Shown piece after piece: positions 1-64,000 of a stretch of DNA of 64,000 bases. Positions within the stretch are counted from its first letter, which is position 1; every line of letters begins with the position of its first letter. This stretch comes from Gottfriedia acidiceleris. Lineage in GTDB: Bacteria; Bacillota; Bacilli; Bacillales; Bacillaceae_G. A program made the position numbers and the translations under genes. Location of the stretch: NCBI RefSeq assembly GCF_023115465.1, contig NZ_CP096034.1:3038001-3102000 (forward strand), read 5' to 3'. A model generated the notes under the pieces. It ran no database searches and had not been told where the DNA came from. It saw only the letters and a list, made by a program, of their open reading frames with translations.

Positions 1-1228
1 AATCCACTTTAACTGAACTAAGTTCAAATGCATCATGAAGTGCAGTAACTGCTTCGACCATATCTTCATTTTTGACAAGTACCCAAATAGTAGTATGACT
101 GTCAGCTGATTGTAAAATTTGAATCCCTTTTTCAGCTAATGCAGTTACAATTTTAGAAGTTACGCCAGGTACTCCTGCAATTGCTGCACCAACTATTGAT
201 ACTTTTGCACATCCTGTAGTGTATGAAGGCTCATAGCCAATACCTTTTAATACATCAATCGCTTTTGAAGCAACTTCATCACTTACAGTGTATACTACAC
301 CATTAGGTGAGATATTAATAAAGTCTACACTTATTCCTTTATTTGCCATTGCTTTAAATACTTGAGAATGTAAATCAAAAGTATGTTCCTTTGAAGTTAC
401 TCTAATTTGCGTAACATTCGGTACATGTGCGATTCCTGTAATTAAACGATCTTGAATATTTTCACCAATAATTCGTTGTGTAGGATTCGATGTTACTAGT
501 GTACCTAAACTATTTGAATAAGTTGATCGAATTCGAATAGGTACCTTCCCTTGCATTGCAATTTCTACAGCTCTAGGATGAATTACTTTCGCCCCTTGAT
601 ATGCCATATTACAAATTTCTGCATAAGTAACAACAGATAAAGGTCTTGCTTCTTTTACAATCCTTGGATCTGCTGTCATTACGCCTTCAACGTCAGTAAA
701 GATTTCAATTGTTTCTGCGCCAACAGCAACCCCAAGTGCAGAAGCAGAAGTATCACTTCCACCTCTACCTAATGTTGTGATATCACCATTAGATGTTGAT
801 CCTTGGAATCCTGCGACTACTACAACATCAAAGTTTTCTAGCTCTTTAATAAGACGTCCGCATTTCATATCAAGAATTTTTGCATTTCCAAATTCATCAT
901 TTGTTCGGAAACCTGCAGATGCACCTGTCATAGCCATGGCATGAATACCGTTTTCATTCAATAAATTAGAAAAAACAATTGATGAAATGGTTTCACCACA
1001 AGACATTAATAAATCAAGTTCTCTTTGTGTAACCTTACTTTTTTTTGCGCCAACTAAATTTAATAGTGTATCTGTTGCATATGGTTCACCTTTTCGTCCC
1101 ATAGCAGAAACAACTACTACTAATTTATATCCTTTTTCTAATGCTTCTTTTATATGCTTAAGTGCGTGCTTTCTTCCATTTTCGTCACGTACTGAAGTCC
1201 CTCCAAATTTTTGGACTAATATTTTCAT
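1..1228 (-). CDS. dapG: Aspartokinase I (partial, stop just beyond the window)
   Basis: This enzyme phosphorylates aspartate, the first step towards lysine, diaminopimelate, threonine and methionine. The reading frame opens with an ATG at 1226-1228 and stays open to the window edge, giving about 409 codons, close to the full length of the family (about 405-411). The amino-terminal kinase signature KFGGTSV is at residues 7-13. The carboxy-terminal part has the two ACT-type regulatory segments (for example VSIVGAAIAGVPGV). It lies just downstream of asd on the same strand, matching the B. subtilis asd-dapG-dapA operon. The diaminopimelate-sensitive assignment is inferred from this context. In sporulating cells this pathway also feeds dipicolinate synthesis, whose genes lie just upstream. 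Confidence 0.93.
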   Translation of the reverse strand, partial: MKILVQKFGGTSVRDENGRKHALKHIKEALEKGYKLVVVVSAMGRKGEPYATDTLLNLVGAKKSKVTQRELDLLMSCGETISSIVFSNLLNENGIHAMAMTGASAGFRTNDEFGNAKILDMKCGRLIKELENFDVVVVAGFQGSTSNGDITTLGRGGSDTSASALGVAVGAETIEIFTDVEGVMTADPRIVKEARPLSVVTYAEICNMAYQGAKVIHPRAVEIAMQGKVPIRIRSTYSNSLGTLVTSNPTQRIIGENIQDRLITGIAHVPNVTQIRVTSKEHTFDLHSQVFKAMANKGISVDFINISPNGVVYTVSDEVASKAIDVLKGIGYEPSYTTGCAKVSIVGAAIAGVPGVTSKIVTALAEKGIQILQSADSHTTIWVLVKNEDMVEAVTALHDAFELSSVKVD

Positions 1229-1253
1229 TCTTGCACCTCTCTAGCAGTTTTCA

Positions 1254-2297
1254 CTAAATGATGCTTAACTCAATTAATCTTTCAGCAATTTGCACTGAAT
1301 TCCAAGCAGCACCTTTTAATAGATTATCTGAAACGATCCATAAATGGAATCCAAATGGATTATCTAGGTCTTTACGGATACGTCCTACAAATACTTCATT
1401 ACTTCCAATACTGTAAAATGGCATTGGATATAGTTGTTGTTCTGGATCATCTTGTAAAACGATTCCAGGTGCATCACTTAAAAGAGATTTAAGTTCCGCT
1501 ACCGATACTTCCTTATCAACTTCAATGTAAACTGACTCTGAGTGACCAGAAATTACAGGAAGTCTTACACAAGTTGCGCTAATTTGTAATTCAGGTAAAT
1601 GCATGATTTTTTTCGTTTCATTAATCATTTTCATTTCTTCATAAGTATATCCATTCTCAGTAAATACATCGATTTGTGGAATTGCGTTAAAAGCAATTTG
1701 ATAATGTTTCTCGCCACTTTTTACCGGTAATACTGATGGAGTTGCTTCTTCACCATTTAAGAATGCTTGCGCTTGTTCCTTTAATGCTTCAATTGCTGTA
1801 ACTCCAGCACCAGAAACGGCTTGGTAAGTTGAAACTACTACTTTATTTAAACCAATTGATTGACGAATTGGTTCTAAGGCAACAACCATTTGGATTGTTG
1901 AACAGTTAGGATTTGCAATTATACCTTTATGATTAAATAAATCTTTGTCATTTACTTCAGGTACAACTAAAGGTACATCTTCAGCCATTCTAAATGCACT
2001 AGTGTTATCTACTACTACTGCCCCTCTTTTAACTGCTTCAGGAGCTAGGTCTTTTGATACTGAACCACCAGCACTAAATAAAGCAATATCAACACCTTCA
2101 AAAGCTTCAGGAGTAGCTTCTTGTACGATTACTTCTTCACCTTTATATGTTAATTTTGTTCCTGCAGAACGCTTTGAAGATAAATATTTAATTTCTTTTA
2201 CCGGAAAATTTCTTTTCTCCAATGTTGCAATCATTTGTTGTCCAACTGCTCCAGTTGCACCTACCACAGCTACTACATAACTTTGTTTATTCCCCAC
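1254..2297 (-). CDS. asd: Aspartate-semialdehyde dehydrogenase
   Basis: It reduces aspartyl phosphate to aspartate semialdehyde with NADPH, the branch point to lysine, dipicolinate, threonine and methionine. The NADP-binding loop GATGAVGQ is at residues 13-20, the catalytic cysteine is Cys132 in NPNCSTIQM, and the active-site histidine is probably His252 in SGHSES. At 347 residues it has the normal length. The start is a GTG (2295-2297), preceded by the degenerate Shine-Dalgarno GGATGGTG; no ATG fits the conserved amino-terminus. It sits 25 bp upstream of dapG and directly follows the detached 3' end of dpaB, so the usual dpaA-dpaB-asd-dapG order is kept apart from the insertion. Confidence 0.96.
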
Positions 2298-2397
2298 TTT
2301 TTTTGCACCATCCCTGTTTTCACTTTTATTAAATAGTTTACGTCAAATGAAGTTTATATTCAAAGGTTTTCGCTTGAATAATTGATTTCATAGTAAC

Positions 2398-2424
2398 GAG
2401 TATGTATCCTAATGACACATACTC
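2398..2424. repeat. Small inverted repeat between dpaB 3' end and asd
   Basis: A perfect 8-bp inverted repeat (GAGTATGT ... ACATACTC) with an 11-nt loop lies between the dpaB stop and the asd start. No run of T follows on the minus strand, so it is not a convincing terminator. It could be an operator or a weak RNA hairpin in the asd leader. Confidence 0.4.
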
Positions 2425-2480
2425 AATTTTCTTCATTCTAACATAGAAAAAATAATTCAGTCCTATTTTTTCTAAAATAT

Positions 2481-2664
2481 TTATTGGAGATCGCGATATT
2501 TTTCAACTAAAACAGGTTGAAGTTGTTTTCCTTCAATAGAAGATTTTACTGTATCAAGCAATGATTCCATTCTTGCCACTAATGAATTCGGTTTTTTTAT
2601 TGGATCATCTTGACCAAAGGGAATAAAATAGATATTTTTTGTACTCATTAAACGCATTAAATTA
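2481..2664 (-). CDS. dpaB: Dipicolinate synthase subunit B, C-terminal fragment (57 codons) separated by intervening element
   Basis: This is the detached 3' end of dpaB (spoVFB). From the repeat core the frame reads NLM, then RLMSTKNIYFIPFGQDDP, and ends at a normal carboxy-terminus (VEKYRDLQ). This matches the end of B. subtilis SpoVFB as I remember it. The frame also runs back to an ATG at 2771, but the 39 residues before NLM come from inserted DNA and do not resemble the family. The fragment has no stop or frameshift. Joined at the repeat 2655-2664 = 5463-5472 to the 5' part (5463-5888), it gives a 199-residue protein, against about 200 in B. subtilis. In the unrearranged chromosome it is probably not made. 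Confidence 0.93.
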
Positions 2665-2683
2665 TGACTTAGAGGATAATACC
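2641..2683. repeat. attL-like junction of the dpaB-intervening element
   Basis: The 10-bp core CATTAAATTA at 2655-2664 recurs at 5463-5472. To its left is dpaB coding sequence. To its right is the element arm TGACTTAGAGGATAATACC (2665-2683), whose reverse complement matches the other element end (5444-5462) at 17 of 19 positions. This is the arrangement expected of hybrid sites left by a large serine recombinase. Confidence 0.85.
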
Positions 2684-2808
2684 GATCTAAACGGAATATC
2701 ATTGGTTTGGGACAGTAAAAAATTGACTTTAAAAGGAGCAGGTTAAAGGATTTAAAAGGGGATTGAAACAAAAAATTAAGCTTAGTAAATAATTTTTAAA
2801 ATCTCACC

Positions 2809-3345
2809 CTACTGATTGTAGTGAACGATATATTTAGCGTATACATAATCAAGTTGTTTTTTAATGCAAGTATTATAAAAGGATTGTTTATAATCAGTAT
2901 ATAGTACCTTTAAAAACCGATCTCTAATTGATTTAATCGTCAAATTATGAAACCGTAAATAGGTTTCAGTCCAAAATACCATATTCTTTGAAAAAGTTTC
3001 ATCGTCGATGTCAAAAAATGTTCGTACAGCTCGAACACCAATATTCCCCATTAAAACAGTAACATCTTCTACGTCAACATTTGCATCTAGTTCAAAAATA
3101 ATAACCTCTTGGCCGTTTCTAGTTCTATAATTTGCCCCCTTAATTGAATAACCTATTAATTCACCATTTGTAAGATCCAAAGCAACTACACCTTTAGCAT
3201 AATCTAAAGTCCAGTTATTATAAGCTAGTTCTATGACATCTTTTATTCTTACATTTAATATTAAATGTTCAGCAAGCTTACGTTCGATCAACTTTTCCTT
3301 TGAAATAAATTGTTTTTTTAAATGATATTCGATAATAACCAACAT
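2809..3345 (-). CDS. Uncharacterised 178-residue protein of the intervening element
   Basis: I do not recognise this family. The protein is 178 residues, soluble in appearance, without a signal peptide or membrane segment, and rich in Asp, Tyr, Val and Ile. The middle part (about residues 45-125) has alternating hydrophobic strands (KGVVALDL, GELIGYSI, EVIIFELD); the end is basic and aromatic. The listed ATG at 3343-3345 is nearly touched by the Shine-Dalgarno GAGAGGA, so the next codon (TTG) may be the real start. A TATAAT lies upstream at 3478-3483, with a 7-bp hairpin followed by a T run (3403-3431) in between, so the leader may be attenuated. It is the only cargo of the element with no evident recombination role. 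Confidence 0.65.
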   Translation of the reverse strand: MLVIIEYHLKKQFISKEKLIERKLAEHLILNVRIKDVIELAYNNWTLDYAKGVVALDLTNGELIGYSIKGANYRTRNGQEVIIFELDANVDVEDVTVLMGNIGVRAVRTFFDIDDETFSKNMVFWTETYLRFHNLTIKSIRDRFLKVLYTDYKQSFYNTCIKKQLDYVYAKYIVHYNQ

Positions 3346-3593
3346 TCCTCTCTATGATGAATATTTAGAATCACTATCACTATAATTACGATCGTTATGT
3401 AAAAAAAATGACAGATTTTTGAGTAATCTGTCTCAGAATTTTTCTGAAATTCATGAATCATCTTAATCATGGTCACTATTATATCTGCAGTTAAATTGAT
3501 TGCATATTTAGTTTTTTACCGTTGTAAAAGTACAAAAATAATGTTTCCCTATGGAATTTAGTTTTTGGAATAATAGCTGATCAATGGATATTA

Positions 3594-3622
3594 TCAAAAA
3601 AAGCACCCTTTTTTAGGTGCTT
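3594..3622 (-). terminator. Rho-independent terminator after the 61-residue ORF
   Basis: On the minus strand AAGCACC pairs with GGGTGCTT around a short A-rich loop and is followed by seven T residues. It lies 13 bp beyond the stop of the 61-codon gene, supporting that this small gene is transcribed as its own unit. Confidence 0.8.
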
Positions 3623-3634
3623 ACTAAATTCATT

Positions 3635-3820
3635 CTACTGATCATCTTTCTTATACAATTCTTCTTTAACAATCTTCCAGCCAATCGTATAAATTTCTTC
3701 AATAATTTTCTTTCTATTTTCTTCTGTAACATCATTTGGCGCAATTATATTCACTTTTGTTTTTCCAAATTGATAGGTAGCAGTAAATTCTGTTTGTTTA
3801 CTCAGTATCACCACCCCCAT
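3635..3820 (-). CDS. Small 61-residue element protein; candidate recombination directionality factor
   Basis: The predicted protein is 61 residues, with a strand-rich start (EFTATYQFGKTKVNIIAP) and a charged helical end (about residues 33-58). Its size is like that of SprB, the 58-residue directionality factor of SP-beta, but I cannot show homology. It is divergently transcribed from the recombinase and has its own terminator. Upstream on the minus strand, CATACAAT (3826-3833) matches the -10 consensus of the mother-cell sigma factor SigmaE; no clear -35 is visible. The start is uncertain: no ribosome-binding site precedes the ATG at 3820, and G-rich sequence inside the frame could serve a start a few codons later. 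The function is inference. Confidence 0.6.
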   Translation of the reverse strand: MGVVILSKQTEFTATYQFGKTKVNIIAPNDVTEENRKKIIEEIYTIGWKIVKEELYKKDDQ

Positions 3821-3825
3821 AATTC

Positions 3826-3833
3826 ATTGTATG
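3826..3833 (-). promoter_or_regulatory. SigmaE-like -10 box (CATACAAT)
   Basis: The minus strand reads CATACAAT, a perfect match to the usual SigmaE -10 hexamer region, just upstream of the 61-codon gene. The expected -35 (ATATT-like) is not evident 13-15 bp further up. If the promoter is real, the transcript would start close to the annotated ATG, favouring a slightly later translation start. Confidence 0.35.
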
Positions 3834-3930
3834 TTTTGTTTTATGGCGGACTAACCAACATTTTGTTGCTGGTGATTCAAAATTAATTAATTCTTTAATT
3901 AGACATATATATAGTCTATGAGGTGATTAA

Positions 3931-5427
3931 ATGGAACGAGTTGCATTGTACTTGCGTAAAAGTCGAGCAGATTTAGATGCAGAAGCTAGAGGTGAAGGTG
4001 AGACCTTATCTAAGCATAAGGAGCAGCTTTTAAAATTCGCTAAGGAACATAATTTAAATATAATTTGTATTCGACAGGAAATTGCATCTGGTGAATCGCT
4101 TATTTACCGGCCAGAAATGTTAAAGCTTTTACAAGAAGTTGAAGAATTTAAATATGATGGCGTGTTAGTAATGGATATGGACCGTCTTGGACGCGGTAAT
4201 ATGAAGGAGCAGGGAATTATTTTAGAAACGTTTAAATCATCTAGAACAAAAATTATTACACCGAGAAAGACCTATGACCTTCATGATGAGTTTGATGAGG
4301 AATACAGTGAATTTGAGGCATTTATGGCGCGAAAAGAATTAAAAATAATTACTCGTAGGCTTCAACGAGGTCGAGTTTTATCAGTCCAAAGAGGAAATTA
4401 TTTAGGAACCTTTGCACCTTATGGATATGAGATTTATGAAACGAAGGAATTCCGCTCTTTACGCATTAATAACAATCAAGAAAAGGTAGTAAAAAGTATT
4501 TTTGAATGGTATACGAAGGATTTGATCGGTGCAAATGAAATTGCTAACCGTTTAAATCAAATGAATATCCCTTCCTATTCTGGAAAAAAGTGGAGTTACC
4601 ATTCCATTTTAGAGATGATAAAAAATCCTATTTATATCGGGAAGGTGACTTGGAATAAAAAATCAAGTAAAGGGATAAGAAAACCAAAATCTGACTGGTT
4701 GATTGTTGATGGAAAACATGAAGCAATCATCGATCCTGATATATATAACTCAGCACAAGATATTTTAACTAGTCGATACCATGCCCCTTATAATAGTAAA
4801 TTAAGTAATCAGCTAGCTGGTATAATTTTTTGCAGTAAATGTGGATCAAAATTACAGCAGCGTTATCCAAAAGGCAAGCCTAGACAAATTGTGTGTACAA
4901 ATAACCGCTGTAGCACTCGCTCTTCTTATACTCATTTAATTGAAGAGAAACTCTTACAAGGATTAGAAATTTGGTTAAAAGAATACAAAATAAGTTTTAC
5001 GAATCAACCCGAAAAAGAAAAATTTGAGGTAATTAATTTAAAAAAACAGGCACTTAAACAAATCGAAAATGATTTAAATGAGGTAGTAAAACAAAAAAAT
5101 AATTTATTTAATTTACTAGAACGCGGTGTTTATGATGAATCGATTTACAATGAACGTTCTGAAATCCTCTCTAACCGAATAAAAGAACTATCAAATAGTA
5201 AATCGTTAATTTTGGATGAACTAGCTAAATATCACAATAGAGTGTTGCCAAACGATCAATTTATTCCAAACTTTGAAAAAGTGTTAGATTTATATTACAA
5301 AACAACTGATATAGAACTTAAAAATCGTCTCCTTAAATCAGTATTATTTAAAGTAGAGTATCAAAAAGAGACACATCAAAAACTAGATGATTTTACACTT
5401 ATACTTTACCCAAAGCTGCCCAGGTGA
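3931..5427 (+). CDS. Large serine recombinase (SprA-like), probable excisionase/integrase of the dpaB element
   Basis: A 498-residue site-specific recombinase. The amino-terminal resolvase domain (about 1-150) starts YLRKSR, giving catalytic Ser11, and contains MDMDRLGRG with Arg85 and Arg88. A recombinase domain follows (about 160-280, including APYGYEI and NPIYIGKV). Then comes a zinc ribbon with Cys301, Cys304, Cys322 and Cys327, and a coiled coil (about 350-430) before the end. Layout and motifs resemble SP-beta SprA more than SpoIVCA of skin. The ATG has a good ribosome-binding site, GAGGTGA. A CATATATATA at 3904-3913 could be a sporulation -10 but is weak. It is the only plus-strand gene in the window, and its stop lies 16 bp from the right element arm, the usual place for a recombinase next to its site. 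Confidence 0.93.
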   Translation: MERVALYLRKSRADLDAEARGEGETLSKHKEQLLKFAKEHNLNIICIRQEIASGESLIYRPEMLKLLQEVEEFKYDGVLVMDMDRLGRGNMKEQGIILETFKSSRTKIITPRKTYDLHDEFDEEYSEFEAFMARKELKIITRRLQRGRVLSVQRGNYLGTFAPYGYEIYETKEFRSLRINNNQEKVVKSIFEWYTKDLIGANEIANRLNQMNIPSYSGKKWSYHSILEMIKNPIYIGKVTWNKKSSKGIRKPKSDWLIVDGKHEAIIDPDIYNSAQDILTSRYHAPYNSKLSNQLAGIIFCSKCGSKLQQRYPKGKPRQIVCTNNRCSTRSSYTHLIEEKLLQGLEIWLKEYKISFTNQPEKEKFEVINLKKQALKQIENDLNEVVKQKNNLFNLLERGVYDESIYNERSEILSNRIKELSNSKSLILDELAKYHNRVLPNDQFIPNFEKVLDLYYKTTDIELKNRLLKSVLFKVEYQKETHQKLDDFTLILYPKLPR

Positions 5428-5443
5428 TCTTGTAAACTGATTT

Positions 5444-5486
5444 GGTATTACCATCTAAGTCACATTAAATTAGTTCCATTTAAACC
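5444..5486. repeat. attR-like junction of the dpaB-intervening element
   Basis: The element arm GGTATTACCATCTAAGTCA (5444-5462) abuts the core CATTAAATTA (5463-5472), then dpaB coding sequence. The arm is the inverted partner of 2665-2683 with two mismatches. Read on the minus strand, the element supplies a TGA right after the ATG codon of the core, truncating dpaB after residue 142. Confidence 0.85.
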
Positions 5487-5888
5487 TAAAGCATCGTTTG
5501 TAGAAATACCTAAAACAACAGGTTTTCCATTTCTTAATGTAGCCTTAGCTGCCATTAATACAGGGCTATCAGTTTGAGCATTAGCAAACTTACTCATTGA
5601 ATTTCCTGTTAATGGTGCAATTACCATACAATCTAATTGTACTTTTGGACCAAATGGTTCTGCTCCTACAATTGAATCAACTGTTTTACGCCCTGTAATT
5701 TCTTCTATTTTTTCGATCCAATCTTGCCCTACACCAAATCGAGTTGTTGTGCTTTTTACAGTAAATGTAACAACAGGGTATACGTCAGCTCCATCATCCA
5801 CTAACTTTTGAATTTGTGGTACTACCTCTTCATAAGTACAATGTGATCCTGTAATACCAAATCCAATTTTCTTACCTTTCAATGTCAT
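5460..5888 (-). CDS. dpaB: Dipicolinate synthase subunit B, N-terminal fragment (142 codons), truncated by intervening element
   Basis: DpaB is the flavoprotein-like subunit that works with DpaA to turn a dihydrodipicolinate-pathway intermediate into dipicolinic acid, the calcium chelator of the spore core, made in the mother cell. The fragment starts KGKKIGFGITGSHCTYEE and includes the flavoprotein motif APLTGNSMSK, typical of the family. It stops after NGTNLM because the element contributes TGA. The missing 57 residues are at 2481-2654. Its ATG overlaps the dpaA stop (ATGA), so the two are translationally coupled. A protein lacking the last quarter is unlikely to be active; excision would restore 199 residues. 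Confidence 0.95.
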   Translation of the reverse strand: MTLKGKKIGFGITGSHCTYEEVVPQIQKLVDDGADVYPVVTFTVKSTTTRFGVGQDWIEKIEEITGRKTVDSIVGAEPFGPKVQLDCMVIAPLTGNSMSKFANAQTDSPVLMAAKATLRNGKPVVLGISTNDALGLNGTNLM

Positions 5889-6787
5889 TTTTGTTGCTCC
5901 TTTCTTTTATCTAAATCTACCTTTAATAGTTGTGTTAGTACGTTTCCAATTATTTGACCTGCAGTTTTAGGAGCAACGATTCCTGGTAAACCTGGTGCTA
6001 ATAAGGCCTTAATACCTCTTTTTTCAGCATAACGAAAATCTGTTCCTCCAGGTTTAGAAGCTAAATCTATAATTAGTGAATGAGGTTGTAATTTTGAAAT
6101 GACACTAGCTGTCACGATTTGAACTGGAACAGTATTAATTACAACATCTACATCCTTTATGGCCTCTTCAATATTCTTAAATTCAAAAGCTTCTAAGCCC
6201 ATTTCAACAATTCTAGCAATATGTTCTGATTTACGAGCGCCTACTTTTACTTTTGCACCCAAACTATGAAAAGTCCTTGCGACACTCATACCTGTACGAC
6301 CTAAACCTAATACGGCTACTTTTGAATTATGAATTGTATATTCCGTATGTTGAATAACCATCATAATTGTACCTTCAACAGTTGGAATACTATTATAAAT
6401 AGCTACATCGTCTCGTTCAAATAATTTTACTAACTTTCGATTTGAAGCTGTAACTATACTATCTAAGTAAGAGTTACTAATTCCAGAGTAAATCGTACAA
6501 TGCGAAGGAGTACTGTCTAAAATTTCTTTTGTCAGCACGACTTTCTCATTTGAAAAAATTGTATCGACAACACCTTCAATATTCGTACCTGGTACTGGTA
6601 AAAGGATTGCGTCTAGATCTTCAAAATTTGCATCTGCCATTAATTCTTTTGATGCACTGGTAAAGCCACTATCTAATTGTTCAAAGCCTATTAATGTTAC
6701 CTTTGCGTCTAACTCTGTTAACTTCCGAATAACTTCGAGCTGTCTGGCGTCCCCACCAATAACAGCAATATGCAAGCCAGTTAACAT
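5885..6787 (-). CDS. dpaA: Dipicolinate synthase subunit A
   Basis: DpaA (SpoVFA) is the dehydrogenase-like subunit of dipicolinate synthase, acting in the mother cell late in sporulation. The 300-residue protein has an amino-terminal nucleotide-binding stretch (IAVIGGDARQ, about 7-16) and a second Rossmann fold in the middle (VAVLGLGRTGMS, about 158-169). It also has the conserved LAPGLPGIVAPKTAGQI near the end. The start ATG at 6785-6787 has the ribosome-binding site GAAGGTGA. Its stop overlaps the start of dpaB. A SigmaK-like promoter lies about 90 bp upstream. This gene is intact, so only its partner is interrupted. Confidence 0.96.
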   Translation of the reverse strand: MLTGLHIAVIGGDARQLEVIRKLTELDAKVTLIGFEQLDSGFTSASKELMADANFEDLDAILLPVPGTNIEGVVDTIFSNEKVVLTKEILDSTPSHCTIYSGISNSYLDSIVTASNRKLVKLFERDDVAIYNSIPTVEGTIMMVIQHTEYTIHNSKVAVLGLGRTGMSVARTFHSLGAKVKVGARKSEHIARIVEMGLEAFEFKNIEEAIKDVDVVINTVPVQIVTASVISKLQPHSLIIDLASKPGGTDFRYAEKRGIKALLAPGLPGIVAPKTAGQIIGNVLTQLLKVDLDKRKEQQK

Positions 6788-6872
6788 GCAGCATTCACCT
6801 TCTTTACTTCACTATGGTAAATGGAAATTAATCTCTGTAAGCAGGACTACCGCCTAACATCTTTCTCCTAAA

Positions 6873-6900
6873 TATCTTATGAACATTCCATTGCATTGGT
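6873..6900 (-). promoter_or_regulatory. Candidate SigmaK promoter of dpaAB
   Basis: On the minus strand AC is followed after 17 nt by CATAAGATA, fitting the SigmaK pattern (AC, 16-17 nt, CATANNNTA). In B. subtilis the spoVF operon is transcribed by SigmaK in the mother cell, so motif and known regulation agree. The leader would be about 80 nt and includes a 10-codon ORF (6828-6860) with a good Shine-Dalgarno, whose reality is unknown. Confidence 0.55.
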
Positions 6901-6974
6901 GAAGATTCTTTCTAAAATTAAGGAGCAGTAATGAAAAACTGTTTAAATCTGAGCATTTCTATTCTCGCTCATTT

Positions 6975-7006
6975 GAAAAATAAAAAAGAAGGCCCTATAA
7001 GGGGCC
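6975..7006 (-). terminator. Terminator after mlpA
   Basis: On the minus strand GGCCC and GGGCC form a short GC-rich stem around CTTATA, followed by a T-rich tract. It starts about 10 bp after the mlpA stop and insulates dpaAB, fitting separate vegetative and sporulation transcription. Confidence 0.75.
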
Positions 7007-7016
7007 CACTAATTGA

Positions 7017-8261
7017 TCAACTTATTGTTAAATTTGGTGGAATTACTCCATCTGGACTTACTAATGAAACTGCATAGTCGTCAGTAAAAACAAACTTCGC
7101 AATATCATTTACTTTATCAATTGTTACATCATCTATTAGTTGAATTACTTCATCTAAAGTACGGTGATTGCCTAGCATTAATTCATTTTTACCATTTCGG
7201 CTCATTCTGCTATTTGTACTTTCTAATCCTAACATTAAATTACCTTTTAATTGCTCTTTACAATTATTTAATTCTTTTTCTGTTATTCCATCTGCATTTA
7301 ATACTTTTAAAGTTTCTTGGATTGTTTCAAATAATTGATTTAATTGGCTTTTTCCAGTACCTGCATAAATTGCAACTGTACCACTATCTTGGTATGCAGA
7401 GTGATAAGAGAATACTGAATATGCAAGTCCTTTTTGCTCACGAACATCTTGGAATAAACGACTACTCATACTACCACCAAGTATATTATTTAACGCAATT
7501 AATGGATATAAATCGCTATGCCCAAGTTCAAGACCTCTATAGCCAACACAAAGATGTGCTTGCTCTGTTTCTTTTTTGCGAGCAATTTGCCCAAAATGGA
7601 TTGTAGGGATTCCAAAGTTTATATCTTTCTTTTTCCCCTCATAATTTCCAAATAATTCTTCAACACGTTTAATAAAGGATTCATCAATATTACCCGCAAT
7701 TGAAATAACTACTTGATCCGGTGTGTAAAAATCCTTCATGTACTGACGTAAAGTATCACCATTAAAACTTTTTAAAGTTTCTTCTGTACCTAAAATTGGA
7801 TAACCTAATGGATGAGTCTCATACATAACTTTACTTAATAAGTCATGAACTAAATCATCTGGTGTATCATCATACATTTTGATTTCTTCAAGTACTACAT
7901 TTTTTTCTTTTTCTAATTCACCTTCATCAAAAGTAGAATTAAAAAACATATCTCCTAACACTTCTAACGCGTAATCCGCATGAGTATCTAACACTTTTGC
8001 GTAATAACAAGTATATTCTTTTGAAGTAAATGCATTTACTTGTCCACCAATTGAATCGAAACTTTCAGCGATTTCTTTTGCATTGCGAGTTTTAGTACCT
8101 TTAAAGAACATATGCTCAAGAAAATGTGAAACACCATTTATTTCTGACGTTTCATTGTTTGAACCTGTTTTAATCCAGACTCCAAGTGCAACTGAACGGA
8201 CAGTTGAAATATTTTCAATTACTACTCTAACTCCATTTTTGCAAGTATGTCGTACAATCAT
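7017..8261 (-). CDS. mlpA: M16-family zinc peptidase
   Basis: This is a processing-peptidase-like metalloprotease of the pitrilysin/M16 family. The inverted zinc motif HFLEH is at residues 46-50, and the downstream glutamate ligand lies in the segment around EKEKNVVLEEI. The protein is 414 residues, close to B. subtilis MlpA (YmxG, about 409), and lacks a signal peptide, so it is probably cytoplasmic. It starts at ATG 8259-8261. Its position between the deacetylase gene and dpaA is conserved in Bacillus, although the small gene ymxH usually found between it and dpaA is missing here. The physiological substrate is not known from sequence. Confidence 0.92.
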   Translation of the reverse strand: MIVRHTCKNGVRVVIENISTVRSVALGVWIKTGSNNETSEINGVSHFLEHMFFKGTKTRNAKEIAESFDSIGGQVNAFTSKEYTCYYAKVLDTHADYALEVLGDMFFNSTFDEGELEKEKNVVLEEIKMYDDTPDDLVHDLLSKVMYETHPLGYPILGTEETLKSFNGDTLRQYMKDFYTPDQVVISIAGNIDESFIKRVEELFGNYEGKKKDINFGIPTIHFGQIARKKETEQAHLCVGYRGLELGHSDLYPLIALNNILGGSMSSRLFQDVREQKGLAYSVFSYHSAYQDSGTVAIYAGTGKSQLNQLFETIQETLKVLNADGITEKELNNCKEQLKGNLMLGLESTNSRMSRNGKNELMLGNHRTLDEVIQLIDDVTIDKVNDIAKFVFTDDYAVSLVSPDGVIPPNLTIS

Positions 8262-8362
8262 TTAATGCCTCCTATGTATACACCATCTATTTACACTTTT
8301 GTAATAAGATTGAAAAATTTAACTATATTTTACAATCATCTTAACAAAGCTGAAAGTAATTG

Positions 8363-9343
8363 TCATTTGTTTTCAACTTTTTTAATTGTATCGTACCGTT
8401 TTTCATCTAATAAAGTTGAAATATTTACAACTTTTCGACCTGATGCCTCTATTTGTGTGATTAGCTCATCAAGTGCCTCAGCTGTCGGTTTCGTTGGATG
8501 CATAAGAACGATTGTACCATTGCCTACTTTTTTCATAACACGACTAATAATGACTTCTCTTGGCGGTTTCTGCCAATCAATCGTATCTGCTGTCCACATA
8601 ATGGTTTTTAAGCCTAAACTTGAAGCAATTTTAACAACCTCATCACGATAACTACCACTTGGAGGAGCAAACCATACAACTTTTTGATCAGTTGTAGCTA
8701 GTATGACTGAATTTGTTTGGGTTATTTCATTTCTTATTTGCTGACTACCTAATCTTGCCATATCGGGATGTGTATAAGAATGGTTCCCAACTTCTTGATC
8801 TGCAGCAGTGATTAGTTGAGCGACAGTTGGATTATTTTTTACCCATCTACCCTCAAGAAAGAAAGTTGCGTTTGCATTGTGCTTCTTTAATACTTCTAGC
8901 ATTTTCGGAATATATTCATTTCCCCATGCAACATTGATTGTAAATGCTACCATTGGTTTTTCAGGATTCCCTTTATACACTGGTGATGGTGGTAAATCCT
9001 TTAAATGAACTTTTGGAGAAACTTCTTTAAATACAAGTTTATTCTTATCAAACTTACCTTTTGCCTTCATTTTCTTATATGACGCATTAACATCGATTGT
9101 TAAACCATTATAGCCTGGTATTGCTTTCCAAACCGAGTCCACATAGGCATCTTTTGGAGGTATTTCGAAAGTTGGCGCTTTTGTTTTGATTTCATCCAAT
9201 AACCCATTTGTTTTTGCTGTTACAAATGACGATTTTGAAGTTATATCCTTCACGTATTGATTAGTATATTGATTTCTAACTACTAAAATTGCCAGAAATA
9301 ATGCCATAACGAATGCTAAGACTTTTAACCGACTTCTACTCAT
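8363..9343 (-). CDS. ylxY: Polysaccharide deacetylase-like protein (YlxY family)
   Basis: A 326-residue membrane-anchored protein with an uncleaved signal anchor (about residues 6-23) and a NodB-type deacetylase fold (about 130-310). The zinc-type motif NHSYTHPDM keeps both histidines. However, the first motif, normally TFDDG with the catalytic and metal-binding aspartates, reads TINVAWG, so both acidic residues are missing. The same substitution occurs, as I recall, in B. subtilis YlxY. It may therefore have lost classical deacetylase chemistry or bind glycans only. The neighbourhood between mlpA and pnp is conserved. A role in the envelope or spore cortex is inferred. Confidence 0.85.
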   Translation of the reverse strand: MSRSRLKVLAFVMALFLAILVVRNQYTNQYVKDITSKSSFVTAKTNGLLDEIKTKAPTFEIPPKDAYVDSVWKAIPGYNGLTIDVNASYKKMKAKGKFDKNKLVFKEVSPKVHLKDLPPSPVYKGNPEKPMVAFTINVAWGNEYIPKMLEVLKKHNANATFFLEGRWVKNNPTVAQLITAADQEVGNHSYTHPDMARLGSQQIRNEITQTNSVILATTDQKVVWFAPPSGSYRDEVVKIASSLGLKTIMWTADTIDWQKPPREVIISRVMKKVGNGTIVLMHPTKPTAEALDELITQIEASGRKVVNISTLLDEKRYDTIKKVENK

Positions 9344-9560
9344 TTCCTAAACGCCCTCCTACTAGAAGGAATATGATATTTTTTAATAAAATAGAACAAG
9401 CTTTCTACAACTTATGTACGTCTGAATTAGTAATAACTAATTTATCTGGTAATTTCTAGTTCTACTTTTCTTATTGTAACCAAAAAAATTTTAGGCACAC
9501 ATGAAATTACGGAAAATTAAAAGAGAGGATTTAAGCAAGGGGGTTGAATTAAAATAAATA

Positions 9561-9599
9561 AAAAAACAGGCCCATTTTTATATGTGCCTGTTTTTTTTT
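9561..9599 (-). terminator. Terminator after pnp
   Basis: On the minus strand CAGGC pairs with GCCTG around an A/T-rich loop, with a T run after the stem (and an A run before it, so it may act in both directions). It lies 31 bp after the pnp stop. Confidence 0.8.
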
Positions 9600-9629
9600 G
9601 TTCAGGGAAGGCGAACGTCTTCCGCTTTT

Positions 9630-11744
9630 CTAGTTTTGCTCAGCTTTTTCTTTTTGTTCTTTTAATACAGCTTTGCGAGATAAATTTACTCGTCCTTGTT
9701 TGTCGATTTCAGTTACTTTTACTAGGATTTCGTCTCCAAGTGAAACTACGTCCTCAACTTTTGCAATGCGTTCTTCTGCAAGTTCAGAAATATGGACTAA
9801 TCCATCTTTACCTGCAAAGATTTCAACGAATGCGCCGAATTTTTCAATTCGTTTTACTTTACCCATGTATAATTGACCTACTTCTACTTCACGAACAAGG
9901 TCTTCGATAATTTGTTTTGCACGTTCATTCATAGGTTGGTCTACAGATGAAATAAATACTGTTCCATCTTGTTCGATGTCAATTTTCACGCCAGTTTCTT
10001 CAATAATTTTATTGATTTGTTTTCCACCAGGTCCAATAACATCTTTAATTTTATCTGGGTTAATTGTCATCATTAAGATTTTTGGAGCAAACTCAGATAA
10101 TGCCGTTCTTGGTTCGCTTATTGTAGCAAGCATAGAATCAAGAATTTGCATACGACCAATTTTTGCTTGATCTAATGCTTCTTTTAAAATTTGTTCTGAT
10201 AATCCTTCGATTTTAATGTCCATTTGAAGTGCAGTTACACCTTTAGCTGTTCCTGCTACTTTAAAGTCCATATCTCCTAAATGATCTTCCATACCTTGAA
10301 TGTCTGTAAGAACTGAATAATGTTCACCAGATTTAATTAATCCCATTGCAATACCAGCAACTGGTGCTTTGATTGGTACACCAGCATCCATCATTGCTAG
10401 AGTACTTGCACAAATACTTGCTTGTGAAGTTGAACCATTTGATTCAAGTACTTCTGATACAAGTCGGATTGTATATGGAAAATCCTTTTGATCTGGAATA
10501 CTTGGCTCAAGTGCTCTTTCACCTAATGCTCCATGTCCAATTTCACGGCGACCTGGTCCACGAATTGGTCCTGTTTCACCAACACTAAATTGTGGGAAAT
10601 TATAATGATGCATAAAACGTTTTGATTCTTCAATGCCTAATCCGTCGAGAATTTGCACATCACCTAGAGCTCCTAGTGTACAAATGCTTAACGCTTGAGT
10701 TTGTCCACGAGTGAATAAACCAGAACCATGTGTACGAGGTAGTAAACCAACTTGTGATGATAATGGACGGATTTCATCTAATTTTCTTCCATCAGGACGA
10801 ACTTTCTCAACCGTGATTAAACGACGCACTTCTTCTTTTACTAGCATTGAAAAGATTTCTTTAACTTGTCCAATAGTCTCTTCGTCTGCTTCATTTTCTT
10901 CAAACTGAAGAACAACACGTTCTTTTACTTCATTAATTGCAGCTTCACGAGCATGTTTTTCATGAACTTGAATTGCTGCATTTAATTCTGTTTCACAAAT
11001 TTCACGAATTTGTTTTTCTAATTCAGCATCAAGTTCATGAAGCTGAATTTCCATTTTTTCTTTTCCAATTTGAGCTACTATTTCTTCTTGGAATGCAATT
11101 AATTTTTTAATTTCTTGATGACCAAACATAATTGCTTCAAGCATTACTTCTTCTGGCACTTCATTAGCTCCAGCTTCAACCATGTTTATTGCATCCTTAG
11201 TTCCAGCAACTGTTAAATGTATGTCACTGTTTTCAGCTTGCTCAACAGTTGGATTAATCATAAATTCGCCATTAATGCGACCAACTACAACTCCAGCAAT
11301 CGGTCCGTTAAAAGGGATGTCAGATACGCATAGCGCTAGTGAACTACCAAACATGGCAGCCATTTCTGATGAACAATCTTGATCAACACTCATTACCATG
11401 CTAATTACTTGTACTTCATTACGGAATCCATCTGCAAATAATGGTCGAATTGGGCGGTCAATTAGTCGACTCGCTAATATTGCTTTTTCACTTGGTCTAC
11501 CTTCACGTTTAATAAATCCACCAGGAATTTTTCCTACTGCATATAAACGCTCTTCGTAGTTTACTGTTAATGGGAAAAAGCTAACTTTCTTAGGCTCTTT
11601 TGATGCAGTTGCTGTTGCTAATACGACAGTATCCTCGTATCTTACTAAAACTGCTCCATTTGCTTGCTTTGCTAATTGTCCTACTTCAACAGTAAGAGTT
11701 TTACCAGCAAGCTCCGTGGAAAAAACGTGCTTTTGTTGTTCCAT
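9630..11744 (-). CDS. pnp: Polyribonucleotide nucleotidyltransferase (PNPase)
   Basis: This 3'-5' phosphorolytic exoribonuclease is central to mRNA decay and acts as a homotrimer in the cytoplasm. The 704-residue protein has two RNase PH domains (about 10-215 and 310-540). A KH domain contains [11 protein letters not shown] (about 565-575) and an S1 domain contains [15 protein letters not shown] (about 625-640). Length equals the family norm. The ATG at 11744 lacks a strong ribosome-binding site but matches the conserved start MEQQKHVF. It follows rpsO, as in most Bacillaceae, but a strong terminator separates the two. Confidence 0.98.
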
Positions 11745-11920
11745 ATGGTATAAATACCCCTCTCTAATTTACAATTCAAAGTCTAAACTAATTATGTAAA
11801 AAAATCATATATTCTCTATTATCTCCTATGTTTAGTAAAGAAATCAACTAACGAGAAAAAGAGAATAAATATTTATAAATTTTAAATTCAATTAATCAGT
11901 AATTTTAAAACGATATGTAT

Positions 11921-11952
11921 AAGAAAAAGCGGGAAGAATCCCGCTTTTTCTT
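11921..11952 (-). terminator. Terminator between rpsO and pnp
   Basis: A 14-bp perfect inverted repeat (AAGAAAAAGCGGGA with its complement) with a 4-nt loop, whose descending arm ends in a T-rich tract, lies 24 bp after the rpsO stop. It probably limits readthrough into pnp. Confidence 0.88.
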
Positions 11953-11975
11953 AAAGTATCAAATTAATACTCGAA

Positions 11976-12245
11976 TTAACGACGTAAACCTAATTTGTTA
12001 ATTAATTCACGGTAACGAGTAATGTCTTTGTTACGTAAGTAGTTAAGTAAGTTACGACGCTTACCAACCATTTTTAATAAACCACGACGAGAGTGGTGAT
12101 CTTTTTTGTGAGTACGTAAGTGCTCATTTAAAGAGTTAATGTTTTCAGTTAAAACTGCAATTTGAACTTCTGGAGAACCAGTATCGTTCGCATGAGTTTT
12201 GTAAGTGCTGATAATTTCGTTTTTACGTTCTTGAGTTAATGCCAT
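11976..12245 (-). CDS. rpsO: 30S ribosomal protein S15
   Basis: S15 is a primary 16S rRNA-binding protein that nucleates the platform of the small subunit. The 89-residue frame is full length and has the conserved centre ([20 protein letters not shown], about 41-60). The ATG at 12243-12245 follows the ribosome-binding site GAGGTGA. A promoter and a roughly 90-nt leader with base-pairing potential lie upstream; S15 autoregulation through its leader is known in Geobacillus and other bacteria. Confidence 0.98.
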
Positions 12246-12341
12246 GTTTTTTCACCTCATAATAATATTGTTGAACACCTATCACCTAGCAGTCGTCGGT
12301 GAATCGATTTGCCAAGCAACGGTTTTTCAAGTACTTTAATA

Positions 12342-12370
12342 ATATTACATTGTTTTAATTATAAAAGCAA
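12342..12370 (-). promoter_or_regulatory. SigmaA promoter and probable S15 leader of rpsO
   Basis: On the minus strand TTGCTT, a 17-nt spacer and TAATAT form a plausible vegetative promoter. The following leader (about 12246-12335) contains the complementary stretches CCGTTGCTTGGC and CACCGACGACTGCTAGGTG. Such a leader would fit known S15 feedback control, but I have not matched it to a defined RNA family. Confidence 0.6.
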
Positions 12371-12384
12371 GTATTCTACATTAG

Positions 12385-13326
12385 TTATTCTCGAAAATAA
12401 CTTTTTACTGTTTCACGATCTTTTTGTAATTGATCGATTAACTCAGTTATACCATTAAACTTCTTTTCATCACGTATTCTAGCATACCAAAAAATTTCAA
12501 CTTCTTTTCCGTATATATCTTCATTAAATTCAAAAATATTTACTTCAATTGTTTGTTTTTGGAACTCATGATAGAAAGTTGGTTTGTATCCAATATTACA
12601 CATACCTTCATATATTTCACCGTTAACAATACATTTTACAGCATAAACACCTACTGATGGTAATGCATACGGAATAGAAACAGAAATATTAGCTGTTGGA
12701 AATCCAATTGTTCGGCCACGTTTGTCACCATCTACAACGATCCCTTTAATTTGATACTGTCTGCCAAGTAAGTGGGTAGCTTCTTCCATTTCACCAGCTT
12801 TTATCGCTTCTCTAATTCGTGTTGAACTTACTTTTTCATCGTCTAAAACGAATTTTGAAACTGTTGATTGAGTAAACTCACCTCTAGAGTGAAATGGTAA
12901 TGATTCCATATTCCCTTTACCATATTTTCCAAATGAAAAATCAAATCCAGCAACAACGTGTTTTGCATTTAAAGCAATAATGTATTGATCGACAAATTCT
13001 TGTGGTAGTAGTGTCGCAAATTCCTCTGAGAATTCAACAACAAATAATTGGTCTACACAAAGTTTCTCCATCCACTTCACTTTTAGCTCCAAAGGTGTCA
13101 AATAAGAAATCGCATCATCACGATTTCCGAGAATTGCTGATGGATGTGGATCAAATGTCATCACTGATAATAATAATCCTTTTTCATCCGCAATTTCTTT
13201 AGCAGCTTTTATGACTTGTTGATGACCTTTATGTACTCCATCAAAAAAGCCAAGTGCTAAGACCGTTTCTTTACAATCTTCTTTTTTTATTGAATGAGGA
13301 TGGGTGATTTTTATTATTTTTGTCAT
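12385..13326 (-). CDS. ribF: Bifunctional riboflavin kinase/FAD synthetase
   Basis: The enzyme phosphorylates riboflavin to FMN and adenylylates FMN to FAD. The amino-terminal adenylyltransferase domain begins near ALGFFDGVHKGHQ with the nucleotide-binding HKGH. The carboxy-terminal kinase domain contains GDKRGRTIGFPTANI. I place the start at ATG 13324-13326, giving 313 residues, because AAAGGTGA sits at the right distance and the conserved family start (ITHPH) follows. The frame is open 16 codons further upstream, without support. In B. subtilis this gene is called ribC and follows truB, as here. Confidence 0.96.
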   Translation of the reverse strand: MTKIIKITHPHSIKKEDCKETVLALGFFDGVHKGHQQVIKAAKEIADEKGLLLSVMTFDPHPSAILGNRDDAISYLTPLELKVKWMEKLCVDQLFVVEFSEEFATLLPQEFVDQYIIALNAKHVVAGFDFSFGKYGKGNMESLPFHSRGEFTQSTVSKFVLDDEKVSSTRIREAIKAGEMEEATHLLGRQYQIKGIVVDGDKRGRTIGFPTANISVSIPYALPSVGVYAVKCIVNGEIYEGMCNIGYKPTFYHEFQKQTIEVNIFEFNEDIYGKEVEIFWYARIRDEKKFNGITELIDQLQKDRETVKSYFRE

Positions 13327-13398
13327 ATTTATCACCTTTTCTATAATCAAGTCTCTTTTCCCATTATAGAACAATGAATAAAATTTATATAGTTTTTT

Positions 13399-14310
13399 CT
13401 ATTGGTTATGAAATACTCTTGTCGGTTTAATTACTTTATTATTTTTAGGATTTGGGGTGTACATTGCAATAATTCGATTATTTTCGTTGTAGACTGCAAT
13501 ATATTCTCCTTCTTTACAATTCATCGTGTTCGGAAAAAAACCACCATTAAATACTCTAACCTCTTCTATTTCATTCACATCTAGACGTGGGTACTCATTA
13601 AGTGCTTGCTCCATCGATAACATGACACGATCTAAAGTAAAATCATTAGCATTTTCTTCTAATTCAGCAAATGTAACACAATCATCAATCGTAAATGCGC
13701 CTGCTTTTGTTCTAGTTAAGTAAGACATATGAGCAGGGAACCCCAAAAGCTCACCGATTTGAACAGCTAAAGTTCTAATATATGTACCTTTACTACAAAA
13801 AACTTCAAATTTAAAAGAAATAGTATCTCCTTCGAATACGTCTCGATCATCAAGTAAAATGATTTCAAATATTGTAACCGTTCTAGTTGGACGTTCTACT
13901 TCGATTCCAGCCCTAGCATATTCATAAAGCTTTTTACCATTTACTTTAACAGCAGAGTACATAGGAGGCGTTTGACTAATTTCTCCTGTTAATTGATTTA
14001 GTATAGTTAATATCTCTTCACGTGTAATAACTCGATCAACCTTCTTTTGCTCAATAATTTCTCCATGAGCATCCTCAGTTGTTGTAGAAAATCCTAAAGT
14101 AATTTCACCAATATATTTTTTCCGATCATCGGTTAAATATGGTATTAACTTTGTAGCTTCACCCACACATATCGGTAAGACGCCCGTTACTTCTGGATCA
14201 AGGGTTCCTGTATGACCGACTTTTTTTGTCTTTAAAATCTTTCTTATTTTAAAAACGCAATCATGAGAGGTAAGACCCGCTGGTTTATTTAGTGCAATTA
14301 CACCATTCAT
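13399..14310 (-). CDS. truB: tRNA pseudouridine-55 synthase
   Basis: TruB converts uridine 55 of the T-loop to pseudouridine in nearly all tRNAs. The catalytic aspartate is Asp38 in HTGTLDPEVTG. The tRNA-binding motif YSAVKVNGKKLYEYAR is in the middle, and a PUA-like RNA-binding end follows (about 245-300). Length is 303 residues, normal for the family. The ATG at 14310 is preceded by AGGTGATAAG. It lies between rbfA and ribF, as in other Bacillaceae. Confidence 0.97.
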   Translation of the reverse strand: MNGVIALNKPAGLTSHDCVFKIRKILKTKKVGHTGTLDPEVTGVLPICVGEATKLIPYLTDDRKKYIGEITLGFSTTTEDAHGEIIEQKKVDRVITREEILTILNQLTGEISQTPPMYSAVKVNGKKLYEYARAGIEVERPTRTVTIFEIILLDDRDVFEGDTISFKFEVFCSKGTYIRTLAVQIGELLGFPAHMSYLTRTKAGAFTIDDCVTFAELEENANDFTLDRVMLSMEQALNEYPRLDVNEIEEVRVFNGGFFPNTMNCKEGEYIAVYNENNRIIAMYTPNPKNNKVIKPTRVFHNQ

Positions 14311-14382
14311 CTTATCACCTATCGTTTATTTTTTAGCATGATGAAAAATGGATAGACGAATCTCTCGCCTATCCATTCATTA

Positions 14383-14730
14383 TCAGTTATTCTCTTTATT
14401 AATTTGAGTTAGCAATGTTTCAATTCGATTACCATAATCGACTGATTCATCAAATTCAAAAATTAATTCTGGTGTCTTACGTAAACGAATACGTTGACCA
14501 ATTTCAGAACGAATAAATCCTTTTGCTTTCGCTAATCCAATTAATGTATTTTGACGTTGTTCATCGTCACCTAATACTGAAATATAGACTTTAGCTTGTT
14601 GAAGGTCACCAGTTACTTGAACATCAGTAACTGTTACGAAGCCGATTCTTGGATCTTTAATTTTTCTACCAATAATCTCACCAAGTTCTTTCTTCATTTG
14701 TTCGCCAACACGATGTGCTCTTACTTTCAT
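14383..14730 (-). CDS. rbfA: 30S ribosome-binding factor RbfA
   Basis: RbfA helps mature the 5' end of 16S rRNA and is released from the 30S subunit late in assembly. The 115-residue protein has the single KH-like fold of the family, with conserved [20 protein letters not shown] (about 27-46) and [20 protein letters not shown] (about 90-109). The start ATG at 14730 has GAGGTGAAAG upstream. It is separated from infB by about 280 bp of structured, gene-free DNA where ylxP is found in B. subtilis. Confidence 0.96.
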
Positions 14731-14904
14731 ACTTTCACCTCAATCATACAAAGCAAAACAATTTATGCTTTATACAATTAGTTTAACTAATTGTATAAAT
14801 AATTATTTATTATGCTGAACTTATTCATTTGTGATAAGTCCATTATTTATTTCCAGTTCTAAATCATCATCTAAAAGAAGATAATATGATGTTTAGTACT
14901 AGAG

Positions 14905-14998
14905 AAGTCGCCCCCTCGAGGTCATAAGACTATGACCAGTTAAGGTTAAAAACCAACCTTATCTGGTCCTTGTCGGGGCTACGAGCAAACGCCTACCA
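14905..14998 (-). other. Structured intergenic element between infB and rbfA
   Basis: The roughly 280-bp spacer 14731-15009 holds no gene. On the minus strand it has three stems. One is a 14-bp hairpin with one mismatch (GACCAGATAAGGTT with AACCTTAACTGGTC, about 14934-14968). Another is a 7-bp hairpin with a 4-nt loop (GGTCATA/TATGACC, about 14920-14937). An outer GCCCC/GGGGC pairing encloses both. Together they could fold as a three-way junction of roughly 80 nt. No U run follows, so it does not look like a terminator. It might be a processed RNA, a regulatory leader of rbfA, or a small repeat. Confidence 0.5.
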
Positions 14999-15009
14999 CT
15001 TTTTGTTGG

Positions 15010-17187
15010 TTACTTACGTTTAATTTCTTCCATTACGTAAGCTTCGATTACGTCGCCTTCTTTAATATCATTGTATTTCTCGATCGTGATACCACATTCG
15101 TAGTTTGTTGCTACTTCTTTAACGTCATCTTTGAAACGTTTTAATGTGTCTAATTGACCTTCAAAGACAACAATACCGTCACGAATTAAACGAACACCGC
15201 TGTCACGAGTGATTTTACCATCAGTTACATAACAACCAGCAATTGTACCAACTTTTGATACTTTGAATACTTGACGAACTTCTGCTTGCCCAATTACTTT
15301 TTCTTCAAACTCAGGGTCTAACATACCTTTCATCGCAGATTCAATTTCTTCAATTGCTTTGTAAATAATTCGATGTAATCGGATATCAACATTTTCTAAA
15401 TCTGCAGTACGTTTTGCATTTACATCAGGACGTACGTTGAAACCAATAATAATCGCATTAGATGCAGAAGCTAAAATTACATCAGACTCAGTAATTGCAC
15501 CAGCGCCTGTGTGGATGATTTTAACTTTTACACCTTCAACTTCAATTTTTTGCAATGAAGCAGCCATCGCTTCAACAGAACCTTGAACGTCTGCTTTTAC
15601 AATGATGTTAATTTCTTTTACTTTACCTTCTTGAATTTGAGCAAATAAATCTTCAAGAGATAATTTTGAGCTTTCGTTACGTTGTTGAAGAACTGCTTTT
15701 GAAGCACGTGCTTCACCAACTTGACGTGCGGTTTTCTCATCAGCAAATACCATAAAACGGTCACCAGCTTGAGGCACTTCGTTTAAACCAGTAATTTCAA
15801 CTGGTGTAGATGGGCCAACCTCTTTAATTCGACGACCTAAGTCATTTACCATTGCACGTACACGACCAAATGAAGTACCAACAACAATTGGATCTCCAAT
15901 TTTTAATGTACCATTTTGAACTAATAAAGTTGCAACTGCACCTTTACCTTTATCTAATTCAGCTTCAATTACTGTACCTAGTGCTTTACGTGAAGGGTTA
16001 GCTTTATATTCTTCTACTTCACTAACTAAAAGAATCATTTCAAGTAACTGATCAACACCGTTACCGTTTAATGCTGAAATAGGAACAAAGATTGTGTCTC
16101 CACCCCATGCTTCTGATACAATACCGTGTTCAGTTAATTCCTGCATTACACGATCTGGGTTTGCAGATTCTTTATCCATTTTATTCACAGCAATAATAAT
16201 AGGTACTTCTGCTGCTTTTGCGTGATTGATTGCTTCAACTGTTTGAGGCATAACACCGTCATCAGCTGCTACAACGATAATTGTAATATCAGTAACTTGC
16301 GCTCCACGTGCACGCATTGTAGTAAATGCTGCGTGACCAGGTGTATCTAAGAACGTAATTTTCTTTCCTTCGATTTCTACTTGGTAAGCACCGATATGTT
16401 GTGTAATTCCACCTGCTTCTCCAGCAGTAACCTTTGATTTACGAATATAGTCAAGTAAAGTAGTTTTACCATGGTCAACGTGACCCATAATCGTTACAAC
16501 TGGTGGACGTTCTTGTAGACTATCTTCATCATCAGCTTCATCAATAAAGCTTTCGAAATCTGTTTCATCAACAATAACTTCCTCTTCAACTTCAACTCCG
16601 TAGTCACTTGCTAATAATTCGATCGTGTCTTTATCAAGGTCTTGGTTAATTGTTGCCATAATGCCTAACATAAATAATTTTTTAATTAATTCTGATGGTT
16701 CTTTACCTAATTTTTTTGCAAGCTCAGATACTTTTAATGAACCTGAGAATATTATTTTATTTGAGGTGTTCTCGGTTGAGTTATTTTTATGATTCATATT
16801 TTGATTGCCTTTCTTTATCCCTGTCGTTTGTCGATCTTCATTTTGACTGCTTTGCTTTTGGCTATCAGTCTTTTTCTTTTTATTACTGTTCTTTTTTGAT
16901 TTTTCTTTCGTATCTTCTAATTGATAGTCTACATAATCAAGCTCTTCACTAGCTTCTACATTAAATGCAGGAATTACCTTAAAAGAAGATTTGGACACAG
17001 CTTTTTGGGGTTGTTTTATCTCTACAGACTTTGGTTGAAAACTCTTATTTAACTTTTCAACAATATCCTCTGCAATTGTGGCCATATGATTCTTTACTTC
17101 GATTTTTAAATCCTTGAGTCTTTCAATAATTTCCTTACTTGAAACATTTTGCTTTTTAGCATACTCATAAATTCTAATTTTCGTCAT
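15010..17187 (-). CDS. infB: Translation initiation factor IF-2
   Basis: IF-2 is the GTPase that brings initiator tRNA to the 30S subunit and promotes subunit joining. The amino-terminal region carries an IF2-N domain (about 1-50), a lysine- and glutamine-rich linker (about 90-140) and a second IF2-N domain (about 145-200). The G domain has GHVDHGKT at 235-242, then DTPGHAAF and NKMD. The carboxy-terminal domains bind fMet-tRNA. At 725 residues it matches the Bacillus length. It belongs to the rimP-nusA-ylxR-ylxQ-infB operon; ylxQ ends 23 bp upstream. Confidence 0.98.
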
Positions 17188-17210
17188 ACGTTCACCCCCA
17201 GATTAGTCCA

Positions 17211-17510
17211 TTAATTTAATAATGTCTGAAGTTTTGTTGCAAATCCTTGATCAGTAATTGCAACGACCACTCGAGCGTCTTTCCCAATAGCGTGCCCTAA
17301 TTCAAAGCGATTTTCAACATAACAAAGTGGAGTATTGTAATAAGTTGTCTTGTCTTTTATTTTCTTCGCGGTTAAATCGGAAGCATCCTTTGACAAAATA
17401 ACTAGTTTTGCTCTTTTTTGCTGGACTTCTTTTACAACTAACTCTTCGCCTGAAACCACTTTACGAGCTCTAGCTGCAAGTCCTAATAAAGACAATCCCT
17501 TATTTGTCAT
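17211..17510 (-). CDS. ylxQ: L7Ae-family ribosomal protein YlxQ
   Basis: A 99-residue member of the L7Ae/L30e/S12e family that binds kink-turn RNA. The conserved beginning [17 protein letters not shown] (about 6-22) and the central [11 protein letters not shown] are typical. Its start overlaps the ylxR stop by 4 bp (ATGA), showing tight coupling in the nusA-infB operon. Its exact role in translation or RNA processing is not clear from sequence. Confidence 0.92.
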
Positions 17511-17788
17511 GCTTTTTCCTTTTCAATAAACGCTAAAAGTTCTTCATATAAACTAGCATCAATTTTAGCGTTTAATTGCTGCTCTAAAGTATTTTTTTGC
17601 TGCGCTTGTTTTACTACATCAACAGATTTTGTTAAGTAAGCTCCACGACCTGATTTTTTTCCACTTGGATCGATGGATACTTCTCCTTCTTTAGAACGAA
17701 CAATTCTAATTAATTCTTTTTTTGGTTTCATTTCTTGTGTGACAACACACTTACGTAAAGGAATTTTTCGATTCATGAGTTTACTCAC
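17507..17788 (-). CDS. ylxR: YlxR family RNA-binding protein (RnpM)
   Basis: A basic 93-residue protein of the YlxR family, encoded between nusA and infB in most Firmicutes. The signature stretch [20 protein letters not shown] (about 12-31) and GRGAYL (about 47-52) are present. Recent work, as I recall, shows the B. subtilis protein binds RNase P RNA and modulates its activity, hence the name RnpM. Its start overlaps the nusA stop by 4 bp. Confidence 0.92.
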
Positions 17789-18909
17789 TCCTCATTAAAG
17801 TCGTCAGCGTAAGCATCGAAATCATCATTAGATACTGTTACTTCTTGCGCTGGTGATGTATAGTCAATACCAATTTTATCTGCATCAGACTGTGATTTAA
17901 TATCAATTTTCCAACCAGTTAAACGCGCAGCTAATCTAGCATTTTGACCTCTTTTTCCAATTGCAAGAGATAATTGGTGATCTGGTACTACTACTGTAGT
18001 TGCTTTTTCTTCTTCATTTACTAAAACTCTAATAACTTGAGATGGACTTAATGCATTTGCAACAAACTCAACTGGATCTGAAGACCAACGTACAATATCA
18101 ATTTTTTCACCTTTTAATTCATTAACAATTGATTGTACACGTTGACCTTTTTGACCTACACAAGCACCTACTGGATCTAAATCAGGGTTACTTGTATAAA
18201 CTGAAATCTTAGAACGGTCACCTGCTTCACGGGCAACTGAACGAATTTCTACAACACCATCATAAATTTCAGGTACTTCCGTTTCGAATAAACGCTTTAA
18301 TAATCCAGGGTGAGTACGTGATACAAAAATCTGTGGACCTTTTGATGTTTTTTCAACTTTTGTAACAAATACTTTAATGCGATCATGGATTCTGTATTTC
18401 TCAGTTGGAATTTGTTCTGTTACAGGAAGTACTGCTTCAATTTTACCTAAGTTAACATAAATTGCGCGTGAATCGATACGTTGAACTGTACCTGTCATCA
18501 TATCTTCTTGGCGGTCAATATACTCTGAATAAATTACACCGCGTTCTGCTTCACGAACTCTTTGTGTTACTACTTGTTTAGCAGTAGTTGCAGCAACTCG
18601 TCCAAAGTCTTTAGGGGTTACTTCTAATTCAATGATATCTCCTACCATAAAGTTTGGATTATGTTGTTGCGCTTCTTCAACTGTAATTTCTAAACGTGTA
18701 TCAAACACATTGCTTACTACTTCTTTTCTTGCAAAAACACGAATTGAACCATTATGTAGGTTAAAATCAACTCGAACATTTTGTGCTTGATTAAAATTAC
18801 GTTTATATGCTGAAATTAAAGCTGCTTCAATCGCTTCAATTACTACATCTTTACTAATTCCTTTTTCTCTTTCAATTATTTCTAATGCTGTTAATAACTC
18901 CGAACTCAT
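17785..18909 (-). CDS. nusA: Transcription termination/antitermination factor NusA
   Basis: NusA binds RNA polymerase and nascent RNA and stimulates pausing and intrinsic termination. The 374-residue protein shows the amino-terminal polymerase-binding domain (about 1-125), an S1 domain (about 130-200) and two KH domains (GACVGQKGQRVQSI about 246-259; LAIGKRGQNARLAARLTG about 315-332). The tail is short and acidic, as in Firmicutes. The gene is preceded by rimP at 17 bp. A terminator-like hairpin in the operon leader suggests feedback control by NusA, known in B. subtilis. Confidence 0.97.
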   Translation of the reverse strand: MSSELLTALEIIEREKGISKDVVIEAIEAALISAYKRNFNQAQNVRVDFNLHNGSIRVFARKEVVSNVFDTRLEITVEEAQQHNPNFMVGDIIELEVTPKDFGRVAATTAKQVVTQRVREAERGVIYSEYIDRQEDMMTGTVQRIDSRAIYVNLGKIEAVLPVTEQIPTEKYRIHDRIKVFVTKVEKTSKGPQIFVSRTHPGLLKRLFETEVPEIYDGVVEIRSVAREAGDRSKISVYTSNPDLDPVGACVGQKGQRVQSIVNELKGEKIDIVRWSSDPVEFVANALSPSQVIRVLVNEEEKATTVVVPDHQLSLAIGKRGQNARLAARLTGWKIDIKSQSDADKIGIDYTSPAQEVTVSNDDFDAYADDFNEE

Positions 18910-18926
18910 TAAATAGTACCCCCTAC

Positions 18927-19400
18927 TTAGAAAAACGTAACGGCAAGTCTTGCGCTTGCGATTTTTGGTGTTGGAATTGTAATCATTTTTTTTCTTGTTT
19001 TAATTGTTAATTCTAACTGAACTTCCTCTGACGTATAGGAAATTAATTTCCCTTCAAATTTCTTTTCGTCAAGGATTGGTTCATAAGTTTTAATGAAAAC
19101 TTGTTTTCCAATTGCTTTTATAAAATCTTGTTCTTTCTTTAAAGGACGCTCAGCACCTGGTGATGAAACATCTAAAAAATATAGGTTTTCAATTGGATCT
19201 TTTTCATCTAAGACTTCGCTTAGTCTTTCACTTACTGCAGCACATTGCTCCAAATCAATTCCAGACTCACTATCTATAAATACTCGAAGGAACCAGTCTT
19301 TTCCTTCTTTTACGTATTCTACATCAACTAACTCTAATCCTAGTTGTTCAATTATTGGTTGTGCTAATTCTGATACAACCTCTGTGACCTTCTTACTCAA
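18927..19400 (-). CDS. rimP: Ribosome maturation factor RimP
   Basis: RimP is needed for 30S subunit maturation. The family core is visible: [28 protein letters not shown], and [11 protein letters not shown] in the middle. I place the start at the TTG at 19398-19400, giving 157 residues (SKKVTEVV...), because AAGGAGG lies 7 nt before it and homologues start there. The frame extends six codons upstream through that ribosome-binding site, so the longer version is unlikely. It is the first gene of the nusA-infB operon. Confidence 0.93.
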
Positions 19401-19425
19401 GAAGTATCCTCCTTCCAAACATTAC

Positions 19426-19457
19426 AAGATGAAAATTCCCTGCTATTTAGCAGGGAA
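19426..19457 (-). terminator. Leader terminator/attenuator upstream of rimP
   Basis: A perfect 9-bp stem (TTCCCTGCT/AGCAGGGAA) with a 4-nt loop is followed on the minus strand by TTTTCATCTT, only 26-36 bp before the rimP start. It is thus an intrinsic-like terminator with an imperfect U tract inside the operon leader. In B. subtilis, NusA is reported to limit its own operon by terminating in this leader; the structure here fits that. Confidence 0.65.
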
Positions 19458-19548
19458 ATTATCTTTAGTATTTCCAATTTACGCAATTATTGTAACTTAA
19501 AATTCAAGTTTCACACTACGTAAGAGATGAATTGGGTCATAAGGGTAA

Positions 19549-19580
19549 TAAGAAAGAGCAGGTTGCCCCTGCTCTTCAAG
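19549..19580 (-). terminator. Terminator after polC
   Basis: On the minus strand AAGAGCAGG and CCTGCTCTT form a 9-bp stem around GGCAA, followed by TCTTATT. It lies about 65 bp after the polC stop. Confidence 0.8.
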
Positions 19581-19642
19581 AAAAATCCCGTGCTAATTAC
19601 ATCTGTATCTACTATACCATAATTCCCAAGTTTTGCAAACTG

Positions 19643-22600
19643 TTAAAAGCCATCGAAAAGTGATAATTGGTTTTGATCAGGTAAGTTTTGTAAACAGCCT
19701 TGTTTATCTAAATACTCTAATACTGTTTTTGAAATTTTACTTCTTTGTTGTAAGTCTTCTTTCGAAAGGAATTCTCCGTCTTCTCTAGCCGTAACAATAT
19801 TTTTAGCTGCATTCGTGCCTAATCCAGGAATCGAATTAAACGGTGGAATTAATTTGTTTCCATTTACTAAAAATTCATCTGCACTTGATCGATATAAATC
19901 CATTTTTTCAAATGAATAACCTCTTTCACACATTTCCAATGCTAACTCTAGTACAGTCATTAAACTTCGCTCTTTTACTGATGCATCTAATCCTTTTATC
20001 GCAATTTCTTCAATTTTAGCTTTAATCGCACTTGGACCAGCAATCATCGCTTCAATATCAAAATCTTCAGCTCGTACTGTAAAATATGCAGCATAATAAA
20101 GAATTGGATGGTGAACTTTGAAATACGCAATTCGTACTGCCATTAAAACATATGCTGCAGCGTGGGCCTTCGGGAACATGTACTTAATTTTTTTACATGA
20201 ATCAATATACCAAGCAGGTACTTTTTTATTTCTCATTTCTTCTTCCCACTCTGCTGGTACGCCCTTACCTTTACGAACAGATTCCATTATTTTAAATGCT
20301 AAAGAAGGCTCTAATCCTTGATATATTAAATAAACCATGATGTCGTCACGACAACCAATTACTTCAGAAAGTGTACAAGTTCCACTATTAATTAATTCAG
20401 ATGCATTTCCTAACCATACATCTGTACCATGTGATAAACCAGATATTTGAACTAGTTCTGAGAAAGTAGATGGCTTTGTATCTTCTAACATTTGACGGAC
20501 GAATTTTGTTCCGAATTCAGGAATACCATAAGTACCTGTCTTACAGCCTATTTGTTCCTCTGTAACACCTAAAGGCTCTGGTCCAGCAAATATTTTCATA
20601 ACTTCAGGGTCATCAGTTGGAATCGTTTTTGGATCGATTCCACTTAAGTCTTGAAGCATACGGATAACAGTTGGATCATCGTGTCCAAGAATATCTAGTT
20701 TTAACAAATTATCATGGATTGAATGGAAATCAAAATGTGTCGTTTTCCATTCAGACTTTACATCATCAGCTGGGAATTGAATCGGTGAAAAATCATAAAT
20801 GTCCATATAATCTGGAACTACTATAATTCCCCCTGGATGTTGTCCAGTTGTTCTTTTTACACCTGTACATCCCATAGCTAATCGATCATATTCAGCACCA
20901 CGTAAATTTAGATTATGATCATTTGCATACCCTCTTACATAACCATACGCTGTCTTGTCAGCTACAGTACCGATTGTACCTGCACGATAGACATAGTCCT
21001 CACCAAAAAGTACTTTTGTATAATTGTGAGCTGTTGGTTGATATTCGCCGCTGAAATTCAAGTCGATGTCGGGAACCTTATCTCCTTTAAATCCAAGGAA
21101 GGTTTCGAAAGGAATATCATGCCCATCTTTTTTATATGCAGTACCACATTCTGGACAATCTTTGTTCGGTAAATCGAATCCAGAACCTACTGATCCATCA
21201 TTGAAAAACTCTGAGTGCTTACAATTTGGACAGACATAATGTGGTGGAAGTGGATTTACTTCCGTTATTTCTGTCATAGTCGCTACTAATGATGAACCTA
21301 CAGATCCCCTTGAACCTACTAGATACCCATCATCTAATGATTTTTTTACAAGTTTATGCGAAATCAAGTAAATTACGGCAAAACCATGTCCAATAATACT
21401 TTTTAATTCTTTTTCAAGACGGGCTTCTACGATTTCTGGTAATTGCTCTCCGTAAATAGATCTTGCCATTTGATAGCTCATATCACGAACTTCATCTTCA
21501 GCACCTTCAATTTTTGGAGTATATAAGTCATCCTTAATTGGCTTAATATCTTCAATTAAACTAGCAATTTTTTGAGTATTTGTAACGACTATTTCTTTTG
21601 CTTTTTCTTCTCCTAAAAATGAAAATGCAGATAGCATCTCATTAGTTGTTCTAAAATGAACATCTGGTAATCGATGTCGATTTAATGGATTTGCTCCACC
21701 TTGTGAACCAACTAAAATTTTCCGATAAATTTGATCTTCTTTTTGTAGGTGATGAACGTTACCAGTACCAACAACAATTTTTTCTACCTTTTCAGCCATT
21801 TTTACAAGCTTTGAAATAACTTCTCTTAAATGTTGTTCATTACGAACAATTTCTAATTCTACTAAATGTAAAAGTGTCTCTGGTGGCATTACTTCGATAT
21901 AATCATAAAACTCCATTAGCTTTTCTGCTTCTTCAGGAGATTTTTGAACACTTGCCTCAAAAACTTCACCTTTATCACATGCGGAGCCAACTAAAATTCC
22001 TTCGCGATGTTTCACTAATAATGATCTAGGAACTCTTGCAACTCGATGGTGATAATGGATATGAGAATATGAAACAATTTTAAACAAGTTTTTTAGTCCA
22101 GTTTCATTCGTAGCTAATAGAGTTGCATGTGATGGTCTTGCTCGTTTATATGCATCGCCTTTCCCCATGTTATTATTTAGCTCGTCATGATAATACATAT
22201 CCTGCTCTGCTGCATCTTTTAGCATCTTTAGGAGTAAGTAGCCAGTGGCCTCAGCATCGTAAATCGCTCTATGATGCTGTGTTAAGTTAATATCGAATTT
22301 TTTACAAAGTGTATTTAATCGAAAGTTTTTAAAATCTGGATACAAAGTTCTAGCTAGCTCAAGCGTATCAATTACACCGTTATTTGAAATACCAATTTCA
22401 TATTTTTTAAAGCCCATTTGAATAAAGCCCATATCAAATGAAGCATTATGAGCTACTAATATATCGTCACCCATCCACTCTTTAAACTCACGAAGTACCA
22501 CATCAACATTAGGGGCATCTCTTACCATTTCGTCAGTAATTCCCGTCAATTCAATCGTAGTTGCAGATAGTGGATGATGAGGATTTGCAAATCGTTCAAA

Positions 22601-23953
22601 TCGGTCAATGATTTCACCTTTATGAATCTTTACAGCAGCTAATTCGATGATCGTATCATAAACAGCAGAAAGACCTGTTGTCTCTACGTCAAATACAACA
22701 TAGGTTGCTTCCTCTAATGAAATATGAGATGGATTATATGCTGTTGGTACACCATCATTTACTAGATTTATTTCAACGCCATACAGTATTTTTACACCAT
22801 GTTTTTTACCTGCTCCAAATGCATCAGGGAAGGCTTGAACTACCGCATGATCTGTTATTGCAATGGCTTCATGTCCAAACTTACCTGCTTGTTTGACTAA
22901 ATCACCTGCTGAAACGACTGAATCCATTTGGCTCATATGTGTATGAGCATGTAACTCAATTCTACGTTCTCCTTCTGGAGCTTCATCCTTGCGTTCATCT
23001 GGCGTAATTTCATTTATATCATTTGCAATCATGACTAAATCACGTACAAATGTATCGTTTTGTACGGATCCTCTAACTTTTACCCACATACCCTTTTTAA
23101 TTTTATTTAACATTGGGATATCTTCTTTATCTCTAGAGAACATTTTAACTAGAATTGAGCTAGTGTAATCAGTTATTTTAAAGGTGATTAAGACACGGCC
23201 ACTCTTAAGTTCACGAATTTCAGAATCGAATACATATCCTTGAAGAACTACTCGTTTTTCTTCTTCAATGATTGACGAGATTGTATTAATTTCAGTTTCT
23301 TTAATATAATATCCAACAACAAGAGGACCTTGAGGCTCATCTCCTTCAGCTTCTTCAGCAGCCTCTTTCTTTTCTAATTCAACAAGTACTTCCATCGCTC
23401 GCTTGCGATCTTCTTCAGCTTTTTTTTCAAGAAACTCAGTTTTTTCTTCAACATTGTCTTTGATCGTATTCTCAAAAAACAACTTTGGAAAACCTACTTT
23501 TTGATATAAATCTTGCAGCTGAGGAACATATCGATTTGTAAAAGCATTTTCTTCAATTAGACTATTTAAATGGACCATTACTTTATTATTTTCAACTGAA
23601 GGTAGAGCAGATTCAATATGCTGTAATATAGGGGATTTCGATTCAACAGATTGAATCATAAATGACCAATAATCAATTACTTTTTGTTCTTCTATTTTTG
23701 GATTTTCTGTATTAATAACGACGGATACATCTGCTATATGTTTAAAAGTTCTTAATAAACTTGTTACAAATACTTGAAATGTTGCAAAAGGTAATACATT
23801 ATCTATTTTAAACGTAAACTGCCATTTTTTTTCGCTTTTATTTACTTCAAGATTTACGATTTCCCCATTTTTAAAGTACAGATCTCGCATATCTTCCGGA
23901 AATTGAAGCTGCTCTAATAATAGCTGAAACCGCTCCTGACGTGTTTGTCCCAT
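19643..23953 (-). CDS. polC: DNA polymerase III alpha subunit, PolC type
   Basis: PolC is the main replicative DNA polymerase of low-GC Gram-positive bacteria, with built-in proofreading. In the 1436-residue protein an OB-fold domain (about 225-315) precedes the PHP motif [10 protein letters not shown] (about 334). The DnaQ-like exonuclease begins near [10 protein letters not shown] (about 420), inserted in the PHP domain as is typical of PolC. The palm region has [10 protein letters not shown], with catalytic aspartates. A zinc-binding segment includes [10 protein letters not shown] and CPECGTAY. The protein ends in NQLSLFDGF, with the QLSLF clamp-binding peptide. The gene follows proS and has its own terminator. 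Confidence 0.98.
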
Positions 23954-24003
23954 TTTCTCACCAACCTTATTATCTAAATTGCATTATATGTGTAAAAAAA
24001 TCG

Positions 24004-24032
24004 AAAGTACCTCTAAATGTCAGAGGTACTTT
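24004..24032 (-). terminator. Terminator after proS
   Basis: On the minus strand AAAGTACCTCT pairs perfectly with AGAGGTACTTT around a 7-nt loop; CGA and seven T residues follow. It sits between proS and polC. Confidence 0.88.
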
Positions 24033-24076
24033 TTATTTGTGTGCGATTCCCGTTAGGTGTCGCTTCCACATTTATT

Positions 24077-25774
24077 TTATTTTAACATATTTATTTCATT
24101 CACAAGGTTAGAAATTTCTACTTCTTTACTAACTTGTCCATCTCTTGTTTTAAGTTCTACAATTCCTTCTGCAGCCTTTTTACCAACAACTACTCTTACA
24201 GGAATTCCGAAAAGATCAGCGTCTGCAAATTTTACACCTACCCGTTCATTTCGGTCATCTAATAATACATCTTGTCCAATCTCTTTTAGTGTTTTATAAA
24301 TATCGTCTGCTAAATTTACTTGCTCTTCATTCTTTGTATTTACAGTAATAACATGTACATCAAAAGGAGCTAGGTTTTTAGGCCAAACAATACCTTTCTC
24401 GTCATTGTATTGCTCTACAATTGCAGCTAATGTACGAGATACCCCAATTCCATAGCATCCCATAATGATTGGATTCGATTTCCCATTCTCATCAAGGAAT
24501 GTTGCATTCATAGACTCAGAATATTTTGTACCTAATTTAAATACATGACCTACTTCAATACCTTTTGCGAATGAAATAGTTCCTTTACCGTCTGGTGATA
24601 AGTCACCTTCTTGAATAAATCTTAAGTCTACGAAGTCTTTTACATCATAGTCTCTATTTACAGTTACGTTAATGTAGTGATAGCCTTCCTCATTTGCTCC
24701 ACAGCAACCATTTACAATACCTTTAATTGCATTATCTGCTAATACTAATAAATCAGATTTTACGCCAATTGGACCTAATGATCCGATTTCACAGTTCATT
24801 AGTTCTTTTACTTCTTCTTTAGAAGCAAGCTCTACTGAATGTGCACCTAAATAGTTCTTTAATTTAATATCGTTGATTTCGTGGTCACCACGAGCAAGCA
24901 CTAATACAAAATTTTCATCTGCTTTGAAAATAATTGATTTAATGCTTTTTTCAATCGGTAAGTTTAAGAATTCAATTACTTCATCGATTGTTTTTTGATT
25001 TGGCGTTTCTACTTTTTGAACTTCTTCTAATTTCTCATCAGATGGTTCGTATTTTGCCACAACTGGTGCCATTTCAATATTTGCTGCATAGCTAGATTCA
25101 TTTGAAAATGCAATTGTATCTTCACCAATGTCAGATAACACCATGAATTCATGCGTATCTTTTCCACCCATCGCTCCTGAATCAGCAACAACCGCTCTGA
25201 AATTTAATCCACAACGAGTAAATACGTTGCTATAAGCCGTAAATAAACGATCATATACTTCATCCAAGCTTTCTTGTGATGCATGGAAAGAATAAGCATC
25301 TTTCATTAAAAATTCACGCCCGCGAAGTAGTCCAAAACGAGGACGTTTTTCATCACGGAATTTTGATTGTACTTGGTAAAGTGTAATCGGTAATTTTTTA
25401 TATGATTTTAATTCATCACGAATAATGGAAGTAACAACTTCTTCATGTGTTGCTCCTAATGCAAATCCTCTACCGTGACGATCCCTTAAACGCATTAGTT
25501 CTGGACCAAAATTATCCCAACGACCTGATTCTTCCCATAATTCTTGGGCTTGCATTGATGGCATTAACATTTCCATCGCACCAGCATTATTCATTTCTTC
25601 TCGAACGATATTTGCGACTTTTTGAAGCACTTTATTGCCTAAAGGTAAAAAACTATATATACCAGATGCATTTTGTCTAATAAAACCTGCTCTTAATAAT
25701 AATTGATGGCTTTTTATATCTGCATCTGAAGGTACTTCACGAAGAGTTGGACTATATACGATACTTTGTTTCAA
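24077..25774 (-). CDS. proS: Prolyl-tRNA synthetase
   Basis: A class II synthetase that charges tRNA-Pro. At 565 residues it is the bacterial type with an insertion editing domain between motifs 2 and 3 (about 230-390, including [20 protein letters not shown]). Motif 2 is around [20 protein letters not shown] and motif 3 around [13 protein letters not shown]. The carboxy-terminal anticodon-binding domain covers about 475-565. The ATG at 25774 follows AGGTGAAT. A long palindrome separates it from rseP, so it may be partly independent of the upstream genes. Confidence 0.97.
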
Positions 25775-25901
25775 AAGGATTCACCTCATATTTTTCTTTT
25801 ATTCTTTTTAATAAATTTTTAAAAAAATAGATTTAGGAATTGTTTTAAAAGCTAGATGTAGCAATACAAACAACAATTTCAAAAAAAGCACTTAGCAAGA
25901 T

Positions 25902-25987
25902 AAGAATCCGCTCCCACTTAAAACGGGCTAATTGACAAACAATATGTCACTAAGCCCGTTTTATAAGCAAGTAAGTCGCGGATTCTT
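25902..25987. repeat. Nested palindrome between rseP and proS
   Basis: A perfect 10-bp outer inverted repeat (AAGAATCCGC at 25902-25911 with GCGGATTCTT at 25978-25987) encloses a second one of 17 bp with two mismatches (25920-25936 with 25946-25962, arms AAAACGGGC). A T7 run lies about 20 nt beyond the outer stem on the minus strand. It could be a small mobile repeat or a regulatory RNA ahead of proS. It does not match the T-box features I know (no AGGGTGGNACCGCG-type sequence). Confidence 0.65.
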
Positions 25988-26033
25988 TAACTCAAAATAC
26001 ATGAAATTACACGATTAAATTAAACAGAGCTTT

Positions 26034-27290
26034 TTATAAGAAAAATCTTTTAATATCATTCCAAGTTACGATGATCATTAATAACATTAATAGCGCAAAT
26101 CCAATAAAGTGAACGACACCTTCTTTTTGGCGATCTATTGGACGACCTCTTAATGCTTCTATTGCAAAAAATGTTAGTCTTCCTCCATCAAGAGCTGGTA
26201 ATGGTAATAAATTCATAATACCAAGATTGATACTTAAAAACGCTGCCCACTTCATTAAGTAGAAAATACCTGATTGTGCAGCTTGATCTGTTACCTGATA
26301 AATACCAACTGGACCCGAAAGATTATTAATTGAGAATTGACCAGATACTAAATGACCAACTGCTAAAACAATTTCTTTTGTCCATCCAATTGTTTCAGTT
26401 ATACCATATTTAACCGAAGAAAAAACATTCTTTTCTACAGGTGCATATACACCGATTAATCCATTAACTTTATGATCGATTTCTTCTGATTTAGGAGTGA
26501 TTGGAATCGAAATAACTTTGTCATTTCTTTTCACTTTAAATAATAATTCTTTACTTGGGCTTTCTCTTACAATTTTAACTACTTCTGCCCATTTTGAAAC
26601 TTCTTTATGATCAATTGATAAAACAATGTCGCCTTCTTTTAGACCAGCAGCTTGTGCTGGACCTTTCGGAAGTAATTCACCAATTTTAGCATCATTTACT
26701 GGAGTACCTTGAAGTAATCCCAAAAGGATAAAAATGACTAAAGCTAGAACAAAATTCATCATTGGACCTGCAAAAATGGCAATCGCTCTTTTTCCTACTG
26801 ATTTACTATTAAATTGTCGGTTATATGGAGCAATCTGGTGCCCTTGTCCTTCACTATAAATGAACGCTTTTTCATTTACATTGAATTTTGATACACCTTC
26901 AGTTCCTTCCTCAATACCAATGATTTCTAACTTATGTTCTAAATCTATTGAATCAACTTCAACAAAACGAAGATCTTGGAAACGATCAAACTGATCAACT
27001 ACAATCTTAGTAACTTCCCCGATTGAGTTAAATTGTAAACCGATATGTGATCCAGGCTTTACTTGTACCATTTCTGGATCTTCTCCAGCGTAACGAACAT
27101 AACCACCAAGCGGCAACAATCTTATTGTATATGTAGTTTCATTTCGATAAAATGAGAAAACCTTTGGACCAAATCCAATCGCAAATTCTCTACATAATAT
27201 ACCAGCACGTTTTGCAAAATATAGATGTCCTAGTTCATGAAAAAATACAAGTGCGCCAAAAATTACAACAAACGCTATAACTGTATTCAT
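26034..27290 (-). CDS. rseP: Site-2 membrane zinc protease RseP/RasP
   Basis: An intramembrane metalloprotease that cuts anti-sigma factors and other membrane peptides (RasP in B. subtilis). The 418-residue protein has HELGH at residues 18-22 in the first membrane segment. A PDZ domain follows (about 205-290, AGLKEGDIVLSIDHKEV), and NLLPLPALDGG in a late membrane segment supplies the third zinc ligand. Membrane segments are visible at about 5-25, 175-195, 340-360 and 395-415. It sits after dxr and before proS, as in B. subtilis. Confidence 0.96.
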   Translation of the reverse strand: MNTVIAFVVIFGALVFFHELGHLYFAKRAGILCREFAIGFGPKVFSFYRNETTYTIRLLPLGGYVRYAGEDPEMVQVKPGSHIGLQFNSIGEVTKIVVDQFDRFQDLRFVEVDSIDLEHKLEIIGIEEGTEGVSKFNVNEKAFIYSEGQGHQIAPYNRQFNSKSVGKRAIAIFAGPMMNFVLALVIFILLGLLQGTPVNDAKIGELLPKGPAQAAGLKEGDIVLSIDHKEVSKWAEVVKIVRESPSKELLFKVKRNDKVISIPITPKSEEIDHKVNGLIGVYAPVEKNVFSSVKYGITETIGWTKEIVLAVGHLVSGQFSINNLSGPVGIYQVTDQAAQSGIFYLMKWAAFLSINLGIMNLLPLPALDGGRLTFFAIEALRGRPIDRQKEGVVHFIGFALLMLLMIIVTWNDIKRFFL

Positions 27291-27303
27291 CTAATTACCA
27301 CCC

Positions 27304-28461
27304 TTACTTTATTAGTGATGAAACGAATTGTCTTGTTTGTTCATCAATGTTACGAATTGCTTCTAATGAAGGTTTACTTATTACATTGTGTTTTTCAAGA
27401 GCGTTTTCTATTAAATTCTCAATTTGTAAGAATGATATTTTATTCTGGAGAAAAGCAGCTACCGCTTCCTCATTTGCTGCATTTAATACAGTTGGTAAAC
27501 TACCGCCGACTTTTCCTGCTTGATAAGCATAATCCAGACATTTAAACCTGTTAAAATCCATTTCTTGGAAATGAAGTGTCCCAAATTTAATTAAATCTAA
27601 TGGTGTATGATTATTAATTGGTTTCCTTGAAGGATAGTTTAATGCATAGGCGATCGGTACTCTCATATCAGGTGTTCCTAATTGTGCCATTACACTTCCG
27701 TCATCGAATTCAATCATAGAGTGAATAACACTTTCTCTATGAAGTACTACATCAATTTTTTCATATGGCATATTAAATAGCCAATGCGCTTCAATCACTT
27801 CTAATCCTTTATTCATCATTGTAGCTGAATCAATTGTAATCTTTGCGCCCATTGACCAATTTGGATGATTTAGTGCATCTTCAATTGTAACATCCTTTAA
27901 TTGATCTCTTGTTTTATCTCTAAAGCTACCACCTGAAGCCGTGATGATTAATTTATGTATTTCATTAGGGTTTTCACCATTTAAACATTGATAGATTGCT
28001 GAATGCTCACTATCTACAGGTAAAATTAAGACACCATATTTTTCTGCTTCAGCCATTACAATATGACCTGCTGTTACTAATGTCTCTTTATTCGCAAGTG
28101 CGATTGTTTTACCATATTGGATTGCTTTCATAGTTGGAACTAAACCTACACTTCCAACAACAGCGTTAACAAGTATTGTACTGTCTTCATGGACAGCAAC
28201 TTCAATAAGGCCTTCTTCACCATATAAAACTTTAGTTTTCGAGGGGATACCGAAGCTCGTCAGTTTTTCAGCCTCTTCTTTACCTGCAACTGAAACTAGT
28301 TTTGGTTTAAATTCTAAAATGATCTTATATAATTCATCAATATTTCTCCCAGCTGAACACGCGACTAATTCAAAATCATTTGATTGATTTCTAATAATAT
28401 CGAGTGTTTGTATACCGATTGAACCAGTTGCTCCAAGTAAGCTGATTTTCTTCATTTTCAT
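27304..28461 (-). CDS. dxr: 1-deoxy-D-xylulose 5-phosphate reductoisomerase
   Basis: Dxr makes 2-C-methyl-D-erythritol 4-phosphate, the committed step of the MEP isoprenoid pathway. The NADPH-binding loop is LLGATGSIG near the start. The metal- and substrate-binding sections are [21 protein letters not shown] and [19 protein letters not shown] choose the ATG at 28459-28461, 4 nt after AAGGAG; a second ATG two codons on (28455) is equally plausible. The frame is open six codons upstream, without support. It works with uppS and cdsA nearby to supply undecaprenyl phosphate and lipids. Confidence 0.95.
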
Positions 28462-28488
28462 ATGTCTCCTTAAATACAAAAACTAATA

Positions 28489-29277
28489 CTATAACGTAAA
28501 TAGTAAATAGACGATTGGCAATGTGAAAATGATACTATCAAATCTGTCTAAAATCCCACCATGACCAGGTAATAAATTCCCTGAGTCTTTAACACCGTAG
28601 TATCTTTTATATGCAGATTGTACGAGATCACCTAATTGACCAAAAATCGAAACAAGTACAGCAACTAATACTAAATATAGTATTGAATGATTTAAAGTTA
28701 ACATAATCGATAAAATTACTGCAACTACAACAGCACAAATAATTCCACCTATCGAACCTTCAATCGTTTTATTAGGACTAATATCTGGCCAAAGTTTAGT
28801 TTTACCTGTGGCTTTCCCAATAAAATATGCACCTGAATCAGTTGCCCAAATTACGAATAATGGGAAGAAGAAGTATGAAATACCCATATTTCTCATCTCG
28901 TACATATAATGAAATCCGAATCCTACATATAAACTGCTTAGTACTACAAAAGAAGCATCTTCAAAAGTAAATGTATTCTTTGTAATTACCGTATATGATA
29001 AAAGTAATAGGATTAGTACAATTGAAATTTCTGTTTTACCGATTTCTACAGGAAAAATCTTATCCGATAAACTATTTGGTGTAATTGCAACCCATGTTAA
29101 GATTAATCCAAGTACTGTTTGTGCACTAAATAAATTAAACTTTTTCATTCTTATCAATTCAAAATAACCGATTGTGCCAAGTGCAAATACAAGTAATCCA
29201 AACGGCCATTTACCAAATATTACCAACCCTAGAAATAAAGCTCCAGCTATAACTCCTGTTATAATACGCTGTTTCAA
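28489..29277 (-). CDS. cdsA: Phosphatidate cytidylyltransferase
   Basis: CdsA makes CDP-diacylglycerol, the precursor of all membrane phospholipids. The 262-residue protein has about seven hydrophobic segments. The carboxy-terminal signature starts at KLWPDISPNKTIEGSIGG and continues SIFGQLGDLVQSAYKR and KDSGNLLPGHGGILDRFDS, with the metal-binding aspartates. The length is normal. It lies 10 bp upstream of the dxr frame and 17 bp after uppS, so the three are probably co-transcribed. Confidence 0.96.
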   Translation of the reverse strand: MKQRIITGVIAGALFLGLVIFGKWPFGLLVFALGTIGYFELIRMKKFNLFSAQTVLGLILTWVAITPNSLSDKIFPVEIGKTEISIVLILLLLSYTVITKNTFTFEDASFVVLSSLYVGFGFHYMYEMRNMGISYFFFPLFVIWATDSGAYFIGKATGKTKLWPDISPNKTIEGSIGGIICAVVVAVILSIMLTLNHSILYLVLVAVLVSIFGQLGDLVQSAYKRYYGVKDSGNLLPGHGGILDRFDSIIFTLPIVYLLFTL

Positions 29278-29294
29278 GTTCGTTCACCGCTTTC

Positions 29295-30074
29295 TTAAAT
29301 ACCACCATATCTTCTTGCTCGATTTTGATATTCTTTTACCGCATCAATTAAACACTCTTCAGTAAAATCGGGCCATAAAACATCTGTAAAATATAGTTCA
29401 GAATAAGCAATTTGCCAAAGCATAAAATTACTGATCCTTAATTCACCACTTGTTCTAATTAACAAATCTGGATCTTTAAAATCACTAGTCATTAAATATC
29501 GATTAAATATGTCTTCATTAATTTCTTCTTTATTTATTTTATTATCCAATACATCTGAAGAAATCTTTTTAACTGCAGAAATAATTTCGTCTCTAGATCC
29601 ATAATTTAGGGCAAAATTTAATACCATACCCGTATTATTTTTAGTTTCTTCTACTGCTCTTAATACTGCTTCTGTAGTATAGCTTGGTAATTGCTCTTTA
29701 TTTCCAGTTAATCTTACCTGCACATTTTCTTCGATTAATTCAGGTAAAAATGTCCCTAGAAATTCTTGTGGTAACTTCATTAAGAATTCTACTTCAGTTT
29801 TAGGTCTTTTCCAATTCTCAGTTGAAAAAGCATATAAAGTTAACGTCTTTACACCTAATTTACTAGCAGTTCTTGCAATTTTTCGAACTACTTTCATTCC
29901 CTCATAGTGTCCCTTAACCCTTGGTAGATTCCTCTTTTGTGCCCATCTACCATTACCATCCATTATTATTGCAACATGCTCAGGAATTACTCCGTCGACC
30001 CCATTTAATTGCGAACTTGGAGGTACATTTTTCTCTTCTTTATTTCTTTTAAAAAAAGAAATTAATTTAAACAT
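29295..30074 (-). CDS. uppS: Undecaprenyl diphosphate synthase (cis-prenyltransferase)
   Basis: UppS elongates farnesyl diphosphate to the C55 carrier for cell-wall synthesis. The catalytic Asp39 lies in IIMDGNGRWAQKR. The family motifs LYAFSTENWKRP and DLLIRTSGELRISNF are both present. The 259-residue length is typical. It starts with ATG at 30074 after GGAGGATTAA. A terminator and a palindromic stretch lie between it and frr. A TATAAT at 30171-30176 may mark its promoter, but then the terminator hairpin would sit inside its leader. Confidence 0.97.
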   Translation of the reverse strand: MFKLISFFKRNKEEKNVPPSSQLNGVDGVIPEHVAIIMDGNGRWAQKRNLPRVKGHYEGMKVVRKIARTASKLGVKTLTLYAFSTENWKRPKTEVEFLMKLPQEFLGTFLPELIEENVQVRLTGNKEQLPSYTTEAVLRAVEETKNNTGMVLNFALNYGSRDEIISAVKKISSDVLDNKINKEEINEDIFNRYLMTSDFKDPDLLIRTSGELRISNFMLWQIAYSELYFTDVLWPDFTEECLIDAVKEYQNRARRYGGI

Positions 30075-30112
30075 CTTTAATCCTCCGTTTAAGTATATCT
30101 AATTAAAGCATT

Positions 30113-30151
30113 GAGTAAAAAAACCCCCTTAAACAGAGGGTCTTTTTACTC
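30113..30151. terminator. Terminator between frr and uppS
   Basis: GAGTAAAAAAACCC (30113-30126) and GGGTCTTTTTACTC (30138-30151) form a 14-bp stem with one mismatch, with A and T runs on both arms, so it can act in both directions. It follows frr. If the TATAAT at 30171-30176 is a promoter, the hairpin would also be an attenuator for uppS. Confidence 0.75.
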
Positions 30152-30153
30152 AA

Positions 30154-30236
30154 AGCGCTTAGTTTATTTAATTATAATGCAATAATGAAATTATGTAATA
30201 GCATAATGTGAAAAATTCATTATTTTTCTAAGCGCT
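30154..30236. repeat. Nested inverted repeats downstream of frr
   Basis: Three nested inverted repeats are visible: AGCGCTTAG/CTAAGCGCT (outer), AATAATGAA/TTCATTATT (middle) and ATTATG/CATAAT (inner). No gene is present. It resembles in layout the nested palindrome at 25902-25987, though the sequences differ. Confidence 0.5.
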
Positions 30237-30262
30237 AGTAAGATATACCTTGCAATGCAGTA

Positions 30263-30820
30263 TTAAACTTCCATTATCTCTTTTTCTTTTTCTTTTGTAA
30301 TTCCATCGATTTTTTCAATATGTGAATCTGTTTGTTTTTGAATGTCTTCTACAAGACCACGTAATTCATCTTCAGTAATTTCACCATTTTTTTCTGCTTT
30401 TTTAAGATCATCATTTGCATCACGGCGGATGTTACGTACTGCAACTTTAGCATCTTCAGCAGATTTTTTAACTACTTTTACTAAATCGCGACGACGCTCT
30501 TCTGTTAATGGTGGGAAACTAATTCTGATTACAGTCCCATCATTTGAAGGGTTTAAGCCTAAGTCAGCTTTTTGAATCGCTTTATCCATATCATTAATGA
30601 CTGTTTTATCGTAAGGAGTAATTAATAATAATCTTGCTTCTGGTACTGAAATATTTGCCATTTGGTTGATTGGCGTTGGAGCACCATAATATTCAACTAA
30701 AACTTTATCTAAAATAGCTGGGTTTGCACGACCAGCACGTACTGTTGCTAATTCTCTAGAGAAAGCAGAAACAGCTTTTGTCATTTTTTCTTTTGCTAAA
30801 GAAATGATTTGATTAGACAT
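30263..30820 (-). CDS. frr: Ribosome recycling factor
   Basis: Frr splits post-termination ribosomes together with EF-G. The 185-residue protein has the expected long helical bundle and the conserved [20 protein letters not shown] (about 23-42) and [20 protein letters not shown] (about 132-151). It starts 4 bp after the pyrH stop, so the two are coupled, as in most bacteria. Confidence 0.98.
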
Positions 30821-30824
30821 CTTT

Positions 30825-31547
30825 TTATTTCCCCTTTACTATTGTTCCAATATTTTCGCCTAGTACGGCACGTTTAATATTACCTTCTTCCATAATTGAG
30901 AATACAATTAATGGAATATCATTGTCCATACATAAAGAAGATGCAGTTGAATCCATTACACCTAAACCTTCTTTTAATACGTCTAAATATGTAAGAGTTT
31001 CGTATTTTACAGCAGTTTTATCAATTGATGGGTCAGCTGAATATACTCCGTCTACATTATTTTTTGCCATTAAAATAACATCTGCTTCAATTTCAGCAGC
31101 ACGTAATGCAGCAGTAGTATCAGTTGAGAAATAAGGATTTCCTGTACCAGCAGCAAAAATTACAACACGTTTTTTCTCTAAATGACGAATTGCTTTACGA
31201 CGGATATATGGTTCTGCAACTTGACGCATTTCAATTGATGATTGTACACGAGATTGTACACCAAGTGTTTCAAGACTATCTTGAAGTGCTAATGAGTTCA
31301 TTACAGTACCTAACATGCCCATGTAGTCTGCTGTAGCTCGGTCCATGCCCATTTCGCTACCTGTTTTACCACGCCAAATGTTACCAGCACCCACTACTAC
31401 TGCAACTTCAACATCTAGTTCTGCAATTTCTTTAACTTGTTCAGCAATTGATTTAATAACTGATGGATTAATTCCAAATCCTTGCCCGCCAGCTAGTGCC
31501 TCACCACTAAGTTTTAATACTACGCGATTATACTTTGCTTTACTCAT
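30825..31547 (-). CDS. pyrH: UMP kinase
   Basis: PyrH phosphorylates UMP to UDP and belongs to the amino-acid kinase superfamily. The 240-residue protein has [17 protein letters not shown] near the start, [11 protein letters not shown] for phosphate binding, and [20 protein letters not shown] set the start at ATG 31545-31547 because GGAGGG lies 4 nt upstream; a frame extension of four codons passes through this ribosome-binding site. It belongs to the rpsB-tsf-pyrH-frr cluster, with a terminator-like hairpin separating it from tsf. Confidence 0.96.
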
Positions 31548-31589
31548 AATACCCTCCATTTACGTACATCTATGTAATTTACGTTTCTT

Positions 31590-31626
31590 TAAAAAATAGG
31601 GAACACATAGTGTCCCCTATTTTCAT
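31590..31626 (-). terminator. Terminator between tsf and pyrH
   Basis: On the minus strand AAAATAGGGGACAC pairs with GTGTTCCCTATTTT (one G-T pair) around TAT, followed by TTAAAG. It lies 15 bp after the tsf stop. Confidence 0.8.
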
Positions 31627-31640
31627 TCAAAGTAACAGAA

Positions 31641-32525
31641 TTAGTTACCTTTTACTTGATTCATTACTTCTTCAGCAAAGTTATCTTCACGTTTTTCTAA
31701 GCCTTCTCCAACTTCATAACGAACGAAAGATTTAACAGTTCCGTTAGCAGCTTTTACGAATTGACCTACTTTAACGTCTGGGTTTTTAACGAAAGATTGA
31801 TCTAATAAGCAGATTTCTTCGAAGTATTTACCAATACGTCCTTCTACCATTTTAGCAACGATGTTTTCAGGTTTACCTTCGTTTAATGCTTGTTGAGTTA
31901 AAATTCCACGCTCATGCTCAACTTCTTCTTGAGAAACAGCATCACGAGAAATATATTTAGGGTTGATTGCAGCGATGTGCATAGATACGTCTTTAGCAAC
32001 ATCTTCTTTAGTTGTTCCTTCTACTACTGAAAGAACTCCGATACGACCGCCACTGTGTAAGTAAGCACCAAATGCATCAGCATCTGTTTTAGAAACTAAT
32101 TCAAAACGACGTAAAGAGATTTTTTCTCCGATTTTAGCAATTGCATGGTTGATGTATGTTTCAACAGTTTCACCATTTTCCATTGTTTGTGCTAAAGCTT
32201 CTTCAACAGTTGCAGGTTTGTTAGCAACGATATGTTTAGCAAGAACAGAACCTAATTCTTTGAAACCTTCGTTTTTAGCAACGAAATCTGTTTCAGAGTT
32301 TACTTCGATTAATACTGCATCGTTTCCAGCAACTTCAACGAAAGTTAAACCTTCAGCAGCGATACGGTCACCTTTTTTAGCAGCTTTAGCGATCCCTTTT
32401 TCACGAAGGTAGTCAATTGCTTTGTCCATGTTACCTTCAGTTTCAGTTAATGCTTTTTTGCAATCCATCATACCAGCGCCAGTTTTTTCACGTAATTCTT
32501 TTACCATTTGTGCAGTAATTGCCAT
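31641..32525 (-). CDS. tsf: Elongation factor Ts
   Basis: EF-Ts is the nucleotide-exchange factor of EF-Tu. The 294-residue protein starts with a UBA-like domain ([19 protein letters not shown], about 9-27). The EF-Tu-contacting stretch [12 protein letters not shown] follows (about 76-87), and the dimerisation core later. The length matches the B. subtilis protein. The ATG at 32525 follows AGGAGATGAAAT. Confidence 0.98.
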
Positions 32526-32611
32526 AATATTTCATCTCCTATATGTAAGCTTATTTTATTCAATCGTTTTATAAGGTAAACAATTTCCGATTATTTTAAC
32601 CTTAAAAAAAG

Positions 32612-32645
32612 GTGATAAAAGGCTAAAACCTCTTATCACCTTTCA
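32612..32645 (-). terminator. Terminator-like hairpin between rpsB and tsf
   Basis: On the minus strand AAAGGTGATAA pairs with TTATCACCTTT and is followed by a run of T. As tsf has no obvious strong promoter of its own, this probably works as a partial terminator setting the S2 to EF-Ts ratio. Confidence 0.8.
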
Positions 32646-32653
32646 ATTTCTCA

Positions 32654-33460
<807 letters not shown>

Positions 33461-33467
33461 ATGGACT

Positions 33468-33496
33468 ACTATAGCATATACAACATTAATTATCAA
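33468..33496 (-). promoter_or_regulatory. SigmaA promoter of rpsB
   Basis: The minus strand has TTGATA, a 17-nt spacer and TATAGT, a near-consensus vegetative promoter. Transcription would start near 33461. Confidence 0.8.
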
Positions 33497-33904
33497 GAGA
33501 AAACGAGAAATTATTGTCGAAGTTTATACAATGATTGATTTTCCTTTTCTCTGTATAAATCCTTCTTCCATTTTCATCCATAGTAAGTCAATTTTTGGAT
33601 CATCGAACGAAATTTGGTCTATTTTTCCATACTAAATGACCAACACATGAATGCAATAAATTAAAGTGATTTAGAATTGAGTATTTACCTGTCACAACAA
33701 CTGAATCTTTATCAGTATTGGGAATTTTTGTTAATTTATTCAACTTAACCGTATTCTTCTTCACATTTCTTTAAATTGTTAAAAAAGAAATTGTCAATAA
33801 AGTAAGTAATGTGAGGCTGATTCCCACTACACAAATAGAAATAATCTTAACTGGACTGCCATTAACTCTCTAAATGAAATCAATGTAGAGTTTACGAGCC
33901 GCCA

Positions 33905-34687
33905 CTATATTTTATTTTTACTTAAAAGATCCCTTAATTTAAAAATGGATTTAGCATGAATCTGGGAAACCCTAGAAGTTGATAAATTAATAATTGTTCC
34001 AATTTCAGTAAATGTTAATTCTTCATGATAATACAAACTTATTACTAGCTGTTCTTTTTCATTTAATTCCGTTACAATCGTCTTGGCAAGAAGTCTTATT
34101 TGTTCATCTTTCAGTAGCATTTCTTCTGGTGTTGCTGTTTCATGATCTTTTATTGTATGAATGAAATTAACTTGTCCCTCTCCAGCATCTTTAATTTGTT
34201 CATCTATAGACAACATATTAGAGAAAAACACATCATTTATGACATTAACAACTTCCATCGAAGAAAAGCCAGTATACAGTGCTATTTCTTCAGGTGTAGC
34301 TTTTCGTTCAAGAGCCGGTTCTAACTTTTCAATTGCACATTCTATTTTTTTTGCTTTATCTCTAATTGATCTAGGTAACCAGTCCTCCTTACGAAGACCA
34401 TCCAATATATTACCACTTATTCTAATTGAAGCATATGTTTGAAATTTTAAATCTCTTTTTGGGTCAAATTTCTCTAGTGCGTCATATAAGCCCATCATCG
34501 CTAAACTGTGTAAATCATCTCTGCTGACACTTGAAGGTAATCTTTGAGCTATACGATTTACTTGAAAGTGAACTAGTGGCATATAAATCCGCATTAACGC
34601 ATCTCCGGCATCTAAATCACGATCTTCAATCCACATTTTCCAATAACCTTGTGAAACATTTTTTTGAACTTGCAACACGTCTTTCAC
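33905..34687 (-). CDS. sigD: RNA polymerase sigma factor SigD (FliA/WhiG family)
   Basis: A sigma factor of the motility/autolysin class. The 260-residue protein shows region 2 (LHSLAMMGLYDALEKFDPKRDLKF begins at about 59), the motif YASIRISGNILDGLRKEDWLPRS just after it (about 86), region 3, and region 4 with its helix-turn-helix (LTFTEIGTIINLSTSRVSQI, about 228-247). It resembles B. subtilis SigD closely from memory. In B. subtilis it ends the fla/che operon. Here no flagellar gene lies next to it, so it is an orphan regulator. A possible promoter is TTGTCA with TATTAT 15 nt on (34710-34726 region). In the family it controls flagellin, chemotaxis and autolysin genes. Confidence 0.9.
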   Translation of the reverse strand: MKDVLQVQKNVSQGYWKMWIEDRDLDAGDALMRIYMPLVHFQVNRIAQRLPSSVSRDDLHSLAMMGLYDALEKFDPKRDLKFQTYASIRISGNILDGLRKEDWLPRSIRDKAKKIECAIEKLEPALERKATPEEIALYTGFSSMEVVNVINDVFFSNMLSIDEQIKDAGEGQVNFIHTIKDHETATPEEMLLKDEQIRLLAKTIVTELNEKEQLVISLYYHEELTFTEIGTIINLSTSRVSQIHAKSIFKLRDLLSKNKI

Positions 34688-34921
34688 CTCAGCGAATTAC
34701 CATAATATGTTTAATACTTGATTGACAATTTGTTATAAATAGTGATTTTTGGTGAAAATAAAATTTTAGGGCAACATTTAATAAAAGGAATTAAACTTTA
34801 CTCAAGTTTTATTTGTGCTATTGAATTAAATATGTAAGATCATGTCGATTTCCCAAGTAGTCGAGTGAATTCATCAAAAGGAGATTACAATATATCTAGA
34901 ATCGGTTCATAAAATTCTTTT

Positions 34922-34977
34922 TTTATTACTATTTAGCCTTTCAATTCCCTATTATTAAACGGCTAAATAGTAATAAA
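34922..34977. repeat. 17-bp perfect inverted repeat
   Basis: TTTATTACTATTTAGCC (34922-34938) and its exact complement (34961-34977) enclose a 22-nt loop. No T run follows on either strand, so a terminator is not certain. Confidence 0.6.
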
Positions 34978-35789
34978 TATGAATCTATTAATTTTATTCA
35001 ATATTCGGTACGAATCAATTCATTTCGCATAGATAAGCACCACGTATTGTATAATTTTATACTAAGGCTCAAAATGCTTTTTCAATGTAAGTTTTGATAA
35101 AAAAGTGTTCATTTTTCTATCCTTATATAAATTATATTATTAAAATTCTTTAATGTGTTCACTCATTCTTTAAAATAATGTGAAATTTTATTTAGCACAA
35201 TAACACAGATTAATTATTTTCATTTTTTTAAAATAATTGTACATATATTCCAGAATTCTATTTTTAATAGAATAGATTAATCTTTAGAATAACCTAATTT
35301 TAGTTATACTTAAGAAGAACTATTCAAAAAAGTAGCCTTTTTTGAATAATTGTTGTTTAGTAATTAACTGTTTATGACAAAAATTTATTAAAGCTAATGA
35401 GGTAGTCTTCAAATAGGGTTAAGACTAATAAAAGTAAGCTAGATCTAAAACTTTTCCTACTTGTTTAATATTGCACTTCTTTATCTTCGTCTTAAGGAGA
35501 GTATGTATCTAGAGTGGAAATAACTGACATATACTAAAAAACAACAATGAATTTGAAAGCAACCAAAAGAAAAAACACCATTACAATTCTATTATCTAAT
35601 TCCCTCACAAAAATAATTTTTATATTTTATCACTATAATCAAGTAAATATTTTTTAATCATACCATAATTTCCAATTCGTCAATATATTTCATTTATACA
35701 AAAAAGGAAAATAGTCTCTATTTAACAAATCTTTTTATTCTAAAATATAAATTTTTAAAATTAACTCAATCATTTTTAAATTTAATAAA

Positions 35790-35831
35790 GACAAAAAAAC
35801 CTTTTCCCAAATATTAATTGAGAAAAGGTTT
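35790..35831 (-). terminator. Terminator after codY
   Basis: On the minus strand AAACCTTTTC and GAAAAGGTTT form a 10-bp stem with a 15-nt loop, followed by TTTTGTCTTTATT. Confidence 0.85.
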
Positions 35832-35877
35832 AAACTTAATATTAACTTTTACCTTCTTTAAGAAGTTACTTTATTCA

Positions 35878-36657
35878 TTAGTTAGATTTTAATTTCTCTA
35901 ACTCTAATAAGAATTTGTCATTTAGTACTTTAATATAAGTACCTTTCATTCCTAGTGATCTTGACTCGATAACACCAGCACTTTCTAATTTACGTAGTGC
36001 GTTTACGATAACAGATCTTGTAATTCCTACTCGGTCAGCAATTTTACTTGCTACTAATAAACCTTCATAGCCGTTTAATTCTTCAAAAATATGTTCGATT
36101 GCTTCTAATTCGCTATAAGAAAGAGATGAAATAGCCATTTGTACAACTGCTTTACTTCTAGCTTCTTCTTCAATTTCTTCTGCTTTTTCACGTAGAATTT
36201 CCATACCTACTACTGTAGCGCCATATTCAGCTAAGATTAAATCATCATTTTCAAAATCTTGATTAATTCGAGCTAGAACAAGAGTACCTAATCGCTCACC
36301 ACCACCAATAATTGGTACGATAGTTGTTAAACCACCAGAAAATAAATCTTTATTTTCAACTGGGAATGCAGTGTACTCACTATTGATGTCTATATTTGAT
36401 GATGTTTCATTAATATTAAATAGGTTTTGTGTATATTCTTCAGGGAATTGGCGATCGCTGAACATTTTTTGCATACGCTCATTTTCGATTTTTTGGTGAA
36501 GACCGTACCCTAATAATTTCCCTTTACGACTTAAAATAAATACATTTGATTCAATAACTTCTTCTAATGTATCTGCCATTTCTTTAAAGTTTACTGGCTT
36601 CCCTGCAGATTGTTGTAATAACTTATTAATCTTTCTTGTTTTTTCTAATAATTGCAT
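35878..36657 (-). CDS. codY: GTP-sensing global repressor CodY
   Basis: CodY represses stationary-phase and amino-acid genes when GTP and branched-chain amino acids are abundant. The 259-residue protein has the amino-terminal GAF domain (about 1-155) and a winged helix-turn-helix near the end ([20 protein letters not shown], about 205-224). It ends the xerC-hslV-hslU-codY cluster, as in B. subtilis. Its ATG is at 36657, after AGGAGGCATTTAG. Confidence 0.98.
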
Positions 36658-36745
36658 CTTTCTAAATGCCTCCTATTTAATTGTACATTTCCTTTGAACT
36701 TCTTAGCAATCTCATGGCTGAATTCAAAAATGTTCTTTAACAAAA

Positions 36746-38137
36746 TCATAAAATGAATTGACTTATATCTTTATCTTTTGCAATATTTGCGAGCTTTTCA
36801 TTTACATATTGTGGTGTAATCATAATTGTTCCCATTTGAATTTCAGAAGCTTCAAACGATAGGTCTTCAAGGAGCTTTTCCATAATAGTATGCAATCTTC
36901 TTGCGCCTATGTTATCCGTAGTCTGATTAACTTCAAATGCTATTTGTGCTATTCTACGTATAGCATCGTCAGAAAATTCGATTTGTATACCTTCTGTAGA
37001 CAATAAAGCTTTATATTGTTTAATAATTGAAAAATCAGGCTCAACTAATATACGAACAAAATCTTCAACAGATAATTTCCCTAATTCTACACGAATTGGG
37101 AAGCGACCTTGTAATTCAGGTATTAAATCTGATGGTTTTGAAATATGAAATGCACCAGCTGCAATAAATAGAATATGATCCGTTTTAACTGGTCCATATT
37201 TTGTCACAACTGTACTTCCTTCAACGATTGGTAATATGTCTCTTTGTACGCCCTCTCTCGAAACATCTTGAGTAGAGTTTTGTTTACTTGCAATCTTATC
37301 AATTTCATCAATGAAAATAATACCTAATTGCTCAGTCCTATAAACTGCTTCTTGGGCTACTTCATCCATATCGATTAATTTCTGAGCTTCTTCATTCGTT
37401 AAAATCTTACGAGCTTCTTTAACAGTAAGCTTTCTTTTTTTAGTTTTCTTTGGAAATAGACTACCTATTGACTCCTGGAAGTTCATTCCCATTTGTTCCA
37501 TTCCAGTTCCTTGCATAAAATCTAGCATCGGAGCTTGTTGTTGCTCTACTTCAATAGACACAAGATCTTCTTCTAGTTTTCCAGATAATAATTGAAATTC
37601 TATATTTCTTCTTTTAGATGTTAATTCTGTGTCATTCTCTTCTTGCTCAGCATTCGAGTTTTGTGAATCTTGATTAAAAAGCATCTCAAGTGGGTTTTTG
37701 AATGAAGCTTGTTTTTTTGTACTTGGTGCTAGAAGTTTTACTAATCTTTGATTCGCATTTTTTTCAGCTTGATCTTTCACCTTATTCATACGCTCTTCTT
37801 TTACAATTCGAATAGAAGTTTGGACTAAATCGCGAATCATTGATTCTACATCTCTACCAACGTAACCAACTTCTGTAAATTTTGTAGCTTCGACTTTAAT
37901 GAATGGCGCGCCAACTAGTTTTGCCATCCTTCTAGCAATTTCAGTTTTACCAACACCTGTTGGACCAATCATTAAAATATTTTTTGGTGAAATTTCATCA
38001 CGGAATGACTCTTCAAGTAAACTTCTACGATATCGATTTCTGAGTGCAATTGCTACTGCTTTTTTCGCTTGGTGTTGTCCAACAATATATTGATCAAGTT
38101 TTTCAACAATTTGACGAGGCGTGAAAGAAGTACTCAT
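36746..38137 (-). CDS. hslU: HslU/ClpY ATPase of the HslUV protease
   Basis: HslU is the AAA+ unfoldase that feeds substrates to HslV. The Walker A sequence GPTGVGKTE is at about 58-66, Walker B is [11 protein letters not shown], and the sensor-2 region has NIGARRLHT. It ends in DISQFIL, the peptide that docks into HslV. I place the start at ATG 38135-38137 (463 residues) because AGGAGAG lies just upstream and the family start [16 protein letters not shown] follows; the 19 extra upstream codons lack support. It starts 12 bp after the hslV stop. Confidence 0.96.
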
Positions 38138-38148
38138 AATACACTCTC

Positions 38149-38694
38149 CTATTCTAATTCTTCTAATATTATATTTCCGTTCGTATACACACAAATATCA
38201 CTTGCAGTTTTTAAACTAGCATATGCAATTTGTTTTGCTGAAAGATTTTCCCCTGCGTTTTCCTTTAGCGCACGGCCTGCTGCAAGGGCATAATTCCCTC
38301 CAGAACCGATTGCAAGAATTCCATCGTCAGGCTCAATTACTTCACCAGTACCAGAAATTAATAATAATGAATTATGATCCATTACGATTAGCAATGCTTC
38401 AAGTTTATGTAATACTCGATCTGTTCTCCATTTTTTTGCTAATTCAACAGCAGCTCGTTGAATATTTCCATTATATTCAACTAACTTGCCCTCAAAAAGT
38501 TCGAATAAAGTAAATGCATCTGCAACAGATCCTGCAAAACCAGCTAAAACCTTTCCATTAAAAAGCTTTCTTACTTTTCTTGCAGTATGCTTCATTACTA
38601 CTGCATTTCCAAAAGTTACTTGACCATCACCAGCCATGGCACTTTTACCATCGTGTCTGATTGCGAAAATCGTTGTAGCATGAAAATTGGACAT
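38149..38694 (-). CDS. hslV: HslV/ClpQ peptidase subunit
   Basis: HslV is the proteasome-like peptidase of HslUV. In most bacteria it has an amino-terminal Thr, but the 181-residue protein here starts [11 protein letters not shown], aligning with the Bacillus form. That form has a short extension and, as known for B. subtilis ClpQ (CodW), uses the amino-terminal Ser2 after removal of Met. Other conserved parts are [16 protein letters not shown] and [14 protein letters not shown]. The ATG is at 38692-38694. Confidence 0.95.
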
Positions 38695-38740
38695 GTGAAT
38701 CCTCCTTAGAAATGTCGTTAATTTCTAAAATTGAGCGAAT

Positions 38741-39640
38741 TTATGCTCTAGGATGATGTAAATTGTATACCTTTTGTAATCTTTCCTTCGTTACATGTGT
38801 ATAGATTTGAGTAGATGATAAATTCTCATGCCCAAGTAATTCTTGAACACTACGAATATCAGCACCGTTATCAAGCATATGTGTAGCAAAGGTATGCCTT
38901 AACATATGTGGATAGATTTTATTAGTCAACGAAGTATCTTTGATCATTTTTTCTAATATACCACGGACACCTCTTGCCGTTAGTTTTGTACCACGGTGAT
39001 TCAAAAAAAGATCGTCATTCATTTGCTTGTTAGCTACTATCAGTCTATTTCGGCCATCTTCTATATATGTATGAAGAGCTTTTTCTGCATAACTGCCAAA
39101 GGGAATATACCGCTGTTTATTCCCTTTGCCCGTTACTAAAATAGTCCCAATTTGAAAATCTATGTCTTTTAATTTCAAATTACAGCATTCGCTTACTCGG
39201 ATTCCGGTAGCATATAGCAATTCTAAAAGAGCTTGATTTCTTTGTCCAAGTTCCGTATCTAGATCGCTAATCTTAAATAGTTTTTCAAGTTCTTCCTTGT
39301 ATAAAAATCTTGGTATCATAGTTTCTTTTTTAGGAAGTGATGCTAGTACAAAAGGATTCTCTTTTGCTTCATTTTCTCTCATAAGAAAACGATAGAAACT
39401 TCTTAAACAAGAAATATGCTTTGAGACTGTACGTCTTGATAGCTGTTTGTCATGCAAAGTTGTTAAATAGAGACGAACATCAGAATAAGTAACTGAAGAA
39501 AATGAAATAATGGATTGTTGCTCCATAAAAACTAGAAATTGTTCAACAATTTTTTTATAACTATTTAATGTGTATTGTGAAGAGTTTTTCTCTAATTGTA
39601 AATACTGAATGAATAATTGACACAATATTTTAATATTCAA
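38741..39640 (-). CDS. xerC: Tyrosine recombinase XerC (CodV)
   Basis: XerC acts with XerD at dif to resolve chromosome dimers. The 299-residue protein has a SAM-like core-binding domain (about 1-90) and a catalytic domain with Arg148 in ATGIRVSE, HMLRHTFATHML, GHENLSSTQ and nucleophile Tyr280 in YTHV. It starts with ATG at 39640. It is the usual first gene of the codV-clpQ-clpY-codY operon. Confidence 0.95.
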   Translation of the reverse strand: MNIKILCQLFIQYLQLEKNSSQYTLNSYKKIVEQFLVFMEQQSIISFSSVTYSDVRLYLTTLHDKQLSRRTVSKHISCLRSFYRFLMRENEAKENPFVLASLPKKETMIPRFLYKEELEKLFKISDLDTELGQRNQALLELLYATGIRVSECCNLKLKDIDFQIGTILVTGKGNKQRYIPFGSYAEKALHTYIEDGRNRLIVANKQMNDDLFLNHRGTKLTARGVRGILEKMIKDTSLTNKIYPHMLRHTFATHMLDNGADIRSVQELLGHENLSSTQIYTHVTKERLQKVYNLHHPRA

Positions 39641-39704
39641 GGTAATTTCTCCTCACAAGCCACTACATACTAACATATTAAGTAGCTATTTGCAATTTAT
39701 TTTC

Positions 39705-41009
39705 TTAACATTCTACAAAATTCATAATTGATTCTAATGCACGGTTTGCATATGCTTCATATCGTTCTTGTTTTCTTTTAATTTTGACATCAAGTCGAGG
39801 GAACAGACCGAAATTAGCATTCATAGGTTGGAAGTGTTTTGCACTTGTTGTCGTTATATAATTAGCCATACTTCCAATTGCAGTTTCAGCTGGGAATACG
39901 ACTAACTCTTTCTCCATTACGTATCTAGCTGCATTTATTCCTGCTACTAAACCAGATGCTGCAGATTCTACATAACCTTCCACTCCAGTCATTTGACCTG
40001 CAAAGAATAAATCTTCACGACCTTTAAAACGATATGTTGCCTCTAATAGATTCGGTGAATTTATAAAGGTATTTCGATGCATTACACCATATCGTACAAT
40101 TTCAGCATTCTCTAGGCCAGGTATTAATTGCAAAACTTCTTTTTGAGGTCCCCATTTTAAATGCGTTTGGAATCCTACTATATTATATAAAGTTCCAGCA
40201 CTGTCATCCTGACGTAGTTGGACAACTGCATACGGAGTTTTACCAGTCTTTGGATCCTCTAAGCCTACTGGTTTCATTGGTCCAAATAGTAATGTTTGCT
40301 TACCGCGTTTAGCCATTACTTCAACTGGCATACAGCCTTCAAAGAAAATCTCTTTTTCAAATTCTTTTAAAGGAACTGTTTCTGCTGTAGTTAATGCTTC
40401 ATAAAAACGATCAAATTCCTCTTCTGTCATTGGGCAGTTTAAGTAAGCTGCTTCACCTTTATCATATCTTGATTTTAAATATACTTTATTCAAATCAATA
40501 CTTTCTTTTTCTACTATTGGAGCCGCTGCATCATAAAAATAAAAATAATCTTCACCTGTTAATTCTTTTAATTGCTGTGATAATTCAGGTGATGTTAAAG
40601 GTCCTGTTGCGATAACTGTAGGTCCTTCAGGAATTTTAGTCATTTCTTCGTTATGCACAGTTACATTTGGATGATTTTTTACATACTCAGTTACACGGCT
40701 TGCAAACTCATGTCGGTCTACAGCTAACGCACCACCTGCTGGTACAGCACACTCATCAGCAGATCGAATAATCACAGAATCTAATCTTCTCATTTCCTCT
40801 TTTAATACACCTACAGCGTTCGTTAATGTATTCGCTCTTAGTGAATTACTACAAACTAATTCAGCAAACTTATCTGTATGATGAGCAGGTGTTTGTCTAA
40901 CTGGTCTCATCTCGTATAAATGTACTTTAATTCCTCTTTTGGCGATTTGATACGCAGCCTCGCTTCCTGCTAAACCTGCTCCAATTACATTAATAAATTG
41001 TTCTTTCAT
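39705..41009 (-). CDS. trmFO: Folate-dependent tRNA (m5U54) methyltransferase TrmFO
   Basis: TrmFO methylates uridine 54 of tRNA using methylenetetrahydrofolate and reduced FAD. The FAD-binding motif [15 protein letters not shown] is at about 8-22. The family motifs [15 protein letters not shown] and [19 protein letters not shown] are present. The length of 434 residues is normal. It follows topA, as in B. subtilis (gid). The ATG at 41009 follows AAGGAGTTAAC. Confidence 0.97.
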
Positions 41010-41106
41010 TGTTAACTCCTTCTACGCTGATTCAATCAAAATTACGTAATAATATTTTATAATTTTTTTCTTAAAGATTTCTTAATAAAAAGTTGATATG
41101 AAAAGT

Positions 41107-41137
41107 AAAAGTGAGCAAATTAATTGCTCACACTTTT
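41107..41137 (-). terminator. Terminator after topA
   Basis: On the minus strand AAAAGTGTGAGCAA pairs with TTGCTCACTTTT with one bulge, followed by TACTTTT. It separates topA from trmFO. Confidence 0.78.
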
Positions 41138-41213
41138 ATTTGGACAAGTCTTTAGGGAATATGAATTTCAGACTGATTATTGCTGGCATTCTAAAGGTAA
41201 GTATATTAATTAC

Positions 41214-43289
41214 TCACACTTGTTGATCTTCTTTGTAGTCACAAGATACACATTGAACTTGAATACCTTTTTTCATTTTCTTTTCAACTAATAAGTTTTC
41301 ACATTTCGGACAAGGTCTTGCAATTGGCTTATCCCAAGATAAGAATTCACATTCTGGATAATTCGTGCATCCATAGAATATTCGATTCTTTTTCGATTTT
41401 CGTTCAATTATATTCCCATCTTTACATGTAGGACATTTGACACCAATATCTTTTACAATTGCTTTTGTATTTCTGCAATCTGGAAAGTTCGAGCACGCCA
41501 TGAACTTACCGTATCTGCCCATTTTAAATACCATCGGGCTTCCACATAGTTCACAGTCTTCTCCAGCAGGTTCATCTCTAATTTCAACTTTTTGCATTTC
41601 TTTTTCAGCTATTTCTAAGTGTTTCTCAAAACCTCTATAAAATTGATCGATGATTTGAATCCAGTTCACATTGCCGTCTTCAATTTTATCAAGGTCACCT
41701 TCCATTTGAACCGTAAACTCAATATTAATTACTTCTGGGAAAAACTCAACGACTAAATCAAATACTATTTGCCCTAGTTCAGTAGGTACAAATCGTTTAT
41801 TATCTAAGGAAACATATCCACGTTTCTGAATCGTTTCTAGAGTTGGTACATATGTTGATGGTCGACCTATTCCTAACTCTTCAAGCGTTTTTACTAATCT
41901 AGCTTCCGTGTAACGTGGAGGTGGTTGAGTAAAATGTTGTTCAGGTAATATATCTTCTAATTTAACTTTTTCACCTTCAGCTAATGGTGGAAGGATTCGA
42001 TCTTTTTCTTCTGTGCCATCATCATTACTTTCTATATATACCTTCATAAAGCCAGGGAATTTAACTACTGACCCATTAGCTCTAAATATTACATCATTAT
42101 TAATTAAATCAACTTTAACCGTATCTAGTACGGCTGATGCCATCTGACTAGCAACAAAACGTTCCCATATTAATTTATAAAGACGATATTGATCACGACT
42201 AACATGTGCTTTGATTGTATCAGGCGAACGTAAAGTTGACGTTGGTCTAATTGCTTCGTGTGCATCTTGTACTTTATCTGATTTTTTTTCGCTTTTTTTA
42301 TTTGTAGCAACAAAATCTGCACCATAAGTATCAATTATATAAGATTTTGCTTCCTCAGCGGCAACATCGGATATTCTAGTTGAATCAGTTCTCATATATG
42401 TGATTAATCCGACCTGTCCTCCACTACCTAGGGAAATCCCTTCATATAATTGCTGTGCAATCATCATCGTTTTCTTTGCACGCATATTTAATTTCCTAGC
42501 TGCTTCCTGTTGTAATAAGGAAGTAGTAAAAGCAGTTGCTGGATTACGTTTACGTTCTTTTCTTGTAACACTCTGAACTTCAAAGTGATCACCTTTTATT
42601 TGTGATAAAACATTTTTCACGTCTGTTTCAGAATTCAATTCCAATTTTTTACCATTAACTCCGTAAAAAGAAGTATCAAATGTTTCTTTCTTTGTTAAAG
42701 CTTTACTTTTAATTGTCCAATATTCTTCAGGTTGGAAGCTTTCAATCTCTTTTTCTCGCTCGATGATCAGTCTTAGAGCGACAGATTGAACTCGACCAGC
42801 ACTTAAGCCCTTTTTCACTTTCTTCCATAGTAATGGGCTTATGTTATACCCTACTAAACGATCTAATACCCGTCTTGCTTGCTGTGCGTCAACTAAATTC
42901 ATATTAATTGGTCTAGGTTTTTTAAAAGACTCTTTTATAGCATCTTTTGTAATTTCATTAAACACTACACGACAATCCGATGATGTATCGATATTGAGTG
43001 TATTCGCAATATGCCATGCTATTGCTTCACCTTCGCGATCTGGATCGGCTGCTAGATAGATTTTTTTTGCTTTTTTCGCAGCAGATCTTAAATCCTTTAA
43101 AACTGGACCTTTTCCACGGATTGTTATGTATTTTGGGTTGTAATCGTTTTCTATTTCAATCCCCATCTGGCTTTTAGGTAGATCTCGAACATGTCCCATT
43201 GATGCGATTACTTTGAATTTTTTACCTAAATACTTTTCTATTGTTTTAGCCTTTGAAGGGGACTCCACTATAACTAAATTTTCTGCCAT
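41214..43289 (-). CDS. topA: DNA topoisomerase I
   Basis: TopA relaxes negative supercoils ahead of R-loops. The TOPRIM domain begins [18 protein letters not shown] (about 5-22). The active-site tyrosine is in [11 protein letters not shown]. Three four-cysteine zinc ribbons follow at the end, opening with [20 protein letters not shown] and [10 protein letters not shown]. The protein is 691 residues, the usual length in Bacillus. Its ATG is at 43289 and it follows dprA. Confidence 0.98.
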
Positions 43290-43547
43290 CTTTTAAGCCT
43301 CCCGAGAGTTTCCTATTCATTACTCTCTGTATTCCTTATTTCTTTCTTTTATTCTTATGTATTCTCAAATAGATTCATAATAAGAAGAGTTCAATTTATA
43401 TTTTTGATTTTCCTTCATACAATTTCAAATTGTATAGTTAATTCTATACATTAGTCAAATTTTATTTAGATATAAAATAACACAAGTCGCATTAGTATTG
43501 TCAATATTTTGTAATCTAAACATATTTTTTTATTTTTTAGTCTATTC

Positions 43548-44414
43548 CTAAAATTCCTCTAAAATATCATTTGTACATGTAATTAACTTCGCTCCATCCT
43601 GAATTAATCGATGATTTCCTTTATATTCTTCCATTATAATCGGACCTGGCACTGCAAATACCTCTCTATTATATTGAATTGCAAAATTTGCAGTAATCAT
43701 CGTCCCGCTCTTCTCCTTAGCCTCTAAAACGATTAAACCTTTTGATAACCCAGCAATAATTCTATTTCTTCTAGGAAAATATCTTTTTTCTGGTCTAATA
43801 TAAGATGGATATTCGCTAATAACTAAATGATTTAATGATATTTCATTAAATAAGTTACGGTTTTCTTTCGGATAAATATAGTCTAACCCACATCCGACAA
43901 CTGCAATCGTTGATCCATTGTGGAAAATAGCTGAATTATGTGCAATTGAATCACATCCAGATGCCATTCCACTTACAATAACACAATTTTCTCTTATCAG
44001 CCCTAATATTATTGAATCACAAATAATTTTCGCAAATAAAGTTGGTTTTCTAGCTCCAATTATACTCAACATGAATTGTTCATTAAGAATTTTTTGATTA
44101 CCTTTTAAATATAAAACGAACGGAGGATCACATATTTCCCTTAACAAATCCGGATATAAATCATCATAAATTGTAATAATTTTAATATTTTTTTTATAGC
44201 TTTCTTTTAAAATATCAAAAATGGAAGTTGAATGAAGTTGATTATATAATGTTTCAGCGGCTTTGGTAGTCATTTGAAATGTAGTTTTAAATGTAGAAGG
44301 TGAATATCGATAGAGGTTTTCTAAATGTGGATCAAAGAGAAGAATCTTCTTGATTGCTTGATAGTTTTCAAATAAAAAATGATGCAAATGAATAAGTCGA
44401 ATTTTCTTTTTCAT
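43548..44414 (-). CDS. dprA: DNA-processing protein DprA (Smf)
   Basis: DprA loads RecA onto incoming single-stranded DNA during transformation. The 288-residue protein has the Rossmann-like domain with SIIGARKPTLFAK, SGMASGCDSIAHNSA and VVGCGLDYIYPKENRNLF, plus FPRRNRIIAGLSKGLIVLEA further on. The amino-terminal helical part is weakly conserved, as usual. It ends shortly after the Rossmann fold and lacks the extra winged helix of some homologues, as in B. subtilis Smf. It lies between sucD and topA. Confidence 0.94.
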   Translation of the reverse strand: MKKKIRLIHLHHFLFENYQAIKKILLFDPHLENLYRYSPSTFKTTFQMTTKAAETLYNQLHSTSIFDILKESYKKNIKIITIYDDLYPDLLREICDPPFVLYLKGNQKILNEQFMLSIIGARKPTLFAKIICDSIILGLIRENCVIVSGMASGCDSIAHNSAIFHNGSTIAVVGCGLDYIYPKENRNLFNEISLNHLVISEYPSYIRPEKRYFPRRNRIIAGLSKGLIVLEAKEKSGTMITANFAIQYNREVFAVPGPIIMEEYKGNHRLIQDGAKLITCTNDILEEF

Positions 44415-44435
44415 GTATTCTCCTTTCTTATAAGA

Positions 44436-44466
44436 AAGTAGCCTCCTATCGGAGGCTACTTATTTA
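44436..44466 (-). terminator. Terminator after sucCD
   Basis: On the minus strand AAGTAGCCTCC pairs perfectly with GGAGGCTACTT around GATA, then TCTTAT follows. It lies 13 bp after the sucD stop. Confidence 0.88.
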
Positions 44467-44473
44467 ATCATTA

Positions 44474-45388
44474 TTATACTAAAGCTTCATGTGTCTTACA
44501 TTGTTCATATAAGCCACGCTCTTTTAATGCACCAATTAAAGTTTCGCCCATTACTGCAGGAGTAAGTGCAACTTTAATGCCACAGCTTTCCATTGTAGCC
44601 ATTTTCTCTTTAGCAGTACCTTTACCGCCTGCGATGATTGCACCAGCATGTCCCATACGTTTACCTTCTGGAGCTGTTTGACCGCCAATGAATCCTACTA
44701 CTGGTTTCGCCATATTAGCTTGTACCCACTCAGCAGCTTCTTCTTCTGCAGTTCCACCGATTTCACCAATCATAATAACTGCATAAGTTTCTGGATCTTC
44801 ATTGAATGCTTTTAATACATCGATGAAGTTTGTTCCATTTACAGGGTCTCCACCAATACCTACAGCTGTAGATTGACCAATACCAGCTTGTGTTAATTGA
44901 TGTACAGCCTCATATGTTAATGTACCAGAACGTGATACGATTCCTACATGACCTTTTTTATGAATGTAACCAGGCATGATACCAATTTTACACTCATCTG
45001 GAGTGATAACACCAGGGCAGTTAGGACCAACTAATCTTGTCTTTTTGCCTTCCATGTACTTTTTAACTTTTACCATATCAAGTACTGGAATACCTTCTGT
45101 AATACAAATTGCGATATCTAATTCTGCATCAACTGCTTCCATGATCGCATCAGCAGCAAATGCTGGTGGTACGTAGATTACAGATGCATTAGCACCAGTA
45201 GCTTCAACTGCATCTTTAACTGTATTGAATACAGGTACGCCAGCAATGTCAGTTCCACCTTTACCAGGAGTTACACCACCAACGATTTTAGTACCATACT
45301 CTAACATTTGAGTTGTATGGAATAAGCCTTGTGAACCAGTAATACCTTGTACAATGACTTTTGTATCTTTATTAATGAATACGCTCAT
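44474..45388 (-). CDS. sucD: Succinyl-CoA ligase, alpha subunit
   Basis: SucD forms the CoA-binding and phosphohistidine subunit of succinyl-CoA synthetase in the citric acid cycle. The CoA-binding fold begins [18 protein letters not shown]. The phosphorylated histidine is in [11 protein letters not shown] near residue 246. The 304-residue length is close to the B. subtilis protein. It starts 16 bp after sucC with AGGGAGGAT upstream. Confidence 0.97.
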
Positions 45389-45404
45389 TTTTATCCTCCC
45401 TTTC

Positions 45405-46565
45405 TTAGCCTACAAGTGCAACGATTTTTTCAGCGCCATCAGCCATTGAATCTGCTGCAACAATGTTTAAGCCTGACTCATTAAGAATCTTCTTACCTAA
45501 TTCAACATTCGTTCCTTCTAAACGAACTACTAATGGTAAGTGTAAACCAACTTGTTTAGTTGCTTCGATTACACCTTCAGCAATAACATCACACTTCATG
45601 ATGCCACCGAAGATATTAACGAAAATCCCTTTAACATTTTGGTCAGAAAGGATGATTTTAAACGCTTCTGTAACTTTCTCAGCTGTAGCACCGCCCCCCA
45701 CATCAAGGAAGTTAGCCGGATCTCCACCGTAGTGTTTGATGATATCCATTGTAGCCATTGCTAGACCAGCACCATTAACCATACATCCGATATTTCCGTA
45801 TAAAGAAATATAGTTTAAGTCATACTTAGAAGCTTCGATTTCTTTTGGATCTTCTTCTTCTAAGTCACGGTAAGCTAGAATATCTGCATGACGATATAAA
45901 GCATTTGAGTCAAAGTTTAACTTTGCATCTAATGCCATTACTTCTCCATCACCTGTAACTACTAATGGGTTAATTTCAGCGATTGAGCAATCTTTTTCGA
46001 TAAACGCAGCATATAAGCCCATCATGAACTTTACAGCTTTGTTTACTAAGTTGCTTGGAATGTTGATATTGAACGCAATACGACGAGCCTGGAAGCCTTG
46101 TAGACCTACTGCTGGATCAATATACTCTTTAAAGATTTTTTCAGGTGTTTTTTCTGCTACTTCTTCAATTTCAGTTCCACCTTCTTCAGAAGCCATTAAT
46201 ACAACTTGTGAAGTAGCGCGGTCTAAAACTAAACCAACATAATATTCTTTTTTAATATCGCAGCCTTCTTCGATAAGTAAGCGCTTAACTTCCTTACCTT
46301 CTGGTCCAGTTTGATGAGTAACTAATACTTTACCTAGAATTTCACTAGCATATGTATTTACTTCATCTAAATTTTTCGCTACTTTTACGCCACCCGCTTT
46401 ACCGCGGCCACCAGCGTGAATTTGAGCTTTTACTACGCATACAGCTGTACCTAATTCTTTAGCTGCTTCTACTGCTTCTTCAACAGTGAATGCAACTTTA
46501 CCGTTTGGTACTTTGACGCCATAGCTTCGTAGGATTTCTTTCCCTTGATACTCATGGATATTCAT
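45405..46565 (-). CDS. sucC: Succinyl-CoA ligase, beta subunit
   Basis: SucC is the ATP-grasp subunit binding succinate and nucleotide. It starts [17 protein letters not shown], contains [14 protein letters not shown] for nucleotide binding and ends with the CoA-ligase domain ([24 protein letters not shown]). I place the start at ATG 46563-46565 (386 residues), 6 nt after GGGGAGG; the 14 extra codons upstream have no support. A vegetative promoter with a palindrome lies 40-70 bp upstream. Confidence 0.97.
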
Positions 46566-46611
46566 GATCCATCCTCCCCTTTTAGAACAAGACAAATTAA
46601 AACACATCCCT

Positions 46612-46640
46612 ATTGTATCTCTTACAGAATATACTGTAAA
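46612..46640 (-). promoter_or_regulatory. SigmaA promoter of sucCD with overlapping dyad
   Basis: The minus strand has TTTACA, a 17-nt spacer and TACAAT. An 18-bp dyad TTACAG-6-CTGTAA (46622-46639) covers the -35 and most of the spacer, a good position for a repressor. The regulator is unknown. The rest of the 375-bp gap 46566-46940 holds only the rnhB 3' hairpin. Confidence 0.7.
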
Positions 46641-46888
46641 TACTTTAGTAGAAAAGAATTAAATATTCTATGTTTTTATATAGAAAACCCTTTCATATAC
46701 AATAGTTAATGTAGTTTATCATATTACAATATTATTTTTCCAATAATTTATCTTTATCCTTTAAAAAATAGATTAACGTCAGTTAGCATCATTTTTGATT
46801 TTAGGTTTACATCATTTCGATTTAACTATCTACGTTATGCAAACATAAAATGTTATGTAATTTTAAACCGTCGTTAATCTATTCTATT

Positions 46889-46920
46889 TTAGACTACTTC
46901 AATAAATTGATGTAGTCTAA
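46889..46920 (-). terminator. Hairpin after rnhB
   Basis: A perfect 9-bp inverted repeat (TTAGACTAC/GTAGTCTAA) with a 14-nt loop lies about 20 bp after the rnhB stop. The tract after it (AATAGAATAG) is poor in T, so it may be a weak terminator. Confidence 0.55.
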
Positions 46921-46940
46921 CTACCATTTATTTTTTACAA

Positions 46941-47705
46941 TCAAACTTTTTCTTTGATTGGTGCAAAAGATCTTCTATGTTCATTAATAATTCCATGCTC
47001 ATCGATTGCTTTTAAATGTTCCTTAGTTCCATATCCCATATGCTTTTCAAATCCATAGTTCGGGTGCTTTAAACTAAGTTCGCACATTAAAGAATCTCTT
47101 GTTTCTTTTGCTAGTACGGATGCAGCTGCTATACTGATGCTCGTTGCATCGCCCTTTATGATTGATGTTTGAGAAATATTCAGCGGTAGTTTCATTGCAT
47201 CAATTAATAAATGTTCAGGCGAATGAGTTAGTTGTTCAATCGCACGTCTCATCGCTAGTTTAGTCGCTTCATAAATATTGATTTCATCTATTTCAGTTGA
47301 ACTGGCCATACCAACCCCATAAGAAATTGCTTCTTCCTTAATCCGTTTAACGAAATACTGTCGTTTCTCTTTAGATAATTTTTTTGAATCATCTAATCCA
47401 ATTAGCTCAGTATTTTCCGCTAAAATTACTGCGGCTGCTACAACAGGACCAGCTAATGGACCTCTACCAACTTCATCTACTCCTGCAATTAACTTTATAT
47501 TTTGGCGATAAAGATTCTGTTCATATTCCATCATTTTAAGGAATTTCTCCCTAGCTAAATCTCTTTTTTCTTGTTCTTTATACCATTTAGCTACTAGCTT
47601 TTGCACACCAATTCTTTGATCACTTTCAAATTCTTTTAAGAGTTCATTCGTTGGGTCAGTTAATTCACTTAGTATATTTTTTATTTCATCTATTTTCAGA
47701 GACAT
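46941..47705 (-). CDS. rnhB: Ribonuclease HII
   Basis: RNase HII removes ribonucleotides and RNA primers from DNA duplexes. The catalytic acids are in AGVDEVGRGPLAG (DEVGRG at 77-82). The family stretches GLDDSKKLSKEKR and KGDATSISIAAASVLAKETRD follow. A roughly 65-residue amino-terminal helical extension is typical of the Bacillus form. The 254-residue length is normal. It follows rbgA; ylqG and ylqH, which separate rnhB from sucC in B. subtilis, are missing. Confidence 0.96.
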   Translation of the reverse strand: MSLKIDEIKNILSELTDPTNELLKEFESDQRIGVQKLVAKWYKEQEKRDLAREKFLKMMEYEQNLYRQNIKLIAGVDEVGRGPLAGPVVAAAVILAENTELIGLDDSKKLSKEKRQYFVKRIKEEAISYGVGMASSTEIDEINIYEATKLAMRRAIEQLTHSPEHLLIDAMKLPLNISQTSIIKGDATSISIAAASVLAKETRDSLMCELSLKHPNYGFEKHMGYGTKEHLKAIDEHGIINEHRRSFAPIKEKV

Positions 47706-47775
47706 AAATTAGAACTCCTTTTATAACATGTTCTGTTTAGACCATAAAATTTCATTAAAAAAGAAGAAAGTACGC

Positions 47776-48675
47776 TTATTCTTGCGCACTTTCTTCTACT
47801 ATTTCATCAGTTACTTCAAGCATTGATGGATTTTCGAAAGTTAATCTTCCTAATTTCCCAGCTCTTAGCTCACGTAAAAATAAATCAGATGTTTTATCAT
47901 AATCTATCATTCCGCCTGACATAAGTAATCCACGTTTCTTTCCAATATGATCAAAAATATCAACGACTTCTTCAGCAAATAGAACTTCATCATTCATGTC
48001 ATATCTTTCTTTTAACACATTTGGATAAAACTCTCTTAAATATTTAATCGCATAAATCATTACTTCTTGTAGGTTAATGATACTATCTTTTATTGCTCCT
48101 GTAGTTGCTAAACGAAGACCTACAAGTTGATCTTCAAATTTAGGCCACAATATACCCGGTGTATCAAGCAGTTCAATTTCTTTCCCTACTTTTATCCACT
48201 GCTGTGCTTGCGTTACACCTGGACGGTCACCAGTTTTAGCAATATTTTTTCGTGCGAGCTTATTGATTAAAGTCGATTTTCCAACATTCGGGATTCCAAC
48301 AATTAACGCTCGAATTGCGCGAGGTTTAATCCCTTTTGATCTCATTTTATCAAATTTCTCTTTTACAAGTATTTCACAGGAAGAAATAATCGCTTTTAAC
48401 CCTTGTCCAGATGCTGCATCAATAGCAATTGCCATAACGCCTTGTTTTTCATAATGCGCTAACCATTGCTGAGTAATTCTTGGATCTGCTAAATCTGCTT
48501 TATTTAATAAAAGCAATCTTGGTTTATTTGAAATTATTTCATCGATCATTGGATTTCTAGAAGCAGCAGGTACCCTTGCATCCGCTAATTCAATTACAAC
48601 ATCAATTAATGATAGTTTTTCAGTAACTTGTCTTCTAGCTTTTGCCATATGGCCAGGAAACCATTGAATCGTCAT
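47776..48675 (-). CDS. rbgA: Ribosome assembly GTPase RbgA
   Basis: RbgA (YlqF) is a circularly permuted GTPase that completes 50S assembly, acting near L6 and L16. The permutation is visible: the G4 motif NKAD is at 58-61, before G1 GIPNVGKS at 127-134 and G3 DTPGIL after that. It begins [13 protein letters not shown], the family signature. Length is 299 residues. The ATG is at 48675. Confidence 0.96.
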
Positions 48676-48720
48676 GTTGCCACCTTCTTATACATTGAAT
48701 AATCAAGATTAGTTTGGCTT

Positions 48721-49275
48721 TTATTTAGCCATTTCAACCTCTGATAACGGCCAAAAAACAAAACTTGCGCGGCCTAAAATTTCTTTTTGACTAACTGTTC
48801 CGATAATACGACTATCTTTACTTAAACGACGATTATCACCTAAAACGAATACTTGTCCCTTAGGTACTGTTTTTCTACCTGTAATCTCTTCTAACTTAAA
48901 GTCTTCAGTTAGAGGACCATCCGTCGTTTCTTTTTTATATTCGTTCAAATATGGTTCTTTATACGGTTTACCGTTTACATATAGGACATCATTTCTATAT
49001 TCTACTGTGTCACCTGGTAAGCCAATAACTCGTTTAATATAATCTTTTTCCTTTGTAGCATGGAAGACTACAATATCAAAACGTCTAGGTTCATGTAGTT
49101 TGTATACGATCTTATTTACAATCATTCTACTTTGATCCTGTAGTGTTGGCATCATTGAGATCCCGTCAACTAAAACCGGTGTAAAAAGGAATGTTCGAAT
49201 ACCAAGTGCAAGTACAAGCGCAATAAAAATTGTTTTAACTAATTCCCAAATTCCACCACTATTGCTTTCTTTCAA
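48721..49275 (-). CDS. lepB: Type I signal peptidase
   Basis: It cleaves signal peptides of exported proteins at the outer membrane face. A single membrane segment (about 12-32) is followed by the catalytic Ser40 in DGISMMPTL and Lys81 in YIKRVIGLPGD. The carboxy-terminal box GDNRRLSKDSR is present. The 184 residues fit the P-type SipS/SipT class. It lies between rplS and rbgA, an arrangement common in Bacillus. Confidence 0.95.
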   Translation of the reverse strand: MKESNSGGIWELVKTIFIALVLALGIRTFLFTPVLVDGISMMPTLQDQSRMIVNKIVYKLHEPRRFDIVVFHATKEKDYIKRVIGLPGDTVEYRNDVLYVNGKPYKEPYLNEYKKETTDGPLTEDFKLEEITGRKTVPKGQVFVLGDNRRLSKDSRIIGTVSQKEILGRASFVFWPLSEVEMAK

Positions 49276-49387
49276 CCTAATCCCTCCATTTTATAACCAT
49301 ACGTTTTGCAGTTTTAACCAGTTAAGTTAATAACTTAATTTATGTATTCTATTTTACTTTTTATTATATCCATAATCTACAAATATT

Positions 49388-49422
49388 GGAAAAAAAGGAG
49401 CTTGTTTAATACAAGCTCCTTT
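49388..49422 (-). terminator. Terminator after rplS
   Basis: On the minus strand AAAGGAGCTTG pairs perfectly with CAAGCTCCTTT around a 7-nt loop, followed by a T run. It lies 8 bp after the rplS stop. Confidence 0.9.
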
Positions 49423-49429
49423 CAAAAGA

Positions 49430-49774
49430 CTATCGAAGTTCTTTAATTCTTGCTTTTTTACCAGTAAGTGCACGTAGGTAGTAAAGTTTAGCACGACGTA
49501 CTTTACCGCGACGAACAACGTCTAATTTAGCAATTTTTGGAGTGTGAATTGGGAACGTACGTTCAACACCAACTCCGTAAGAAATTTTACGAACTGTGAA
49601 AGTTTCGCTAATTCCGCCACCACGACGTTTAATAACTACACCTTCGAATAATTGGATACGCTCACGAGTACCCTCAACAACTTTAACGTGAACTCGTACA
49701 GTATCACCTGGACGGAATGCTGGTAAGTCAGTTCTTAGTTGTTCTTTTGTAATTTCGTTGATTAAATTTTGCAT
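49430..49774 (-). CDS. rplS: 50S ribosomal protein L19
   Basis: L19 sits at the subunit interface near L3 and L14. The 114-residue protein has the conserved [16 protein letters not shown] (about 21-36), [13 protein letters not shown] and the end [18 protein letters not shown]. The ATG at 49774 is preceded by AGGAGAG. A structured leader upstream resembles the known L19 leader. Confidence 0.98.
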
Positions 49775-49784
49775 AGTGTATGCT

Positions 49785-49875
49785 CTCCTTTTCCAACCGA
49801 TGCTCTTACAAGATTTAGTGACTCGCAGCGGAACACCGAGAATAAAGGCTCAAGTATTACTCAAGCCACAAGTTA
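49785..49875 (-). ncRNA. L19 leader-like regulatory RNA
   Basis: Between trmD and rplS the minus strand shows GTGGCTTGAG/CTTGAGCC pairing. A conserved-looking stretch follows (TTCTCGGTGTTCCGCTGCGA and GTAAGAGCATCGGTTGG) and ends just before the rplS ribosome-binding site. Position and sequence fit the Firmicutes ribosomal-protein L19 leader, thought to mediate feedback by L19. Exact boundaries are approximate. Confidence 0.65.
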
Positions 49876-49903
49876 TATTAACATATTCTATTAGTACACG
49901 CAA

Positions 49904-50653
49904 CTAGTTTTCTTGTTTTAATTCTTCTTTTACTTGCTCCATCCATTTAACTTCTTTGTTAGATAGAGAGTAGTTTTCGAGTAAATCTGGACGGCGCGTT
50001 ATCGTACGTTTAAAAGATTGTTTTGTACGCCATTCTTCTATTTTCGCATGATTTCCTGATAATAAAACATCTGGTACTTTATGTCCTCTAAATTCGGCAG
50101 GTCTCGTGTAATGAGGGTGCTCTAATAATCCTGTACTAAATGAATCTTCAATTTTCGAAGTAGTATTACCAAGTACCCCAGGTAATAAACGAACAACGCT
50201 ATCAGCAATGACCATAGCACCAAGTTCTCCACCTGTTAATACATAATCACCAATTGAGATTTCATCCGTCACGACATGTTCACGAATTCGTTCATCATAG
50301 CCTTCATAATGTCCACAAATAAAGATTAAGTGTTCCTCTTTTGCAAGCTCTTCAGCTTTACGTTGATTAAATCTCTCTCCTTGAGGGCATAGAAGGACTA
50401 CTCTCGGCTTATTTTCACTTTTTGATACTAATTCATCAACAGCATCAAAAATCGGCTGTGGAGCTAGTACCATACCAGCGCCACCACCATATGGATAGTC
50501 ATCAACATTTGAATGTTTATTCGTAGAGAAATCTCTAAAATTTACACAACGAAACTTAACAGCCTCTTTTTCTTGTGCTTTTTTTAAAATGGAAGAATTT
50601 AAAACTCCTTCAAACATTTCTGGAAAAAGGGTTAAAAAGTCTAATTTCATCAT
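49904..50653 (-). CDS. trmD: tRNA (guanine37-N1)-methyltransferase
   Basis: TrmD methylates G37 next to the anticodon and prevents frameshifting. The trefoil-knot SAM-binding segment is [20 protein letters not shown] and [13 protein letters not shown] (about 115-150). The protein begins [14 protein letters not shown]. Its 249 residues are normal. Its start overlaps the rimM stop by 4 bp (ATGA), showing coupling. Confidence 0.97.
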
Positions 50654-51165
50654 AATAGACCTTCCATTAATTCGATTTTAACTTTTTTATTCGCTACATC
50701 TATTTCTTTCACAATTTGCTCGATATATGGAATAAGGGCATCTTTTTGACCTTTTCTTTGAATCACCCAAACATCATTTGCACCTGGAGATAATATTTCT
50801 TTTATTTTACCAATTTGCTCTCCATCAATTGTCTCAACAACACAGCCAATAATTTCATGGTAATAGTACTCATTTTTATCTAGCTCGTGTAATTGATCTT
50901 CAGTAATCTTTAAAATCCCATTTTTAAGTGGTTCTACAGAGTCTAGAGACTCATACCCATCAAATGTTAGTAAATCAAAATTTTTATGTACACGGTGACT
51001 TGTTACGATTAATTCAATTGGTGTCGATTCGTTTTCTTTAAAGAAATATAGTGTATTACCTTTTACGTAACGTTTTTCTGGAAAATCAGTTCTAGAAATA
51101 ACTCGAACCTCTCCTCGAACACCATGTGTATTTACAATTTTTCCGACATTTAAATATTTTTTCAT
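50650..51165 (-). CDS. rimM: 16S rRNA-processing protein RimM
   Basis: RimM helps mature the 30S head domain and binds S19. The amino-terminal barrel begins [23 protein letters not shown] barrel follows (about 98-170: [26 protein letters not shown]). The 171-residue length is normal. It starts with ATG at 51165 after GAGGTAAAAG and begins the rimM-trmD transcript, whose likely promoter is at 51275-51283. Confidence 0.95.
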
Positions 51166-51274
51166 TCTTTTACCTCTATATTAAAATTTCTCTGTTCATT
51201 AGTAGTTTGACCATTTAGATTGTATATATGTCTACTTGAGACCTTAGGCGGTTAAAACAGTTAGCCTTATTCCA

Positions 51275-51283
51275 ATTATAGCA
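51275..51283 (-). promoter_or_regulatory. Extended -10 promoter of rimM-trmD
   Basis: The minus strand reads TGCTATAAT, an extended -10 box with no good -35. It lies in the 270-bp gap between khpA and rimM, where B. subtilis has ylqD; no ylqD-like frame is visible. The predicted leader is about 105 nt. Confidence 0.6.
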
Positions 51284-51398
51284 TACCTCAAAGTCATTTA
51301 AGCATCAAAAGCTACCTCTTGCCCAAACGACTTACATCTATTCATAAATAAGGGCTACCACATTATATCGGGCTTTCCCGTAAATCTCTGTAATGTTG

Positions 51399-51432
51399 AA
51401 AACGGCCCTTAGCTATAGCCAAGGACCGTTTT
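51399..51432 (-). terminator. Terminator after rpsP-khpA
   Basis: On the minus strand AAAACGGTCCTTGGCT and AGCTAAGGGCCGTTTT form a long stem with few mismatches, followed by CAACATT. It lies directly after the khpA stop. A T-rich end within the stem favours termination. Confidence 0.75.
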
Positions 51433-51435
51433 ACA

Positions 51436-51675
51436 TTACTGAATATCTAAGTGAATACGTTTTGCGTTTTCATTACTTGCTGCATATACAACCGTACGAA
51501 TCGCTTTAGCAATTTTACCATGTTTGCCAATCACTCTACCAGCATCTTCAGGGTTTACCTGTAAATGAAAGAATAGATTGTTCTCATCTTCTTTAACTTG
51601 AAGTGAAATATCCTCTGGATGATCTACAAGACTTGAAACAATTGCATTTATGAGTGTATTCATCTTTTTTTCCAT
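51436..51675 (-). CDS. khpA: KH-domain RNA-binding protein KhpA
   Basis: A 79-residue single KH domain protein (YlqC). The GxxG loop is in AGRVIGKHGKIAKAIR (about 47-62), after VNPED. In other Firmicutes it pairs with KhpB to bind many RNAs and affect cell division. Start choice is uncertain: the first ATG (51675) lies 2 bp after the rpsP stop, and the second ATG four codons on fits homologues. Translation is probably coupled to rpsP. Confidence 0.93.
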   Translation of the reverse strand: MEKKMNTLINAIVSSLVDHPEDISLQVKEDENNLFFHLQVNPEDAGRVIGKHGKIAKAIRTVVYAASNENAKRIHLDIQ

Positions 51676-51677
51676 AA

Positions 51678-51950
51678 TTACTTGCCGTTGCGAGCGTTGT
51701 GGAATTTCTCTAAGATACCAGCTTTAGAGAATAAGTTACGAACTGTATCTGATGGTTTAGCACCTGTTCCTAACCATTTTAATGCTGCTTCTTCGTTAAT
51801 TTTGATTTCAGCTGGTTGAGCAACTGGATTGTAAGTTCCAATTTCCTCGATGAAACGTCCATCACGAGGAGAACGAGCGTCTGCTACTACTACACGGTAA
51901 AAAGGAGATTTTTTAGCTCCCATACGTTTTAAACGAATTTTAACTGCCAT
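51678..51950 (-). CDS. rpsP: 30S ribosomal protein S16
   Basis: S16 is an assembly protein of the 30S body. The 90-residue protein has the family start [20 protein letters not shown], then [20 protein letters not shown]. The ATG at 51950 follows AGGTGCTTTAAAA. It follows ffh and precedes khpA, as usual. Confidence 0.98.
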
Positions 51951-52085
51951 TTTTAAAGCACCTCCGAAAATATTTACAACGATTTATATATTATCAAAAA
52001 CCAATACTGTTTGTAAAGTAAAATTTCTTAACAGCATAATTTTTTATTAAATGATGTTTAAATGTTGGAAATTTATACAAATAGG

Positions 52086-53429
52086 TTAGAATAAGCCCGG
52101 AAATTTAAAACCTTTCTTCTTCCCTTTTTGCATACCACCCATCATTTTCATCATTTTTTTCATTTCTTCAAACTGTTTTAATAAACGGTTTATTTCTTGT
52201 ACAGGACGACCAGAACCTCTAGCTATTCGCTTTCTGCGACTTGAGTTAATAATATCTGGTGTAAGCTTTTCCTGCTTTGTCATCGATTGAATAATTGCCT
52301 CTACATGAGCGATTTGTTTATCGTCAATTTGCAGGTCATTCAATCCTTTAATTTTGTTTGCACCTGGCATCATTTTTAAAATATCACCAAGTGGTCCCAT
52401 TTTTTTAACTTGAGAAAGTTGGTCTAAGAAATCATCTAAAGTAAAGGATGCATTTCTTAATTTTTGTTCCATTTCTTTTGCTTTTTCTTGGTCTACGTTT
52501 TCTTGTGCTTTTTCGATTAAAGTAAGCACATCACCCATTCCTAGAATACGTGATGCCATTCGTTCTGGATGGAACGGCTCAATTGCATCTAGTTTTTCAC
52601 CAAGTCCAACAAATTTAATTGGAGTATTTGTAACTGCACGAATTGATAATGCTGCACCACCACGAGTATCGCCATCAAGCTTCGTCAAAACGACTCCAGT
52701 TAAACCTAATTGATCATTAAAGCTTTGTGCCACATTGACTGCGTCTTGCCCTGTCATTGCATCAACAACTAGGAAGATTTCTTCAGGTTTTGAAAGTTCT
52801 TTAATTTGTGCAAGTTCTTCCATTAAACCTTCGTCAATATGTAAACGACCTGCAGTATCAATTAGAACATAGTCATGATGTTCATCCTTAGCGTGTTGAA
52901 TCGCTTGTTTCGCAATTTCAACCGGACTTACTTGATCTCCTAATGTAAATACTGGCAAATCTAATTGTTTACCTAATGTTTGAAGCTGTTTAATCGCGGC
53001 AGGACGGTAAATATCTGCTGCAACTAAAAGCGGCTTACGATTGTACTTTTTTCGAAGTAAATTTGCTAATTTACCAGTCGTTGTTGTTTTACCAGCACCT
53101 TGTAAACCAACCATCATAATAACAGTTGGCGGGCGATTTGAAACAGCAATTTTGCTTTGTTCTCCACCCATTAATGCTGTTAGTTCTTCTTGAACTACCT
53201 TTACAACATGTTGACCAGGCGTTAAGCTTTGTAATACTTCTTGTCCTACAGCTCGTTCTGAAACACGTTTCACAAAATCTTTAACAACTTTAAAGTTAAC
53301 ATCCGCCTCTAGTAAAGCAAGACGAACTTCTCTCATCATTTCCTTGACATCAGATTCAGATACTTTACCTTTGCCACGAACCTTTTGTAATGTCTTTTGA
53401 AGTCGGTCGGCTAATCCTTCAAATGCCAT
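52086..53429 (-). CDS. ffh: Signal recognition particle GTPase Ffh
   Basis: Ffh binds the SRP RNA and signal sequences and docks to FtsY. The N domain (about 1-90) precedes the G domain with GLQGAGKTTTTG at 108-119, DTAGRL and TKLDGDTRGG. The M domain is methionine-rich (for example EMKKMMKMMGGMQ near the end), as needed for signal-peptide binding. Length is 447 residues. It starts 17 bp after ylxM. Confidence 0.98.
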   Translation of the reverse strand: MAFEGLADRLQKTLQKVRGKGKVSESDVKEMMREVRLALLEADVNFKVVKDFVKRVSERAVGQEVLQSLTPGQHVVKVVQEELTALMGGEQSKIAVSNRPPTVIMMVGLQGAGKTTTTGKLANLLRKKYNRKPLLVAADIYRPAAIKQLQTLGKQLDLPVFTLGDQVSPVEIAKQAIQHAKDEHHDYVLIDTAGRLHIDEGLMEELAQIKELSKPEEIFLVVDAMTGQDAVNVAQSFNDQLGLTGVVLTKLDGDTRGGAALSIRAVTNTPIKFVGLGEKLDAIEPFHPERMASRILGMGDVLTLIEKAQENVDQEKAKEMEQKLRNASFTLDDFLDQLSQVKKMGPLGDILKMMPGANKIKGLNDLQIDDKQIAHVEAIIQSMTKQEKLTPDIINSSRRKRIARGSGRPVQEINRLLKQFEEMKKMMKMMGGMQKGKKKGFKFPGLF

Positions 53430-53445
53430 AAAACCGTCCTCCTTA

Positions 53446-53793
53446 TTATTCTAATTTCTCTAACGCATCGATTACTCGAAGAAACTCGTCATCTACAACT
53501 TTACCTTTTTTAGCATAAGTTTTCAAATGATTTAAAAGTTCATTTCGTTGTTGAAATTTTTTTAGAAGTAATAATTTCTCTTCATATTCTTCTAACATAG
53601 CTTCAGTACGTTTTATATTATCATAAACCGCCTGTCTACTAATGTTAAACTCTTCCGCAATCTCACCTAAAGAATAGTCATCCAAGTAATATAATGACAT
53701 ATAGCTTTGTTGTTTAGGAGTTAAAAGAGAATGATAAAAATCATATAGATAATTGATTCTCATCGTCTTATCTAACATTGTATGATCTGCCAT
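53446..53793 (-). CDS. ylxM: YlxM/p13-like DNA-binding protein
   Basis: A small helix-turn-helix protein encoded just before ffh in Firmicutes. The central [20 protein letters not shown] (with [20 protein letters not shown] after it) is a sigma-70 region 4-like helix-turn-helix with a leucine-rich helix behind. I place the start at ATG 53791-53793 (115 residues) because AAAGGAGTGA lies 6 nt upstream. In streptococci the homologue modulates SRP; elsewhere its role is unsettled. A near-consensus promoter sits 40 bp upstream. Confidence 0.93.
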
Positions 53794-53835
53794 AACTATC
53801 ACTCCTTTGTTAAGTGAATTGCCTTTACATATGCT

Positions 53836-53864
53836 AGTTTACCTAATACACAAATATCTGTCAA
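53836..53864 (-). promoter_or_regulatory. SigmaA promoter of ylxM-ffh
   Basis: The minus strand has TTGACA, a 17-nt spacer and TAAACT. It lies 20 bp outside the end of the decayed TnpB element. Confidence 0.82.
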
Positions 53865-53883
53865 GTTTTTTACTTGACGATTA

Positions 53884-54320
53884 TTGAACTACTCACCACT
53901 TAACACCTTTACAGGTTGTTTGAAGTGAGAGATTCTTGGGAACTGAGCATATTTGCTAGTGTTATTTCTTTGCCAGCAGCGGTTTCTCGTATTTGCCAAG
54001 CTATCTCCATAGATTCCTAGTTCTATGATTAGTTAGGCCAAAGTAATTGTTCGTACACCTTCAGCTAGAATATTTTTACTGTTTCAATCGTGATGTTGAT
54101 GGCAAATTGGACAGGTCCATCCCCTGATTGCAAGAGATTTCTTGCATTCTTGGTGCCCACAATCAGAACATATTTGACTGGTTGGAAACCATTTACTTAC
54201 TTTCATGATTGTTTTACTATACCATGTGGGTTTGTATTCTAATTTAGATACAAATGCAGACATGATCCATCAGAAATCAATTTGACTAATTTGTGCAACT
54301 TTCGAGTCCTCTTGCGTTCA
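53884..54320 (-). pseudogene. Decayed IS200/IS605-type TnpB (OrfB) 3' remnant with transposon right end
   Basis: Within the 626-bp gap between ftsY and ylxM the minus strand encodes the carboxy-terminus of a TnpB nuclease. LHKLVKLISDGS is followed, after a frameshift, by SAFVSKLEYKPTWYSKTIMK, then VSKWFPTSQICSDCGHQ and WTCPICHQHHD. A TGA then replaces the usual Arg codon, before NSKNILAEG. The zinc ribbon cysteines (CSDC, CPIC) and HHD are clear. The amino-terminal two thirds are missing. Downstream the right end keeps CAAGAATCTCTCACTT and a hairpin (53892-53931, AAGTGGTGAG arm) ending at TTCAA near 53884, the region that would form the omega RNA. It is a dead copy. Confidence 0.85.
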
Positions 54321-54355
54321 TTCCATTATGGTCATACTCATCTTGCTATTGCACA

Positions 54356-54399
54356 ATTTTAAAAAAGTGGATATGTCTTTCAATAAAAAACATATCCAC
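54356..54399 (-). terminator. Terminator after ftsY
   Basis: On the minus strand GTGGATATGT pairs perfectly with ACATATCCAC (13-nt loop), followed by TTTTTTAAAA. It lies 21 bp after the ftsY stop. Confidence 0.92.
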
Positions 54400-54419
54400 G
54401 TCATTTCTTTAATTTTAAA

Positions 54420-55412
54420 TTATGCTTCTTTATTCATTAAATCTCCAAATAGTCCATATACAAATTGTTCTGCTTGGAATGGTTGTAGGTCGTCCATTTG
54501 TTCTCCAAGGCCAACGAATTTAACTGGTACTTTTAGTTCGTTTCGGATTGCTAAAACAATCCCACCTTTAGCAGTTCCATCTAGTTTCGTTAAGACAATA
54601 CCTGTAACATTTGTAGCTTCAGAGAATGTTTTTGCTTGAACCAGACCATTTTGGCCAGTTGTAGCATCAATTACTAGTAATACTTCGTGTGGTGCACCAG
54701 GTACTTCTCTAGCAATGACATTACGAACTTTTTCAAGTTCTTTCATTAAGTTTACTTTATTTTGTAGGCGGCCTGCTGTGTCACAAAGTAAAACATCAAC
54801 TTTACGAGCTTTTGCAGCTTGAACCGCATCATACATTACTGCAGCTGGGTCAGATCCTTCACCTTGTTTAATTGTTTCAACACCTACACGATCTCCCCAA
54901 ACTTCTAATTGCTCAATAGCTCCGGCTCTAAATGTGTCACCAGCAGCAAGTAGTACTTTTTTCCCTTCAGTTTTTAGTTTATGAGCTATTTTACCAATTG
55001 AAGTTGTTTTTCCTACACCGTTTACTCCAACGAATAAAACAACTGTTAAACCATCAGGATTTAAATTTATCTCAAATGAATCATCTGTTAAATCATCACC
55101 TTTATACAATTCAACTAATTTTTCAGATATTACCTCTTGTACACCTTTTGGATCTTGAATATTTTTTCGTTTCACTTCAAATTTCAAGTCCTCTACTAAT
55201 TCCATTACTGTGTTTACACCAACATCAGCCATTATTAGGATTTCCTCAAGTTCTTCAAAAAAATCTTCATCTACTTTACGGTATCTAGCAAATAAATCGT
55301 TTAACCCCTCTGTCAGGTTATTTCTAGATTTCTCTAAACCAGATTTAAATTTTTGAGTCACTGACTCCGTTTGTTTTGAGATTGTTTCTTTTAATTTCTT
55401 AAAAAAGCTCAT
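54420..55412 (-). CDS. ftsY: SRP receptor FtsY
   Basis: FtsY is the membrane-associated GTPase receptor for the SRP. The 330-residue protein has a short charged start, an N domain (about 20-110), GVNGVGKT at 129-136, [20 protein letters not shown] and [10 protein letters not shown]. It lacks the long acidic domain of E. coli, as in other Firmicutes. It starts 14 bp after smc, so they are co-transcribed. Confidence 0.98.
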
Positions 55413-55426
55413 CGTTTCAATCCTTT

Positions 55427-58400
55427 CTAATTACCATTTGATAATAATACTTCGCCTTCATCCAAACGAACTGATACTAGCGTAGAAACTCCATATTCTT
55501 GCATTGTAACACCGTATAATACATCACATTCTTCCATTGTACCTTTACGGTGGGTAATAACAATAAATTGAGTTTGTTCACTAAAATATTTTAAGAATTT
55601 TGCAAATCGAGCTACATTCGCCTCATCTAGTGCAGCTTCAACCTCATCAAGTACACAGAAAGGTACTGGACGTACTTGTAAAATTGCAAAAAGTAGAGCG
55701 ATTGCCGTAAGTGCTCGTTCGCCTCCTGATAATAAACCTAAATTTTGAAGCTTTTTACCTGGTGGCTGAGCAACAATATCAACACCTGTTAACAATAAAT
55801 TTTCTGCATCCGTTAGAACTAAATCAGCTCTGCCTCCACCAAACAACTGAGTAAAGACAACTTGGAATTTTTCACGAATTGCATTAAAACTTGTTTCGAA
55901 ACGCTTTGTCATTTCTTCATCCATCTCACTAATTACATTGTAAAGTGTGATTTTTGCTTCATTTAAATCAGTTCTTTGTTCTTGAAGAAAATCATGTCGT
56001 TCAGATACACGTTCATACTCATCAATTGCACCAATATTAACAGTTCCTAATTCCTCTATTGAACGCTTTAATAGTTTAACTCGTTTCCTTGCATCATCAA
56101 CTGTCATTTCTAGTGTATATTTCATTTTTGCCGCTTCGTAAGTAGTCATATACTTTACATTTAGTTGTTCAAGACGATTTTCAAGCTCTACATCAAGTCG
56201 ATTACTATTTACTTCTTGCTGTTTTAGTAAATCAGAAAGTGACTTATATTGACGTTGCTTTTCACGTAATGATTGAACATAATCTTCTAGCTCTGTTTGA
56301 TAAGCAATTCGTTGCTCTCGACGTTTCGAAATAATTTCTGTCGTTTTTGAAAATTCAATACGCGTATCCGAAATTATTTTCTCGAGCTCTTCCTTACCAT
56401 TTTCATTTGTCATAAGTTCACTAGATAAGAAAATTATTTTTTCTTTCGTTTGTTCAAGAATTTGCTTTTGCTTAATAGAATTATCTTCAAACTGACGAAT
56501 TTTTTCGTTACTATAATTTAACTTTTGCTCTTCTTGTGCTAGATAAATTTTAAGACTAGTTAACTTCGATTGTAATTCATCTTTAATTTCCTTTTGATTT
56601 AGTTTTCGTTCAGTTAATTCATTGATCTTCTGTTCACTTGCGATAATCTCATTTTTCACATTAGCATCTAAGGATGATAATTCCTCTAGACGGTCTTTAA
56701 CCTTTAATAAATCACTTGCTGAACTTCCCATTTCTAAATCATAGATTGCTAAAGCATCGTTTATATTTTTTTCTTCAAATTCGATACTTTTTAGTTGCTC
56801 CATAATTGAAACAATTATTTGTTTAACGTTTTGAATTTCATCATTTAATGTTTGAGCTTTAGAAGAACTGTCTAGGATTGTCGCTTTAAGGATTTGAACC
56901 TCACTCTCAAGCGAGTTCGTCTTTTCTTGCATATCCTTTAGTTTTACAGTGATTTCTTCTAACTCTCGCTGTCTTCCTATAAGTGAAGAATTCGTAGTTC
57001 GAACGGCCCCACCAGTCATCGCTCCACCAGGATTAACAACATCACCTTCAAGCGTGACAAAGCGATAGCGATGTCCAACGAGTTTAGCCAGTTCATTAGC
57101 ACCTTTTAAATCTTGTGCGATTAAAACAGTTCCAAGTAAGTTTTGGATCACTTGCTCATACTCACCTGAATTACTAACAAGTGATGATGCAACTCCAATA
57201 AAGGAAGGATTTCTTTTTAATCCTTCAATAACATTAGCTGGTACAAAACGAGCTTTAACAATATTCATTGGTAAAAATGTCGCTCGGCCTAAACGTTGTT
57301 GCTTTAAAAATTGAATTGCTCTTCTAGCATGTTCGTCATTTTCAACAACAATTTGTTGTGTAGCTGCACCTAGTGCAATTTCAATCGCAATTTCGTATTG
57401 TTTGTTTGTTGTAATTAGTTCAGCGATTGCTCCTTTAATACCTTCTAATCTTGTGCCTCTTGCTTTCAATATTTCTTTAACACCTTGATTAAAACCAGCA
57501 AAATCTTCTTGAAGTTCTTCAAGGGTTTCTTTTCTTGATTTTGTTTGTTGAATAAACTGATAAGCTTTATTTAGTAATTCTTCTTTTTCCTTTAAAACGA
57601 TTGCAGTTTCATCATGCTGCTTATTTAAGGTTTCAAATTTTTCATTTAACTCTTTAAATGTTAAATCAGTTTGTTCTTTCTCATTAAGCAATTCGGTTTT
57701 TCTATTCTGTAATTGTTCTCTTTGACGAATGTATTTTTCATTTTCTAAATCTAATCGACTCGATTTTACTGAGTATTGTTGACTTTGCTTTTCAAGCATC
57801 GTTTTTTCATTTTTAATCGATGCTTGATTATTTAAAAGCTCAATATAGTCAGATTTTATTAATTCAATCTGTTCTTCAATATCACCCTCATAAGATGTAA
57901 TCTCATTTTGGATCTCAACAATATTTGTTTTCGTTTTGTTTACATTTTGACGAGAAAGTTTTTCTTGTTCTTTTTCTGCTTCGATTAATTTAATCGTCTC
58001 GTTTATTTGTACAGTAACTTCATCAACTTGTTTTCTTAATTGTTCAGATTGAGTTGAAGTATTTCTTTTTCGCTCCTTCATTAACTCTTTCTGACCTTCA
58101 TATTTTTCCAAGTTCTTCGTAACAGTTAATAAAACTTGCTGTAATTGATCGATTGATTCATCTAATGCATTTAATTTCTCCTGTAATTCGTGTTGTTTTG
58201 ATTCTTCAGTCGAAATCTCTGTCGATAACGCAATTTCTAAATCAGAGTTCTGGGCAATTTCTAGTTTAAGCTCTTCCCATTTCTGATGAAGCGATTCAAT
58301 TTCGTATACTAAGAGAGCTGCCTCAACCTTTTCTAGCTCATCTCTATGTTCTATGTATTCCTTTGCAATTGAAGCTTGCATTCTTAATGGTTCAATTTGG

Positions 58401-58999
58401 GAACTTAATTCAAATAAAATATCATCAACTCGATTTAAGTTTTCTTGCGTTTCGAATAATTTTGCTTCAGCCTTTTTCTTTCTGTTTTTATACTTTAATA
58501 CTCCAGCTGCTTCTTCAAAAATTCCTCTTCGTTCTTCTGGCTTACTGCTTAATATTTCTTCAACCTTCCCTTGAGAAATTATAGAGAATGCTTCTCTTCC
58601 AAGTCCAGAATCCATAAATAAATCAACAATATCTTTTAATCGACAAGATTGTTTATTAATATAAAAATCACTATCTCCAGAACGGTAAACACGTCTTGTA
58701 ACACTTACTTCACTATACTCAAGTGGTAATTGTTGATCTTCATTATCTAAAGTCAGTGTAACTTCTGCATAATTTAAAGGTTTTCTTCCATCACTACCAG
58801 CAAAAATGATATCCTCCATCTTCGCTCCTCGTAATGATTTGACTGACTGTTCACCTAGTACCCATCTAATGGCATCTGTAATATTACTTTTACCACTTCC
58901 ATTTGGTCCTACAACTGCTGTAACACCTTTTACAAAATCTATCGTAACTCGCTGAGCGAATGATTTAAATCCAATTATATCTAGTCGTTTGAGGAACAA
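55427..58999 (-). CDS. smc: Chromosome condensation protein SMC
   Basis: SMC is the ATPase of the condensin complex with ScpA and ScpB. Walker A GPNGSGKSN is at 31-39. Coiled coils (about 170-500 and 670-1010) flank a hinge (about 515-660) with the glycine-rich stretch GDVVNPGGAMTGGAVR. The signature LLSGGERALTAIALLFAI and Walker B PFCVLDEVEAALD come near the end. At 1190 residues it matches B. subtilis SMC. A terminator lies just upstream after rnc, so smc-ftsY may have its own promoter. Confidence 0.98.
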   Translation of the reverse strand: MFLKRLDIIGFKSFAQRVTIDFVKGVTAVVGPNGSGKSNITDAIRWVLGEQSVKSLRGAKMEDIIFAGSDGRKPLNYAEVTLTLDNEDQQLPLEYSEVSVTRRVYRSGDSDFYINKQSCRLKDIVDLFMDSGLGREAFSIISQGKVEEILSSKPEERRGIFEEAAGVLKYKNRKKKAEAKLFETQENLNRVDDILFELSSQIEPLRMQASIAKEYIEHRDELEKVEAALLVYEIESLHQKWEELKLEIAQNSDLEIALSTEISTEESKQHELQEKLNALDESIDQLQQVLLTVTKNLEKYEGQKELMKERKRNTSTQSEQLRKQVDEVTVQINETIKLIEAEKEQEKLSRQNVNKTKTNIVEIQNEITSYEGDIEEQIELIKSDYIELLNNQASIKNEKTMLEKQSQQYSVKSSRLDLENEKYIRQREQLQNRKTELLNEKEQTDLTFKELNEKFETLNKQHDETAIVLKEKEELLNKAYQFIQQTKSRKETLEELQEDFAGFNQGVKEILKARGTRLEGIKGAIAELITTNKQYEIAIEIALGAATQQIVVENDEHARRAIQFLKQQRLGRATFLPMNIVKARFVPANVIEGLKRNPSFIGVASSLVSNSGEYEQVIQNLLGTVLIAQDLKGANELAKLVGHRYRFVTLEGDVVNPGGAMTGGAVRTTNSSLIGRQRELEEITVKLKDMQEKTNSLESEVQILKATILDSSSKAQTLNDEIQNVKQIIVSIMEQLKSIEFEEKNINDALAIYDLEMGSSASDLLKVKDRLEELSSLDANVKNEIIASEQKINELTERKLNQKEIKDELQSKLTSLKIYLAQEEQKLNYSNEKIRQFEDNSIKQKQILEQTKEKIIFLSSELMTNENGKEELEKIISDTRIEFSKTTEIISKRREQRIAYQTELEDYVQSLREKQRQYKSLSDLLKQQEVNSNRLDVELENRLEQLNVKYMTTYEAAKMKYTLEMTVDDARKRVKLLKRSIEELGTVNIGAIDEYERVSERHDFLQEQRTDLNEAKITLYNVISEMDEEMTKRFETSFNAIREKFQVVFTQLFGGGRADLVLTDAENLLLTGVDIVAQPPGKKLQNLGLLSGGERALTAIALLFAILQVRPVPFCVLDEVEAALDEANVARFAKFLKYFSEQTQFIVITHRKGTMEECDVLYGVTMQEYGVSTLVSVRLDEGEVLLSNGN

Positions 59000-59033
59000 C
59001 TGAATTCCCCCTTTTTGATTTAATTATATACAC

Positions 59034-59062
59034 AAAAACTCCCCCATAAAAGGGGGAGCAGA
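59034..59062 (-). terminator. Terminator between rnc and smc
   Basis: On the minus strand CTCCCCC pairs with GGGGGAG around TTTTAT, then TTTTTGTGT follows. It ends transcription from the rnc side about 180 bp beyond the rnc stop. Confidence 0.9.
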
Positions 59063-59190
59063 CTGCCCGCCAAACGCTCGCTTTCTTCGTTGCTTCACCT
59101 GTCTAACGATGCTCTTTACCGCCTATGGTAACTTAAGCTCCTCAACAGGCTTCAACCCTTGGGAATCAAGCGCTTGCAATCAGTCTAAAA
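59040..59190 (-). ncRNA. Candidate small structured RNA between rnc and smc
   Basis: The 244-bp spacer has no coding frame but is GC-richer than other spacers and ends in a strong terminator about 180 bp beyond rnc. A possible promoter (TTGTCA, 16 nt, TAAATT) lies near 59194-59222. Local pairings include TTACC/GGTAA and CCTGT/ACAGG. An independent RNA of about 150 nt is possible, but a long 3' UTR of rnc is equally so. I do not recognise a family. Confidence 0.35.
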
Positions 59191-59243
59191 TTTAAGTTTG
59201 ATCGTTTAGTTGACAAGTTTTCTACTAGATTTTTTAGTTAAAT

Positions 59244-59987
59244 CTATTTACTTGACTCTTTTAATTTTATTAATGCTTCTTTAGCTGCTTGTTGCTCTGC
59301 TTCTTTTTTAGACCTACCACTACCGATTCCTAATGTTTCACCATTTAATAATACTTTTGAAACAAATTCTCGGTTATGAGCTGGTCCTTTTTCTTGAAGT
59401 ATTTTATATTCAATTGAACCTGTGGAATCCCTTTGTACAAACTCTTGTAATTGACTTTTAAAATCCATCACATGCGAAAAAGCACCATCGTTTATTTTTG
59501 GGAATATATGAAGAGATAAGAAGTTAATAACTGTTTGTAATCCTTGGTCCAAATATAATGATCCAATGAATGCTTCAAAAACATCCGCAAGTAATGCTGG
59601 ACGTGTTCGACCACCAGTCATTTCTTCTCCGCGACCAAGTAATATATATCGACCAAAATCTAATTCATTCGCAAATTTCACAAGTGATGGTTCACAAACG
59701 ATTGCGGCACGTAATTTTGTTAACTCGCCTTCACTCATAGTAATATATTTTTGAAATAAATATTGTGAAACGGTAAGCTCTAAAACAGCATCCCCTAAAT
59801 ATTCTAATCTCTCATTATCTTCATATGGTTTTTTACGATGCTCATTCACATAGGATGAATGTGTAAACGCTTGAATTAGCAAGCTTTCATTATTAAACAT
59901 AATATTTATTTGTTTTTGAAATTTAACAAAGTTTTCTTTTTCAACATCAGAAAGTTTATATTCTCTTACTCTTCTTGAATGCGGCAT
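59244..59987 (-). CDS. rnc: Ribonuclease III
   Basis: RNase III cuts double-stranded RNA in rRNA and small cytoplasmic RNA processing. The signature [13 protein letters not shown] is in the endonuclease domain, with acidic metal ligands in [13 protein letters not shown]. The double-stranded RNA-binding domain follows (about 170-245). I place the start at ATG 59985-59987 (247 residues) behind GGAGGTAAAT; a four-codon upstream extension from TTG overlaps this ribosome-binding site. It follows acpP and a terminator. Confidence 0.97.
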
Positions 59988-60049
59988 ATTTACCTCCAAC
60001 TAAAAGCAGTTTGATATGCTGCTAAACCTACTAGTCAAGAAAATGATGA

Positions 60050-60078
60050 GAAGTCCCGTATAAAATACGGGACTTTTC
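60050..60078 (-). terminator. Terminator after acpP
   Basis: On the minus strand AAGTCCCGTAT pairs with ATACGGGACTT around TTT, with T-rich flanks (TTCTCATCATTTTC). It lies 4-32 bp after the acpP stop. Confidence 0.82.
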
Positions 60079-60081
60079 TCA

Positions 60082-60315
60082 TTACATGTTGCTCTCTATG
60101 TAGTTCACAACATCACCAACTGTGACGATTTTTTCAGCATCTTCGTCAGAAATTTCTAATTCAAACTCATCTTCTAATTGCATTACTAATTCAACTACGT
60201 CTAATGAGTCTGCGTCTAAATCTTCTTTGAAACGGCTTGTAATTTGGATCTCAGATTCTTCTACACCTAAACGGTCAACAATAATCTTTGATACGCGCTC
60301 TAATACATCTTGCAT
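60082..60315 (-). CDS. acpP: Acyl carrier protein
   Basis: ACP carries growing fatty acids on a phosphopantetheine arm. Ser37 in DADSLDVVE is the attachment site. The 77-residue, acidic, helical protein is full length. The ATG at 60315 follows GGGGAGGTGAAT, a very strong ribosome-binding site fitting high expression. It is the last gene of the fapR-plsX-fabD-fabG-acpP operon. Confidence 0.99.
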
Positions 60316-60381
60316 TATTATTCACCTCCCCCCAAAGTTATCTACTTATGCATTATACATAAAAATGTGGCAAACGCCAAA

Positions 60382-61125
60382 TTAATTCATTACAAGTCCA
60401 CCATCAACATTGATTGTTTGTCCAGTAATGTATCTACTTGCATCCATTGCTAAGAATACTACTGCATTAGCAATATCTTCTGGTTGACCAAAAGATTGCA
60501 ATGGAATACTTGATAACATTTGTGTTCTGATTTGCTCATTTAATTCATTTGTCATATCAGTTTCAATAAAACCAGGTGCAATTGCATTAACTGTAATATT
60601 TCTAGAAGCCAATTCTTTTGCTGCTGTTTTTGTTAAACCTAATACGCCAGCTTTTGCTGCTACATAGTTCATTTGGCCTGGATTACCAATTTGTCCAACA
60701 ACTGAACTAATATTAATGATGCGGCCATTACGTTGACGAGTCATAAACTTCGCTGCTGCTTTGATACAATTGAAAACACCTTTTAAGTTTGTATCAATTA
60801 CATCATCCCAATCAGCATCTTTCATACGTAATAAAAGGCCGTCTCTTGTAATACCTGCGTTGTTTACTAGTATATCAATACTTCCAAATTCATCAACAGT
60901 ATTTTTTACTAAAGCAGCAACTTCTTCACCATTTGATACATTTGCTTTATATGCTATAGCTTTAACTCCAAGTGCTGTAATTTCTTCTACAACTTTAAGC
61001 GCAGCCGCTTCATTTCCAGAATAATTAACAACTACATTCGCACCATTTTTTGCTAAAGATAATGCGATTGCTCGTCCGATACCACGAGATCCACCTGTAA
61101 CTAATGCAACTTTTCCATTTAGCAT
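60382..61125 (-). CDS. fabG: 3-oxoacyl-[ACP] reductase
   Basis: FabG reduces 3-ketoacyl-ACP with NADPH. The cofactor loop is TGGSRGIG (10-17), and the catalytic residues are in [10 protein letters not shown] and YVAAKAG (Ser-Tyr-Lys). I place the start at ATG 61123-61125 (247 residues) behind GGGAGG; it overlaps the fabD stop (ATGCTAA). The six-codon upstream extension lies inside fabD and is unlikely. Confidence 0.97.
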
Positions 61126-62069
61126 GATTTTATTTCCTCCCATTCATTTAAAAATTGGTTTAACGTTTCAACATCATAAACATTTACTAATTTAGATGAA
61201 GGAGAGATTGCTTTTACTAATCCAGTTAAAACTTTTCCAGGACCAATTTCAACGAATGTATCAACACCAAGGTCAACTAATTCTTGAATCGATTGGTTCC
61301 ATTTTACCGGAGAATATAATTGATTAACTAATAATTCCTTAATTTCATTTGCATCTGTCACAACTTTAGCAGTAACATTTGAAATTAATGGCGTTACGCA
61401 ATCATTTACATTTATTTTACCAAGCTCGTTTTGGAATTCTTCGCTTGCAGGTTTCATTAAAGATGAGTGGAATGGACCACTTACTTTTAAAGGTAATACA
61501 CGTTTTGCTCCAGCTTCTTTTAGTAAACCAGAAGCAATTTGTACACCTTCTGCATCTCCAGTAATAACTACTTGTGTAGGAGAATTATAATTTGCAATAC
61601 CTACAGAATGACCATTTTTATTCACTTCAGAAATAACTTCTTCAATTTTTTCTGGAGCTAAAAATAATACAGCTGCCATAGCACCTTGTCCTACTGGTAC
61701 TGCTTGTTCCATTAATTGCCCACGTTTATGTACTAATTTAACACCGTCTTCAAATGAAATACTATTTGCTGCTACAAGTGCTGTAAACTCACCTAAACTA
61801 TGACCAGCAACAAAGTCTGGTTTAATTCCAGCTGATTTAATCTTCTCAAGCATAGCAATTGAAGTTGTTAAGATTGCTGGCTGTGCATGATATGTAGCAG
61901 TTAACTCTTCATCAGTTCCATTGAAAATAATCTCTGAAAGACTAAAACCAATTTTTTCGTTAGCAGTTTCAAAAATTGATCCACATTCATTATAGCTCTC
62001 AGCTACATCTTTACCCATTCCAACTTTTTGTGATCCTTGTCCAGGAAAAATAAACGCCACTTTACCCAT
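61119..62069 (-). CDS. fabD: Malonyl-CoA:ACP transacylase
   Basis: FabD loads malonyl groups onto ACP. The nucleophile is Ser91 in [12 protein letters not shown], and [12 protein letters not shown] is the family start. I place the start at ATG 62067-62069 (316 residues), 8 nt after AAGGGGG and 13 bp after plsX; the 16-codon extension upstream overlaps plsX and is not supported. Confidence 0.97.
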
Positions 62070-62082
62070 TGGAGTGACCCCC

Positions 62083-63087
62083 TTATGCATTTGATTCGAT
62101 TTTCTCCATGTGATCACTTACTAGTTTTACAACATTATGTTCAACCATCGTTTGTGTTTGCTTAATTGCACTAAAAATCCCCATAGCATCAGAACTTCCA
62201 TGAGCCTTAATGACAGGTGATTTTAAGCCAAATAAAGCTGCTCCACCATACTCAGAGTAATCCATTTTCTTTTTAACACCTTTTAAGTTTGGTTTTAAAA
62301 CAGCTGCTGCAAGCTTGGATGTGAAATTAGTAAGCATCGCATCTTTTATTAATGAAAACATTGCAAGTGCAGTACCTTCAATCGCTTTTAAAGCTACATT
62401 TCCAGTATACCCGTCTGTAACTACTACATCTGCTACTGAATTCATTAAGTCTCTAGCTTCTACATTTCCTATAAAATTCAAATTACTTTCTCTTAGTAGT
62501 TGGAAAGTTTGTTTCGCAAGTTCATTACCTTTTTTATCTTCCGTACCGACATTTAGTAATCCTACGGTCGGATTATGTATGCCTCTTACTTGTTGTGCAT
62601 AAACAGAGCCCATTATCGCATATTGAAGTAAATGACTTGCTTTTGCATCAACATTAGCACCTACATCAAGGAAAACAAAGCCTTTTCCATCTAATGTAGG
62701 CATAGTAGGTGAAAGTGCAGGTCGTTCTACACCTTCCATTCGGCCAACAACTAATAGTCCCGCTGTCATTAATGCGCCAGTATTTCCAGCAGAAATACAT
62801 GCATCAGCATTACCTTCTTTTACTTGATATGCCATTAAAACCATAGAAGCATTCTTCTTTCTTCTAACCGCTCTAACTGGCTCTTCAGTTCCTTCAATTA
62901 CTTCATCTGTATGGATTATCGTTATATTTTTATCATTCGTTAAGAATGGTTTAATTTTTGATTCATCACCAATTAAAGTAATATGTATATCATTCAATTT
63001 TTCAACTGCAAGCATCGCACCTTCAACGATGGCTTTTGGAGCATGATCTCCACCCATTGCATCGATAGCTAATTTCATCTTGTTCAC
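62083..63087 (-). CDS. plsX: Phosphate acyltransferase PlsX
   Basis: PlsX makes acyl-phosphate from acyl-ACP for glycerolipid synthesis. The 334-residue protein has [20 protein letters not shown] at the start, [15 protein letters not shown] and the end segment [22 protein letters not shown]. It begins 3 bp after fapR. The ATG at 63087 follows AGGAAGTGAA. Confidence 0.97.
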
Positions 63088-63090
63088 TTC

Positions 63091-63657
63091 CTATTCTTCA
63101 ATACTTCGGTGGTACATTTCGAATAAGCCATGGAATACATGTTCTTTTTCAACATAGCCATTGATATCAACTGTAGTACGCCTCGGATCTCCTTTTTGCG
63201 GTAAAACCTTTGCCTTGGCAATTACTCGATCATTTGTTTTTACTGGTTTAATAAAAACAAAATTGGATTTAGCTGTAAGAGCTAAATCATCATGAATAAC
63301 TGCAACTGCTAATGAATTTGCTTGAGCAAATAAGTGATGACCTCGGGCAATTCCATTTCTACTAAAAGTATGCTCTTGTTTAACATCAAATATAGAAATG
63401 GCACTTTCGTTTAAATGAATATCAATAACTTCACCGATTATTTCATCTACTGGTAGTGATTTTACATCTTCTAATTGCTGAGTGGCAACATTTTTGATGC
63501 GCTCCCTTAACTCAGGAATTGATAATTCAAGACGATCAAGACGAATAGTTTGTATGCTCACAGATAATTGATTAGCTAAATCTTCATCTGTAATAAACGG
63601 ATTTTCTTTTATAATTTTTTTTAACAATTCATGACGATCTTTTTTATTTCTTCTCAT
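63091..63657 (-). CDS. fapR: Fatty acid and phospholipid synthesis regulator FapR
   Basis: FapR represses lipid genes and is released by malonyl-CoA. The amino-terminal helix-turn-helix ([19 protein letters not shown], about 28-46) is followed by a hot-dog ligand-binding domain (about 75-185, including [20 protein letters not shown]). The length of 188 residues equals B. subtilis FapR. Its own promoter region has two operator-like sequences, consistent with autorepression. Start ATG 63655-63657. Confidence 0.97.
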
Positions 63658-63679
63658 ATTCCATACCTCAACTACTAAT

Positions 63680-63696
63680 TTGTGACCAGGTATTAA
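63680..63696. promoter_or_regulatory. Second FapR operator-like site
   Basis: The minus strand reads TTAATACCTGGTCACAA, matching the FapR consensus TTAGTACCTGGTACTAA at 13 of 17 positions, with the left half well conserved. It lies about 23-39 bp before the fapR start, near the expected transcription start. Confidence 0.55.
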
Positions 63697-63747
63697 ATAC
63701 AGTTTATATTAAAAATCCACGTATTACAATAGTTTTTTGACAAACTT

Positions 63748-63764
63748 TTAATACCTAGTACTAA
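63748..63764. promoter_or_regulatory. FapR operator
   Basis: TTAATACCTAGTACTAA matches the FapR consensus at 15 of 17 positions. It overlaps the recG stop codon (63761-63763) and lies about 90 bp before fapR. Confidence 0.85.
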
Positions 63765-64000
63765 TCTAATTTTTCAGAATTAAATATTCCCGTTCTGTCT
63801 AAGTACATTCTTAATCCTTGATATTCATTAGCTTTCCAAAATACATCTGAATTAACAAGTAATGTTGCATCATTTCGCGCAACTTCTAATGCACGATAAT
63901 CATGTACCATATCAGCCATTTTAAATTCAGGCACACCACTTTGTTGTTTTCCAAAGAAATCTCCTGGTCCTCTAAGTTCTAAATCTTTTTCACTTAACTC
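63761..64000 (-). CDS. recG: ATP-dependent DNA helicase RecG, C-terminal part
   Basis: RecG remodels stalled replication forks. The frame is open to the right window edge and reads ELSEKDLELRGPGDFFGKQQ, then SGVPEFKMADMVHDYRALE and a normal end at EKLD. This is the last 79 residues of a protein of about 680. It precedes fapR on the same strand, as in B. subtilis. Confidence 0.93.
   Translation of the reverse strand, partial: ELSEKDLELRGPGDFFGKQQSGVPEFKMADMVHDYRALEVARNDATLLVNSDVFWKANEYQGLRMYLDRTGIFNSEKLD

Follow-up and report, generated by a model that had tools for sequence, protein, structure and literature searches.

A three-gene recombinase element splits dpaB in the genus Gottfriedia and is probably excised during sporulation

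The dpaB (spoVFB) gene of Gottfriedia acidiceleris is interrupted by a 2,808-bp element (positions 2655-5462 of the window, the 64,000-nucleotide stretch of DNA that was analysed), and the same element lies at the same dpaB site in 11 of the 13 genomes examined for the genus. On sequence evidence, this arrangement most probably reflects programmed excision that restores dpaB during sporulation (estimated probability about 0.86). Genus-wide comparison supports the view that selection keeps both the split gene and the recombination system functional. The product of dpaB is needed for dipicolinic acid, a spore-protecting compound, in this soil bacterium.

The split gene and its recombination sites

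The 5' part of dpaB (5460-5888, minus strand) comprises 142 codons ending in NGTNLM, with an in-frame TGA just within the element. The 3' part (2481-2654, minus strand) starts with RLMSTKN and comprises 57 codons (2654-2484) and a stop codon (2483-2481). Model searches placed the two parts at positions 1-137 and 133-187 of TIGR02852 (187 positions), and at positions 1-142 and 139-194 of NF006161 (196 positions). By sequence, removal of the element joins the 142 and 57 codons into an in-frame DpaB of 199 residues, which is 97% identical over this length to the uninterrupted DpaB of genome G005. Coordinates, model matches and product agree with an earlier note on this DNA, which had claimed that a 2.8-kb recombinase element splits dpaB and that its removal rebuilds the gene exactly. 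That note had also named a second complete dpaB as a finding that would count against it; none was found elsewhere in the single 4.69-Mb contig of this genome, and the window locus was the only one detected.

The partner gene dpaA (5885-6787, minus strand; TIGR02853) lies upstream of dpaB and is itself preceded by a sigma-K-type promoter, ACC-N16-CATAAGATA (6871-6900, minus strand). This promoter is present in all 12 genomes of the 13 in which it could be read (G005 was left out of the count), with CATAAGATA in 11 and a relaxed -10 sequence, CATAATATG, in G003. Together with the TIGR02852 match, the promoter indicates that the element divides a mother-cell sporulation gene. An assembly error in the window was ruled out by the presence of the same structure in ten other genomes, in one of which (G002) it extends across two contigs.

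The sequence CATTAAATTA is present twice, at 2655-2664 (left copy of the recombination core, attL) and 5463-5472 (right copy, attR), with a spacing of 2,808 bp. On the dpaB side, its tenth base falls in the wobble position of a Thr codon, and this base is variable among elements. Agreement between the copies extends over 10 bp in seven of the 11 elements, over 9 bp in three (G001, G011 and G012) and over 7 bp (CATTAAA) in G007; the 10-bp repeat described earlier is thus correct for both window copies, but its length is not fixed in the genus. Within the element the core is bordered by 19-nt inverted arms, GGTATTACCATCTAAGTCA (right attP half-site, 5444-5462) and TGACTTAGAGGATAATACC (left attP half-site, 2665-2683), which are complementary at 17 of 19 positions and symmetric around a central AA. 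The probability of this by chance is ~5e-8, by which a chance repeat was ruled out. Across ten aligned elements 95% of the arm columns are invariant, as against 31-43% in the adjoining non-coding sequence, 33-67% in other non-coding stretches and 63-68% in the genes of the element. Core, arms and reading frame still fit restoration of dpaB in all 11 elements, including that of G007, in which the cores differ outside CATTAAA.

In G. acidiceleris 1-17 the assembly is broken exactly at the core, which ends one contig, and the next contig starts CA-core-TGACTTAG. The CA before the core fits a circle (attP), whereas CG would fit attL. By simple arithmetic, the chance that a contig ends no more than 12 bp from one of the two cores is ~1e-3 in the 1-17 assembly (~90 contigs) and ~1e-2 over all 11. 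As a single case in 11 that involves two bases only, the break could be an artefact.

Gene content and inheritance within the genus

Every element (n=11) carries the same three genes, encoding a large serine recombinase and two small proteins, here p61 and p178, so that the genes proposed in the earlier note are present in all 11. Ten of the elements are short (2.78-3.04 kb) and that of G007 is 9.2 kb. The recombinase (498 aa; 3931-5427, plus strand) contains intact Resolvase, Recombinase and Zn-ribbon domains, and Ser11, which we take to be the catalytic position, is invariant in all 11 elements. It is the only one of the three gene products recognised by Pfam and PHROGs, and no phage structural, replication or lysis genes are present in the window element, which rules out a prophage.

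The stranded 3' part of dpaB had been proposed to be under selection rather than decaying, and this is borne out by a dN/dS of 0.071 over the 13 genomes, by which a decayed dpaB was ruled out. The values over genome pairs for the dpaB 5' part and dpaA are 0.011 and 0.044, respectively. Within the element they are 0.082 for the recombinase (one of 55 pairs dropped as saturated), 0.195 for p178 (seven of 55 dropped) and 0.275 for p61.

The search of related genomes suggested in the earlier note found both of the arrangements it had in view, namely the element in 11 genomes and an intact dpaB with no element in two. Since these two genomes do without it, the element as such is not needed. Recombinase distances track those of rpoB (r=0.94, reached by 0 of 2000 permutations; r=0.87 when G007 is omitted, reached by 4 of 2000) and of dpaA (r=0.99). 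Only two to four of eight splits are common to the rpoB, dpaA and recombinase trees, in which the shallow branches have little support; the correlation of distances is better evidence that the element diverges in step with its host. Judged by this divergence, the element is vertically inherited. Genome G005, which has an uninterrupted dpaB and no part of the element, stands next to G007 in the trees, and because the support for this sister relationship is only moderate (76/66 and 81/71), one insertion followed by loss in G005 and two insertions are not divided by parsimony.

Proposed excision and its control

In the model proposed here, growing cells and the genome of the spore would keep the 2.8-kb element within dpaB. 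In the sporulating mother cell a small element protein, most likely p61 expressed from a sigma-E-type promoter, would make the recombinase excise instead of integrate. By exchange of strands at the AA in the middle of the core, the element would then be released as a circle and dpaB rebuilt exactly, after which sigma-K would transcribe dpaA and the whole of dpaB, so that dipicolinate could be made. As the mother cell dies, the element would be passed on through the spore. We infer from sequence that excision occurs in cells, at this time and in this cell type, and that dipicolinate depends on it. A mechanism of this kind has been shown by published experimental work on skin, SPbeta, skin-Cd and gin (PMC6957869, PMC4191935, PMC5025042, PMC5595907).

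The assignment of p61 (~60 residues; 3635-3820, minus strand) as the recombination directionality factor is likely, from its position, its size and its co-occurrence with the recombinase. Conservation of a Shine-Dalgarno-like GGGGGTGGTG upstream suggests that the true start of p61 is a CTG at 3805 (TTG in G007). Further upstream is a sigma-E/K-like -10 octamer (3826-3833, minus strand), which reads CATACAAT in nine of the 11 elements and CATATAAT in two. No recognisable sigma-E -35 was found before the octamer; near that position lies CGGACTAACCA (3847-3857), which is invariant in the ten aligned elements. A hairpin scan identified terminator-like hairpins directly behind p61 (3601-3622, minus strand) and upstream of p178 (3410-3432, minus strand). 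Profile comparison detected no similarity between p61 and SprB, a result that excludes nothing. No match to the structure model of p61, a hairpin and a helix (pLDDT 74), reached E<=0.001 in the PDB or among viral models; a second fold comparison reached a best Z of 3.1, a score that does not prove the absence of relatives, and the best match in a sequence search of the PDB was a piece of lactate dehydrogenase (E 0.01).

Developmental excision might instead use p178 (178 residues; 2809-3345, minus strand) as the directionality factor, or require both proteins, and this we regard as unlikely. Its distribution would suit such a role, p178 being present in all 11 elements and in ten of 397 searched genomes, every one of them an element carrier. 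However, no convincing p178 relative was found in the loci of related recombinases, whereas p61 relatives are present in seven of 17 such loci and in one phage. Genome searches identify p178 as an orphan seen only with the element. It has no Pfam match, weak and implausible NCBIfam matches to short-chain dehydrogenases (best E 0.005) and a weak match to a PHROG of unknown function (E 0.17), and its structure model (pLDDT 43) is too poor for use.

What is new here is that relatives of the recombinase lie at sigK, most of them with a p61 relative nearby. Of 12 relatives at 48-51% identity, nine are at a broken sigK, and six of these nine have a p61 relative within ~5 kb. A further sigK element, of ~2,268 bp in G541, contains little besides the recombinase and a weakly p61-like gene (E 0.023), with no p178-sized frame on the coding layout, which also argues against p178 as the factor. 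The Gottfriedia element had been called close to minimal; its 2.8 kb and three genes are in keeping with this, but the smaller G541 element shows that it is no record.

The phage connections of the recombinase raise a different explanation, that the element is still mobile and phage-like, excises on stress or randomly, and rebuilds dpaB in sporulation as a by-product. The best phage relative (51%) is in Thermoanaerobacterium phage THSA-485A, which has a p61 relative among its regulator genes, and relatives of a family member further removed are present on two viral contigs. Nevertheless, phage or transfer genes would not fit into the ten short elements, the additional genes in G007 do not look phage-like on inspection by eye, and the divergence of the recombinase tracks host genes. 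When viral contigs were scanned with a pattern from the Gottfriedia recombinase, a test that sees close relatives only, none of 92 pattern matches was confirmed. Taken together, a mobile element appears improbable. Less probable still is a fixed insertion that has lost excision, with dipicolinate produced jointly by the two DpaB halves or in some other way. Each half is an open frame, and ATG codons occur in the 3' one, but arms and recombinase are strongly constrained, all 11 elements, G007 included, remain compatible with restoration, and no other dpaB was found in the genome.

Known intervening elements, origin and significance

The element probably belongs to the known skin/vfbin/gin kind, as a minimal variant that is inherited vertically. 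As stated in the earlier note, vfbin has been described (PMC4191935, PMC10747680): it splits spoVFB of Bacillus weihenstephanensis KBAB4 (PMC4191935, PMC10747680, PMC5595907) and is named among phage-gene-carrying elements still able to excise (PMC4191935). Both elements have dpaB/spoVFB as their target; vfbin has phage-related genes, whereas the Gottfriedia element has none in its 2.8 kb. In skin of B. subtilis and skin-Cd of C. difficile the recombinase gene is directed towards the 5' part of the interrupted gene, as here. The target of skin is sigK and not dpaB, and sigK is intact in the present genome (an open frame of 251 codons, above the model cut-off). In the published account, a small second protein drives excision of skin-Cd (CD1231/CD1234), which has 19 genes (PMC5025042) as against three.

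The gin element in gerE of Bacillus cereus ATCC 10987 is described as 28.6 kb with 31 genes and three recombinases, and has been reported from certain strains of B. cereus and B. toyonensis, with a 9-bp shared core, a diadenine predicted cleavage site and GirX (42 aa) as factor (PMC5595907). It resembles the Gottfriedia element in the absence of phage genes, the short core, the central AA and the pairing of a recombinase with a very small factor (for p61 only proposed), but it is ten times longer and reported from some strains, against 2.8 kb in 11 of 13 genomes of a genus. SPbeta, which splits spsM, uses the recombinase SprA and SprB (58 residues), with a mother-cell promoter near the start of the latter (PMC4191935). 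It recalls the Gottfriedia element in its small factor with a promoter close to the start, a role proposed here for p61, and in its recombinase, which falls in the same broad family (the Gottfriedia enzyme has 30% identity to a SprA and a PDB profile match to SprA); SPbeta is, however, an active prophage, and SprB and p61 are without detectable similarity.

Within the order dpaB is interrupted at at least three positions (residues ~22, ~87 and 142) and is therefore a recurrent target. In a recombinase tree of 27 rows, from which SprA and the residue-87 dpaB recombinases were left out as too distant to place, the Gottfriedia rows group together (99/97), as do the Bacilli rows (96/98), and the branching order among Gottfriedia/Bacilli, phage and clostridial rows is poorly supported; for this reason the direction of any transfer, from sigK to dpaB, is only inferred. 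Tentatively, at somewhat less than even odds, the element could be a developmental DNA intron: a recombinase-plus-p61 unit, of a family found mainly at sigK in other spore-forming bacteria, that settled in the dpaB gene of an ancestral Gottfriedia. It would have retained or acquired p178 as its controller, would hold no further genes and would have passed down most of the genus much as a host gene does.

If this is true, the excision checkpoint would act at the last biosynthetic step, that of dipicolinate, instead of at the regulator sigma-K, and p61 would belong to a general directionality-factor family common to sigK elements and phages. The analysis links the recombination units at sigK and dpaB and names p61 as such a family in a testable form. 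The element also provides a compact recombinase with natural attB and attP sites, and a compact, phage-free, three-gene model in which programmed gene reconstitution can be studied, empty sites within the genus serving as natural controls. It raises the question of why selection would retain an element whose sole evident function is to remove itself.

The split dpaB gene and its intervening element

The dipicolinate synthesis gene dpaB (spoVFB) lies downstream of its partner dpaA (5885-6787, minus strand) and is present on the same strand in two parts, the first 142 codons at 5460-5888 and the last 57 codons at 2654-2484, separated by an insert of 2,808 bp (2655-5462). The frames downstream of the 3' part, asd (1254-2297) and dapG (2-1228), were named by eye. 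The insert encodes a large serine recombinase of 498 residues with Resolvase, Recombinase and zinc-ribbon domains (3931-5427, plus strand), together with the divergent 61-codon frame p61 (3635-3820) and the 178-codon frame p178 (2809-3345). Deletion of the element joins NGTNLM to RLMSTKN with the reading frame kept, and no second dpaB was found in the 4.69-Mb single-contig genome. The earlier note had described a dpaB gene split by a 2.8-kb element, containing a recombinase and two small genes, whose excision restores the gene in frame; at the sequence level this description stands. A hairpin with a T-tract (3410-3432) and a 23-bp invariant block (3499-3521) are located between p61 and p178, and may possibly represent an attenuator or promoter of p178.

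Both ends of the element carry the direct repeat CATTAAATTA (the core), which inside the element is flanked by 19-nt arms that are complementary at 17 of 19 positions (chance about 5e-8). This combination of a repeat with inverted arms suggests that the excised circle would bear a symmetric attP site, GGTATTACCATCTAAGTCA-CATTAAATTA-TGACTTAGAGGATAATACC, with AA at its centre. In the draft assembly of G. acidiceleris 1-17 a contig stops precisely where the core ends (sequence stretches L025 1-12 and L026 2530-2539), and the next begins CA-CATTAAATTA-TGACTTAG. The bases preceding the core are CA in the circle, whereas they are CG in attL. Integrated and excised DNA occurring together would give such a break, which is a hint of excision from a single case, two bases long.

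Distribution and descent within Gottfriedia

An identical dpaB split site, accompanied by an orthologous recombinase (75-95% identity to that of the window), is found in 11 of 13 Gottfriedia genomes. Among named organisms the most similar recombinases are those of G. acidiceleris, G. luciferensis and several Bacillus sp. strains, which suggests that the window itself comes from a Gottfriedia genome. In the other two Gottfriedia genomes, G003 and G005, dpaB is intact, and neither a close recombinase nor p178 is present. The recombinase, p61 and p178 occur in all 11 elements, and among 397 genomes sampled from the order (genome G008 not included) p178 was detected in 10, all of them element carriers. 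The nine elements assembled across both ends measure 2.78-3.04 kb; that of G002, starting at a contig end, is 2.83 kb, and that of G007 is about 9.2 kb, with extra genes between p178 and p61. The uptake of several genes in G007 suggests that the element can carry cargo. These genes (L029 4043-10033), named by eye, are surface-protein-like genes and one regulator-like gene. The core copies are identical over 10 bp in seven elements, 9 bp in three and 7 bp in G007, where exchange inside CATTAAA is predicted still to restore dpaB.

Summed over pairs, dN/dS is 0.082 for the recombinase (1 of 55 pairs dropped as saturated), 0.275 for p61 and 0.195 for p178 (7 of 55 dropped), and 0.011 for the dpaB 5' part and 0.044 for dpaA. 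The value of 0.071 for the dpaB 3' part supports the proposal in the earlier note that this part is under selection. Across ten aligned elements (G007 left out), 95% of columns are invariant in the attachment arms, 31-43% in adjoining non-coding sequence, 33-67% in other non-coding sequence and 63-68% in the element genes. Recombinase distances correlate with those of rpoB (r = 0.94; 0.87 without G007) and of dpaA (r = 0.99). The rpoB tree has G003 as outgroup and places G005 beside G007 as its sister, the latter with moderate support. These data are most simply read as one old insertion that followed the branching of G003 and a scarless loss in G005, although parsimony does not require this history.

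Related recombinases, p61 and other split genes

Relatives of the recombinase were sought by a peptide-pattern scan across 84,980 species genomes, which yielded 26 loci: nine in Gottfriedia and 17 elsewhere, the latter with 36-51% identity. Nine of these 17 loci, each belonging to the 12 with 48-51% identity, contain a broken sigK gene whose pieces end around residue 151-158 of the query. Three of the nine show both parts of sigK and six a truncated 5' part only; two near-duplicate pairs (Paenibacillus and Tepidibacter) are included. In a phylum sample with 1.5-kb flanks, broken sigK pieces were present at 3 of 10 further loci. Together, these breaks indicate that the recombinase is a member of a family found mainly at sigK.

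The sigK gene of genome G541 (L107 1141-3398) is interrupted by about 2,268 bp, in which a recombinase and a weakly matching p61-like frame (E 0.023) are accompanied by little else, and the joined flanks form a 260-codon open frame that contains sigK; this is possibly among the smallest skin-type elements. In Petroclostridium sp. X23 (L067 7568-9556) and Shimazuella soli (L068 4912-10839) the sigK parts lie on opposite strands with inverted junctions, such that recombination would rebuild sigK by inversion instead of excision; the arrangement may reflect rearrangement of a skin element, a problem of assembly or a true inversion switch. In Shimazuella kribbensis (L085 5764-8524) a recombinase of the same family and a p61 relative lie beside an N-terminally shortened murF-like gene, perhaps another split gene.

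A p61 profile detected relatives in 7 of the 17 non-Gottfriedia loci, six of them sigK loci, at distances from the recombinase ranging from adjacent to about 5 kb, and also in Thermoanaerobacterium phage THSA-485A, which has an integrase with 51% identity to the recombinase. When the profile was widened with the relatives from first-round loci and the phage, weaker matches (E 0.0004-0.008) appeared in three more Shimazuella loci, the frames lying directly upstream of the recombinase and divergent from it, as in Gottfriedia. The case for p61 as a candidate directionality factor rests chiefly on this co-occurrence with related recombinases. The opening codons of the 61-codon frame read as a Shine-Dalgarno sequence ahead of CTG (TTG in G007), so that the protein is probably 56 residues long.

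A dpaB match was present in at least 382 of 397 genomes of the order, and at least 11 outside Gottfriedia had two, the counts resting on a per-genome table that gives a lower bound. These 11 genomes were re-examined, as was one whose match was very weak. In at least three genomes outside Gottfriedia dpaB is interrupted by inserts whose recombinases are of a different type: about 11 kb in G118 (L092) and about 21 kb in G078 (L093/L094), both near residue 87 and with mutually related recombinases, and about 46 kb near residue 22 in G199 (L116/L117), with a different recombinase, named by eye. The core copies in G078 apparently no longer match, and inverted arms are seen at the G199 insert junctions. 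In genome G050 dpaB has a short break but no insert, and the other re-examined genomes hold distant paralogues.

Proposed timing and relation to known elements

An octamer upstream of p61, CATACAAT in nine elements and CATATAAT in two, is present in all 11 and is presumably a -10 sequence of the sigma-E/K type. Across the 64-kb window, with both strands counted, there are 10 occurrences of the pattern CATA[CT]AAT. No sigma-E -35 was recognisable upstream of the octamer; CGGACTAACCA is invariant near the -35 position in the ten aligned elements. Upstream of dpaA, AC-N17-CATAAGATA, which we take to be a sigma-K-type promoter, is found in 11 of 12 readable genomes (G005 was unreadable) and in relaxed form in G003. 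These promoter-like sequences suggest an order of events in which p61 would be expressed early in the mother cell, the element would then be excised, and dpaA-dpaB would be transcribed under sigma-K. A mother-cell -10 adjoining the sprB gene is described in PMC4191935.

The intervening elements vfbin, vrin, skin, SPbeta, gin and yin appear in published work (PMC4191935, PMC10747680, PMC6957869, PMC5025042, PMC5595907); the first two mention vfbin, which the earlier note had named as a spoVFB-intervening element. No publication on the Gottfriedia dpaB element was found among the listed matches from the open-licence literature. The earlier note is correct in observation and, judged from the sequence, in interpretation as well. 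Compared with the known intervening elements, what is new here is an element that is smaller and phage-free, that 11 of the 13 genomes of one genus share, and whose recombinase belongs to a family found elsewhere chiefly at sigK.
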